Source: Phycisphaeraceae bacterium (GTDB taxonomy: Bacteria; Planctomycetota; Phycisphaerae; Phycisphaerales; UBA1924). Taken from it: DNA of 44,160 nucleotides. Both the position numbers and the translations under genes were made by a program. The notes beneath the pieces were generated by a model that did not search any database, was not told the origin of the DNA, and worked only from the letters and a program-made list of their open reading frames with translations. This document shows positions 1-44,160 of this stretch, in pieces; positions within the stretch are counted from its first letter, which is position 1, and each line of letters starts with the position of its first letter. The DNA lies in assembly GCA_021299385.1 (NCBI GenBank), contig JAJTGZ010000015.1, positions 1 through 44,160 of the forward strand, written 5' to 3'.

Positions 1-147
1 GGGAGTACACGGGGGTCCATCGGCCCATCGACGCCCAACCCCCACACCACCGAGCGTAGCCTTCGGCCCTTGGGCTATTCCTGGCCGTGGTTATGAGACG
101 TGCTGCAGAATCGGCACCCTAACGTAAACCATCCACCAGAAAGTTCT

Positions 148-348
148 GGCGGGGAAGGGCAGGGGTGGCCCATGGTGGTGCAGGCTTCCAGCCTGCACGG
201 CAAACAAAGTCAACCACCGAGGCACAGAGGCACCGAGAAGAAGAGGATGCCGGGTTCTCTACCTGCTGGCTCAACCCTTCTTGCTCTGTGCCTCGGCGTT
301 TCTGTGGCCGATTGCCTCTGCCGCACGGGCTGGAAGCCCGTGCCACCA
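148..348. repeat. Large imperfect palindrome in intergenic DNA
   Basis: The first 389 bases carry no convincing gene. A left arm (about 177-229) and a right arm (about 284-348) are related as inverted copies: the 13-mer CCGAGGCACAGAG at 217-229 is the exact reverse complement of 284-296, and both arms carry a short hairpin of the type GCAGGCTTCCAGCCTGC (left) or GCACGGGCTGGAAGCCCGTGC (right). A G-rich stretch (GGGGAAGGGCAGGGGTGG, about 151-168) resembles the 3'-UTR G-rich element seen elsewhere in the window. The open frames crossing this region translate these repeats and look spurious. Confidence 0.7.
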
Positions 349-360
349 AATCAGTACCCC

Positions 361-381
361 GGTCGGCTCGGAGAGCCGACC
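361..381. repeat. 21-bp dispersed palindrome, copy 1
   Basis: GGTCGGCTCGGAGAGCCGACC can form a strong hairpin. The same 21-mer, in either orientation or with GATC-type ends, recurs at 18850, 18936, 29673, 36139 and 36297, always between genes and usually followed by CTACCC or preceded by GGGTA. Confidence 0.85.
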
Positions 382-389
382 TACCCAGA

Positions 390-839
390 TCACCCCGATC
401 CGCCGATTGCAAACCCACCGGCCCGGCAAAAGGCCGCGAAATCTTCGATTGTTTTGCGGCCACTGCCGCTGAAAAACTCATAGGCATTCACCGTAACCCC
501 CGGCTGGAGCATCCGCAGCGGCTCATCAACATCCGGCAACTGAATCTCCTGGGCCACCTTGTGCGAGAGCGCATCATGCAACGGGATATCCGGCAGCGCA
601 TGGAGCACCGACCGCCCCATCTCCTGCGCGTCCCCCGCGACGATCCGCTGTCCCTTTGGGGAGAAATAGTCCATGAAGTGCCAACGCCGGGTCCCTTCTT
701 CGGTCGTGGCGATCCAGTCTTCGGGCGGGCGCACGCCCCAGGGCTTCCACCCGTGGTCGAAGGCGAGTTTGACGAGCAAACCCCACTGGAGGTTGCTGTA
801 GGTGCGCACGCCGTGGGGTGCGGTGAGTTTGCGGGGCAT
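390..839 (-). CDS. Conserved-looking hypothetical protein, 149 aa
   Basis: I do not recognise this protein. From the ATG at 839 it begins MPRKLTAPHGVRTYSNLQW and is soluble, with no signal peptide or membrane segment. It has several Trp/His/Phe-rich stretches (GWKPWGVRPPEDW, RRWHFMDYFSPKGQR) that look like a folded domain rather than a chance frame. An in-frame TTG at 854 would add five residues, but neither start has a good Shine-Dalgarno sequence. It lies 33 bp downstream of the POT transporter on the same strand, so it may be transcribed with it. The C-terminus (FAAFCRAGGFAIGGSG) runs into the palindromic repeat, so the last residues may be repeat-derived. Confidence 0.6.
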   Translation of the reverse strand: MPRKLTAPHGVRTYSNLQWGLLVKLAFDHGWKPWGVRPPEDWIATTEEGTRRWHFMDYFSPKGQRIVAGDAQEMGRSVLHALPDIPLHDALSHKVAQEIQLPDVDEPLRMLQPGVTVNAYEFFSGSGRKTIEDFAAFCRAGGFAIGGSG

Positions 840-872
840 GTGTGAGGGTAGCAAACGCGGGGTGTTGCAGGG

Positions 873-2519
873 TCAGTCGTTGGGGTTGCGCATCAGTTTC
901 TTAAACAGGGGCGTCAGGACCAGGATGAGCACCCCTGCGCCGATGGAGGTTACAACGAAGAGGAAGAAGAAGTCGGCCTGCACACTGCCCGTCCCGGCCG
1001 AGAAGTTCCAGGGAAGTTTGACCGCACCGCTCTCGATCTTCTCGGTCTGTGCCGCGACGAGACCCCCGGCCAGGTTGGCGATGAAACTGGAGATGAACCA
1101 GATGCCCATAAGCAGGCTTACAAATCGCACGGGCGCGGCCTTTGTCACGTACGACAGCCCCGTCGGGGAGAGGCAGAGTTCGCCAAGCGTGTGCAGCAGA
1201 TAGGCCCCGAGGATGAAGATGATCGAAGCCGGGCGGACAACCGCCGACGGGTCCGTCGGGGTGCCGACCTGGATCGTCCGTGCGCCCATGACCAGCAGGA
1301 CAAAGCCCGCCCCGAGCAGGATCAACCCCAGCGCGATCTTGCCTGGCTGGCTCGGGTTCAGCCCCTTGCGTGCCAGCGCAGTCCAAAGAAGCCCGAAGAG
1401 GGGTGCAAAGATGAAGATCAACGCGGGGTTGACGGACTGGAACCAGGGCGTCGGCATCTGCCAGCCGAGGATGCGCGTGTCGGTGTAACGGTCGGTAAAG
1501 AGCGTCATGCTCGAGCCGGCCTGCTCGAAGGCGAACCAGAAGAAGGCGTTAAAGAGCATGAAGATAAAGATGCTCGCCACCGGCCCGCGGTCCCCCGGGC
1601 GTTGCACGGCCACAAACCAGACCGCCAGCACCAGAACCACACCGCCGAGGATGCCCGTAACAAGCGGGTTCATCAACCCGGCGATCCCCGACAGCAAGTT
1701 GTTGTGAAACAGCCACGCAAACCCCGCGGCCAGGACCAGGCCACCGACCAGGAATACCGGCGAAAACTCCCCGGCACCCTTGGGCTTCTCGCCGATCCCC
1801 TTGAGGAACAAAGGCTTACCGATCAGGTATGCCCCCAAGCCCAGGAACATGCCGACGGCAGCGGAGCCAAAGCCCCAGTGCCAACCGACCTTGACGCCCA
1901 GGGTGCCGCAGATGAACGCGCACAGGAACGCGCCCAAGTTGATGCCCATATAGAAGATGCTAAAGGCCCCATCCCGGCGTGGGTCCCCCTCGGGGTACAA
2001 CTGCCCGACCATGACGGAGACCGAGGGCTTGAAGTGCCCCGTCCCGATGACGATCGTCGCCAGCCCGAAGATGAAAACGGTCATCCCGATCGGCGCGCCG
2101 TGCAGCGAGCCCATCCCTGAGACCGCCAGTGCGATGTGCCCGAGCATGATCAGGATGCCCCCGACGAGCATCGACCGGTGCGTGCCGATGAGTTTGTCGG
2201 CGATGATCCCCCCGATGACAGGCATGAGATAGGCCAGGCCCGTATACCACCCATAGAGCGTGCTAGCCGAGGCGTCCGACCACCCCGGCCCGGGGTTGAA
2301 GCCCGCAACCTGGCCCTGCGGGAGTTTGTCCAGCCGCACCCCCGACATCGGCGTGGTGAGATAGAGCACCAGCAGCGCCCGCATGCCGTAGTAGCTAAAC
2401 CGCTCCCACATCTCGACAAGAAACAGCAAGAACAACCCCGGCGGGTGCCCCAGGAACGTCCCCTGGGCGGCAGGGGTCAGACCTGGGCGCACAGGGGGAT
2501 TGCTAGCAGTTGTTGCCAA
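873..2519 (-). CDS. POT/PTR2-family proton-dependent peptide transporter
   Basis: Inner-membrane symporter of the proton-dependent oligopeptide transporter family (major facilitator superfamily), expected to import di- or tripeptides. The N-terminal helix carries the family's proton-coupling motif ExxERFxYYG as EMWERFSYYG at about residues 36-45. A second signature, GGIIADKLIGTHRS, follows helix 2, and about 12-14 hydrophobic segments fill the 548 residues, a normal length for the family. I choose the TTG at 2519 because GGAGGT lies 6 bases upstream; an upstream in-frame TTG at 2543 lacks this. A gene for a secreted unknown protein ends 51 bp upstream on the same strand, suggesting co-transcription. 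Substrate cannot be told from sequence. Confidence 0.9.
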   Translation of the reverse strand: MATTASNPPVRPGLTPAAQGTFLGHPPGLFLLFLVEMWERFSYYGMRALLVLYLTTPMSGVRLDKLPQGQVAGFNPGPGWSDASASTLYGWYTGLAYLMPVIGGIIADKLIGTHRSMLVGGILIMLGHIALAVSGMGSLHGAPIGMTVFIFGLATIVIGTGHFKPSVSVMVGQLYPEGDPRRDGAFSIFYMGINLGAFLCAFICGTLGVKVGWHWGFGSAAVGMFLGLGAYLIGKPLFLKGIGEKPKGAGEFSPVFLVGGLVLAAGFAWLFHNNLLSGIAGLMNPLVTGILGGVVLVLAVWFVAVQRPGDRGPVASIFIFMLFNAFFWFAFEQAGSSMTLFTDRYTDTRILGWQMPTPWFQSVNPALIFIFAPLFGLLWTALARKGLNPSQPGKIALGLILLGAGFVLLVMGARTIQVGTPTDPSAVVRPASIIFILGAYLLHTLGELCLSPTGLSYVTKAAPVRFVSLLMGIWFISSFIANLAGGLVAAQTEKIESGAVKLPWNFSAGTGSVQADFFFLFVVTSIGAGVLILVLTPLFKKLMRNPND

Positions 2520-2570
2520 GGTGTACCTCCGGCGAGAGGGCAAAGAAGCCCTCGGGCGTGGCCTGCGTGT

Positions 2571-3080
2571 TTACTGGGCCGTGTTGACGTCCCCGCCCCG
2601 GCGGTTGACCTGGTAGAGCGTCGGGAGGATGTAGTTGCGGCCCTTGTAGACAAAGACCTGCCCGCTGAGTGTGAACGTAACGCTCTCGCCGGCGCGGTCG
2701 AGGATTTTTTCCATACCCGCCAGGTTCATGCACGGCAGCAAAACCATCGGCCCATCGCTGCGCCCCTGCGCATCGGCATCGAAGGTAAAGAGGAGTTCGC
2801 CGGTCGCGCCACGCGCAACGCGCCCTCGGCGGGCCGTCAGGAAGGTCCCCTCGCGGAGGAGTTTGGTACCGGTCGTGGCCGGGGTGTCGGCGGGCGCCTG
2901 CGGCTGGTTGGCCGGCGGAGTAACAGCCGGCGCCGGGGTAGCTGGGCGTGCGCGTTCGAGGTCCTTGATGATCTGCTCGGGTGTTTCAGCCGGGGGCTGG
3001 GCCGCCGGGGCGGTGCCCATCAGCCACGCGACAGAGGTGAGCAGGATGAGGGCGCAAGCGATCAGTGTTGGACGGGCCAT
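2571..3080 (-). CDS. Secreted hypothetical protein, 169 aa
   Basis: Starts at the ATG at 3080, with GGAG six bases upstream. The first 28 residues (MARPTLIACALILLTSVAWLMGTAPAAQ) form a clear signal peptide with an Ala-X-Ala-like cleavage site. A Pro/Ala-rich linker (about residues 45-75) leads into a compact domain starting KLLREGTFLTARRGRV and ending NYILPTLYQVNRRGG. The second part reads like a beta-rich periplasmic domain: it has a repeated pattern of short strands and a conserved-looking VYKGRNYILPT motif. No catalytic motif is visible and I do not assign a function. It precedes the peptide transporter on the same strand and is divergent from the RND efflux genes. Confidence 0.75.
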   Translation of the reverse strand: MARPTLIACALILLTSVAWLMGTAPAAQPPAETPEQIIKDLERARPATPAPAVTPPANQPQAPADTPATTGTKLLREGTFLTARRGRVARGATGELLFTFDADAQGRSDGPMVLLPCMNLAGMEKILDRAGESVTFTLSGQVFVYKGRNYILPTLYQVNRRGGDVNTAQ

Positions 3081-3163
3081 GAGCGACTCCTTGCCACGAC
3101 CATGTGGTGCGCTGGCGGGAATCCTATCGACCCGGCAGGGCGAGCGCGATCGAAAATGGACCC

Positions 3164-3262
3164 TGGTACTGGGTACCCCAGATATGGGTACCCCGGATCT
3201 CCGAGCCGGGCGTCTATAGAGTTGAAGAGAAATACGCCCGCCCCGGAGGTTCGGGGTACCCG
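3164..3262. repeat. GGTACCC / CCCGGATCTCCGAGCCGGG intergenic repeat
   Basis: The divergent spacer between the secreted protein and the efflux adaptor contains three GGGTACCC-type palindromes (about 3169, 3186 and 3252) and one CCCGGATCTCCGAGCCGGG module at 3192-3210. The same pair of modules occurs twice at 17331-17384 and partly at 12463-12482. This space must also hold the promoters of both flanking genes, but no clear promoter was seen. Confidence 0.7.
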
Positions 3263-3348
3263 ATGCAACGCGCGTGTTCCTTCCGTGATCCATACCATCC
3301 TTGCTCAACACCAAGCACCCCAACCTGGCGACGACGCCGGAGGCCCGC

Positions 3349-4557
3349 ATGAATCGCAGAACCATCCTTGGCAGCGTCATCCTTCTGATCGTGGTAGTGG
3401 GGGTCTTAGGGGGTCTGGGGCTGTGGAAGTATCGTGGATTCACCAATGCACGCGAGGCGGCCGAGGCCACGCCGTGGGACCCGAGTGAATCCGTCGCCTC
3501 GGCCACCGCCAGGCTTATCCCCTTCCGCATGAGTCAGTCGGTCGTCGGCACGGTCTCGGCTGTGCGGTCGATCACGCTCAAGAACGAGCTCGTCGGGGTC
3601 GTCAAAGAGGTGCCCGTGCAGTCGGGGCAGGTCGTCAAGGAGGGGGACGTGCTGGTGGTCTTGGACGCGAGCGTCGACCAGGCCCAGATCGCCGCGGCCG
3701 AGGCGAGCGTACGTGCGGCGGAGGCGAACATCCGTGCCGCGGAGGCGGAACTTGAACTAGCCGAGACCAACGCCCGCCGGCTGGAGGGTGCGGTGGCCTC
3801 CAACGCCGCGCCGCAGGCGGACCTTGACCGCGCCCGCGCGGAGGTCGATCGGGCCAAGAGCGGGTTGGAGCGCGACCGGGCGATCGTCGAGCAGTTGCGC
3901 GCCGCGGTGATGCCGTTGCAGACGATGATGCAGAAGAAGACGATCAAGGCCCCATTTGCGGCGCGCGTAGGCCTGGTGGACACGCACCCCGGGCAGTACC
4001 TGCCCGAGGGCACCGAGATCACAACGCTGCAAGAGATCGCCAAGCGTGTGTATATCGACTTCATGGCCCCGCAGATGCTCGCAATGACGCTCACCCCCGG
4101 CAGCACCATCACCTTGACCGACGACGACGGCACCGCGCTGGGCACCGCCTCGGTGCAGGCCGCCGACGCACGCGTCAACCGTGTTACACGCAGCACGATG
4201 CTCCGCGCGGTGGCCGACGGGGCCGTTGCGGGCCTCTCGCCGGGCGCATCGGTGCGTGTTGCACTGCCCGTCGGGCCTGAGCGTCAGGTGGTTGTCGTCC
4301 CCGTTACGGCGCTCGGACGCGGGCCGGAGGGGGACCACGTCTTTGTCCTGCAACCCGACGAGAAAGGGAAAACCCGCGCCAAGCTCCGCCCCGTCGTCGG
4401 CGGGGCGTCCATCGGCAACGAGGTCATCATCCGCCAGGGGCTTGAGCCCGGCGAGATCGTCGCGGCCAGCGGCAGTTTCAAGCTCCACGACGGCGTCGGC
4501 GTGGACATCGCACCCGCCGCGGGTTCACCCCCGCAGGCCACCACTACAGGTAAGTAA
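3349..4557 (+). CDS. RND efflux periplasmic adaptor (membrane fusion protein)
   Basis: Periplasmic adaptor that would bridge an inner-membrane RND pump to an outer-membrane channel. The 402-residue product has an N-terminal membrane anchor (residues 7-26). This is followed by a half-lipoyl segment (VPVQSGQVVKEGDVLVVLD) and a long Ala/Glu/Arg-rich alpha-helical hairpin (about residues 105-200, with repeated AAEA units). The second half-lipoyl segment (IKAPFAARVGLVDTHPGQYL) and beta-barrel / membrane-proximal domains come next. The ATG at 3349 has GGAGG at 3339-3343, which fixes the start. The pump gene begins 54 bp downstream, so the two form an operon. No outer-membrane factor gene is nearby. 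Confidence 0.92.
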   Translation: MNRRTILGSVILLIVVVGVLGGLGLWKYRGFTNAREAAEATPWDPSESVASATARLIPFRMSQSVVGTVSAVRSITLKNELVGVVKEVPVQSGQVVKEGDVLVVLDASVDQAQIAAAEASVRAAEANIRAAEAELELAETNARRLEGAVASNAAPQADLDRARAEVDRAKSGLERDRAIVEQLRAAVMPLQTMMQKKTIKAPFAARVGLVDTHPGQYLPEGTEITTLQEIAKRVYIDFMAPQMLAMTLTPGSTITLTDDDGTALGTASVQAADARVNRVTRSTMLRAVADGAVAGLSPGASVRVALPVGPERQVVVVPVTALGRGPEGDHVFVLQPDEKGKTRAKLRPVVGGASIGNEVIIRQGLEPGEIVAASGSFKLHDGVGVDIAPAAGSPPQATTTGK

Positions 4558-4611
4558 CACCATCCTTCCTACCCGCGCCCACTTGCACCGGCGTCAAAAC
4601 GAGCACCCAGC

Positions 4612-6912
4612 ATGAAGTCCTTCACCGACATCTTCATCAAGCACCCCGTCCTGGCGATCGTCGTCAACGTGGCGATCCTGCTCATCGGGCTGCGGGCGAG
4701 CATGTCGCTGCCGATCCAGCAGTTCCCCAAGATCGAGTCCTCCTCGATCATCATCACGACCGTCTACATCGGCGCCAGCGCCGAGAACGTCCGCGGGTTC
4801 CTGACCACACCCATCGAGCGCGCAGTCTCGGCGATCTCGGGCATCGACTACATCGAGAGCAGCAGCACCGCCGGCGTCAGCGTCGTAACGATCAAACTGA
4901 AACTCAACCATCCGCGAACGGAAGCACTCGCGGAGGTCAACGCCCGCCTGCAGCAGATCCGCGGCGAGCTGCCCGCCGAGGCCGAGCCGCCGACGATCGA
5001 GGTCCAACGCGCCGACCGCCCGTACGCGACGTTCTACATCGCCTTCAACTCCGACACCATGCCAATCCCCGCGCTGACCGACTGGCTCACACGCCAGATC
5101 CAGCCCCAGTTCGCCACGCTGGCCAACGTCCAGCGCGTCGGCATCGAGGGTGGGCGCACGCTGGCGATGCGCATCTGGATCGACCCGCAGCGCCTCAGCG
5201 CCCTGGGCCTGACGGCCGGGGACGTCTCCGAGGCCCTCCGCCGCAACAACTTCCTCGCCGCCGTCGGACGCACCAAGGGGGAACTGACGCAGATCGACCT
5301 CTTGGCCAACACCGACCTGCGCACCGTCGCGGAGTTCGAGCAGCTCATCGTCGAGCAGCGCGACGGCGCGACCATCCGCCTCGGCGACGTCGCCCGCGTC
5401 GAGCTCGGCACCGACGAGGCGATGATGATCGCCAAGTACGCCGGCAAAGAATCCGTCTACCTCTCTGTCTGGCCCCTGCCCGGCGTCAACGAGATCGCCA
5501 TCAGCAACGCTATCAAGGCCAAGATGGAAGAGCTCCGCCCCACGCTCCCGCCGGGCACCAACATGGACTTCGCCTGGAACGGCACCGTCTTCATGGAGGC
5601 CTCCCTCAAAGAAATCAGCAAAACCCTTGCCGAGACCGTCCTCATCGTCGGCCTGGTCGTCTTCATCTTCATGGGCTCCATCCGCACCGCACTCGTTCCC
5701 CTCATCGCCATACCCATCTCCCTCGTCGGTGCGGGAATCTTCATGTCCCTGATGGGATTCAGCCTCAACCTGCTTACAATCCTGGCCATCGTCCTGGCCG
5801 TGGGGCTGGTCGTTGACGATGCCATCGTCGTCGTCGAGAACGTCCAGCGCCACGTCCGCGAGGGCAAGAGCCGCACCGATGCCGCCCTCATCAGCGCACG
5901 CGAACTCGTCGGCCCGATCATCGCCATGACCATCACGTTGGCGGTGGTCTATGCCCCCATCGGTTTCCAGGGTGGGCTGACGGGCGTGCTCTTCCGCGAG
6001 TTTGCCTTCACGCTCGCCGCGGCGGTGATCGTCTCGGGGATTGTCGCCATCACACTCTCGCCGGTGATGTCCGCGGCCATGGTGCGCCAGGGTGGCAAGC
6101 AGAACGCCTTCACCGAAGTTGTCAACCGCGCTTTCGATCGCGTGCGCGACGTTTATTCCCACATGCTCGAGAGTGCCCTGCGCATGCGCTGGGCGATCGT
6201 TGCCGCCTCGCTGCTTGTTACCCTCGCCGCCGTGCCGCTCTACATGTTCTCGGGGCGCGAGCTTGCACCGGTCGAGGATGAGAAGCACGTCTTTGTCATC
6301 CTCCAGGGCGCGCCCGACTCGACGCTGCAAGAGAGCAGCAAGCAGGCCAGCACCGTCGCGGAGATGTTCAAGCAGATCCCCGAGTCCAAGGGTGTCTGGA
6401 GCATCGTTACCCCCGGCTCAGGCTTCGGGGGGATGATCGCAACCGACTGGAACGATCGCAAACGCAACACCAAACAGATCGCAGGGGAGGCCTTTGGCAT
6501 GCTCTCGGTCCTACCCGGCGTGCAAGCCTTCCCCGTTACACCACCCCCCCTGCCAGGGGCCGGGCAGTTTGATGTCGAACTCGTCCTCAAAAGCCAGCTC
6601 CCACCCGAGCAACTCCTCGGCGTTGCGCAGCAGGTGCTCGCCGAGGGGAATGCCGCGGGCATCTTCATGTATGTTGACACCGACCTGAAGATCGACCTGC
6701 CGCAGGCACGCGTCATCGTCGACCGCGACAAGGTCGCCGACCCCGACGGGGCCCCACGGCACTGCTGGACCTCAAGGTCCGCTCACCCAGCGGCGAACTC
6801 ATCCCCGTATCGAGTTTCGCCAGCATTCAGACGACCGCCGCACCACGAACACTCAACAAGTTCCAGCAGCAGAACGCCGTACGCATCAACGCCGGCGTCG
6901 TGCCGGGCGTAA
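4612..6912 (+). CDS. RND (AcrB/HAE1-type) efflux pump, 5' part of a broken gene
   Basis: Inner-membrane proton-driven efflux pump subunit. The frame starts at MKSFTDIFIKHPVLAIVVN and encodes the first transmembrane helix and the porter domain. It continues through the central helices, including the proton-relay motif LAVGLVVDDAIVVVEN that contains the two adjacent Asp residues (about 404-405), and the second porter half. True homology ends at about IVDRDKVAD (near base 6740). After this the frame reads an unrelated 50-residue tail to the stop at 6912. The correct reading continues in another frame from about 6758 as LLDLKVRSPSGELIPVSSFA. Compared with AcrB, about 40 residues are missing at the junction, so this is a deletion with a frameshift rather than a single-base slip. 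It may be a real pseudogene or an assembly error. Confidence 0.85.
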   Translation: MKSFTDIFIKHPVLAIVVNVAILLIGLRASMSLPIQQFPKIESSSIIITTVYIGASAENVRGFLTTPIERAVSAISGIDYIESSSTAGVSVVTIKLKLNHPRTEALAEVNARLQQIRGELPAEAEPPTIEVQRADRPYATFYIAFNSDTMPIPALTDWLTRQIQPQFATLANVQRVGIEGGRTLAMRIWIDPQRLSALGLTAGDVSEALRRNNFLAAVGRTKGELTQIDLLANTDLRTVAEFEQLIVEQRDGATIRLGDVARVELGTDEAMMIAKYAGKESVYLSVWPLPGVNEIAISNAIKAKMEELRPTLPPGTNMDFAWNGTVFMEASLKEISKTLAETVLIVGLVVFIFMGSIRTALVPLIAIPISLVGAGIFMSLMGFSLNLLTILAIVLAVGLVVDDAIVVVENVQRHVREGKSRTDAALISARELVGPIIAMTITLAVVYAPIGFQGGLTGVLFREFAFTLAAAVIVSGIVAITLSPVMSAAMVRQGGKQNAFTEVVNRAFDRVRDVYSHMLESALRMRWAIVAASLLVTLAAVPLYMFSGRELAPVEDEKHVFVILQGAPDSTLQESSKQASTVAEMFKQIPESKGVWSIVTPGSGFGGMIATDWNDRKRNTKQIAGEAFGMLSVLPGVQAFPVTPPPLPGAGQFDVELVLKSQLPPEQLLGVAQQVLAEGNAAGIFMYVDTDLKIDLPQARVIVDRDKVADPDGAPRHCWTSRSAHPAANSSPYRVSPAFRRPPHHEHSTSSSSRTPYASTPASCRA

Positions 6913-7574
6913 CCAAAGAGTTTGCTCTTACCAAACTCGAAGAAATCGCCCGCAAGGCCGGCGGTGGAGACATCACCCTCGACCACGCCGGCGAAAGCAG
7001 GCAGATCCGCAAGGAAGGCTCGGCCATGGCCTCCTCGCTCGGGCTGGCCATCGCGCTGATCTACCTCGTCCTGGCCGCACAGTTCCGCAGCTTCCGCGAC
7101 CCGCTCATCGTCCTGCTCGGCAGCGTCCCGCTTGCGATCTCCGGCGCGCTCGTCTTTAGCTTCCTCGACTTCACCACCATCAACATCTATTCCCAGGTCG
7201 GCCTTGTTACCCTCGTGGGCCTCATCGCCAAAAACGGCATCCTTATCGTCGAGTTCGCCAACGTGTTGCAAGAACGCGGCCTGGACAAACTCACAGCCAT
7301 CCGCCAGGCCAGCGCCACGCGCCTGCGCCCGGTGCTGATGACCAGTTTCGCCACCGTCTTCGGGCACCTCCCGCTGGTCTTTGTAACCGGCCCCGGTGCC
7401 GCGGCAAGAAACTCCATCGGCACCGTCCTCGTCGCCGGTATGACCATCGGCACCATCTTCACGCTCTTTGTCATCCCCGTCATGTACCTGCTGATTGCCG
7501 CCAAGCACAAGCACACGCCTGAGCAAGCCGAAGAAACCACCGGCGCCACAGGCCCGACCCCACTGCCCGCATAA
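6900..7574 (+). CDS. RND efflux pump, 3' part of the same broken gene
   Basis: Carries the C-terminal half of the pump in a different frame from the 5' part. Homology actually starts near base 6758, upstream of any start codon. The coordinates given begin at the first possible start (GTG at 6900), which gives 224 residues. The product covers the end of the porter domain (GVTKEFALTKLEEIARKAGG) and the last membrane helices. These include LIYLVLAAQFRSFRDPLIVL and the typical GLIAKNGILIVEFAN helix. A separately translated fragment could not form a pump, because the porter domain is split. The stop at 7574 is followed within 22 bases by a hairpin with a G-rich arm that could end the transcript. 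Confidence 0.8.
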   Translation: MPGVTKEFALTKLEEIARKAGGGDITLDHAGESRQIRKEGSAMASSLGLAIALIYLVLAAQFRSFRDPLIVLLGSVPLAISGALVFSFLDFTTINIYSQVGLVTLVGLIAKNGILIVEFANVLQERGLDKLTAIRQASATRLRPVLMTSFATVFGHLPLVFVTGPGAAARNSIGTVLVAGMTIGTIFTLFVIPVMYLLIAAKHKHTPEQAEETTGATGPTPLPA

Positions 7575-7595
7575 CCCACAGGCCCAAAGTAAAAA

Positions 7596-7634
7596 AACCC
7601 CTCCCCCGAGGGGAGGGGCAGGGGTGGGGTTGGC
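7596..7634 (+). terminator. Hairpin plus four G-runs 3' of the efflux operon
   Basis: CCCCTCCCC (7598-7606) can pair with GGGGAGGGG (7610-7618). The right arm continues into GGGGAGGGGCAGGGGTGGGG (7610-7629), a canonical four-tetrad G-quadruplex motif with loops of 1-2 bases. An A-tract (7591-7597) precedes it on this strand. This is the best-formed copy of an element found 3' of at least seven other genes. It may act as a terminator or 3'-end stabiliser; function is inferred. Confidence 0.55.
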
Positions 7635-7674
7635 TTGTCTTATCCCTCGCGCACGCACGCGTGCATCAGCCGCA

Positions 7675-7998
7675 TCAATCCGCAATCTTCGGCACGCTCT
7701 GCTGCGCAGGCGCCTGGTTGCCCAGCGGGATCTCCCCGTTGTGCTGCTCGAACTGGCGGATCACCTGCCCGAGGCTGATCGCCAGACGCTTGGCGCCGCG
7801 CCAGTTGAGCACCACGCGCGAGCCGATATCAAACAGGATCGCCGGCTGGCCGTCCTGGCCGGGCATCGGCATGTTCATGCCAAAGTCCAGCACCACCTCG
7901 TCGGGGGTGGTCGTCGTCCGGATGGTGTTGGCGTAGGTCGTCTTCATCCGGTGCTCCTCGATGCGGAGCTGGATCTGCTGCTGCTGTTGCTCGGACAT
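7675..7998 (-). CDS. DUF3467 domain protein
   Basis: Small soluble protein of 107 residues starting at the ATG at 7998 (MSEQQQQQIQLRIEE). The pattern TTPDEVVLDFGMNMP, then RVVLNWRGAKRLAISLGQVIRQFEQHNGEI, matches the DUF3467 family. These proteins are short, have unknown function, and share a VxDF motif and a late helix ending in a YE/FE-x-x-x-G motif. A poly-Gln run sits near the N-terminus. It stands alone, convergent with the efflux operon. An upstream in-frame start at 8046 would add 16 residues with no family similarity. Confidence 0.8.
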   Translation of the reverse strand: MSEQQQQQIQLRIEEHRMKTTYANTIRTTTTPDEVVLDFGMNMPMPGQDGQPAILFDIGSRVVLNWRGAKRLAISLGQVIRQFEQHNGEIPLGNQAPAQQSVPKIAD

Positions 7999-8191
7999 GT
8001 GTGCTCGCTTTTCAACTGCGGCCAATCGGCCAGGCCTCGGGTCCAACCTCCAGGCACGCGGCCCACGCCGGGCCGCACGCCATCACCCCGCCGAACCGTC
8101 GGCAGGGCCATGAGGATAGTCCTTCCAAGCACCCCCAAGGGGATCAACGCAAAAAATACGCGCAGGCAAAACCCCGCAGCGCACGCCCTGT

Positions 8192-8488
8192 TTAGACGTT
8201 CTCGCCACGCCCGACCGTCTGCCGGCTCTCGGGTGTTACAGGGGGGAGGGTCTCGCTCCGGTTCAGTTGCTGCCGGGGCTGGGAGGTCGATTGCACGTCC
8301 ACCTCATCCTCCACGCCCTTAAGCCCCTTCTTGAACTCGACAATCCCGCGCCCCAGCGACTTGCCAACCTCCGGCAGCCGGCTGCCGAAAAGCAGCAGCA
8401 TGACCGCCCCGATCAGGATCATCTCGGGCAACCCGAAGTTCTGGAAAAAGCCTAGGCTCAAACTTGGCACCAACGCAACAGCGTTCAT
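8192..8488 (-). CDS. tatA: Twin-arginine translocase subunit TatA/TatE family
   Basis: TatA oligomers form the protein-conducting part of the twin-arginine translocase, which exports folded proteins across the inner membrane. The 98-residue product has a short N-terminus, a membrane helix (GLPEMILIGAVMLLLFGSRLPE, with the family's PE near the helix start and FG hinge) and an amphipathic helix (VGKSLGRGIVEFKKGLKG). A charged, disordered C-terminal tail follows. The ATG at 8488 is preceded by GGTGGAG; an upstream in-frame start at 8572 would add 28 residues that do not fit the family. TatB and TatC are not in the window. Confidence 0.92.
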   Translation of the reverse strand: MNAVALVPSLSLGFFQNFGLPEMILIGAVMLLLFGSRLPEVGKSLGRGIVEFKKGLKGVEDEVDVQSTSQPRQQLNRSETLPPVTPESRQTVGRGENV

Positions 8489-8691
8489 AATCTCCACCTT
8501 GCCGGCACCGCAGACACCACACCCATTCCCTGCCCGCCGCCCAGTCGCCGGAACCTCGGCAGCCGATACCAAACACCACTCACCACAAGCCTAACGAAGT
8601 CTATACCACTCCCATTGCCCACGTTCACAACCAGCGCCGATTTTCGACAAACCCCACCCATCCCCGTTAAAAACACCTACCAAACTCCTGC

Positions 8692-9597
8692 CTATTCCTC
8701 CCCCGCGATCCCCACCGCACGCTCAGCCGACCGCACCACGTTCAGCAGCAGCATCGTTACCGTCATCGGCCCCACCCCCCCGGGCACCGGGCTGATCCAA
8801 CCCCCAGGCCCCAACTTCTCCCGCACCTCCGCAAACGCCACATCCCCGACCGTCTTGCTCTTGCCCATCTCCCCGGCCACGCGATTGACACCCACGTCTA
8901 CCACGATCACCCCAGGCCGGACCATCTCCGCCGTAACCAACCCCGGCACACCCGCCGCCGAGACGATCACGTCCGCCTCCCGCGCCAGCCCCGCCACCGT
9001 CTCTGCCCCGGTGAACTTGTTGCAACTGATCACCGTCGCCTCCGTCCGCATCAGCAGCACGGCGATTGGCTTGCCCACAACATCACTCGCCCCGATCACC
9101 AGGCACCTCTTGCCGCGGAGTTGCACGCCCGTGCTCTCGAGCATTTTGACGACCGCCAGTGCCGTGCATGGGGCCAGGCTGCTGCGCCCATAGACGACGT
9201 TGCCGATGTTCGCCGGGTTGACACCCTCGACGTCCTTCTCCGGCGCGATCAGCCGCTGCACCGAGTACGGGTCGATCCCCTCTGGCAACGGCATGTGCAG
9301 CATCACCGCGTGTACGTGCTCTTGCGTGTTCAGCAGCAGCACGCGCCCGGCGATGTCGTCGTACGTCGCATCCTCCGCCTCTGTCCCCAGCTCGTGCAGT
9401 TTGTACCCGATCCCCACCGCGTTGCAAGTTTTGCCCTGGTTCTCGGCATAGACGCGCGCGCCGTTGTCCGCCGTGCCCACAAGCACGGCGTCCAAACGCA
9501 CCTGCCCCCCCCGCGCCTGCACCCCCTTGACGCGCTGCGCAAGCACCACCCTGTACTGTTCGGCCAAGGCCTTGCCATCAATGATGCGTGCGGGCAT
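8692..9597 (-). CDS. folD: FolD-like methylenetetrahydrofolate dehydrogenase, altered active site
   Basis: Homologue of the cytosolic enzyme that interconverts 5,10-methylene-, 5,10-methenyl- and 10-formyl-tetrahydrofolate. The 301-residue product starts MPARIIDGKALA, like typical FolD. It keeps the dinucleotide-binding motif VIGASDVVGKP and the C-terminal signature PVPGGVGPMT. Three residues that support catalysis in the bifunctional enzyme are changed: the cyclohydrolase Lys (E. coli K54) is Gln54 in YAENQGKTC, the Gln of VQLPLP is His101 in LHMPLP, and the second Asp of KDVDG is Glu124. PCTPxG is also PCTALA. The Lys is known to be needed for cyclohydrolase activity, and monofunctional dehydrogenases lack it. 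I therefore infer a dehydrogenase-only enzyme or a changed substrate. It stands alone; ATG at 9597 chosen by family N-terminus. Confidence 0.85.
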   Translation of the reverse strand: MPARIIDGKALAEQYRVVLAQRVKGVQARGGQVRLDAVLVGTADNGARVYAENQGKTCNAVGIGYKLHELGTEAEDATYDDIAGRVLLLNTQEHVHAVMLHMPLPEGIDPYSVQRLIAPEKDVEGVNPANIGNVVYGRSSLAPCTALAVVKMLESTGVQLRGKRCLVIGASDVVGKPIAVLLMRTEATVISCNKFTGAETVAGLAREADVIVSAAGVPGLVTAEMVRPGVIVVDVGVNRVAGEMGKSKTVGDVAFAEVREKLGPGGWISPVPGGVGPMTVTMLLLNVVRSAERAVGIAGEE

Positions 9598-9913
9598 GCC
9601 CCACACTATACCTCCCACATCACGCAAACCCTTCCCCTCGAACGACCTGGCGGGGAGGAGCAGGGGTGGGGTCGGCTCACACGAACGCCTGAAAAAAGAG
9701 GTTCGCCGAGGGGGTGGAGCTGAGCGGAGGAACGCCAAGAACGTGCAAGTTGTGGCTGACAACCCCCTCAACCCCGCACTTCAACCCCGTGGCCCCGCTG
9801 GGGCCGAAGGCATCGTCGAATCCAACCCGGATGTACAACCCTGAAAACCTCCGCACCTGCGTCCTCTGAGTGATTCCGCCTGTGGGCCCACAGGGCCTCG
9901 GGAGTAAAAACGA
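9598..9913. repeat. Intergenic space filled by an inverted copy of a dispersed repeat
   Basis: No gene is seen. Bases about 9636-9850 resemble, in reverse orientation, the dispersed repeat found at 18973, 24600 and 41362. They include the GGCCCCGCTGGGGCCGAAGGC palindrome-like module (about 9790-9810), the GAGGTTCGCCGAG module (about 9699-9711) and a G-rich stretch GGGGAGGAGCAGGGGTGGGG (9652-9671). Confidence 0.65.
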
Positions 9914-11548
9914 CTACAGCAGCGTCGCCGCGAGGCTTGCCAGTTCGCTGCGTTCGCTCTTGCTCAGCGAGACGTGCCCGACGATGCCGAGGCCTTTCAT
10001 GCGGTCGATGGCGTAGGCGAGGCCGTTGCTGGCGGCGTCGAGGTAGGGGTTGTCGATCTGCTGCACGTCGCCGGTGAGGACGACCTTGGTCCCCTCGCCG
10101 ATGCGTGAGATGATGGTTTTGATCTCGTGCGGCGTGAGGTTCTGGGCCTCATCGACGATCATGAACTGGTGGGGGATGCTGCGGCCACGGATATAGGTCA
10201 GCGGTTCCAGGACGAGCTTGCCGGTGTCGATGAGGCTGGTGATGCGCTGCTCGGTGCTCTTGCTCTCGGCGTGCTGCATGGGCGCGCTGCGTGTGCTGAG
10301 CAGGTAGCCGACGTTGTCGAAGATCGGCTGCATCCAGGCGGAGAGTTTGTCGTCCTTGCTGCCAGGCAGGTAGCCGATGTCTCGGCCCATGGGCATGATC
10401 GGGCGTGCCACGAGGAGCTTGTCGTAGCGTTCCTCGTTGAAGACCTTGGCCATGCCGGCGGCCACGGCCAGGAGGGTTTTGCCGGTGCCCGCGCCGCCCA
10501 TGAGCGTGACCATGCGGACCTCATCGTCCAGCAGCAGGTCCATGGCCATGGTCTGCTGGAGGTTGCGCGGCAGGATGCCGAAGGTGGGCTTGCGGGGGGC
10601 CGTTACGGGGATGAGGTGGTCGGTCTCGCCCAGCCTGCGGGCAAGGCCTGTGTGGTTCTCGTCGTCGGCGTCCTTGAGGATGACAAACTGGTTGGCGTAG
10701 AGGTTTTTGCCGTTGCGTCCCTCGGCCTGTGAGCGGGCGTCGAGCGTGGGCTGGATGCGCGGGATGGGCAGCATCCGGTCTTTGTAGAGTTCGTCGATCA
10801 GGTCGCTCTCGGCGTCCAGGGTCGTGTAGCCTGAGTAGAGGGCGTCGGCATCGACCTTGGCGTTCTCGAAGTCTTCGCTGGTCAGGCCCAGCACGTCGGC
10901 CTTGATGCGTGCGTTGAGGTCCTTGGAGACAAAGACGACCTGCTCGCCGGAGTTGGGGTGCCCTTCGGGGGCGTAGCGTTGGGCCAGGCCGTAGGCGACG
11001 GCGATGATGCGGTTGTCGGGCTTGTCCTCGCGGATGGAGTGCGGGCGTGGGAACTCGCCGATCTCGATGCGGACGATGCCGGTTTTGCTCGGGTCGTCGA
11101 GGCGCGCCTTGGGGATCAGCCCGTCGATATCGCAGGCCGAGCCCCAGGGGACGCCCTGGACGAGTTTGCCCATCTGACGGAGCCGGTCGAGGTGGCGGAT
11201 GACCTCGCGTGCGTTGCGGCCACGGTCGCCGGCGTCGCGCTTGAACGTGTCGATCTCCTCAATGACCGTTACGGGGATCACGACCTCGTGCTCCTGAAAC
11301 ACAAACAGCGCGGCAGGGTCGTGCAGCAGGACGTTGGTGTCCAGCACAAAGTGCTTGGTTTTGCCCGTGCGATGGATGGGGCCTTCGACGCGGGCCTGGG
11401 GTGTGCCGCTGGCCTTACGCGTGCGCTGGCCGCTGCCGGGCTTGTGCGCGGGTTGCGCGTGGGCGTTTTTGTCTTTGCTGGCCGGGCGGGTGAGAGGTGC
11501 CTGAGGGGGCTGTCCGCGCGCGGAGGCATCGGCGTGGGTGCTGAGCAT
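9914..11548 (-). CDS. PIN domain-PhoH fusion ATPase (PhoH2 type)
   Basis: Cytosolic protein joining an N-terminal PIN ribonuclease domain to a PhoH-type ATPase/helicase domain. In studied PhoH2 proteins this pair unwinds and cuts RNA. From the ATG at 11548 the product has 544 residues. A basic, disordered N-terminus (about 1-60) precedes the PIN domain, which opens with KHFVLDTNVLLHDP and shows further acidic positions at TVIEEID and DNRIIAVA. The PhoH domain follows, with Walker A GGAGTGKT (Lys about 357), VARPIMPMGRDIGYLPG and Walker B FMIVDEAQN. GAGAGGACAAG before the ATG at 11548 favours this start; an ATG at 11575 would add nine residues and has no ribosome site. It is not paired with a small antitoxin-like gene, so a toxin role is not supported here. 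Confidence 0.9.
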   Translation of the reverse strand: MLSTHADASARGQPPQAPLTRPASKDKNAHAQPAHKPGSGQRTRKASGTPQARVEGPIHRTGKTKHFVLDTNVLLHDPAALFVFQEHEVVIPVTVIEEIDTFKRDAGDRGRNAREVIRHLDRLRQMGKLVQGVPWGSACDIDGLIPKARLDDPSKTGIVRIEIGEFPRPHSIREDKPDNRIIAVAYGLAQRYAPEGHPNSGEQVVFVSKDLNARIKADVLGLTSEDFENAKVDADALYSGYTTLDAESDLIDELYKDRMLPIPRIQPTLDARSQAEGRNGKNLYANQFVILKDADDENHTGLARRLGETDHLIPVTAPRKPTFGILPRNLQQTMAMDLLLDDEVRMVTLMGGAGTGKTLLAVAAGMAKVFNEERYDKLLVARPIMPMGRDIGYLPGSKDDKLSAWMQPIFDNVGYLLSTRSAPMQHAESKSTEQRITSLIDTGKLVLEPLTYIRGRSIPHQFMIVDEAQNLTPHEIKTIISRIGEGTKVVLTGDVQQIDNPYLDAASNGLAYAIDRMKGLGIVGHVSLSKSERSELASLAATLL

Positions 11549-11665
11549 CTTGTCCTCTCGTGGTGCTTTGGCCATCCGTGGTTCAGCGTTCGCGTGGGGT
11601 GCGTAGGGCGGGTAGAACGTTCGAGCTACCGCGAATATCGGGGGTTTTGCCGGTGCGCATGCAGA

Positions 11666-12430
11666 TTACTTTGCGACGGCGGCAAAGACGACGGTGGCCT
11701 CCGCCGTGGTCTCGAGCGTGCCCGACTCGATTGGAGTAGGCGTGGACCTAAAGGCTGAGGCGTCGGTCATCATCGCGCGGCCGAAGTTGGGGGTCGGCCA
11801 GGGACGCTGCACTGCACCCGTGCTCGCCTCGATGACGCGGGTGATCCGCAGGCCCAAGGCGGCGGCGATCGCGTCGGCCTTGGTCCGCGCGTCCAGGGTC
11901 GCCTGCGTGAGGGCCTGCCCCTTGGCGGCAGCGTCGTTGATGAGCTGGAAGGTAACGCCCTGCAGTTGGTTTCCCCCCGCGGCGATCGCGGCGTCGATCA
12001 CCCTGCCGGTCTGCTTCGGGTCGCTCAGCGTGATGCTGATGGTGTTGCTGGCAATGTACCCAATGATGCTGGGCTGCCCGGTGCTCGTGGGCCGGTTGAA
12101 GTCAAACTGCGGCTGGACGCTCACCCACTGCGTCTGCACCGTCAGGCCAGGAATGTTGGTCGCCCGCACCGCCTTGATCGTCGCGTCGATGATGATGTTG
12201 AGGTTGTCCTGAGCTTTGGCAGAGTTGGCGTCTGTTACCGTTGCGCCAAGATTGATCACGGCGGTGTCGGGCGGGGATGAAACGCTCCCGGTGCCCGTCG
12301 CGGTGATCGGGACGATGCTCGGGTCCGGAGCCGCAGTGGTGGCCGCGGGCGTGGTCCCGGCTAGCAGCAATAGGCCGAGCAGCGAGGTGGTGATGGCCAG
12401 CGTGGTGAACAGGCGTGTGGGCGTGGGCAT
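11666..12430 (-). CDS. SIMPL (DUF541) domain exported protein
   Basis: 254-residue protein with a signal peptide (residues 1-30, LFTTLAITTSLLGLLLLAGTTPAATTAA) and a SIMPL/DUF541 domain over nearly all the rest. The domain is recognised from the start pattern ITATGTGSVSSPPDTAVINLGA, the central TVQTQWVSVQPQF segment and the C-terminal region ALTQATLDARTKADAIAAALGLRI. Such proteins sit in the periplasm or outer envelope; their function is poorly known and some are oxidative-stress related. AAGGATCACCC precedes the ATG at 12430. It lies between PhoH and the secretion ATPase on the same strand, with gaps of about 60-120 bp; no functional link is evident. Confidence 0.87.
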   Translation of the reverse strand: MPTPTRLFTTLAITTSLLGLLLLAGTTPAATTAAPDPSIVPITATGTGSVSSPPDTAVINLGATVTDANSAKAQDNLNIIIDATIKAVRATNIPGLTVQTQWVSVQPQFDFNRPTSTGQPSIIGYIASNTISITLSDPKQTGRVIDAAIAAGGNQLQGVTFQLINDAAAKGQALTQATLDARTKADAIAAALGLRITRVIEASTGAVQRPWPTPNFGRAMMTDASAFRSTPTPIESGTLETTAEATVVFAAVAK

Positions 12431-12490
12431 GGGTGATCCTTGGCAGGGTGCGGGAGCTACGTTGGGTACCCGGGTCTGGGTACCTATTGG

Positions 12491-14194
12491 TTAGCCCAAA
12501 ACGCGGTCAAGCTCGGCGGCGGTGGTCAGGCCCTTGGCGACTTTTTCCATCCCGTCGTCCATCATGGTGCGGAACCCCTCGGCTCGTGCGGCGTGCATGA
12601 GTTTCATGGCGTCGGCGTTGGACGCCGTGAGTTGGCGGAGGTGGTCGGTCATCTTCATCACCTCGAAAACCCCGACGCGCCCGTAGAAGCCTGTGCCCAG
12701 GCAGCGGTCGCAGCGGCCCGCGGCGAGATTGCCGGTGCCCTGGCACTCCGGGCAGGTTCGGCGGACAAGACGCTGGGCGATGACGGCCAACAGTGTGCTG
12801 GTTACCAAATAAGGCTCGATGCCGATGTCCGACAGCCGCGTGATCGCGCTCGGCGCGTCGTTGGTGTGCAGCGTCGCAAGCACCAAGTGCCCCGTGAGGC
12901 TGGCCTGCACGGCCAGCTGGGCGGTTTCCTCATCGCGGATCTCGCCGACGAGGATCACATCGGGGTCCTGACGCAGGAGGCTGCGCAGGCCGGCGGCAAA
13001 GGTAACACCCCGCTTGATGTTGACCTGGGTCTGGCTGATCCCCTCGAGGTGATACTCGACGGGGTCTTCGATGGTCATGACATTGCGGCTGTTGCGGTCG
13101 ATCTTGCCCAGTGCGCCGTAGAGCGTGGTGGTCTTACCCGAGCCGGTCGGGCCTGTAACAAGGATGATGCCTGTGGGCCGGCTGATGAGGCCGAAGAGCA
13201 CGTGCTGCATGTCGGCGGTCATGCCAACCTGATCCAGGGAGAGTTTCGTCTGGCTCTGGTCCAGGAGGCGCAGGACAAGCCGCTCGCCGTAGACGGTGGG
13301 CACGCATGAGAAACGGATGTCGATCTTGCGTGCGCCGATGCGCACGGAGGTGTGCCCGTCCTGGGGTGAGTGGCGGTTGGCGATGTCCAGTTCGGTCATG
13401 ACCTTCAGGCGTGAGGAGATAGCGGGGGCCAGGGCCAGCGGTGGTGTGAAGGCGTCGATGAGCATGCCGTCGATGCGGAAGCGGATGACCAGCTTGCTCT
13501 CCATCGGGTGGACGTGCACGTCGCTGGCGCGCCGGCGGAGGGCCTCAAAGAGGATCATGTTGACCAGGCGGATGACCGGCGTCTGCCGGGCCAGCTGGAG
13601 CAGGTCGTTGGAATCTTTGATGCTCCCGGCGGCAAGCTCGACGGCGCGCTGGTCCAGCGGGAGCTCTTCGACGATCTCGGTAACAAGGTCTTGGCGCTGC
13701 TCGAAGCCGCGGTTGATGAGGTTGGTTACTGCCGCCCGCGGCGAGAGGATCACGCGGACAGGCATGGCGAGGGTCTGCTCGATCATGCTGAAAATCGCCG
13801 GCTGCATCGGCTGGCTGGTGGCGATGTGCATCACCTGCCCATCGCTAAAGACGCCGGCGATCTGGTGCCGGCGTGCGATGGCCGGGGGGAGCAGTTCGTA
13901 AAAGCGTGCGGCACTCTCGCTCATGCGCGGCTCAGGCTCGAACTTCAGGCCCGTGCGGGCAGCCAGACGCGAGAGGCCCTGGTGCTCGTCGATAGCCAGG
14001 ATCGACAGGAGCGTGTCCCACGGCTCGGCGTCGCTGCCGGGCAGGTCGGGGAAGGCACGCAACTGCTCAGCCGAAGGGGCCAGGTCCCCCAAGAGCTGGG
14101 CGATGCGCGGCCAGTGGCGCGGCGCGGGCTGCGGCGCGGCAGGGGCAAGCCCGTTGGGCTTGGTCGAGGAAAATGTGAGCGGGCCTTTGGCCAT
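12491..14194 (-). CDS. GspE/PilB-family secretion or pilus assembly ATPase
   Basis: Hexameric cytosolic ATPase that drives pseudopilus or type IV pilus extension. The 567-residue product has an N1-type domain (about 60-150), then the linker domain RASDVHVHPMESKLVIRFRIDG. The core follows: Walker A GPTGSGKTT (Lys 354), Asp box TIEDPVEY, Walker B LLRQDPDVILVGEIRDEETAQ, and His box GHLVLATLHTNDA. A C-terminal tetracysteine zinc site (CPEC ... CDRC) is typical of GspE and PilB. The gene starts 19 bp after the secretin stop, so the two form an operon. The other Gsp/Pil components, including the inner-membrane platform, are absent from the window, so T2SS and type IV pilus cannot be separated. Confidence 0.93.
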   Translation of the reverse strand: MAKGPLTFSSTKPNGLAPAAPQPAPRHWPRIAQLLGDLAPSAEQLRAFPDLPGSDAEPWDTLLSILAIDEHQGLSRLAARTGLKFEPEPRMSESAARFYELLPPAIARRHQIAGVFSDGQVMHIATSQPMQPAIFSMIEQTLAMPVRVILSPRAAVTNLINRGFEQRQDLVTEIVEELPLDQRAVELAAGSIKDSNDLLQLARQTPVIRLVNMILFEALRRRASDVHVHPMESKLVIRFRIDGMLIDAFTPPLALAPAISSRLKVMTELDIANRHSPQDGHTSVRIGARKIDIRFSCVPTVYGERLVLRLLDQSQTKLSLDQVGMTADMQHVLFGLISRPTGIILVTGPTGSGKTTTLYGALGKIDRNSRNVMTIEDPVEYHLEGISQTQVNIKRGVTFAAGLRSLLRQDPDVILVGEIRDEETAQLAVQASLTGHLVLATLHTNDAPSAITRLSDIGIEPYLVTSTLLAVIAQRLVRRTCPECQGTGNLAAGRCDRCLGTGFYGRVGVFEVMKMTDHLRQLTASNADAMKLMHAARAEGFRTMMDDGMEKVAKGLTTAAELDRVLG

Positions 14195-14213
14195 AGATGA
14201 GGCTAGCGGGTTG

Positions 14214-16955
14214 TCAGGGGTTGGTGGGTGCCGGTTCCATTGGCGCAGGCTCGGCGGGTGCTGGTTCGGGCAGTGCTGGGGCGGGTGCTTCTGATGCAGG
14301 CGCTGGTGCCGATGCGGGCGCAGCCGGGACGGGTGGGAAGCTCGAGCGGATTTGCGGCGGTTCGATGAGTATCTCCATCTGCTCGGGCTTCATCTCGGGC
14401 AGTTCGGTGTTGATATTGACGGCCGAGGCAGGGCCTTTGGTGAAGAGGCGGAGGTCGCTGCCCGTGGGGTCGCGCAGGATGCGTGGTGTGAGGAAGACGA
14501 AGATGATGCGCTTGCGTTTGATTTTGTTGGTGCTCTTGAAGAGCTCGCCGACGAGAGGGATGTCGCCGATGAAGGGGACCTTGATAACGGTGTTGGCATC
14601 TTCTTCGAATGTGAGGCCGCCGACGACGATGGTGCTGTCGCCCGGGATCGTCGCGCTGTCGGAGCGGACCTTGTTTTCTTGGCGGTCGGGGGGGATGCCC
14701 AGGTTGGAGTCTCCGGTGCCGGCGAGGAAACTGGAGAGCTCGACCTCGTACTTGAGGCTGAGGATGTCGCTGGTGCTGATGCGCGGCTTGACCTTCAGGC
14801 GCGGGCCTGCGGACTCGTAGTCATCAAAGCTGGTTGTCGGTCCACCCGTGGGGTTCTGCGTGGTTTTGGATTTGGCTCGCTGCTCGATGCTGCTGATCTC
14901 CGCCTCTTCGTTGTCGTCAACGAGAATCTGCGGGCTGGCGACGATGCGCGAGTCTGTTTGGGTCTGCAGGGCGTTGATGATGATGGGGACCTGGTCGCTC
15001 TTGATGATCGCGGTGGTCAGGCCGGAGAGGGGGTTGACGATGGGTGGGGTGAGCAGGCCGTTGTTGGGGGTTCCCGGCGAGGTCAGGTCGGGCAGGAACT
15101 TGGTGCGCAGGGCACCGCCGGTGCCGTTGGCGTTGAGGAGCATGGTCTCGACGGTGAGGCGGAAGTCATCTGTGTCGGAAACTACGACGACCTTCGAATC
15201 GATATACACCTGCATCCGGCGTTGGTCCAGACGCTCGACGAGGCGCTGGAACTGCGCCTGCAGCCTTGACGGGGCCTTGACGATGACCTGGTTGTTCCCC
15301 TTGTCGGGCAGCACGAAGACCTGGTCGCTGGCGACGATCTCCCCAATGGTCCCCTCGGGGGTGTCGGGGCTCATGGCCTGGCGGCCGATGTTGTTCACGC
15401 GGCTGGTGGCGCTGCGGCTGCCTGAGTTTGAGCCTTGCCCTGGGATGAGCGGGCTTTCCCCGGCCGGGACGGTGTTGGTGATCATCCCCCGGATGATCTC
15501 AGCAGTTTTCTCGGCGTCTGCGAAGCGGAGTTTGTAGAACTCATAGATAATCCGTTCGGCCTGGATGGGTTCCCTAAACTCCTCTACGAGCTGCTGGACG
15601 CGGATGTGCTGGTCCGGCGTCCCGTAGTACATAAACCCGCGCTGCTCGGGGTCCAACACGAAGACCGGCCCGCTCTGGTCGCCGCTGCCGGCCGTCGGGC
15701 CGCGGAACTGCATTTGCTGCTCAAAGCCCTGCTGTGCAAAGGGTGAGTTCGAGTTGGTCCGCTGGCTCTGCATAACCGTCACGTCCCCAAGGCCCTGGCG
15801 CTTGGCCTGCTCGGCCAGCGGGAAGGCGGCGGGGCCGACGGGGTACCACTTCGGAACAAGGTTGTTGACAACGTCAACAACGCCCAGCAGACGCTCGATG
15901 AGCGTTACCTCTTCCGGCCGCCCGCGGAGGATCAGCGAGTTGCTGTTCCCCTCGGGCACCAGGCGGTCGGTGAGGTTGGAACTGCTGGTGCCGCCGATGT
16001 TCTGCTGCTGGGCCTGGAGAGCCTGGTTGGGGTCCCCCGGGTTGAAGTTCTGCACGACGTTGCGCATCGTCCGGCCCATGAGCTCGAGAATCCGCGCCTT
16101 GGCCGTGATCGCGCTGATGTGCCGGACCTCAAAGCGTGTGAACTGCAGTTGCAGCTGCTCGTCGGCGATCCGGTCGATGAGAGACTGCACCAGGGCAATC
16201 CGGCGTGGTGTGTCGTTGATGATTAGGATCCCCAGGTCGTCTAAGTAGGTAACACGCACCGCCCCCTGCACCTGCGGCTGGCCCGGCGCGCCACCACCCC
16301 CACCTGCGGCCAAGAGCTGGGCAATGGCGCCCGAGAGGCTCGTCGGGCGTATCCCCTTGGTGGGCAGGACCTGAGTAGTCGAGAGTTTATCGACGTTCGG
16401 CTGGCCCTGCAGGTCGGTCACCGGCTTGATGACCCAGACAAAGTCGGCCTCGCGTGTGATGTACTGCCCGTTGCGCTCCAACAGATACCCCAAAAACTCC
16501 AGAAGCCGGTCGCGGGGTACGTCGACGTGTGTGAGCAGCCAGATTTTTTTGTCCGCCAGCGCGATGTCGCTGGCAATGACCTGAATCTGGAGTTCCTGTG
16601 CGATCAAGTCGACGAGGAGCTTGACGTCGACAGGCTCGCTGTAGGGCCCGATGCGGTAGGTGCCCGGCACCGGGGGCGGCAGTTCGATGTTCTGTGCCCC
16701 GATGATCTGAGGAGCATCACCCGCAGCGGCCGGGGCGGGGGCGGCGGCTGGAGCAACGGCGGCGGGTGGTGCCCCCGCCGGGGAGAGCAAGTTGGCAGCC
16801 TTGCCCGGGGGACGCTTGGGCTCCATCCCCTTTAGTTTATCGGTCTTCTCATCGCCCTGTGCAGGGACGGGCCAGGCTGTGCCAGCCAGGAGCACGGCGG
16901 CCAAGAGCAGGCGGCCAGCGTGCGTGGTTGGACCGATTGGGCGCGGGGTGCGCAT
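14214..16955 (-). CDS. Type II secretion / pilus secretin (GspD/PulD family)
   Basis: Outer-membrane channel subunit. The 913-residue precursor begins with a signal peptide (cleaved near WPVPAQG), then an Ala/Pro-rich linker. N0- and N1-type ring domains follow (YRIGPYSEPVDVKLLVDLIAQELQIQVIA and ITREADFVWVI), then repeated N domains separated by Gly/Asn-rich linkers. The C-terminal secretin domain (about 640-830) contains the family motif region SSIEQRAKS ... RLKVKPRIS and TIVVGGL ... VPFIGDIPLVGELF. The C-terminus is a low-complexity Pro/Ala/Glu tail ending PAPMEPAPTNP. GGAG lies eight bases before the ATG at 16955. Co-transcribed with the downstream ATPase. Confidence 0.93.
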   Translation of the reverse strand: MRTPRPIGPTTHAGRLLLAAVLLAGTAWPVPAQGDEKTDKLKGMEPKRPPGKAANLLSPAGAPPAAVAPAAAPAPAAAGDAPQIIGAQNIELPPPVPGTYRIGPYSEPVDVKLLVDLIAQELQIQVIASDIALADKKIWLLTHVDVPRDRLLEFLGYLLERNGQYITREADFVWVIKPVTDLQGQPNVDKLSTTQVLPTKGIRPTSLSGAIAQLLAAGGGGGAPGQPQVQGAVRVTYLDDLGILIINDTPRRIALVQSLIDRIADEQLQLQFTRFEVRHISAITAKARILELMGRTMRNVVQNFNPGDPNQALQAQQQNIGGTSSSNLTDRLVPEGNSNSLILRGRPEEVTLIERLLGVVDVVNNLVPKWYPVGPAAFPLAEQAKRQGLGDVTVMQSQRTNSNSPFAQQGFEQQMQFRGPTAGSGDQSGPVFVLDPEQRGFMYYGTPDQHIRVQQLVEEFREPIQAERIIYEFYKLRFADAEKTAEIIRGMITNTVPAGESPLIPGQGSNSGSRSATSRVNNIGRQAMSPDTPEGTIGEIVASDQVFVLPDKGNNQVIVKAPSRLQAQFQRLVERLDQRRMQVYIDSKVVVVSDTDDFRLTVETMLLNANGTGGALRTKFLPDLTSPGTPNNGLLTPPIVNPLSGLTTAIIKSDQVPIIINALQTQTDSRIVASPQILVDDNEEAEISSIEQRAKSKTTQNPTGGPTTSFDDYESAGPRLKVKPRISTSDILSLKYEVELSSFLAGTGDSNLGIPPDRQENKVRSDSATIPGDSTIVVGGLTFEEDANTVIKVPFIGDIPLVGELFKSTNKIKRKRIIFVFLTPRILRDPTGSDLRLFTKGPASAVNINTELPEMKPEQMEILIEPPQIRSSFPPVPAAPASAPAPASEAPAPALPEPAPAEPAPMEPAPTNP

Positions 16956-17056
16956 GCGTATCTCCGGGGGGCTTCGTCGGCAAACTCGGGCAGAGGGTAT
17001 ACAACCCCGGCGTCAACTGGTCGCAGCCTCAGCCGGGGTATGCTCCTATCGACACC

Positions 17057-17311
17057 ATGGGCCAAACTCAACCACCAAACACCGACGGGCCAGCCGAGAC
17101 CCAACCGCTGACACCAGCGGTGCAAGAACGCCTGCAACGCCTCGAAGAAGTTGCAATGCAGACCGACAACCAGCGCGAGCACCTCCAAGAGCATGTCCTC
17201 GACCTCACGCGGGCGATCGACCAACTCGCCCGGCGTGTGCAGGCCCTGGAAGCCCGGCTGTCGCAGTTCGCCAACCGTGGGCAGCAAGACCCCGACAGCA
17301 GTGGTCAATGA
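17057..17311 (+). CDS. SlyX-like short coiled-coil protein
   Basis: 84-residue protein starting at the ATG at 17057. After an unstructured Pro/Thr-rich N-terminus, residues about 22-75 form a continuous amphipathic coiled coil (LQRLEEVAMQTDNQREHLQ, then LTRAIDQLARRVQALEARL). This agrees with the SlyX family, whose function is unknown. It is divergent from the secretin gene (about 100 bp). The family assignment rests on heptad spacing and short length, so a generic coiled-coil protein is the main alternative. Confidence 0.6.
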   Translation: MGQTQPPNTDGPAETQPLTPAVQERLQRLEEVAMQTDNQREHLQEHVLDLTRAIDQLARRVQALEARLSQFANRGQQDPDSSGQ

Positions 17312-17330
17312 TAAGCGAGAAGTGCCAAGG

Positions 17331-17461
17331 CACCCCGGATCTCCCAGCCGGGCGTCGGGGTACCCCGGATCTCCGAGCCGGGCGTTTCAGTCTTCGCGGC
17401 TCATTACCCCTACTAACCCCACCCCTGCCCCTCCCCGCTACAACGCTCTACGGAAGGGGTT
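17331..17461. repeat. Tandem CCCGGATCTCC(C/G)AGCCGGGCG repeats and G-rich element
   Basis: Two copies of a CCCGGATCTCCxAGCCGGGCGT module lie at about 17336-17357 and 17363-17385. These are followed by a minus-sense G-rich element at 17404-17461 whose arms AACCCCTTCC... and GGGGAGGGG directly abut the stop of the AI-2E transporter. On the minus strand its core reads GGGGAGGGGCAGGGGTGGGG. Confidence 0.7.
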
Positions 17462-18802
17462 TTAGCGCGACACGGGCAGTGGGTCATTGGCCTGGCCGGC
17501 TGCCCAGGCCGCGACGCGGGGGAGGACGATCTCTTTGAGGACAATCTTAATGCACGCGGCAACGGGGATAGCGATCAGCAGGCCGTAGAAGCCCATCAGG
17601 ATGCCCCCCGCCAGCGAGGCGAAGAGGATTGTTGGTGTGTTCATCCCTGTGCGGTCGCCCTGAATCTTGGGTGTGAGGATGTAGTCGTCGAGCACCTGTG
17701 CGATGCCGTGGATGAGCATGGGTGCGGCAATCGCCCACCAGAGTTCCGAGCGGAAGCCGTCGTCGGGTGGTGAGGCGAGCAGCAGGACGGTGGCCAGTGG
17801 GATGCCGATGCCCGCGGCGTATGGAAGCGTGGCCAACACGCCGATGATCGGGCCGATGATCAGCGGGGCGGGCAGCCCGATGAGCCAGTACCCGACGCTG
17901 TAGTAGACCATGAGGATCGCGCAGATGGTCAGCCGGCCGCGGATAAAGCCCGCGATCACGGCGTCCATCTTTGACACCAGCCCGATCACGGTCCCCCGGC
18001 GTCGCTCGGGGATAAGCGTCTGCATGAAGCCAAGCATGTGCCCCCATCGAGAGCAGATGAAAAAGAAGAAAAAGGCGGTGAGGAACACGCCCAGCGCGGC
18101 TGCGCCGACGGAGCCGGCAATGCGTGTGACGATGCCGAAGATGCCCGCGCCGGTCGCCAGCGCGGTCCCGCCGAGGTCCTGGGCGTTGGTTCGTATCCAG
18201 TTGATGGCGCGGAGGCCGGCGTCGTAGAGAACCGCGGAAAGACGGTCCGGTGGCGGCAGGTTCGGGTCTGGCTCCTGGCCGTTGGCCTGCGCCATGACGC
18301 GGATGTGCTCGGCCCGAAGGCTGATGAGCTTGCTGTTGATCTTGGCCCACAGAGGCCCTTGGGAGTCGATGCGTTCTTTAAGCTCGGGGTCGTCGGGGTT
18401 GTTGATGCTCGATGCGAGCAGGCTGACCTTGGTGCTCAGCGTCTGGGAAAAAGACGTGAGCTGGATGCCGCCAACGACGGCCCCGAAGCCCGCGGGTATC
18501 AGGATCACCAGCAGCGCGCCCAGGATGATCGACCCCGCAGCCATCGGGCGGGTGAAAGCCTTCCGGCGTGTGAGGAGTTGGACGAGCGGCTCAAAGAGAT
18601 AGGCGAAGAGGATTGCCAGCAGCAGCGGGACGGTTACCAGGCTGAGCCGGTACCCCAGTGAGATGATCGCAAAGATGGCCGCGAGCAGCAGAAGGTCGCG
18701 GATGGGCTGGATTTGCCACAGGTGCAGTGTGGCCCAGGTGGGGCGGTGCTTGGGTTGGGGGTCGGGGGTGTTGGGGCCGACCGGTGCGGGCGGGGTAGAC
18801 AT
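17462..18802 (-). CDS. AI-2E family (UPF0118/PerM) transporter
   Basis: Multi-pass inner-membrane protein of 446 residues. About eight hydrophobic segments include the N-terminal pair (DLLLLAAIFAIISLGY, VTVPLLLAILFAYLFEPLV) and the characteristic late helices GYWLIGLPAPLIIGPIIGVLATLPYAAGIGIPLATVL. The family motif region LDDYILTPKIQGDRTGMNTPTILFA is conserved. Family members export autoinducer-2 or other small solutes, but the substrate of this one cannot be told. The central periplasmic-facing segment (about 130-215) is charged and fits the family's usual loop. No Shine-Dalgarno sequence is evident before the ATG at 18802. Confidence 0.9.
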   Translation of the reverse strand: MSTPPAPVGPNTPDPQPKHRPTWATLHLWQIQPIRDLLLLAAIFAIISLGYRLSLVTVPLLLAILFAYLFEPLVQLLTRRKAFTRPMAAGSIILGALLVILIPAGFGAVVGGIQLTSFSQTLSTKVSLLASSINNPDDPELKERIDSQGPLWAKINSKLISLRAEHIRVMAQANGQEPDPNLPPPDRLSAVLYDAGLRAINWIRTNAQDLGGTALATGAGIFGIVTRIAGSVGAAALGVFLTAFFFFFICSRWGHMLGFMQTLIPERRRGTVIGLVSKMDAVIAGFIRGRLTICAILMVYYSVGYWLIGLPAPLIIGPIIGVLATLPYAAGIGIPLATVLLLASPPDDGFRSELWWAIAAPMLIHGIAQVLDDYILTPKIQGDRTGMNTPTILFASLAGGILMGFYGLLIAIPVAACIKIVLKEIVLPRVAAWAAGQANDPLPVSR

Positions 18803-18849
18803 GGCCGGTGTATCGACTGTGCCGGGGGCGGGGGGTCAGTTTCGGGGTA

Positions 18850-18870
18850 GGTCGGCTCTCCGAGCCGACC
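18850..18870. repeat. 21-bp dispersed palindrome, copy 2
   Basis: GGTCGGCTCTCCGAGCCGACC, the complementary orientation of copy 1. Confidence 0.85.
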
Positions 18871-18935
18871 ATGTTGGGTTTGCAGTGCTCTGTGTTCCTT
18901 GGGATGTAAACTGCGAACAACCCAAACCGGAGCCG

Positions 18936-18956
18936 GATCGGCTCGGAGAGCCGATC
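18936..18956. repeat. 21-bp dispersed palindrome, copy 3
   Basis: GATCGGCTCGGAGAGCCGATC, followed by CTACCC like copies 1 and 6. Confidence 0.85.
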
Positions 18957-18972
18957 TACCCACCGGCAGGAC

Positions 18973-19265
18973 CCAGAGGGGAATCACTCAGAGGACTGAG
19001 GGGCAGAGGTTTTCAGAGTGCTTCATTTGGACTTGGGTTTGGGGGGTCGGCGTTGTGGAAGGACTTCGGCCCCAGCGGGGCCGCGGGGTGTAGCCACGGA
19101 TGGAGCCCGCGCTTTGGCGAGCGCAACCCGTGGAAGCGCCACACCTGGTATCTACTCCGCGTTCCTCCACCAACCTTCGCGCCCTCCGCGAACCTCTTCT
19201 TGAAGGGGTTGGTGTGAGCCTGCCCCACCCCTGCTCCACCCTTGCTCCTCCCCGCCAGAACGTTC
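18973..19265. repeat. Dispersed multi-module repeat, copy A
   Basis: No gene is seen in 18803-19277. The block holds, in order, CAGAGGGGAATCACTCAGAGGACT (split here as a module, not one motif), the module CTTCGGCCCCAGCGGGGCCG (about 19067-19086), an arm GTGTAGCCACGGATGGAGCC (about 19090) that runs on through GCGCTTTGGCGAGCGCAACC, a CTCCGCGAACCTCTTCTTGAA module, and a minus-sense G-rich element (19221-19258) 20 bp from the glycosyltransferase stop. The same module order occurs at 41362-41857 and partly at 24600-24880. Confidence 0.75.
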
Positions 19266-19277
19266 TTAGGGAGTGGT

Positions 19278-21119
19278 TCAGTATTCAGAATCGAGGGGTC
19301 TGTTCACGGCGTCTTGAATAGCCGGCAAAAAGTCGGTTTGCACAACGTGGTCCCAGCTCATGCGTTGGGCGAGTTGCTGGCCGAGGTCAAGGTTTCTTTG
19401 GCCATGCGCGTCGGTGGTGGGCAGCCGCTTGGCGAGCTCCTGCGCAAGCTCTCGGCAGACGTCGTCTTCGATCTTCAGGCGGGCCTGGGCCGTAAGGTTT
19501 TCGGGGTGGGGTGTGCCCGGGGGGATGCGGGTTACAAAGTCGGCTGGGAGCACCAGGTCGCAGGTCTGCATGCCAAGCTCGCCCATGGCGCGCTTGACCA
19601 GGCCCATGCACCCGCAGACGTTGCTCGTTACGCATATTGCCCCGGCGTGCAGCGGTTCGAGCTGGGCGATGCCAAAGGGTTCGTACGTGCTCATCCCCAG
19701 TTCAACGTCCGCGGCCCGGCGGAGGTCGGCGGTCGTAAGGCCCTCGGGGGCGGCCAGCCCGAGCCTCTCGCGCGAGAAGCCGAACTGGTTGACCAGCAAG
19801 GCCGTGATGGCCGGCTTGCCGGCAGCGGCTGCCTCCGTGGTTTGGTTGAAGGTCTTGAAGGTGGCCTCGATCTCAACTTCAGGCCCCACAAGATCGGGGT
19901 ACCCCCGGTGGTGCTGGCGTGGCCACCCGTAGCTGCTGGCCATGGCGTTGGCGTCGTCGAAGGAGCGTGTGGGCGCGCCGCAGGTGAGCAGAAGATAGAC
20001 CGCTCGCTGGTTGCGGGCGCGCAGCAGTGGTTCAAGGTGTGTGCACAGCGCCAGGTCGCGCCACAGGCCCTTGCTGGGCACGGGGCGAGTTACGTGGGTA
20101 ATAAGATAGTCCGGCGCGTAGCCCAGGACGTTGGTAAGCCAGGTGTTCACAAGCAAGCGTGAATCGGCACGCTGCTTTGCTGACACTGCGCGTGCCGGCA
20201 GGCCGTTGTACACCACACGCGTTCGGCTGGAGCGCATGTGCGGGCTTAGGAAGCGGAGCTCCTCGGCCGTCTCGGGGCCGACGGCCATGATCCCGTCGAG
20301 GACGTAGCTGCGCTCGACAAGGGCGTGCCGGCCAAAGTCGCTCTGGTCGCCGAAGACCTGCCCCACGCTCTGCCCCTTGGCCATCGCGGCGTTCATCGCC
20401 GGGTAGAACGCGGCGTCAAAGCCCGGCAGGTTCTCGGTGATCCGCCGGGCGGTCGAGCATTCGTGGGCGTGGAAGAGCGTTCGGAAGCGCGCGCGGTCCG
20501 ACCAGCAGCGCAGTGCCGTGGGAACGCCCATAAACTCATGGGCGACAACAACGGCGGGGAGCTCGGAGAGTTGGCCCACGGCTGTGGGTGCGCCAACCGG
20601 CGTGCGGAGTGTGAGCAGTGCGCAGAGGGCGTGATAGGCGGGCCCGGCCAGGCGTGTGTATTCCTCGTAATCCCAAGAGTGTTCGTAGCGGTGGCTCTCG
20701 ATGCTGTGCTGCTCGTGCAGGAACCATTTAGTCAGGTCCAGGCGCGCCCGGTCGGGGTTGTTGAGGTCCAACAGGATGACCTCGGCGTCGGCAGTGTTGG
20801 CCTCATCGCCGGGTGCGCTGAAGCGGCGCGTGCCGTAGACGATCTTGCTGCCAAAGGCCCACTCCACGGGCTTGAGCAACGCACCAAGAGCGTGCGGGTC
20901 GTGGGAGTCTGGGCCCGAGTAAAGGCACTGCAGGGCGTGCTCGCCGAGGCGGTGCTTGGGGTCGGGGACAGGTCGATCAGGATAAGGCAGTGGGCCGACA
21001 AGGATGGACCGGCCGACCTTGGCCCGATAAGGGGTGCTTGTCAGGAGGCCTTGCAGAACGGTGCCGATGCCGCCGAGGTGGTCGATGGACTCGTGGGTTA
21101 CGTGGATGAGTGTGAGCAT
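19278..21119 (-). CDS. Glycogen/starch-synthase-like glycosyltransferase
   Basis: Cytosolic 613-residue glycosyltransferase of GT-B type. The N-terminus reads MLTLIHVTHESIDHLGGIGTVL, whose GG-I-GTV loop binds nucleotide-sugar in this superfamily. A mid region, LFHAHECSTARRITENLPGF then VYNGLPA, resembles glycogen-synthase-like enzymes. The C-terminal half carries the nucleotide-binding motif DVELGMSTYEPFGIAQLEPLHAG, where the Glu-Pro-Phe-Gly sequence is typical of GT4/GT5 enzymes. It lies just downstream of gpsA on the same strand, with a 110-bp gap. The acceptor is unknown; a glycogen-like polymer is inferred only. ATG 21119 is used; a GTG at 21161 would add 14 basic, repeat-like residues. 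Confidence 0.75.
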   Translation of the reverse strand: MLTLIHVTHESIDHLGGIGTVLQGLLTSTPYRAKVGRSILVGPLPYPDRPVPDPKHRLGEHALQCLYSGPDSHDPHALGALLKPVEWAFGSKIVYGTRRFSAPGDEANTADAEVILLDLNNPDRARLDLTKWFLHEQHSIESHRYEHSWDYEEYTRLAGPAYHALCALLTLRTPVGAPTAVGQLSELPAVVVAHEFMGVPTALRCWSDRARFRTLFHAHECSTARRITENLPGFDAAFYPAMNAAMAKGQSVGQVFGDQSDFGRHALVERSYVLDGIMAVGPETAEELRFLSPHMRSSRTRVVYNGLPARAVSAKQRADSRLLVNTWLTNVLGYAPDYLITHVTRPVPSKGLWRDLALCTHLEPLLRARNQRAVYLLLTCGAPTRSFDDANAMASSYGWPRQHHRGYPDLVGPEVEIEATFKTFNQTTEAAAAGKPAITALLVNQFGFSRERLGLAAPEGLTTADLRRAADVELGMSTYEPFGIAQLEPLHAGAICVTSNVCGCMGLVKRAMGELGMQTCDLVLPADFVTRIPPGTPHPENLTAQARLKIEDDVCRELAQELAKRLPTTDAHGQRNLDLGQQLAQRMSWDHVVQTDFLPAIQDAVNRPLDSEY

Positions 21120-21229
21120 GGGTGTTCGTGGGGGCGTGCGGGCGTGGTGGCGTGCGGGCACGTGCCGGGCGTGTTGCAGGGCGGAGTCTATCGGTCATCG
21201 GGGGGTGTGGGGTTGGGCGGCAGGCCGCC

Positions 21230-22327
21230 CTAGCCGACGCGCTCGGGCTTTGGCTGGCGTGCCATAAGCGTGGCGATGGCATCGACGGGGTCGAGGCCCT
21301 CGAAGAGCACAGAGTGGACCGCGGCGGTGATGGGCATATCAACACCTGTGCGTTTGGCCAAATCCATGACGCTCTTGGTGGTGGCGACGCCCTCGACGAC
21401 GTGCTTGCTGCGCCTGAGATAGTCTTGGAGTTTGGTACCCCGGCCCAGGGCCTCGCCGCAGGTGCGGTTGCGCCCCTCAAGGCTGAAGCAACTTGTGGCC
21501 AGGTCCCCAACGCCGGCGATGCCAAAGAAGGTCTCGCGCGACGCGCCCAGCGCGGTGCCAAGCCGCGTGATCTCGGCAAGGCCCCGCGCGAGCAGTGCGC
21601 TCTTGGCGTTGTTGCCAGCCTGCAGGCCGTCGAGCATCCCGGCGGCAATGGCGATGACGTTTTTAGTCGCGCCGGCCAGTTCAACACCCATGACGTCCTG
21701 CGCCGTATAGATGCGCATCCAGCGTGTGGTAAACAGGCCTTGGACGATCTCGGCAAAGTGGGGCTGGTCGCTGGCGGCGACCATCGTCGCCGGGAGGCAG
21801 CGGGCCAGTTCGCCCGCGATGGTGGGCCCGGAAAGAACGGCCAGGGGGCGGGGCTTGCCGTCAGGGTCGTCCTGGAGTGCGTCGGCAATGATCTGCAAAG
21901 GGCGCATCAGGGTGCCGTTCTCGATCCCCTTGGCAACGGAGATGATCCCCGCTTTCTTGGGGATCAACGGGCGCAGGCGCGTGATGGTGGCCCGCAGAGA
22001 CTGGACAGGCACGGCACAGACGAGCACGTCAGCGTAGTGCAGGGCGTCTTTGTCCTTCAGGGGCACACGCACATCGCTCGGGAGAGTGAACCCAGGAAGT
22101 TTGTCGCTGCGGCGGGTCTGTGCCAGGCTGCCGACCTGATTGGCGTCGTGCCCCCACATGGCTACCGCATGGGCGACGGCCTGCGGGATGGCCTGGTGGG
22201 CCGGTGTCGGAGGGCGGTCGGCGTCCGTAAGAACCCCAGCGCAGACCAGGCCCATCTGGCCGATGCCCAGGATGGTGATGTTGGTGCCTCCGGGCTGGGC
22301 TGCCGATGGTGGGTTTGGCCTGTTCAT
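21230..22327 (-). CDS. gpsA: NAD(P)-dependent glycerol-3-phosphate dehydrogenase
   Basis: Cytosolic enzyme that makes sn-glycerol 3-phosphate from dihydroxyacetone phosphate for phospholipid synthesis. The 365-residue product opens with a Rossmann motif TILGIGQMGLVCAGVL. It continues through VPVQSLRATI, the substrate-side SGPTIAGELA and the catalytic-Lys region ELAGATKNVIAIAAGMLDGL. The family's GDL motif GVGDLATSCFSLEGRNRTCGE is also present. The usual W in GxGxWG is replaced by M. The ATG at 22327 is the natural family start; the upstream in-frame extension to 22438 is repeat-derived. Divergent from the P-type ATPase. Confidence 0.92.
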   Translation of the reverse strand: MNRPNPPSAAQPGGTNITILGIGQMGLVCAGVLTDADRPPTPAHQAIPQAVAHAVAMWGHDANQVGSLAQTRRSDKLPGFTLPSDVRVPLKDKDALHYADVLVCAVPVQSLRATITRLRPLIPKKAGIISVAKGIENGTLMRPLQIIADALQDDPDGKPRPLAVLSGPTIAGELARCLPATMVAASDQPHFAEIVQGLFTTRWMRIYTAQDVMGVELAGATKNVIAIAAGMLDGLQAGNNAKSALLARGLAEITRLGTALGASRETFFGIAGVGDLATSCFSLEGRNRTCGEALGRGTKLQDYLRRSKHVVEGVATTKSVMDLAKRTGVDMPITAAVHSVLFEGLDPVDAIATLMARQPKPERVG

Positions 22328-22399
22328 GTCGTCATTGGCCGGTGCAGAACCCCGGGCGATGGGGGTGCGTAGATGATCGGCGCAGCGGGTGTGGCCGTT

Positions 22400-22467
22400 G
22401 GGGCTACGATAGCCCCCGACGCCCGCATGGGCACCCATGCCCGGTCAGGCCGCACGTTCGTGCGGCC
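22400..22467 (+). promoter_or_regulatory. Three tandem perfect hairpins upstream of the P-type ATPase
   Basis: Three stem-loops follow one another: GGGGCT-ACGAT-AGCCCC (22400-22416), GCATGGG-CA-CCCATGC (22425-22440) and GGCCGCAC-GTTC-GTGCGGCC (22448-22467). They lie in the 200-bp divergent space between gpsA and the metal ATPase, 60 bp before its start codon. They could be a structured 5' leader of the ATPase, or operators; a regulatory role is inferred. Confidence 0.55.
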
Positions 22468-22527
22468 GGGTTTGGGGCTTGGTCCAGCAGATGCACGCAC
22501 GCCTTTCTTTACTTTTTTGGAGCCAGC

Positions 22528-24582
22528 ATGGCCCAGCTCGATACGAAACACCACCACACCAAGGGGCACCACCACGCCAAAGCAACCGCCGGCAATGATC
22601 CGATGAACTGCTGCGGGCACCTGGACGCAGAGAGCAGCGAGCGCAATATCCTGCTCTACCTGGCCGGTGGTGTGATGCTGATCGCGGCATTTCTGGGGCG
22701 CAAGGTCTTCCCGGGTGTGATCGATGAGCGTGTGGTGTCGGCGCTCGCACTGGTCGCCGCCCTGGCGCTCGGCTCGGTGATGGTCTGGGGGGCGTGGAAG
22801 GAACTGATCAAAGGGCGGGCGAGCACCGCCAGCCTCGCCAGCCTGGCAATCATCGCGTCCATCGCCATCGGGCAGTATGAGACCGCCGGCTGGCTCGCGC
22901 TTGTGCTGCTGGTGGCCGACCAGTTCCTTCGGCGGACAAGCATCAGCGCCCAGCGCGTCATCGCGGACCTGATCCGGCTGACGCCGGATGTTGCGCGGGT
23001 CGTGCGCGACGGGCAGGAACACGAGGTATCCCTGGCCGACGTGCGGACCGGGGACGTTGTGCGTGTCCGCCCCGGCGAGAACCTGTCCGTCGACGGCGTC
23101 ATCATCGCTGGGCGGACCACGCTGGACCAGGCGAGCCTGACGGGTGAGGCCGCGCCCCACGAGGCGACGGTCAACGAGGATGTCTACGCCGGCACCACCA
23201 ACCTCACCGGTACCATCGACCTGCGGGTAACCAAACTGGGCACTGAGACGACCATCGGAAAGGTCACCGAGCTCATCGCCGCGGCCGAGCGGACCAAGAC
23301 GGCCAGGCAGCTGCTCATCGAGCAGGTGGCGACGTTCTATGTTCCCGTCGCCATCTCGCTGGCCTTCTTGGCCTGGTTCCTGACCGCCGACGTGATGCGC
23401 GCGATCAATGTGCTGATCGTCGCGTGCCCGGGCGCGTTGCTCTTGGCCAGCCCGACGGCGACGGTCGCGGCGTTTGCCGCGGCAGCCCGACTGGGCGTCA
23501 TGATCAAGCAGCCGACGCACCTAGAGGCCGCGGCGGATGTCGACACGGTCGTCTTTGACAAGACCGGTACCCTGACGACCGGCAAGTTCACCGTCTCGCG
23601 GCTTGCGCCCGGACCAGGCGTTGACCCCGGAGACCTGCTGGCCGCCGCGGCGTGCGCCGAGCAACACAGCAACCACCCGCTGGCCAAGAGCATCATGAAC
23701 ACCGCCGCGGCCGCTCGCGTCGTGGTGCCGGGAAGCACCGATTATGAGGAAATCCACGGGCGTGGCGTCAAGGCACGCACCGCTACGGGGGTCCTCTATG
23801 TTGGCCGGGCGACGTGGCTGGCCGAACTCTTCCCAGCAATCAAGGGGGATATCGACGCCGTGGCATCGAAGATCGAAGGAATGTCCGGCGTGCACGTCGC
23901 CCGGGCACTGGACGGGCAGGGCGGGCAGTACCTGGGCGTTGTCGGCCTTGAGGACAAGGTCCGGTTCAACGCCAAGGCCGTCATGGACAAACTGCGCGAA
24001 ATCGGGGTACGCCGCCTGTCGATCCTCACGGGCGACCGCCTCAGCGTGGCCGAGCGCGTCGGGCGGACCGTCGGGGTCGATTCCGTCGAGGCCGAGTGCC
24101 TCCCCGAAGACAAGCACACCGAAATCAAGATTCTCGGCTCCCAGCACCGCAAAACGCTCATGGTCGGCGACGGTATCAACGACGGCGCCGCGCTGGCCCA
24201 GGCCGATGTCGGCGTCGCAATGCGGCTGAGCGGGTCGGACATCGCCGCCAACAGCGCGGGCATCGCGCTGATGAACGATGACCTCTCACGCATCCCGTTC
24301 ATCCTGGAGCTCGGGCGCCGAAACCGGGCCGTCATCACCCAGAACATCGTCCTCGCCGTCGTCGTTGCCCTGCTGGGCCTGGCGCTCGCAACGACGGGCC
24401 GGCTGGACACCGTCGGCGCGCTCTTCTTCCACTTTGTGGGGGATGTGCTGGTCATCGCCAACAGTTTCAGGCTCTTTAGATTCGGCGAGGCGTACAGCGT
24501 CGGTGGTGAGGAGCAGGCAACCACGCAGCCGGTGAAGAAGAGCGTCGGGCTAAACCTCAGCGGGACCCCCGCGCCGGCGTGA
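22528..24582 (+). CDS. P1B-type heavy-metal P-type ATPase
   Basis: Inner-membrane metal exporter of 684 residues. No HMA metal-binding domain is present. Instead the N-terminus has a His-rich cluster (HHHTKGHHH, about 8-16) and a CC pair (28-29). The actuator motif is LTGEAAP. The membrane metal motif is VACPGALLLASP (Cys300-Pro301-Gly302) instead of the usual CPC. The phosphorylation site DKTGT has Asp 344, the family HP site is SNHPLAKSI, and GDGINDGAALAQADVG is at about 547-562. Substrate is likely a divalent or monovalent transition metal, but the motif does not say which. GGAG five bases before ATG 22528 fixes the start; the upstream T-rich TTTTTTGGAGCC resembles the metK leader. Confidence 0.88.
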   Translation: MAQLDTKHHHTKGHHHAKATAGNDPMNCCGHLDAESSERNILLYLAGGVMLIAAFLGRKVFPGVIDERVVSALALVAALALGSVMVWGAWKELIKGRASTASLASLAIIASIAIGQYETAGWLALVLLVADQFLRRTSISAQRVIADLIRLTPDVARVVRDGQEHEVSLADVRTGDVVRVRPGENLSVDGVIIAGRTTLDQASLTGEAAPHEATVNEDVYAGTTNLTGTIDLRVTKLGTETTIGKVTELIAAAERTKTARQLLIEQVATFYVPVAISLAFLAWFLTADVMRAINVLIVACPGALLLASPTATVAAFAAAARLGVMIKQPTHLEAAADVDTVVFDKTGTLTTGKFTVSRLAPGPGVDPGDLLAAAACAEQHSNHPLAKSIMNTAAAARVVVPGSTDYEEIHGRGVKARTATGVLYVGRATWLAELFPAIKGDIDAVASKIEGMSGVHVARALDGQGGQYLGVVGLEDKVRFNAKAVMDKLREIGVRRLSILTGDRLSVAERVGRTVGVDSVEAECLPEDKHTEIKILGSQHRKTLMVGDGINDGAALAQADVGVAMRLSGSDIAANSAGIALMNDDLSRIPFILELGRRNRAVITQNIVLAVVVALLGLALATTGRLDTVGALFFHFVGDVLVIANSFRLFRFGEAYSVGGEEQATTQPVKKSVGLNLSGTPAPA

Positions 24583-24599
24583 GTTCTCAACCGAGCTCT

Positions 24600-24879
24600 A
24601 CCCCAGAGGCCCTCAGGACCCGGAGCACGAATTTGCTCAGAGAACGCAGGGGCAGTGGTGTTCTCAGTGGTTTTTTGAGTTGTCTGTGTGGATGACGTTG
24701 GCCCCAGCGGGGTTGAAGAGCGTGCAACCTGCAAACTCTTTGAGGTTGAACGCGCTGTGCGCCACACCTGGTTTTTTCTCCGCGTCCCTCCGCCAACCTT
24801 CGCTCACTCCGCGAACCTCTTTCTATTGTGTGCTTTGCGTGTGCCAACCCCACCCCTGCCCCTCACCTCGGGGGAGGGT
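24600..24879. repeat. Dispersed multi-module repeat, copy B
   Basis: No gene is seen between the ATPase and uppP. The block shows CCCAGAGGCCCTCAGG (about 24602), GTTGGCCCCAGCGGGGTTG (about 24698), GTGCAACCTGCAAACTCTTT (about 24721), CGCCAACCTTCGCTCACTCC (about 24791) and a minus-sense G-rich element at 24847-24880 that abuts the uppP stop. Order and sequence parallel copy C. Confidence 0.7.
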
Positions 24880-25752
24880 CTAAATGTTGACAAGGCCCGT
24901 GGCCACGAGCGTCAGCAGCAGGGCTGCAAAAGCGATCCGGTAGATGCCGAACGGGGTCAGCCCGTGGCGGTTGAGGAACCCAACGAGCCACCTGACGGCA
25001 ACGGCCGCGCTGATGGCGGCGACGGCCATCCCCACAAGGACGGGGGTCCAGCCCAGCTGCTCGAAGAGGTTGGGCTGGCCCGTCTTGGCGGCGCGGTTGA
25101 GGTTCTTGTAGAGCGCATACCCCGTGGCGGCCAGAAGTGTCGGCATGCCCAGCAGGAAACTGAACTCCGCGGCAGCCGCAGGACGCAGGCCGCAGAAGAT
25201 GCCCCCCGTGATCGTCATCATGCTCCGGCTAGTCCCGGGCCAAAGGCTGAAGCACTGCAGCAGGCCAATCGTCAACGCGTCCCGCGGGGTCATCTCCGTC
25301 ACTTCTTTGCCGTCGGCACCGGCCCCGGCGAATCGGCGGGGGCGGACGATTTTTAGGTCGACGATGATCATGTAGATCCCGCCGAGCACCATGGCTATGA
25401 CCACCGCCTGCCAGCCGAAGAGGTGCGTTTCGATCAAGTCGTGGATCAGCAGCCCAAGCACGGCGGCGGGGATGAAGGCGATGGCGATGTTGACCAACAG
25501 CATAAAGCCCGCCCCGTCCCTGCCCAGCAGGCCGCGGAGCATCTGCAGGAACCTTGGAAAGTAAAGACCAAGCACCGCCAGAATCGCGCCGCCCTGGATG
25601 ACGATCTCAAAGGCGTTGATCGCTTCCCTGGCCGAGGCGTCTTTGAGGCCCAGCAGCTGGCTGGTGATGATGAGGTGGCCCGTGCTGGAGACGGGAAGGT
25701 ACTCGGTGATCCCCTCAACAAGGCCCAGGATGATGGCTTGCCAGATGTTCAT
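24880..25752 (-). CDS. uppP: Undecaprenyl-diphosphate phosphatase
   Basis: Inner-membrane enzyme (BacA/UppP family) that dephosphorylates undecaprenyl diphosphate to recycle the lipid carrier of cell-wall synthesis. The 290-residue product shows the family signatures EGITEYLPVSSTGHLI near the N-terminus (acidic residue and SSTGH) and PGTSRSMMTITGG later. Seven to eight hydrophobic segments are present. The stop is immediately followed by a G-rich hairpin element. The start at ATG 25752 (MNIWQAIILGLVEG) fits the family; an in-frame start at 25788 adds 12 residues. It lies 112 bp downstream of the FabZ-like gene. Confidence 0.93.
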   Translation of the reverse strand: MNIWQAIILGLVEGITEYLPVSSTGHLIITSQLLGLKDASAREAINAFEIVIQGGAILAVLGLYFPRFLQMLRGLLGRDGAGFMLLVNIAIAFIPAAVLGLLIHDLIETHLFGWQAVVIAMVLGGIYMIIVDLKIVRPRRFAGAGADGKEVTEMTPRDALTIGLLQCFSLWPGTSRSMMTITGGIFCGLRPAAAAEFSFLLGMPTLLAATGYALYKNLNRAAKTGQPNLFEQLGWTPVLVGMAVAAISAAVAVRWLVGFLNRHGLTPFGIYRIAFAALLLTLVATGLVNI

Positions 25753-25782
25753 GCAGCGTGCATCGGCTGGGGGAGGGGAAAT

Positions 25783-25844
25783 GGACAAATGGACAAATAG
25801 TCAAATAGTCAAACGAGTTGAATCAGATTTGGCAATTTTGCCAA
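25783..25844. repeat. AT-rich 8-bp tandem repeat and palindrome
   Basis: Four 8-bp units (GGACAAAT, GGACAAAT, AGTCAAAT, AGTCAAAC) run from 25783 to 25814, followed by a perfect stem TTGGCAA-TT-TTGCCAA (25829-25844). This is a patch of low GC in GC-rich DNA between fabZ-like and uppP. The stem may end fabZ-like transcripts. Confidence 0.65.
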
Positions 25845-25864
25845 CCCCTCCCCTTGGGCATGGT

Positions 25865-26269
25865 CTAGAGCGTGCGCACCGGCCGGAGTGTGAATCGGCC
25901 TGCGACGGCCGTGGCGTTGGCAATGGCTTGCCCGTCGGGGCCGCGCACGGTGGCTTGCCCTTTGAAGTCGTAGGTGTCCCCCTCTTGCTTGTGCAGGGAG
26001 ACGTCGACGACCAGGGCCTCGCCCGGGCGGACAAAGCGGCCGTATTTGATGGCCCGAACACCCGCCAGGGTCAGGCGGGGCGAGGTCGAGGTTGGCTCAA
26101 CAAGCCTGCGTGCGGCCTGGACCATTGCCTCAATCATAAAGACGCCAGGGAGCACCGGAAAGCCCGGGAAGTGGTCCTGGAGGTATTCCTCCGCCACGCT
26201 CACGACCTTGAGGGTCATGATGCGGGTGGGGGTCTGCTCCAGGACGCGGTCGACGAGGTCAAAGTACAT
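25865..26269 (-). CDS. FabZ-like 3-hydroxyacyl-ACP dehydratase (hotdog fold)
   Basis: Cytosolic hotdog-fold protein of 134 residues. The family active-site helix is DHFPGFPVLPGVFMIEAMVQAA, with the catalytic His and Glu at about positions 33 and 47. FabZ uses these to dehydrate 3-hydroxyacyl-ACP in fatty acid synthesis. The start ATG 26269 gives the usual FabZ length. The rest (TLAGVRAIKYGRFVRPGEALVVDVSL) is typical hotdog sequence. No lpx or other fab genes adjoin, so it could serve fatty acid synthesis or another acyl-ACP pathway. Confidence 0.83.
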   Translation of the reverse strand: MYFDLVDRVLEQTPTRIMTLKVVSVAEEYLQDHFPGFPVLPGVFMIEAMVQAARRLVEPTSTSPRLTLAGVRAIKYGRFVRPGEALVVDVSLHKQEGDTYDFKGQATVRGPDGQAIANATAVAGRFTLRPVRTL

Positions 26270-26328
26270 GGGTGCAGGCTAGGGAAGGATCACAAGCCCG
26301 GGCGCGTAAGCCGGGGTTACCATCGTTC

Positions 26329-27561
26329 ATGCGAGCGATACGCCCATCAACCACCCGGCCCGGCAGACCCACTGTCAGCGGGGCACCCTCGCCGCACCGC
26401 TCCCCGGTGCTGCTCGAAGATTTCCTCGCGGACCTGCACTGGCCCAGGTTGCTCGGGGCCTGGCAGTTGGCGCTGGCGCCGGGGCGCGTGCTGATCTGCT
26501 TTGGGCTGCTGGTGGGGCTGGCGGTCCTTGACCGTCTGTATGCGCTGGCCGCAGGTTGGGTGGGGACCCGGTTTGATGGAAGCCCGCTGCTGGGGGTCTT
26601 TGGCTCGCTTGGCGGTGAACTGCTGGCCCTGCTGCGCAACGCCGGGCGTGTTGGTGGGTTGACGTGGTACGCGGCGGGGACAAACGCCTATGAGCTATTC
26701 ATCGGCGTGCCGCTGCGCGTGCTCGGTGCGCACTGGCCTTTGATGCTCCTTGTGGTCCCACTCGTCGTTGTGGCCTTTGCAATCACGGCTGGGGCGGTCT
26801 GCCGGTCTGTAGCGATGCAGGTATCGCTCGGAGCGACGCTCCCTTGGCGGTCGGCAAGCAGGTTTGGCTTCGGGCGCGCGCTGAGCCTGTCGGCAGCGCT
26901 GGCCGGGCCGGTGCTATTGATCTGGTTGATCGGGGCGATCACGGCGGGGGTTGGGCATCTGCTGTTTGCGTGGAACGTAACCAGCGTGGTGGCTGCCGTG
27001 GGGTTTGGATTGTTCATGGTGGTGGGCCTTGCGCTGGCCGTGCTGTCGCTGGGGTATGTGCTGGCAAGCCCGCTGATCATCCCCGCCTTTGCCTGCGAGG
27101 GGACGGACACGTTCGACGCTGTGCAGCGCGGCTACAGCTACGCCCTGGCCAGGCCCGGACGGCTGGTGGCCTATTACCTCCTCGGCGGGGCAATAGTGGT
27201 TGTGGGCGCATCGGTGGCGGGGCTGGTGGTCTTTGTGGCCGGGGTCTTTGTGCAACGCTTGACGGGCGCACCAATGGACGCATTGGCGACCGTTGAGCAG
27301 ATGGAGCGGGCGCCGAGGGCGTCGGTCTGGATCATCAACCTCTGGCTGGCCGTGCCGATCGGGGTGCTCGCTGCGTACCTGCTCTCGCTGGTGCTGACGG
27401 TCAGCACGATGGTCTACCTGATCATGCGGCGGGTGGTCGATGGGCAAGATATTGGGGAGTTGTGGGTCCCTTCGCCGGAGGCGCCCGGTGTCGGTGAGGT
27501 AGCCGTCGCTGAGGTGGTGGCGACGGAAGTGGTGGTGCCCGAAAAGGCGGATTACACGTGA
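26329..27561 (+). CDS. Multi-pass membrane protein, unknown function
   Basis: 410-residue protein with six or more hydrophobic segments (for example LMLLVVPLVVVAFAITAGAVC, LSLSAALAGPVLLIWLIGAI, YYLLGGAIVVVGASVAGLVVFVAGVF, VPIGVLAAYLLSLVLTVSTMVYLIM). The N-terminus is basic and disordered, and the C-terminus is a Glu/Val-rich tail. A motif LIIPAFACEGTDTFDAVQRGYSYALARP lies between helices and resembles a repeated membrane-protein family found in related bacteria, but I name no family. The ATG at 26329 was chosen. The stop overlaps the next start by four bases (GTGA), indicating coupled translation. Confidence 0.7.
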   Translation: MRAIRPSTTRPGRPTVSGAPSPHRSPVLLEDFLADLHWPRLLGAWQLALAPGRVLICFGLLVGLAVLDRLYALAAGWVGTRFDGSPLLGVFGSLGGELLALLRNAGRVGGLTWYAAGTNAYELFIGVPLRVLGAHWPLMLLVVPLVVVAFAITAGAVCRSVAMQVSLGATLPWRSASRFGFGRALSLSAALAGPVLLIWLIGAITAGVGHLLFAWNVTSVVAAVGFGLFMVVGLALAVLSLGYVLASPLIIPAFACEGTDTFDAVQRGYSYALARPGRLVAYYLLGGAIVVVGASVAGLVVFVAGVFVQRLTGAPMDALATVEQMERAPRASVWIINLWLAVPIGVLAAYLLSLVLTVSTMVYLIMRRVVDGQDIGELWVPSPEAPGVGEVAVAEVVATEVVVPEKADYT

Positions 27562-27809
27562 GTGTCCCGATCGCTCTGGGGTTGCGGTTTGACCTGGCCG
27601 GGTTCCTGGCCGAGCGTGGGGTGGTCGAGCTTGTGCGGATGCCCGGCGGCGAGTTGTTGCGTGCCGGGGGGGTGGACCTGCCCGGCGTCCTGGCCCACCT
27701 TGGGGGTGGGGAGTGGATCGAGGGCGATGGCTTCCAGATCCGGCGTGAGGGTGAGGAACTGATCGTCCAAGGTCCCCTAGCGGGCTTGATTGGGGGTCTA
27801 GTGAGATAG
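27558..27809 (+). CDS. Small hypothetical protein, 83 aa, overlapping the upstream stop
   Basis: Starts with GTG at 27558 inside the sequence GTGA that also holds the upstream stop codon. This arrangement supports a real coupled gene. The product (MSVPIALGLRFDLAGFLAERGVV) has no signal peptide, ends with GLIGGLVR and shows no motif that I recognise. A short soluble protein with no clear family. Confidence 0.55.
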   Translation: MSVPIALGLRFDLAGFLAERGVVELVRMPGGELLRAGGVDLPGVLAHLGGGEWIEGDGFQIRREGEELIVQGPLAGLIGGLVR

Positions 27810-27924
27810 GTAGAGTGTGCGCGGGGAGTAGTTGGGCCGCTATCATGCGTGCCGGAGTGGGAGTAGCCTCTCTGGTGCGCACCCCGGGACCGGGCCGAGA
27901 GGCCGGCCGTAGGAGATTCCTGTC

Positions 27925-28968
27925 ATGCTCCCCAAACCGCCACCTCGTGACAATGGGCTTGGGTTTTTGTTCCTGCCGCCGTACCGGGTCGCGGGTACAT
28001 CCGTCGCCGGCGAGGCCACGAGCATCATGGTCCCGGAGTTGGACGTTACGTTCGACCTAGGCATCTGCCCGCGTGCGATGCTGCCGAGCAAGTATGTGTG
28101 CATCAGCCACGGGCACATGGACCACATCGGCGGGCTTGCGTATTGGTGCTCGCAGCGGTACTTTCAGGGCATGGGCGTTGGGAACATCATCTGCCCCGAG
28201 CCGATAGCCCCGGCCATCCAGCGGATGCTCGAGGGGTACAACGATCTGGAGCGCCAGAAGACACCGTATAACCTGATCCCGCTCAAGCCCGAGGGGACGC
28301 ACGAGATCAAGAACAACGTCTTTGTACGGGCGTTTGCCCTCGAGCACACTGCCCCGACGTTCGGGTATTCGGTCATCGAGCGTCGGAGCAAACTCAAGGA
28401 TGAGTTTGTGGGGCTGCCGCAGGAGAAGTTGACGGAACTCAAAAGTCAAGGGACGGAGATCACGCGCTGGCTAGAGATCCCGCTGGTAGCGTACGTCTAC
28501 GACACCGTGCCGGTGCCGGCGATGGTGCGCGAGGACGTGCGCAAGGCGCAGTTGATTTTGTGCGAGTGCACGTTCTTTGAGCCTGGGGACCGGGCACGCG
28601 CGAAGGTGGGCATGCACCTGCACGTGAGCGACATTGTCGAGTGGCTCAAGGTGGCTGAGTGCCAGGCGATGGTCATTGGGCACGTTTCACGCCGGACGAA
28701 CCTGGCGATCGCCAAGAGCTTCCTCGTTCAAGCGCTGGGCAAGGAGAAGGCTGACCGGGTGCACTTCCTGATGGACGGAAAGGCGAACAAGGAGCGGTTC
28801 GAGCGCCAGTTGCTCGACGCCGGCGAACATCCCACTCCCGTGCGCGGCGGTGGGAAGTTTGGTGCCGGGCCGTTCCGTGGGCGCCAAGGGGATGCGCGCG
28901 GGCCTGGGCCGGCCCGCGGGGCGGGTGGGAGTGGGGGGGGGTATCGGAGTGGGCCGACCAGGGGGTGA
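27925..28968 (+). CDS. RNase Z-like metallo-beta-lactamase hydrolase with RGG-rich tail
   Basis: 347-residue MBL-fold hydrolase. It shows SHGHMDHIGG (metal ligands of HxHxDH, about 55-64), a later His at FALEHT, an Asp in YVYDT, and a final His in VIGHVSRRTN, the RNase Z-type HxSxR motif. RNase Z removes tRNA 3' trailers, the route needed when CCA is not encoded, as in the tRNA-Leu here. The start at ATG 27925 has AGGAG upstream. After about residue 300 the sequence becomes a Gly/Arg/Pro-rich tail (RGGGKFGAGPFRGRQGDARG and onward to the end), which suggests RNA binding. An alternative is another MBL-fold nuclease. Confidence 0.8.
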   Translation: MLPKPPPRDNGLGFLFLPPYRVAGTSVAGEATSIMVPELDVTFDLGICPRAMLPSKYVCISHGHMDHIGGLAYWCSQRYFQGMGVGNIICPEPIAPAIQRMLEGYNDLERQKTPYNLIPLKPEGTHEIKNNVFVRAFALEHTAPTFGYSVIERRSKLKDEFVGLPQEKLTELKSQGTEITRWLEIPLVAYVYDTVPVPAMVREDVRKAQLILCECTFFEPGDRARAKVGMHLHVSDIVEWLKVAECQAMVIGHVSRRTNLAIAKSFLVQALGKEKADRVHFLMDGKANKERFERQLLDAGEHPTPVRGGGKFGAGPFRGRQGDARGPGPARGAGGSGGGYRSGPTRG

Positions 28969-28972
28969 GGTA

Positions 28973-28991
28973 AGCGGGCTGGAAGCCCGCT
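28973..28991. repeat. Short hairpin AGCGGGCTGGAAGCCCGCT
   Basis: Perfect 8-bp stem with a GGA loop, immediately after the RNase Z-like gene and before the frr stop. Same hairpin type as at 325 and 36786. May end one or both transcripts. Confidence 0.6.
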
Positions 28992-29017
28992 CCATCGGGG
29001 TTGGCAAGCGGGCCTAG

Positions 29018-29587
29018 TCAGATCGTCTCGACTTCTTTTTGCTTCTTCGAGACCAGGTCGTCGGTCTCGGTTTCGTATTTCTTGACCAGGGCCTGGATTT
29101 CTTCCTTGAGGGTTTTGACCTCGTCCTCTGAGACGTGCGCCTTGGGGTCTTTCTCCAACGCGTCGGCGTGCTTGTTGGCGTCCCGGCGGGCGTTGCGGAT
29201 GGTTACCTTGGCGTCCTCGGCGACTTTTTTGCAGTGCGCAACGAGCTGCTTTCGGCGGTCGCCCGAGAGGGCGGGGATGCTCAGGCGGACCTGTTTGCCC
29301 TCGACGATAGGGGCCAGGCCCAGGCCGGAGGTCTCGATCGCGCGTTTGATGTCGCCGATGGTGCTGGCGTCAAAGGGCTTGATGAGCAGCTGGGTCGGCT
29401 CGGGCACAGTGATGGATGCGATGTTCTTCATATCGCTCTGGCTGCCGTAATACTCGACCTTGAGGTGCTCGATGAGCGCGGGGCTAGCCCGGCCCGTGCG
29501 GACACCGCGGAGCTCTTTCTTGAGGTAGTCGATGGCCTTGGTCATCCCTTCTTCGCAGGTGAGCAGGATGGTGTCCGGGTCGGTCAT
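29018..29587 (-). CDS. frr: Ribosome recycling factor
   Basis: Cytosolic translation factor that, with EF-G, splits the post-termination ribosome. The 189-residue length is normal. Signatures are MTKAIDYLKKELRGVRTGRASPALIEHLKVEYYGS near the N-terminus and SGDRRKQLVAHCKKVAEDAKVTIRNARRDAN in the second long helix. ATG 29587 has AAGGA at a longer spacing. pyrH and tsf, its usual neighbours, are absent, consistent with a scattered gene layout. Confidence 0.95.
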   Translation of the reverse strand: MTDPDTILLTCEEGMTKAIDYLKKELRGVRTGRASPALIEHLKVEYYGSQSDMKNIASITVPEPTQLLIKPFDASTIGDIKRAIETSGLGLAPIVEGKQVRLSIPALSGDRRKQLVAHCKKVAEDAKVTIRNARRDANKHADALEKDPKAHVSEDEVKTLKEEIQALVKKYETETDDLVSKKQKEVETI

Positions 29588-29672
29588 GGTGTTGGTCCTT
29601 GCGTGTGGCGTGGTGTTCTACGGGGAACGGTAGGGCTTCTGTGCAGCCCGGCTCTCCCAGCCGAGCTGGGTA

Positions 29673-29771
29673 GGTCGGCTCTCCGAGCCGACCGTGTTGG
29701 GATTGAAGATATCTTTATTTCAGGTTCCAAACAGTGGCCACCCCCACCCCTCCCCTCGCCGGAGGGGTTCT
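29673..29771. repeat. 21-bp palindrome (copy 4) and minus-sense G-rich element
   Basis: GGTCGGCTCTCCGAGCCGACC at 29673-29693, next to a less regular CGGCTCTCCCAGCCG stretch. At 29740-29771 a G-rich element lies 17 bp from the dinB-like stop; on the minus strand its core is GGGGAGGGGTGGGGGTGG. Confidence 0.75.
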
Positions 29772-29787
29772 GATAAAGAATGGCTTG

Positions 29788-30342
29788 CTAGGCGAGCCTT
29801 TGCACCTTGGCGTTGAGGTACCAGGCGTGGTGTTCGAGGTGGAAGGTAGCGTATTCAAGGATCACGCGTGTCGTCTGCTCGCCACGCTCGGGGTGCATCG
29901 CCTTGCGTTGCCACTGCGCATCGCTGAGCGTGCCGAGCCACTCGGTCATCCACCGGCGCTGGGAATGAATAACCGCGACAAACGCGGCGACGGGGTGTTT
30001 AACGCTCTCGTTGGGGCCAGGCTCGGCACAGCCGTAGAGGGCGTGGTCGATGAAGGCCTCCTCATCCCACGCGGCAAAGAGAGGGTTGTCCTCGCCGACG
30101 ACCCGCCGAAGGCGGTGCGTGAAGACAAGCTCGGCATCGCAGAGGTGGCCCAGCAGCACCCGGCACGGCCAGCGGCCGATGTTGGCCTCGGGGCGGAAGG
30201 CGGTGTCCAGGCTGGCGTCGCCGAGCTTGAGCACGCGCGCGTCAAAGGCCTCTACGCCCGGCGCGTAGCGGGCGATGAGTTGTGCGTGCGTGAGCGTGGC
30301 AAGCGCGTCGCGCGTCGGGCGTGGTGCGGCCGGGTCGATCAT
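29788..30342 (-). CDS. DinB-like putative metal-dependent hydrolase
   Basis: 184-residue soluble protein of the DinB/YfiT-like four-helix-bundle family. Metal-binding His residues fit LLGHLCDAELV (about 62-72) and the C-terminal YATFHLEHHAWYLNAK. DinB-like proteins include thiol- or stress-related transferases, so the substrate cannot be told. The start ATG (30340-30342) overlaps the upstream membrane-protein stop in ATGA, so translation is likely coupled. A G-rich 3' element follows its stop. Confidence 0.8.
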   Translation of the reverse strand: MIDPAAPRPTRDALATLTHAQLIARYAPGVEAFDARVLKLGDASLDTAFRPEANIGRWPCRVLLGHLCDAELVFTHRLRRVVGEDNPLFAAWDEEAFIDHALYGCAEPGPNESVKHPVAAFVAVIHSQRRWMTEWLGTLSDAQWQRKAMHPERGEQTTRVILEYATFHLEHHAWYLNAKVQRLA

Positions 30343-31034
30343 GCCGGAGGATAGATGGGCTGCTTGGGGGTCTTGATCTCGATGACCACCCGGCGTGCCA
30401 GCACGATGCCCGCAATAGCGCCGGGTGCCGACAGGACGACCGCCAGGACCATGATGAGAGGCTCAGGGATCGGGGGAAATTCCTGGCCCCGCCGCACAAG
30501 CAATCCCATCACCAGCGACCACGCGACGCCCGCAAGCTTGGCAATGACGGCAAAGTCAAACCAGAGGCGCAGAGCCTTGTCGCCGGTTCTGACAGCCACA
30601 ACCCGCCCGAGCAGGATGACCATGAAACTCGGCAGCCATTCGGCCAGGTAACTGCTCGCGTGTGCAACTTGGCCACTGGCAAGGTGTTGAACCGCCAGGT
30701 CGATGAGGATGCTCGCAATGACCACGGCAAGTATGCCGATGCGCAGACGCGTCAGGGCCAGCGCGCTGCGTTCAGGGCACATGACCGCGGCCAGGGCCAG
30801 GGCAACGAGGGTTGCACCGATGGAGACTTCGCTCAGCAATCCAACGAGCACATCGCCGCCGGAAAACGCCCCGAACGCGGGCGCGATCCAGAAGGTGAGC
30901 TGGTAGACCCCACTAACGGCCATCCCGAGTGCACCAATCGCGATGACATACTGGTGCGGCACCGGCAGCTGCGCGAAGGTAGGCCTAGCCGCGGGCTTCG
31001 CCGCCGGTGCGCCGTCCTGGAAGGGGTCGTGCAT
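30339..31034 (-). CDS. Multi-pass membrane protein, unknown function
   Basis: 231-residue protein. A disordered N-terminus (MHDPFQDGAPAAKPAARPTF) precedes about five to six hydrophobic segments (YVIAIGALGMAVSGVYQL, GDVLVGLLSEVSIGATLVALALAAV, IGILAVVIASILIDLAV, WLPSFMVILLGRVVAV, LIMVLAVVLSAPGAIAGIVLA). No catalytic or transport motif is recognised. It overlaps the following dinB-like gene by four bases, so the two form an operon. Confidence 0.75.
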   Translation of the reverse strand: MHDPFQDGAPAAKPAARPTFAQLPVPHQYVIAIGALGMAVSGVYQLTFWIAPAFGAFSGGDVLVGLLSEVSIGATLVALALAAVMCPERSALALTRLRIGILAVVIASILIDLAVQHLASGQVAHASSYLAEWLPSFMVILLGRVVAVRTGDKALRLWFDFAVIAKLAGVAWSLVMGLLVRRGQEFPPIPEPLIMVLAVVLSAPGAIAGIVLARRVVIEIKTPKQPIYPPA

Positions 31035-31407
31035 ACCGGGAGTGTAACACGGTCATTGCCGGTGAACCTCGCGGCCCAGTGCCATGAAACCTCACCCCTA
31101 CGCATCCCCGCTAGAACCTGCTCAGCGAGGGGTTTTGATGCAGTGGTTCTGATTCGGTGGCACGGGCTTCGAACCCGTGCAGGTGCGTTGCAACACAAAG
31201 CAAGTTGTACACCCAAGGCCCAGAAAGGCCCAGAGAACCCCGCAGGAAGACCCTTGGGCAAAGGACCGCCACCACCCCCGGCCGTCGCGCACACCATCCA
31301 CCTGCCTTGACCAAACTCCACCGCCGGGCCATCAGGGACCTCTGGGGCAAAAAATCGAGTTCGAAAACTCCGGAGCATGAGCTCCCAAAGCTGAACCCCC
31401 ATCCAAA
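31035..31407. repeat. Intergenic region with short repeat fragments
   Basis: No gene is seen. It holds a G-poor relative of the 3' element (CCTCACCCCTACGCATCCCC near 31090), a hairpin GCACGGGCTTCGAACCCGTGC (31160-31180), and GGCCCAGAAAGGCCCAGAG near 31220, a relative of the dnaA-purM inverted repeat. The flanking tRNA is transcribed leftward into this region. Confidence 0.6.
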
Positions 31408-31490
31408 TGCGGGCGACAGGACTTGAACCTGCACGGCCTCTCGGCCGCAAGAACCTAAATCTTGTGCGTCTGCCATTCCGCCACGCCCGC
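31408..31490 (-). tRNA. tRNA-Leu (UAG)
   Basis: An 83-nt class II tRNA on the minus strand. The acceptor stem GCGGGCG pairs with CGCCCGC, and the anticodon arm CAAGA-TTTAGGT-TCTTG gives anticodon UAG (reads CUA and other CUN Leu codons). The long variable arm CGGCCGAGAGGCCGT and T-arm GCAGG-TTCAAGT-CCTGT complete the fold. The 3' CCA is not encoded, so it must be added after 3' trimming. Confidence 0.95.
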
Positions 31491-31759
31491 GCACGTACAA
31501 CCGTACGCCCTTACACCACCCCGCGCGCACCACCAAGCATCCGCTCCGAACCAGCGGACCAGGACATCCTTCATCTACATCTTGTGCATCCATGCCCCGG
31601 CCAACACCAGCCGGCCAACCTCCCCCGCTCCGGGGATCACCACAAGATAGCACCGATCAAACCTCGACGTTGGCCTCCACGTTGGCCTCCAAGCTGGCCC
31701 CCACGCAGCCCGCCGTGCGTGCGTCGTGGGCAACTCATCGCACCATCTGATTTTTCCTG

Positions 31760-31788
31760 TTGACAGATTGTGCACTTGCCCGTACCGT
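31760..31788 (+). promoter_or_regulatory. Candidate sigma-70 promoter of dnaA
   Basis: A perfect -35 TTGACA (31760-31765), a 17-bp spacer and a weak -10 TACCGT (31783-31788) lie 27 bp before the dnaA start. In the rest of 31491-31814, an imperfect ACGTTGGCCTCC tandem (about 31669-31694) is the only other feature. No convincing DnaA-box cluster was seen. Confidence 0.55.
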
Positions 31789-31814
31789 GATCCCCTTGCC
31801 CATCGGAGACAGAC

Positions 31815-33290
31815 TTGGCCGTGCAGAACCGCAGCTCGATCAAACGCAAACCACTCCGCGTCGACCCCGACGTGCAGGTCTGGACCTCCCTGCTGCACTA
31901 CATGCGCTCCAGCCAGCCGGGCATATGCCGGCAGTGGTTCGACCAGCTCGAGCCCCTCGGCATCGCCGCCGGCGCACTGCGCATCCGCGCCCACAGCAAC
32001 ATGCACCGCGACTATCTCCAGCGCGCGTGCCTGGCCCCCTTCAACGATGCCGCACAGTCGGCCACCGGCCGCCTCATCAGCGTCCGCTTCCTCGGCCCCG
32101 ACGACCCCCTTGACCCGCAGACCCCCACAAGCCGGTCCGCGCCCGCCACACAATCCTCCACACGCCCGCTCGACAGCGAGGCCCTCCCACCGATCCCCGA
32201 TCAGGCACCCCCCGCACGCGTTGATATTAACGAACCACTCGACCACCTCTACGACGACGGCCTCGTCCTCAACCCCGACCACGGGTTTGACAACTTCGTC
32301 GTCGGCCCAAACAACCGCCTCGCCCACGCCGCCGCCATCGCCGTCTCGGCCAACCCCGGCGCGGGGTACAACCCCTTCTTCGTCCACGGCGGGGTGGGCC
32401 TGGGCAAAACCCACCTGCTCCAGGCGATCTGCCTGGGCATCCGCCACACCCGGCCCGGCGCGGTCATCTACTACACCTCCTGCGAGGGGTTCATGACGCA
32501 GTTCATGGACGCCGTCGCCGCCGGGGCCATGAACCGCTTCCGCTACAAGTTCCGCCACGTCGATGTGCTCGTCGTTGACGACATCCACTTCCTGGCCAAG
32601 CGCGACCGCACGCAGGAAGAGTTCTTCCACACCTTCAACACCCTGCACCAGAACCACAAGCACATCGTCCTGGCCTCCGACGCGCCGCCGGAAGAAATCC
32701 CCGACCTGCAAGACCGCCTCGTCTCACGCTTTAAGTGGGGCCTGGTCGCGCCCATCACCGCGCCGGACTATGAAACGCGCATCCAAATCCTGCTCAGCAA
32801 GGCCCGCATGCGCGGCTTCGAGATGCCCAAGGACGTCGCCGCCGCTATCGCACAACGCATCGACACCAACATCCGCGAACTCGAAGGCGCCGTGACCAAC
32901 CTGCAGATGCATGCGGCGATGGAGAAACGCCCGATCGACCTCGAACTCGTCCGCACCGCCTTGGGCGAGTGCGAGAAGCACACCGAGCCGACCGTCAGCA
33001 TCCAGACCATCATCGCCTCGATCACCGAGTTCTACGGCGTGCGCACCCCCGAACTGCAGAGCCGCCGACGCCAACGCTCCATCGCCCTGCCACGCCAACT
33101 CTGCATGTACCTCGCCCGGCGGAACACACGCTACAGCCTCGAAGAGATCGGCGGCTACTTCGGCGGCCGCGACCACACCACCGTCCTGCACGCCATCCGC
33201 ACCATCGAGGGCCGACTGGAAACCGAGCCAGAGTTCTCCCAACAGGTCCACGCCCTGGAAGCCAAACTCCGCGGCGAGCCGGTGAACTAA
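31815..33290 (+). CDS. dnaA: Chromosomal replication initiator protein DnaA
   Basis: Cytosolic AAA+ initiator that binds the replication origin. The 491-residue product has a short domain I (about 15-95), a disordered Pro/Thr/Ser-rich linker (about 98-140), then the AAA+ core. The core shows Walker A HGGVGLGKTH (Lys 198), Walker B VLVVDDIHFLA and sensor-type DLQDRLVSRFKWG. The DNA-binding domain ends with GGRDHTTVLHAIRTIEG, matching the DnaA signature. The start is TTG 31815, six bases after GGAG (31805-31808). Unlike most bacteria, its neighbours are a tRNA and purM, with no dnaN, rpmH or rnpA nearby. Confidence 0.95.
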   Translation: MAVQNRSSIKRKPLRVDPDVQVWTSLLHYMRSSQPGICRQWFDQLEPLGIAAGALRIRAHSNMHRDYLQRACLAPFNDAAQSATGRLISVRFLGPDDPLDPQTPTSRSAPATQSSTRPLDSEALPPIPDQAPPARVDINEPLDHLYDDGLVLNPDHGFDNFVVGPNNRLAHAAAIAVSANPGAGYNPFFVHGGVGLGKTHLLQAICLGIRHTRPGAVIYYTSCEGFMTQFMDAVAAGAMNRFRYKFRHVDVLVVDDIHFLAKRDRTQEEFFHTFNTLHQNHKHIVLASDAPPEEIPDLQDRLVSRFKWGLVAPITAPDYETRIQILLSKARMRGFEMPKDVAAAIAQRIDTNIRELEGAVTNLQMHAAMEKRPIDLELVRTALGECEKHTEPTVSIQTIIASITEFYGVRTPELQSRRRQRSIALPRQLCMYLARRNTRYSLEEIGGYFGGRDHTTVLHAIRTIEGRLETEPEFSQQVHALEAKLRGEPVN

Positions 33291-33305
33291 AAATCAACAA
33301 ACAAA

Positions 33306-33440
33306 TTTTACTCCAGAGGCCCAGAGAGCCCAGAGGGGGGAATTTGGTCAATGCAGGGCTAAGTTGTTCACTACGGCCTGGGCGTCATGGCGTCTGACCC
33401 AAATTTCTTTCTCTGGGCTCTCTGGGCCTCTGGAGTAAAA
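33306..33440. repeat. 30-bp perfect inverted repeat between convergent dnaA and purM
   Basis: The arm at 33306-33335 (TTTTACTCCAGAGGCCCAGA, continuing GAGCCCAGAG) is exactly reverse-complementary to 33411-33440, with a 75-nt loop. The loop holds a shorter inner pair (AATTTGGTCA and TGACCCAAATT). The element nearly fills the gap between the dnaA stop and the purM stop. It could serve as a bidirectional terminator. A single arm recurs at 41362-41390. Confidence 0.9.
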
Positions 33441-33441
33441 A

Positions 33442-34608
33442 CTATTTCTTCCCCTCGATCACCTGCCCCGTGCCGGTTGTGATCTTGCCGATGACGTAGA
33501 CGCGTTCGCCCTGTTTTTCCAGGTGTTCTTTGACGCTCTTGGCGAACGTTGGCCGGACGATCAGGCAGAAGCCGATGCCCATGTTAAACACGCGGCGCAT
33601 CTCCGCCTCGTCGATCCCGCCGCGCTCTTGCAGGAACCTAAACAACGCCGGCACGGGCCAACTGCCCGTATCGATCGCCGCGTCCACGCCGCCGTGCAGC
33701 GCGCGACAGAGGTTCCCGACCATCCCCGAGCCGGTGATGTGCGCCATCCCCCCGATCACCTTCTTGACCTTGTAACTCTTGAGCACCGACAGCACCGGCT
33801 TGACATAGATCCGCGTTGGCGTCAGCAGCACCTCGCCAAGCGTCTTGGCGGCGGTCTTGGCCGTGGCCTTGCTCTTGTTCCTGGCCACCTTCGCCCCCTC
33901 TTCGTCCAGTTCCGCATACGCCGCGTTCAGATCCAGTTTCGCCTCTTTGACGACCCTGCGCACCAGCGAATACCCGTTGCTGTGGATGCCGCTGCTGGCC
34001 AGCCCGAGCACCACATCGCCCACCTCCACGCGCCCGCCGTCGATCGCACGGTCCAGGTCCACAACCCCCACGGCAAACCCGGCCAGGTCAAAGTCCCCCG
34101 GCGCATACACATCGGGCATCTCGGCCGTCTCACCGCCGAGCAATGCACAACCAGACTGCACGCACCCATCGACGATCCCAGCCACCAGCGCGTTGAGCAT
34201 CGCTTTGTCCACCTTGGGCGTGGCGATGTAGTCCAGAAAAAACAAAGGCTCGGCACCCTGCACGATCATGTCGTTGACGTTCATCGCCACCAGATCAATG
34301 CCGATGGTGTCAAACTTCTTCATCTCCGCGGCCAGTTTGAGCTTGGTCCCCACCCCATCGGCGCACGCAACGAGCACCGGGTGCTTGTAGTTGCGTGCAA
34401 AGAGGCGTTCGTTGTAGTCCAGCCTAAAAAGCCCGGCGAACCCGCCGGGGTTGTCGATCACGCGCGGGCCAAACGTCCGCCGGACCACCGAGGCGAGGCC
34501 CTCGGTGAACGAGTCCTTGTCCTCCAGGTTCACGCCGCTGTCGGCATAGGAAAGGTTCAGCGTCTTGGCGGGTGCTTTCCGTCGCGTCGTGGTGCGGGCA
34601 GGGGGCAT
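33442..34608 (-). CDS. purM: Phosphoribosylformylglycinamidine cyclo-ligase
   Basis: Cytosolic AIR synthetase of purine synthesis, ATP-dependent. The 388-residue product shows YADSGVNLEDKD at the N-terminus, VACADGVGTKLKLA (nucleotide/metal region), DLVAMNVNDMIVQGAEPLFFLDY and GCALLGGETAEMPDVY, as in the family. The rest of the C-terminal domain follows, with GGMAHITGSGMVGNL and MGIGFCLI. A Lys/Ala-rich insert (about 220-240, RNKSKATAKTAAKTLGE) is longer than usual. ATG 34608 fits the family; upstream in-frame codons to 34692 look spurious. Confidence 0.94.
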   Translation of the reverse strand: MPPARTTTRRKAPAKTLNLSYADSGVNLEDKDSFTEGLASVVRRTFGPRVIDNPGGFAGLFRLDYNERLFARNYKHPVLVACADGVGTKLKLAAEMKKFDTIGIDLVAMNVNDMIVQGAEPLFFLDYIATPKVDKAMLNALVAGIVDGCVQSGCALLGGETAEMPDVYAPGDFDLAGFAVGVVDLDRAIDGGRVEVGDVVLGLASSGIHSNGYSLVRRVVKEAKLDLNAAYAELDEEGAKVARNKSKATAKTAAKTLGEVLLTPTRIYVKPVLSVLKSYKVKKVIGGMAHITGSGMVGNLCRALHGGVDAAIDTGSWPVPALFRFLQERGGIDEAEMRRVFNMGIGFCLIVRPTFAKSVKEHLEKQGERVYVIGKITTGTGQVIEGKK

Positions 34609-34904
34609 AGGTGGCAGGATAGCGAAAGTGGGCAAACCGGGCGAGCGGAAACCCCTGTCGGTTGTTCTCGCGGGCGCGCCCGGCAGGCCCAACCCCCACG
34701 GCGGGCTTTACAGCCCATTACAGGCGTGCTTCGCCGGGTGGACCTATGGGTCTAAAAAAGCCGCCGGAGCGACCCTGGGCCATCGTGGTGCATCTCCACT
34801 TGCGGTCGCGGTTTTGTGGATATCGGCGGTGCCATGCCGGGACAATTTTGCTGCGCGGATCCCCTCGGCGTTGCGCGGCGACTAAACTTCCCTCCCGGCG
34901 AACT

Positions 34905-34937
34905 GCCGGCGTTGGGCCAGTCGCCCGGCGTTTTTTT
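34905..34937 (+). promoter_or_regulatory. Hairpin with T-run just before the metK ribosome site
   Basis: GCCGGCG (34905-34911) pairs with CGCCCGGC (34922-34929, one bulged C), followed by seven Ts (34931-34937) that run directly into GGAG. This resembles an intrinsic terminator in the leader of metK and would be a plausible attenuator. I do not recognise a SAM riboswitch aptamer in 34609-34904. Confidence 0.5.
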
Positions 34938-34947
34938 GGAGCCTTGC

Positions 34948-36120
34948 ATGTCCAGCCGAATGTTCACGTCTGAGTCCGTCTCGATGGGGCACCCCGACAA
35001 GGTGGCCGACCAGATCTCCGATGCGATCCTTGACGCGATGATCGCCGACGATCCGTTCTCGCGCGTGGCGTGCGAGACGCTGTGCGCGACGGGGCTGGTC
35101 GTCGTCGCCGGGGAGATCACGACTAAGACCTATGTGGAGATCCCCGAGATCATCCGCAAGACGGTCAGGGAGATCGGGTACACCACCGGGGACATGCGGT
35201 TTGATTCAGAGTCGTGCGCGGTGATGGTTGCGCTGAACAAGCAAAGCCCCGACATCGCCATGGGCGTTGACCGCGAGGGGGCGGGGGACCAGGGGATGAT
35301 GTTCGGCTTTGCGTGCAAGGACACGCCCGAGCTGATGCCGCTGGCGATCCAGCTCAGCCACCGGCTCGTCGAGCAGCAGGCGCACGTGCGGCGTGAGGGG
35401 ACGATCCCCGGCCTGCGGCCCGACGCCAAGAGCCAGGTAACCGTTGAGTATCAGGATGACAAGCCCGTGCGCGTCGATACGGTGGTGCTCAGCACGCAGC
35501 ACGAGCCGATGTGGAACGATCGGCAGGCGGAGCTCAAGAAGGCGATCATCGAGCACGTCATCAAGCCGGTGCTGGGCCAGTGGTACAACGCCGGGATCAC
35601 GGTGCACGTCAACCCGACGGGTCGGTTCGAGATCGGCGGCCCGCACGGGGACACCGGGCTGACCGGTCGCAAGATCATCGTCGATACCTACGGCGGGATG
35701 GGCCGGCATGGCGGCGGCGCCTTCAGCGGCAAGGACCCGACCAAGGTTGACCGCTCGGCGGCCTATATGGCAAGGTACATTGCCAAGAACGTTGTCGCCG
35801 CGGGGCTGGCCGAGCGGTGCGAGATACAACTTTCGTACGCCATCGGCGTGGCCGAGCCGACGAGCGTGTACGTGGACACCTTCGGCACCGCAAAGGTGAG
35901 CGAGGAGAAGATTTCCGAAGCGATCCGCAAGACCTTCAAGCTGACCCCACGCGGGATCATCGAGAGCCTCGGGCTGCGGGTGCCGATCTTCGCACCGACG
36001 GCACGGCACGGGCACTTTGGCAGGCCGCCTGGGACCATCACGTACAACGGGAAGAAGTATGAGACGTTTACGTGGGAGAAGACGGACAAGGTCGACGCGC
36101 TGCGTGCGGCGGTGAAATAA
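34948..36120 (+). CDS. metK: S-adenosylmethionine synthetase
   Basis: Cytosolic methionine adenosyltransferase, making SAM from methionine and ATP. The 390-residue product shows [21 protein letters not shown], then [13 protein letters not shown] (family signature), and the second signature [26 protein letters not shown], including the catalytic Lys/Asp region. Length and motifs are normal. GGAG lies 6-7 bases before ATG 34948. The tandem repeats downstream lie outside the gene. Confidence 0.96.
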
Positions 36121-36138
36121 GCCGGGTAGGTCCGGGTA

Positions 36139-36317
36139 GGTCGGCTCTCCGAGCCGACCGTCTTGGGCGTGATATGGGGGCGTGATATGGGGGCGTGATA
36201 TGGGGGCGTGAAGTGCGCGGTGATTTCAGGGTGTAGACAGTGGCCAACCCCACCCCTGCACCTGCCCTCGGGGGAGGGGTTGAAGAAGAAGGAGAGGATC
36301 GGCTCGGAGAGCCGATC
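36139..36317. repeat. Palindromes (copies 5 and 6), 13-bp tandem repeat and G-rich element
   Basis: GGTCGGCTCTCCGAGCCGACC at 36139-36159 is followed by three perfect 13-bp copies of GATATGGGGGCGT (36171-36209). A minus-sense G-rich element (36243-36282) comes next, then GATCGGCTCGGAGAGCCGATC (36297-36317) 16 bp before the rplS stop. All lie in the 212-bp convergent gap between metK and rplS. Confidence 0.85.
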
Positions 36318-36332
36318 TACCCAGAATCGCTC

Positions 36333-36710
36333 TTAGGCCTTGGCGACGTGCTTCAAGCCGCGGCGGCGGTCGCGGATGCGGCGGCTCTTGCCCTTGCGCT
36401 CGCGGAGGTAGTAGAGCTTGGCACGGCGGCTGTCGCCCCGGCGGACGACCTCGACTTTTTCGACGCGGGGTGAGCAGACCGGGAAGGTGCGCTCGACGCC
36501 GACCTCGTCAACGAGCTTGCGGACGGTGATCATCTCGGTCACGCCGCGGCCGGCGTGGGAGATCAGCACGCCGGTGAAGACCTGCGTGCGCTCCTTGTCC
36601 CCCTCGACGATCTTGTTGTGCACGCTGATGGTGTCCCCGATGGAGAGCACCGGCAGGTCTGTGCGGAGGAGCTCGGCGTTGAGGCTCTCGATGATCTGTT
36701 GAATACCCAT
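36333..36710 (-). CDS. rplS: 50S ribosomal protein L19
   Basis: Ribosomal large-subunit protein at the 30S-50S interface. The 125-residue product starts MGIQQIIESLNAELL and carries DTISVHNKIVEGDKERTQVFTGVLI, then ERTFPVCSPRVEKVEVVRRGDSRRAKLYYLRERKGKSRRI, all matching L19. The ATG at 36710 is preceded by GGAAAGAG. Upstream in-frame sequence is repeat translation and is not part of the protein. The usual rpsP, rimM and trmD partners are absent. Confidence 0.95.
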   Translation of the reverse strand: MGIQQIIESLNAELLRTDLPVLSIGDTISVHNKIVEGDKERTQVFTGVLISHAGRGVTEMITVRKLVDEVGVERTFPVCSPRVEKVEVVRRGDSRRAKLYYLRERKGKSRRIRDRRRGLKHVAKA

Positions 36711-36785
36711 GGTCGTGCTCTTTCCAAAGTTGAGTGGAGATGGTAGGCGTGCCGGGGTTGGGGGGCAATGGGTGGGGGGAGGATG

Positions 36786-36910
36786 GCGGGCTGGAAGCCC
36801 GCCCCACCCAGAACCCTTACCCCACCCAGAACCCTTACTTTGGTGGGGCGGGCTTCCCAGCCCGCCCCACCCAGAACCCTTACTTGGTGGGGCGGGCTTC
36901 CCAGCCCGCC
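36786..36910. repeat. Tandem array upstream of rplS: CCACCCAGAACCCTTAC units and hairpins
   Basis: Three copies of CCACCCAGAACCCTTAC (36804-36820, 36822-36838, 36867-36883) are interleaved with GGCGGGCTGGAAGCCCGCC-type hairpins (about 36786, 36847 and 36891). The spacer lies between the permease stop (36930) and the rplS start and must contain or precede the rplS promoter. Confidence 0.85.
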
Positions 36911-36929
36911 ATGCCGGGAGCAAAAAGGT

Positions 36930-37940
36930 CTAGTCCTGGATGCGTGGGTCGACGACGCGGTAGAGGACATCCACGGCGAGGTTCAGCAGGATCAGCAGCG
37001 TGCTGAAGACCAGCACGACGCCCATGATTAGGAACAAATCCTTGTTGAGCACGGCGTTGACGAAGTGCTGGCCCAGGCCCGGGACGGTGAAGACGCGTTC
37101 GACGACGAAGCTGCCGGTCATGGCTAGGGCGGTGGCTGGGCCGAGGTAGCTCAGGGCGGGGAGGAAGGCGTTTTTAAGTGCGTGCTTGAGGACGACGCGT
37201 GATTCGGGCAGGCCCTTGGCGCGGGCGGTGCGGATGAAGTCGGTGCCGAGCGCATCGATCATGCCCATGCGTGTCAGGCGTGCGATGTATGCGGCGAAGG
37301 GGAGGCTCAGTGTGATCGCGGGCAGGAGGATGTCCTGCGGCCTGCCCCATGCGGCAACCGAGCCGATGCCCAGCAGGACGGGGCCGACGAGCAGCAGCAG
37401 GGTGCCGACGACGAAACTGGGGAGGCTGATGCCCACGAGGGCGACGGCGAGTGTTCCGGTGTCGGCAAGTGATCCTGGTCGCACGGCGCCGAGGACGCCG
37501 GCGGTCAGGCCGATGACCAGGGCGATGATGATGGCGCATGCGCCGATGAGGATGGAGACGGGCAGAGCGCCGGCGAGGATTTCGTTGACGCGCCAGTCTT
37601 CGTACTGGAGGCTCGGGCCGAGGTCAAAGACGAAGCGTGTCGGGGGGGCGAGGCCGGCGGCTTGCATCTGGGCATCTTGGCGGGCGTGAGTGCCGTCGAT
37701 GCGGCCACGGATGTGGGCCAGGCCCGAGGCGTTGCTGAGGTAGGAGAAGTAGAAGGACCAGAAGCTATCGAGGTTGTATCGGGCCTCGATGGCCTGCTGA
37801 ACTTCTTTGGGTGGCAGGCGTCCTTCACCCTTGTCCATGGGGCTGCCGGGGATGGCCCAGGCGAGTGTGAGTGTGAGGGTGTAGACGGCTAGCAGGATGA
37901 TGGGCAGCTGGAGCAGCCGCCTGGAGATCAGCGTGAGCAT
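36930..37940 (-). CDS. DppB/OppB-type ABC transporter permease
   Basis: Inner-membrane permease subunit of a peptide- or nickel-type ABC importer, 336 residues. The first helix (LLQLPIILLAVYTLTLTLAWAIPG) is followed by a periplasmic segment, then the typical helices and the family loop ALKNAFLPALSYLGPATALAMTGSFVVERVFTVPGLG, ending in DVLYRVVDPRI. DppC, ATPase and binding-protein genes are not in the window, which is unusual, although the neighbours upstream in the genome cannot be seen past the repeat-rich gap. The ATG at 37940 was chosen. Confidence 0.88.
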   Translation of the reverse strand: MLTLISRRLLQLPIILLAVYTLTLTLAWAIPGSPMDKGEGRLPPKEVQQAIEARYNLDSFWSFYFSYLSNASGLAHIRGRIDGTHARQDAQMQAAGLAPPTRFVFDLGPSLQYEDWRVNEILAGALPVSILIGACAIIIALVIGLTAGVLGAVRPGSLADTGTLAVALVGISLPSFVVGTLLLLVGPVLLGIGSVAAWGRPQDILLPAITLSLPFAAYIARLTRMGMIDALGTDFIRTARAKGLPESRVVLKHALKNAFLPALSYLGPATALAMTGSFVVERVFTVPGLGQHFVNAVLNKDLFLIMGVVLVFSTLLILLNLAVDVLYRVVDPRIQD

Positions 37941-38011
37941 GGCAGGAACGATACCCCGGCAGGTGGGGGCGTGACCTCATACAGAGCACCACTGAACGTC
38001 GTGCGTTCGAA

Positions 38012-38053
38012 GTGGCCAACCCCACCGCTGCCTCCCCTCGGGGGAGGGGTTCA
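38012..38053 (-). terminator. Hairpin with G-rich arm 3' of the HDOD gene
   Basis: On the minus strand AACCCCTCCCCCGAGGGG (about 38053-38036) forms a strong stem and leads into a G-rich run (GGAGGCAGCGGTGGGGTTGG). It lies 27 bp after the HDOD gene stop. This copy has one weakened G-run. Confidence 0.55.
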
Positions 38054-38078
38054 GCATCAGAAACAACGGCGATCCGCA

Positions 38079-39584
38079 TCATGCGGCTTTGGGGACGAAG
38101 ACGCGGAGGAGGTTGTTGCCGGATCTTTGTGCAGATTGCAGCGCGCGGTGTGCGGTGTCCAGGACCGAGTCGATGGTGGTAAAGCGTGCGCGGGTGGCAT
38201 CGTCCAGTGAGAGGAGCCCGGCCGAGAGGGTGACGGGGATATCGATCCTGACAAGGCCCTTGGGTGTTATGTGCATGGGCTGGGCCGTGAGGTCGTCCTT
38301 GAAGGCCTCGATGAGTTTGGTTGCCGAGAAGCGGTCGGTGGCGGTCATGATGATGGCGAAGAGGCCGCGGTCGAGGTTGAAGCTGATGATGGCCTGGGTC
38401 TCGAACTTGCGGAGGCGTTCGCCGAGGCAGAGGAGCAGTTCGTTGGTATAGGCCTGCCCGTACTCTGTTTGTATGTTCTCGACCCCGTCGAGCGCGAGCA
38501 GCGCGAGGGAGAAAGGCCCGCCGCCGGCCTGGAGCTGCTCGACAACGGCGACGAGGTTCTGGCTCAGTGTGATGCGGTTGGGCAGGAGCGTGATGGGGTC
38601 GAGGTTGGCGGCGAGTGCGGCGTCTGGGTCGTTGGTCGGTGGTGTTGTGCGCGGCTGGCTCTGGATGGGGAGCGTTGCGCTGACGAGCTGCTCGTTGGCC
38701 TTGGCGCGGACGGTGGCCGGGTCGCCGTAGTCGGCAAGCTCGACTTCCAGGAAGCTGGCGACCTCGCGTGCACCTTTGGCGATGACTTCCATGAGTTCAT
38801 CGGTGCGCGGGGGTGTGATGCGGAACCACTCCTCGCACTTGGCGTAGTAGCGCTTGAGCGCGACGCCGGGCTCCGTGGCCGAGAGGACATCGGCGGCCAT
38901 GTTCCCAAGCCCGACGGCGTAGACGGCTTGGATGTGCGTCTGCGGGGCGGCCTGCGGGCGTTCGTGGTAGCGGATCGGCACGCTGAGCTCGGGGGGGAGT
39001 TTCCAGCGTGCGGCGAGCAATGCGCCGACGTCGGGGTGGGAGGCTTCGAGTTGTTCGAGCTCGGCCTTGACGAGCAGGCGGTGGTCGCCGTTGGTTGATT
39101 GGAGGATCGCGGCGTATTCCTTGCCGAGCGCCTGGTAGAGGGCGACCATGCCGACGTCTTGGAGGAGGCCGGCGAGGAAGACCTCTTCTTCATGGCCGAT
39201 CTTGGCCTCATCGGCGATGCACTTGGCGGCGACGCCGGTGAGGAGGCCGCGGCGCCAGTAGGAGGCGTAGTCAAAGCCTTGCTCGGCGTGCTTTTTGAGC
39301 GAGCCGACGAGTGAGAAGCCCAGGGCGAGTGTTTTGACGCTCGAGAAGCCGAGCATGACGATGGCCTGGCTGATGGTGCTGCAGGGCTTGCTGAGGCCGT
39401 AGAAGGGGGAGTTGACGGTCTTGAGGACCTTGCCGGAGAGGCCCTGATCTTTGCTGATGACGTCGGCGAGTTCAACGATGGTGGTTTTGTTGTTGGCGGT
39501 CAATTCGATGATGCGTAAGGCGACCGCCGGCAGGCTTGGCAGTCGGTCGCAACGGAGCACGCGATCGAGGATCTCGGGGTTCAT
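38079..39584 (-). CDS. HDOD domain protein with a degenerate GGDEF domain
   Basis: 501-residue cytosolic regulator. The N-terminal HDOD domain (about 1-200) shows LPSLPAVALRIIELTANN, VISKDQGLSGKVLKTVNSPFYGL and a final HPDVGALLAARWKLP. The C-terminal half (about 315-500) starts DPITLLPNRITL, as in GGDEF domains. The catalytic motif is replaced by FNLDRGLFAIIM, so no cyclase activity is expected. HDOD proteins act in signalling and often in motility or stress regulation. The ATG at 39584 was chosen. It stands between recO and the permease genes. Confidence 0.88.
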   Translation of the reverse strand: MNPEILDRVLRCDRLPSLPAVALRIIELTANNKTTIVELADVISKDQGLSGKVLKTVNSPFYGLSKPCSTISQAIVMLGFSSVKTLALGFSLVGSLKKHAEQGFDYASYWRRGLLTGVAAKCIADEAKIGHEEEVFLAGLLQDVGMVALYQALGKEYAAILQSTNGDHRLLVKAELEQLEASHPDVGALLAARWKLPPELSVPIRYHERPQAAPQTHIQAVYAVGLGNMAADVLSATEPGVALKRYYAKCEEWFRITPPRTDELMEVIAKGAREVASFLEVELADYGDPATVRAKANEQLVSATLPIQSQPRTTPPTNDPDAALAANLDPITLLPNRITLSQNLVAVVEQLQAGGGPFSLALLALDGVENIQTEYGQAYTNELLLCLGERLRKFETQAIISFNLDRGLFAIIMTATDRFSATKLIEAFKDDLTAQPMHITPKGLVRIDIPVTLSAGLLSLDDATRARFTTIDSVLDTAHRALQSAQRSGNNLLRVFVPKAA

Positions 39585-39703
39585 GCGGTCTTTGGGCTGG
39601 AAGAATCTCAGGCCTCGGTCAACATCGGTCCGTCGGGGGGGATACTTGATGGGGATGGTGGTTGTTGGGCAGTTGCGTAGAAGGGCGTTGTGCTGGTTGG
39701 GGC

Positions 39704-40453
39704 TTAGCTGAGGGGTCCGTAGACGAGGGGAAAGGTTTTCGCTTCTGATCCGATCAGGTGCCGAACGTATGCTGCAAGGAGGGCGCCGGCGCGTCTGGTA
39801 TGGTCGCTGTGTGGCAGGCTTTGCGGGTTGTGCGGGTGATGCATGGCGGATTGTCGGAGGGTTTGGAGTGTTGTGCCGCGTACGTGCCAGTGGTGTTGGT
39901 GCTCGGTGTGTTTGGTTGCGCTGAAGCCGCCGAGCTCGGGTATGAAGGTGAGGACCCCGACTGGTTGGAGGGGTGTGCCGGTGTGGATGTCAGTGTCGAG
40001 CCTGGGTGCGAAGCCGGACCACTGGAGGAGTTGGAGTTGGTAGCAGAGGAGTTGTGGGTGGAGGTTGTCAGTGGTGGTCAGTTGCTGGAGGCAGTTGAGC
40101 AGTGCGTCGAAGAGTTCGGGGTGAGGGTCTTGGTCGCGGACGAGCAGTTGTGTGATCTCGCTGGCGTAGAGAGCGGCGTAGTAGAGGTGGAGGTTTGTGT
40201 GCAGGGCGGGGAAGGCCTCGGCCAGGTCCCACTCGGTGATGAGGGCGAGTTCGCTGGCGGGCTTGATGAAGAACGCGGCGTGTGCGCGGGTGAGCAGCTC
40301 GATGCCGCCTGAGTATGCCGAGCCGGGCCGGCGGCTCCCCTTGGCCAGGCCTCGGACGAAGCCGTGGGAGCGGGTGAAGAGCCATGCGGTCTGACTGGTT
40401 TCGGACCAGTCCCAGTGGCGTATGCAGATGGCTTGATCGCGGGTCGGCGGCAC
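39704..40453 (-). CDS. recO: DNA repair protein RecO
   Basis: Cytosolic recombination mediator that helps RecA load on SSB-coated DNA. The 249-residue product starts MPPTRDQAICIRHWDWSETSQTAWLFTRSHGFVRGLAKGSRRPGSAY, typical of the RecO OB-fold N-terminus. A helical C-terminus follows (HTNLHLYYAALYASEITQLLV). The zinc-binding cysteines of some RecO proteins are missing. The start is uncertain: GTG 40453 fits the family best, but no Shine-Dalgarno sequence is visible. The upstream frame to 41197 is Arg/His-rich and is the shadow of the divergent membrane gene. Confidence 0.85.
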   Translation of the reverse strand: MPPTRDQAICIRHWDWSETSQTAWLFTRSHGFVRGLAKGSRRPGSAYSGGIELLTRAHAAFFIKPASELALITEWDLAEAFPALHTNLHLYYAALYASEITQLLVRDQDPHPELFDALLNCLQQLTTTDNLHPQLLCYQLQLLQWSGFAPRLDTDIHTGTPLQPVGVLTFIPELGGFSATKHTEHQHHWHVRGTTLQTLRQSAMHHPHNPQSLPHSDHTRRAGALLAAYVRHLIGSEAKTFPLVYGPLS

Positions 40454-40507
40454 TGGGAAGGCTACGCGTTGGTGTGGGGCTGGTGAGGTCTTGTCTATGC
40501 TGTGCGG

Positions 40508-41350
40508 ATGCGAAGAGCGGTTGCGACATACGGCTTGATGGTTGCGGCGTTGTTTTTGGCCGGGCCTTTGGCGTGGGTGCTCACCGCGGGCGTGCACGAC
40601 CCGACGGGTGGGCATGGGGGTACGGTGCTGCTGTTTGCCGAGTCGATGCCGGTGGCGTTTGTGCGTGGGGCGGGGGCGTCTTTGATTGCCGTGGTGGTGG
40701 GGCTGTTGTCGGCAAGGTTGGTGTCGCTGCGGTGGGGGTTGTGGAACGCGGGTGTGGTGATGGCGTGGGCGAGCGCGGGTGTGGGGACGGTGGACCAGGT
40801 GCTGCGGGCGCGTGGGTCGGCGTCGGGGCTGCTGGGGGCCTTCGCGGTGGAGGGTGGCCTGCTGGCGGTCCTGGCGGCGGGGTTTGCGTTCCTGGCCGGC
40901 CGCGTTGCGCGGGAACGCTGGGGGGAGGAGGAAGGTTGGTCGCGTGGGAAGCGAGTGGGGATGATCGTCGCGGCGGTGGTGGCGTCGGCGGTTGGAGTTG
41001 CGGTTGGGACGCGCGTTGGGATGATTGATAACCTCAAGGGGCAGGCGATTTTTAGTGTGCTGGCTGGGAGCGTGCTGGGGGGGATATTGGCGACGATTGT
41101 GTGGCCGAGGCACCCGGCGTGGACAGTGGTGCTGGGCGTTGCGGTGGTGGCGGTGTTTGGGCCGATGTACGCGATGGCGACGGTGCCTGCGGGGCAACTC
41201 GTCGAGCAGATCTTCGGGGGGACGCTGGTGGGGTTTGCGCGGATCACGCCGATGGACTGGGCGGCGGGCGCGCTGCTCGGGACGCCGATGGGGATGTCGA
41301 TTGCCGGGGGGCTGATGGGGCGGGAACAGGTGGTCGCGGGGCGGGCGTGA
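40508..41350 (+). CDS. Multi-pass membrane protein, unknown function
   Basis: 280-residue hydrophobic protein with about six to seven segments (for example TYGLMVAALFLAGPLAWVLTAG, GASLIAVVVGLLSARLV, MIVAAVVASAVGVAVG, AIFSVLAGSVLGGILATIVW, TVVLGVAVVAVFGPMYAMA). The C-terminus contains a Gly-rich region. A GTG at 40502 would add two residues. It is divergent from recO with a gap of about 54 bp. No family is recognised. Confidence 0.7.
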   Translation: MRRAVATYGLMVAALFLAGPLAWVLTAGVHDPTGGHGGTVLLFAESMPVAFVRGAGASLIAVVVGLLSARLVSLRWGLWNAGVVMAWASAGVGTVDQVLRARGSASGLLGAFAVEGGLLAVLAAGFAFLAGRVARERWGEEEGWSRGKRVGMIVAAVVASAVGVAVGTRVGMIDNLKGQAIFSVLAGSVLGGILATIVWPRHPAWTVVLGVAVVAVFGPMYAMATVPAGQLVEQIFGGTLVGFARITPMDWAAGALLGTPMGMSIAGGLMGREQVVAGRA

Positions 41351-41361
41351 GGGGGAGAATC

Positions 41362-41855
41362 TTTACTCCAGAGGCCCAGCGGGCCCAGAGGGGGAATCAC
41401 TCAGAGGACGGAGGGGCAGAGGTTTTCAGAGTGGTTTTGGGTCGGCTTTGTTGGAGGCCTTCGGCCCCAGCGGGGCCGGGGGGTGTAGCCACGGGTGGAG
41501 CCCGCGCTTTGGCGGGCGCAACCCGTGGGAAGTTGATGCACCCGCGCCCCGCCCCGGCAGGGGCGGCGGAATCCCCCGCCCCTGCCGGGGCGGCCCACAT
41601 CCAGTGCCAGGCTTCCACGGGTTGCGCCCGCCAGAGCGCGGGCTTCACCCGTGGCTACACCCCGCAACCCCTTTGGGGTTGGAGAGGATGCAACCTGCAA
41701 AACCTTTGAGGTTGAAGGCGCTGTGAGTTAGACCTGGTATGTACTGCGCGTTCCTCCGCCAACCTATGGGACCTCGGCGAACCTCTTCTTCTTGAATTTC
41801 TGCCTCAGTCAACCCCACCCCTGCCCCTCCACGCGGGAACGTTCTGGGGGAGGGG
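41362..41855. repeat. Dispersed multi-module repeat, copy C, with nested palindrome
   Basis: No gene is seen. From left: TTTACTCCAGAGGCCCAGCG (41362, an arm like that of the dnaA-purM repeat), a GAATCACTCAGAGGACGGAG module (41394) and CTTCGGCCCCAGCGGGGCCG (41460). Next is a nested palindrome, with outer arms 41482-41528 and 41615-41661 (2 mismatches in 47) and a 17-bp perfect inner repeat at 41550-41566 and 41576-41592. A CGGCGAACCTCTTCTTCTTG module follows, then a minus-sense G-rich element that abuts the murQ stop (41812-41857). Confidence 0.85.
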
Positions 41856-42785
41856 TTATGAGGGATCGAGGATTTTTGCGAGGCTGGGGCCGAGGGTTTT
41901 GATGAGGTGCTCGGCTTGTTGGCGGGTTACTTGTTTGCGGTTCATAATGATGGCGGTCTTGGCGTTGCCGTCGGCTTGATCGAGGAGGTTGAGGGAGGCG
42001 TTGCGGTCAAGGCCTGTGAGCGTGGCGATAACGCGGGCGGCGCGGTCGCGGAGTTTGTCGTTGCTGGCTTTGACGTCGACCATGAGGTTTTGATAGACGC
42101 GGCCGGCACGGACCATGAGGGTGGTGCTGATGGCGTTGAGCGTGAGTTTGGTGGCCGTGCCGGCTTTCATGCGTGTGCTGCCGGTGAGGACTTCGGGGCC
42201 TGTTGGGAGTGTGATGAGGTGGTCGCAGGAGGGTGGGTTGGATACGCGGGCGCAGGTGAGCAGTGCGGTGGTGCAGTGTGGGGCGAGGCGCTTGGCGATG
42301 GCAAGGCCGCCGAGGGCGTAGGGTGTGGTGCCGCCGGCGGCGATGGCGAGGACGGCGTCGTGCTCGGTCAGGTGCAGGTGTGTGAGTTCCGGTTCGCACC
42401 CGGAGGGGTCGTCTTCTTTGCCTTCGCTGCTGGTGCGGAGTGCGCTGTCGCCCCCTGCGATGAGAGCGATGATCTTGCCGGGTGGCACGCAGAAAGTGGG
42501 CGGGGCCTCAGAGGCATCGAGGACGCCGAGGCGGCCGCTGGTGCCAGCGCCGATGTAGATCAGCCGGCCTTGGTGGTGGGGGGTGCAGAAGTGGGGTTCG
42601 ACGGCGCGGATGAAGGCTTCGATCTGGGGGTGTGCCGAGCGCACGGCGTTGAGGGCGGCAAAGTCCTCGGTGGCCAGGAGTGCAAGACAATCGGCGGGGT
42701 TGAGGGTGTGCAGGGTGTGGGAGCGGGGGTTGCGCTGTTCGGTGTCGATCTGGGCGCGGTTAGGGGGAGGGATGGATGGATTCAT
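41856..42785 (-). CDS. murQ: N-acetylmuramic acid 6-phosphate etherase
   Basis: Cytosolic SIS-domain etherase that removes the lactyl ether from MurNAc-6-phosphate in cell-wall recycling. The 309-residue product carries [22 protein letters not shown] (catalytic Glu in ASEA), [16 protein letters not shown] (second acidic region), [30 protein letters not shown] and [14 protein letters not shown], all MurQ signatures. The ATG at 42785 fits the family; upstream in-frame codons to 43331 are antisense to the prepilin-like gene. No MurNAc kinase or transporter is adjacent. Confidence 0.93.
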
Positions 42786-42944
42786 GGGTGGTGCTGGGGG
42801 TTTGGGGAGAGAGCGGGGGGAGGGTTTTTGCCGAGGAATGGGCGGTATTTGTGGTTTGTGCATCACCTGGCTGAAGATCTGACGTACAGTAGTTCGATGT
42901 TCACGCGTAGCGTTTGGTGTAGGGTTGTCGGTAAGGGGAAGAGC

Positions 42945-43958
42945 ATGTCGCTTCGCCGTGGTAAGTCTGCGTTTACGCTGATCGAGTTGTTGGTGGTGAT
43001 TGCGATCATCGGGTTGCTGGTGGCGTTGCTGCTGCCGGCGTTGAAGAAGGCGCGGAAGGCGGCGCGCGAGACCAAGTGCATGCTTCAGATGAACCAGTAC
43101 AGCCGGGGGATTGCCCAGTACGCGATGGATTACAAGGAGCGTTTGGCGACGTACAGCTGGCGTGCGAAGACTCGGTACCGGGGGTTTGACCAGGACACGC
43201 CGTACTATGGACCGTATGAAACCGAGACCGAGGCTGCAAGGTATCAGATGTACTCGATGATCAAGGCGATCTCGCCAGTATCGGTTGTGCAGGAGGAATC
43301 GGTTGTGCAGGAGGAGCGCATAATCCCGCACTTAAACTTGTCGCTGGTGATCATGCAGCAGTATATTTCCAACCGTATTCCTGACCCTATTGCGCTGTGC
43401 CCGGAAGATTTTTATCTCAACAGCGTGCGCGACAATGCGGTGCAGACGGGGAGAGCGACGAGTATCGACTTTGCGCGTTCAAGTTACCAATATCCGATTC
43501 CGTTCTGGGGCCAAGACCGGGACTCGACGTGGAGTCTGCGTCCGTTTACTACAAATGGTGTTCTAATATCTGACAATGCTCAGTTGGGCCGCCGGAAGAT
43601 TACCGAGATCGTCTTCCCGGCGACTAAGGCGTTGTTCTATGAGCAGTTCAGTTGGCACGAGAACCGCCCGACGCACTTCACGCTGCCGATTGCCGACAAC
43701 CTGGTTACCGCGTGCGACGGCTCAACGCGGCGAATCTTCACCAAGGACGTGAACCCGGGTGGTTTTATAAACTCTGACGGTACAATCGATACGAGCAATA
43801 GCGGCCGGTTTATAGTATACAAACCAGATCCTGATCAGGGTCAACCCCCGGTCCCGCCAGGAATCCCATCGAGGAACCCGGTTCGGTGGTTGATGACATT
43901 GGACGGGCTCAAGGGCACCGACTGGGGTGGGACCGAGCCGCTCAGGCCTGTGCCTTGA
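42945..43958 (+). CDS. Prepilin-type N-terminal cleavage/methylation domain protein
   Basis: 337-residue protein with a leader peptide (MSLRRGKSA) and the type IV prepilin helix [21 protein letters not shown] prepilin peptidase would cleave before Phe10, and the Glu at mature position 5 is conserved. The rest is a long, mostly hydrophilic domain with no repeated H-X-G or H-DUF motif that I can name. It fits the large families of single prepilin-like proteins in planctomycetes. The segment coding residues about 112-124 holds a direct duplication ([12 protein letters not shown]). Codon use in 43300-43860 looks less GC-rich. The ATG at 42945 is preceded by AAGGGGAAG; an ATG at 42897 is also in frame. 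Confidence 0.85.
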
Positions 43959-43989
43959 GGTGCAGTGTGGGGTGGGGCGGCCGGCCTGG

Positions 43990-44160
43990 CTAACTCGGCA
44001 GTTTTTTCGCCTCGTGGCGGACGATGTTACCCGACTGCAGATAGATCAAATCCTCGGCGATGTTCTTGCTCAGGTCGCCGACGCGTTCGAGTTCGCGGCC
44101 GCAGCGGTGGATGAGCAGGCACGCGGCCTTGCTCTGGCGGTCGGTGGTCATGATGTTGAC
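43990..44160 (-). CDS. phoU: PhoU-like phosphate transport regulator, C-terminal part
   Basis: Only the last 56 residues and the stop are in the window; the gene continues beyond the right edge. The sequence VNIMTTDRQSKAACLLIHRC then RELERVGDLSKNIAEDLIYLQSG and IVRHEA matches the last metal-binding helix of PhoU. The E/R-xxGDL motif ERVGDLSKNIAED is typical. PhoU controls phosphate transport and the PhoR signal. No pst genes are visible. Confidence 0.85.
   Translation of the reverse strand, partial: VNIMTTDRQSKAACLLIHRCGRELERVGDLSKNIAEDLIYLQSGNIVRHEAKKLPS

Follow-up and report, generated by a model that had tools for sequence, protein, structure and literature searches.

What is the G-rich element that recurs just past stop codons in this Phycisphaeraceae genome, and does it serve to end transcription? 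A first-pass annotation of the window (the whole 44,160-nt stretch of DNA analyzed here) had placed a G-quadruplex-capable element 0 to 51 bp after the stop codons of at least eight genes, always G-rich in the sense RNA, and had proposed a shared role in transcription ending or mRNA stability, with hairpin and quadruplex as competing structures. The sequences of the element are indeed present at all of the coordinates given, and all eight copies lie at about -2 to +51 nt from a stop codon with the G-rich strand sense. Our analysis revealed that these eight elements are copies of a single dispersed repeat.

A dispersed repeat expanded in one genome

The short form of the repeat has a core of 36 bp, AACCCCTCCCC-CGA-GGGGAGGGG-CA-GGGGTGGGGTT; in the alternative 47-nt long form, a CAGAACGTTCTGGC-type sequence takes the place of the loop. 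Read G-rich, the intact short form is AACCCCTCCCCCGAGGGGAGGGGCAGGGGTGGGGTT, 36 bp with sharp borders (AACCCC...GGGGTT). The copies in the window are the following, with genes taken from our own predictions by a home-made codon-model finder.

7596..7631, + strand: perfect short-form core, 36 bp (pyrimidine arm 7598-7606, purine arm 7610-7618, third arm 7621-7629)
9627..9673, + strand: degenerate long form, not listed before; antisense to both neighbours and upstream of gene 8692-9597 (-)
17415..17461, - strand: long-form core, 47 nt, directly past the stop of gene 17462-18802 (-)
19232..19278, - strand: degenerate long-form core at the 3' end of gene 19278-21119 (-); fails both structural rules described below
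24846..24881, - strand: short-form core at the 3' end of bacA (24880-25752, -), where the first bases of the core complete the stop codon
29740..29771, - strand: degenerate core, ~17 nt past the stop of gene 29788-30342 (-)
31088..31134, - strand: strongly degenerate long form, not listed before; no stop codon beside it
36246..36281, - strand: short-form core with mismatches in a convergent gap, 51 nt past the stop of gene 36333-36710 (-)
37980..38078, - strand: extended unit adjoining the stop codon of an HDOD-GGDEF gene, 38079-39584 (-), and made up of a stop-proximal flank (38052-38078, 27 nt), the core (38018-38051) and a distal flank (37980-38017, 38 nt)
38018..38051, - strand: core with a 2-nt deletion, within the full extended unit 37980-38078
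41811..41857, - strand: long-form core, 47 nt, at the 3' end of an SIS-domain gene, 41856-42785 (-), whose TAA is made of T plus the AA of the core

The perfect copy lies in a convergent gap, 21 nt past the stop of the + strand gene ending at 7574. Stop distances of the copies noted at 19221 and 29740, which are too degenerate for the 19-mer list used below, were read individually against the gene calls. The claim of a uniform orientation stands for the eight copies first listed, but the two that had been missed (9627-9673, ~30 to 40 nt upstream of a start codon, and 31088-31134) depart from the pattern.

How abundant is the repeat, and is it shared by related bacteria? As the family query we used a 19-mer of the core, AACCCCACCCCTGCCCCTC, with up to 2 mismatches, against the 2,626,756 bases of the genome (65% GC). 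It matched 253 places in this 2.63-Mb genome compared with 1 for the reversed control. Among 40 relatives, 28 had zero matches and none had more than 2. The full short form (≤3 mismatches) occurred 192 times in the genome versus 0 in three congeners, and the exact three arm sequences with loops left free occurred 126 times versus 0 in a phylum sample of 293 other genomes; this search, like the viral one below, queried only these three arm sequences and not triplex motifs generally. The core is exact in 54 of the 96 copies of 36 nt. The family is thus abundant in its own genome, while the relatives searched have no copies or a background number of them: a repeat of a known kind has undergone a real expansion specific to this genome. 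An Rfam scan of the window at gathering thresholds returned one tRNA only and no match on the repeat. Among the papers listed by literature searches, none dealt with the 36-bp family or with the stop-abutting extended unit, an absence that is not proof of novelty.

Could the elements instead be chance low-complexity G/C tracts of a 65% GC genome? The window holds 16 G-quadruplex (G4) motifs, only 2 of which lie on the repeat, and the 14 others, unrelated to it, are what such a reading would lean on. It is already refuted by the 253 matches against a single control match and by the sharp borders of the core, and we give it practically no probability.

Position and strand relative to genes

Is the tie to stop codons and strand a property of the genome at large? 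We examined a sample of 998,359 bases including the window, with 124 copies and 792 predicted genes (84% coding). Its first 357 kb are the window and contigs C1 to C15 in number order (parts of C1, C7 and C15); the later contigs, except C17 and C53, were already known to hold a copy, so that copy density is biased upward while position and strand are unselected. Detection by the 19-mer misses strongly degenerate copies and forces conservation of the end of the purine arm, the linker and the third arm.

The copies were distributed among convergent gaps (70), co-directional gaps with the G-rich strand sense (23) or antisense (17), divergent gaps (3), gene interiors (4) and contig edges (7). After the in-gene and contig-edge copies were dropped, the 113 that were left for strand counts would be expected from intergenic bases to include 21.6 convergent and 28.2 divergent copies, compared with the 70 and 3 observed; inside genes, ~105 of the 124 were expected. 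Genes and divergent gaps are both depleted of the repeat.

In convergent gaps, 61 of 70 copies lay closer to the gene that has the G-rich strand as its sense strand (binomial P ~1e-10); the median distance to the sense gene was 28 nt, versus 116.5 nt to the other. Within 60 nt of a stop codon we counted 76 sense copies, versus 37 ± 4 under random placement in the same gaps; 59 copies were within that distance in the sense direction only and 10 in the antisense direction only. The co-directional gaps, with 23 sense versus 17 antisense copies, showed no significant preference (P = 0.43). On the scale of 1.0 Mb, then, the tie of position and strand to stop codons that the first-pass annotation had proposed is borne out by the convergent gaps and by the scarcity of copies in genes, but not by the co-directional gaps. 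The association is real, and it is a strong bias rather than an absolute rule.

The spacing is also uneven. A sense gene lies upstream of 95 copies, and by the gene calls its stop is 27 to 29 nt away in 22 of them. A count made without the gene finder likewise placed peaks of stop trinucleotides 27, 28 and 29 nt before the core (13, 10 and 11 of 121, over a background of 3.0), to which the conserved left end of the extended unit itself could partly contribute. The peak at 27 to 29 nt arises because many copies sit in a ~101-nt unit abutting the stop codon. A further excess of stops at -2/-1 was set aside as evidence, since any T, TA or TG ahead of AACCCC would by itself produce an excess of about that size.

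An extended unit with drifted flanks and a uniform core

Related flanks, ACGGATCGCCGATGTTTCTCGTGCGG before the core and GGCCACTTCGAACGCACGACATTCAGTGGTGATCCATA after it, were found in 33 of the 121 copies with enough flanking sequence, so that a ~101-nt unit is recognizable around about a quarter of copies. In 12 of these 33, the left end of the unit coincides with the end of a predicted sense gene, 26 to 29 nt ahead of the core. In relatives, the flank gave 2 isolated matches among 30 genomes.

Do units exist without the core? A search of the genome with the right flank only, which is free of the detection bias of the 19-mer, returned 28 places: 25 with a core at ≤3 mismatches (14 of them exact), 2 with an indel in the core and 1 that had lost the pyrimidine arm. 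No empty unit was thus found by this search; all 28 carry the core or part of it. In these flank-found units the left flank is 33% and the remaining right flank 23% off consensus, compared with a mean core mismatch of 4% (over 27 of the 28, two ill-fitting copies included). Similarly, divergence of the flanks was 26% and 21% in 21 extended copies picked for flank similarity, compared with 2.5% for the 17 core bases that played no part in detection, measured in the 19 short-form copies among them. Core and flanks therefore have very different divergence.

The ends of the unit resemble each other in inverted orientation, and in good copies the outer ends can pair. Compensatory pairing of these outer inverted repeats was not detected (11.57 of 18 pairs within a copy's own ends versus 11.59 with swapped ends, P = 0.56). 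We rejected a conserved fold of the whole unit: there is no covariation, and the consensus fold keeps the core hairpin and a short stem only.

What do the same genes look like where the repeat is missing? Orthologues of the bacA, HDOD-GGDEF and SIS-domain genes in congeners (two for each gene) have no element and end ~2 to 5 residues later; the BacA protein of the window stops 2 residues short of its orthologues in two congeners. For bacA and the SIS-domain gene, the first bases of the core complete the stop codon. For these three genes, the sequences fit a history in which the unit inserted into the final codons and brought the stop with it. The orthologous ends, from which the element is absent, are too diverged to show a junction, and no empty insertion site was seen.

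Predicted fold of the core

On the G-rich strand, the core consists of a pyrimidine arm CCCCTCCCC, a purine arm GGGGAGGGG and a reverse-Hoogsteen arm GGGGTGGGG, joined by the loops CGA and CA; read backwards, the third arm sets its G bases against G, and its T bases against A, of the purine arm. The ITxF rule for intrastrand triplexes, as given by Holder et al. (2015, PMC4666352), asks for this order of arms with stems of 6 to 15 nt, loops of 1 to 6 nt and no more than 1 bad triad. We applied a close variant (stem ≥7 nt, first loop ≤15 nt, second loop ≤5 nt), since the first loop of the long form exceeds the ITxF limit. By this sequence rule the core is a predicted class II purine-motif intrastrand triplex. 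The copy at 7596 has stems of 9 nt, loops of 3 and 2 nt and 0 bad triads, and the rule was passed by 104 of the 124 sampled copies and by 6 of the 8 copies first noted in the window, weakly by that at 36243. The G4 rule (four runs of ≥3 G with loops of 1 to 7 nt) was passed by 102 of the 124 copies, and in the window by only 2 of the 8 (7596 and 17404, the latter failing the triplex rule); 91 of the 124 passed both. Because these numbers are so alike, the genome alone does not choose between the folds. As first stated for the eight copies, the description as G-quadruplex-capable is not confirmed.

The first-pass annotation had also pictured hairpin and quadruplex as competing. The pattern CCCCTCCCC..GGGGAGGGG gave 154 strand-wise matches in the 1-Mb sample, which were halved to ~77 hairpins because the pattern is its own reverse complement; 76 of these have the third arm behind them. 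The hairpin hardly ever occurs without the third arm, so that the left arm belongs to the unit itself and does more than compete with it. Even so, the 102 copies above could also form a quadruplex. Quadruplex is probably not the best name for the structure; the arrangement of the arms points to a triplex. Holder et al. (PMC4666352) report that in vitro NMR of the E. coli motif gave a triplex and not a quadruplex (18 imino signals were taken to mean a triplex, where a quadruplex would have given 3 to 4), and that the duplex wins when the other strand is present. The paper also states that purine-motif triplexes cannot form in RNA, which would make a quadruplex the likelier non-hairpin fold in a transcript.

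Does variation among copies point to selection on the fold? Over 90 copies, the loop has 3.3 mismatches per site compared with 2.7 for the pyrimidine arm. The loop is thus not clearly more variable, and there is no pointer to selection on structure. The uniformity of the core would instead suggest recent or renewed copying, or selection on the sequence.

The core in other genomes and in viruses

Named genomes were scanned for an exact 22-mer, AACCCCACCCCTGCCCCTCCCC, that spans the purine and third arms and leaves the pyrimidine arm outside the query. It was found at a minimum of 55 sites on at least 54 stretches; carriers among the matches listed include Prevotella, Bacteroides, Muribaculaceae, Saprospiraceae, Runella, Hydrogenedentes, Anaerolineae, Melainabacteria and others. 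This half-core is present, next to other loops, in members of Bacteroidota, Hydrogenedentes, Chloroflexi and Melainabacteria. The pyrimidine arm (GGGGAGGGG on the C-rich strand, ≤2 mismatches) accompanies it at 53 of the 55 listed sites, compared with 899 of 20,000 random tails, and the loop before that arm differs between carrier genomes. In seven carriers the 19-mer (≤2 mismatches) was found 148, 90, 10, 113, 14, 21 and 42 times. In Prevotella metagenome-assembled genomes (L065, L082), loop and flanks look specific to each carrier (in RUI080, for instance, ...GTTACA precedes the core), as though every one had amplified a subfamily of its own.

Is the placement at gene ends shared by these genomes? 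By a crude ORF caller, the 55 listed sites were convergent (8), co-directional sense (8) or antisense (7), divergent (8), within ORFs (13) or at contig edges (11), and at the convergent ones the sense gene was the nearer in 3 of 8. With no 3' bias in other phyla, docking at stop codons looks like a property of the unit in its own genome, not of the motif, and the docking rule may be particular to this organism.

The 22-mer also occurs in 3 viral contigs, and the exact three arms with free loops occur in at least 120 (IMG/VR; L205 to L284). Many of the viral copies read AAAAAG-CCCCTCCCC-TTCA-GGGGAGGGG-TT-GGGGTGGGG, so that on the other strand the hairpin is followed by a T-run. Filamentous phages as the vehicle were dropped from consideration because Zot was found in 0 of the 40 three-arm viral contigs tested and because the viral sites showed no strand preference (59 versus 49 over 80 loci).

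Neighbouring repeat families and the transposase

The intergenic gaps of the window look like mosaics of several repeat families in recurring order. A second dispersed palindrome, GGGTAGGTCGGCTCTCCGAGCCGACC, has the form of a GTAG-tagged REP and often lies beside the triplex repeat; a fourth repeat lies beyond the triplex core in several gaps.

345-387, 18845-18962, 29668-29695, 36134-36161 and 36281-36323: second palindrome, GGGTAGGTCGGCTCTCCGAGCCGACC
19044-19133 and 41439-41660 in the window, and 1109-2213 of transposase locus L060: third family, GTAGCCACGGGTG...CACCCGTGG palindromes
19136-19198, 24759-24821 and 41725-41787: fourth repeat, AGAGGTTCGCGGAGG...GGCGGAGG (CCTCCGCGAACCTCTT on the + strand)

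Palindromes of the third family flank both sides of the only full-length Y1/IS200-type transposase (contig C62) in a RAYT-like arrangement.

Could a RAYT drive the triplex repeat? We rejected this candidate because the genome's only full Y1/IS200 transposase (L060) belongs with a different, GTAG-type palindrome: GTAGCCACGGGT palindromes lie on both of its sides. No core (≤3 mismatches of the 19-mer) was found at the three Y1 loci (the full L060 and the partial L061 and L062), and the nearest listed core on the contig of the transposase is ~1.9 kb off (C62:14090). A mobilizing enzyme for the repeat was thus not found among the Y1/IS200 loci of this genome.

The repeat and transcript ends

Does the repeat end transcription? 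Intrinsic termination calls for a hairpin followed by a T-run on the sense strand, and none of the 124 copies has five T within 12 nt past the core. We also scanned 100 nt past 533 gene ends with gaps of ≥40 nt. Canonical terminators (hairpin plus T-run) were found at 34 of them (6%). At convergent ends, they occurred at 1 of 61 with a sense copy versus 9 of 121 without a copy, and at co-directional ends, at 3 of 21 versus 18 of 288. In all, 409 of the 533 ends have no copy within 100 nt, so that the repeat is not a general 3'-end mark. The repeat is neither a canonical intrinsic terminator nor a general mark of gene ends, and the proposal of a shared role in transcription ending is not supported: T-runs are missing, terminators are about equally rare with and without a copy, and the 55 listed sites of other phyla show no bias.

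The role proposed by the first-pass annotation could also be read as an RNA G-quadruplex/hairpin switch at mRNA 3' ends that ends transcription or protects the message. The strand preference in the 61 of 70 convergent gaps would suit it, as would the four runs of three or more G available in 102 of the 124 copies, the strong RNA hairpin predicted at 7590-7640 (-20 to -21.5 kcal/mol) and the exclusion of purine-motif triplexes from RNA reported in PMC4666352, which favors a quadruplex in the transcript. However, predicted RNA fold energies are no better than those of dinucleotide shuffles (z of -0.05 to -1.0), the G4 rule fails for six of the eight window copies, 17 copies are antisense in co-directional gaps, and both the missing sense T-runs and the lack of a 3' bias over the 55 listed sites of other genomes count against it; PIT elements of E. 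coli are also reported, in that paper, to lack terminator activity. We consider such a switch rather unlikely. Could the C-rich strand be the one that terminates? The copy at 7596 is preceded by seven A, which for the convergent - strand gene ending at 7675 amounts to a hairpin followed by T7, as in an ordinary intrinsic terminator. This copy is, however, the sole one among 124 with five A within 12 nt before its core, and of 42 gene ends whose sense strand reads the copy as C-rich, only 3 have a canonical terminator in the next 100 nt. Termination on the opposite strand is largely refuted, and we regard it as very improbable.

Discussion

Bacteria carry intrastrand triplex repeats as an abundant and highly conserved class of dispersed sequence. 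The repeat described here resembles the BoxC/PIT/TM(ECO) elements of Holder et al. (PMC4666352) in having its Y, R and reverse-Hoogsteen arms in order on one strand, with 9-nt arms and short loops, and in its many near-identical intergenic copies, the number of which is very uneven among close relatives. Compared by eye with the TMECO consensus given there, CCCTCNCCC N3-6 GGGNGAGGG N3 GGGNGAGGG, the arms CCCCTCCCC/GGGGAGGGG/GGGGTGGGG differ, and the second loop has 2 rather than 3 nt. The core here is, unlike those elements, embedded in an extended unit that ends at stop codons, and it shows a strong 3'-end and strand bias, whereas in E. coli such a bias is reported to be absent; the 2015 study also reports no mobility genes near triplex repeats.

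Other known families share some of these features. GTAG/CGTC REPs, as described in PMC3733652, also have a palindromic core of 20 to 40 bp, lie in convergent and co-directional gaps beside 3' ends and have termini able to supply a stop codon; GTAG REP ends often provide a TAG. The repeat differs in its third, G-rich arm and in that no linked RAYT was found, and among the copies listed none has a GTAG/CGTC tag at the hairpin, the ends being AACCCC...GGGGTT. In placement, the core resembles the quadruplex-forming GGGNATC repeats of Xanthomonas and Nostoc, which PMC4692102 places on the coding strand and no more than 50 bp from stops; those are tandem heptamers without a hairpin arm. The ~101-nt unit is also MITE-like in its ends, alike in inverted orientation, its many copies and the lack of a gene inside, but its flanks are strongly drifted, and no target-site duplication, empty site or partner transposase came to light.

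How could such a repeat come to lie so regularly at stop codons? Its 3' placement and orientation look more like the outcome of a mode of spread and survival than like a stop signal. We think it somewhat better than an even bet that the elements are a REP/MITE-like triplex repeat, non-autonomous and docking at stop codons, which has been amplified or homogenized and has no dedicated role as a terminator. The ~101-nt unit would spread by insertion, probably being recognized as a fold of single-stranded DNA, and copies landing in or just past the last codons of a gene would survive. Such a unit would bring its own stop, either a TAA, TAG or TGA at its left end or T plus AA at the core, and trim the protein by a few residues; a self-supplied stop with so small a truncation would fix both position and strand. 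The core would then be kept uniform by renewed copying, conversion or selection on its sequence, and if transcript ends were affected at all, it would be incidentally, through the strong hairpin.

The uniform core allows two further explanations. One is a site for a sequence-specific protein (a nucleoid or 3'-end factor, or an uptake-like signal), kept by selection or biased uptake. A core that stays nearly identical (54 of 96 exact) while its flanks drift is what such a site would give, but recent amplification or conversion yields the same picture; any role would moreover be new, the congeners having no element, and 121 of 214 convergent gene ends (gaps of ≥40 nt) do without a copy within 100 nt. 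We judge this quite unlikely. The other is that the triplex-folding core is itself mobile: an enzyme would recognize the three-arm fold of single-stranded DNA and re-copy the 36-bp core, with the unit supplying a new stop. Re-copied cores would replace older ones inside drifted host units, and docking would have a fixed polarity. This, too, is unlikely in our estimation. If true, the mobile core would be a fold-recognizing element unlike RAYT/REP systems, with separate genome-specific families in several phyla.

Returning to the stop-docking repeat as a whole, the family offers a docking rule (stop codon, G-rich strand sense), a unit with recognizable ends and a uniform core against drifted flanks. 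These features, together with its scarcity in congeners, make mobility, conversion and selection separable by comparison of sister strains. More generally, G4 motifs at gene ends may be copies of one repeat, a question to ask before they are read as terminators.
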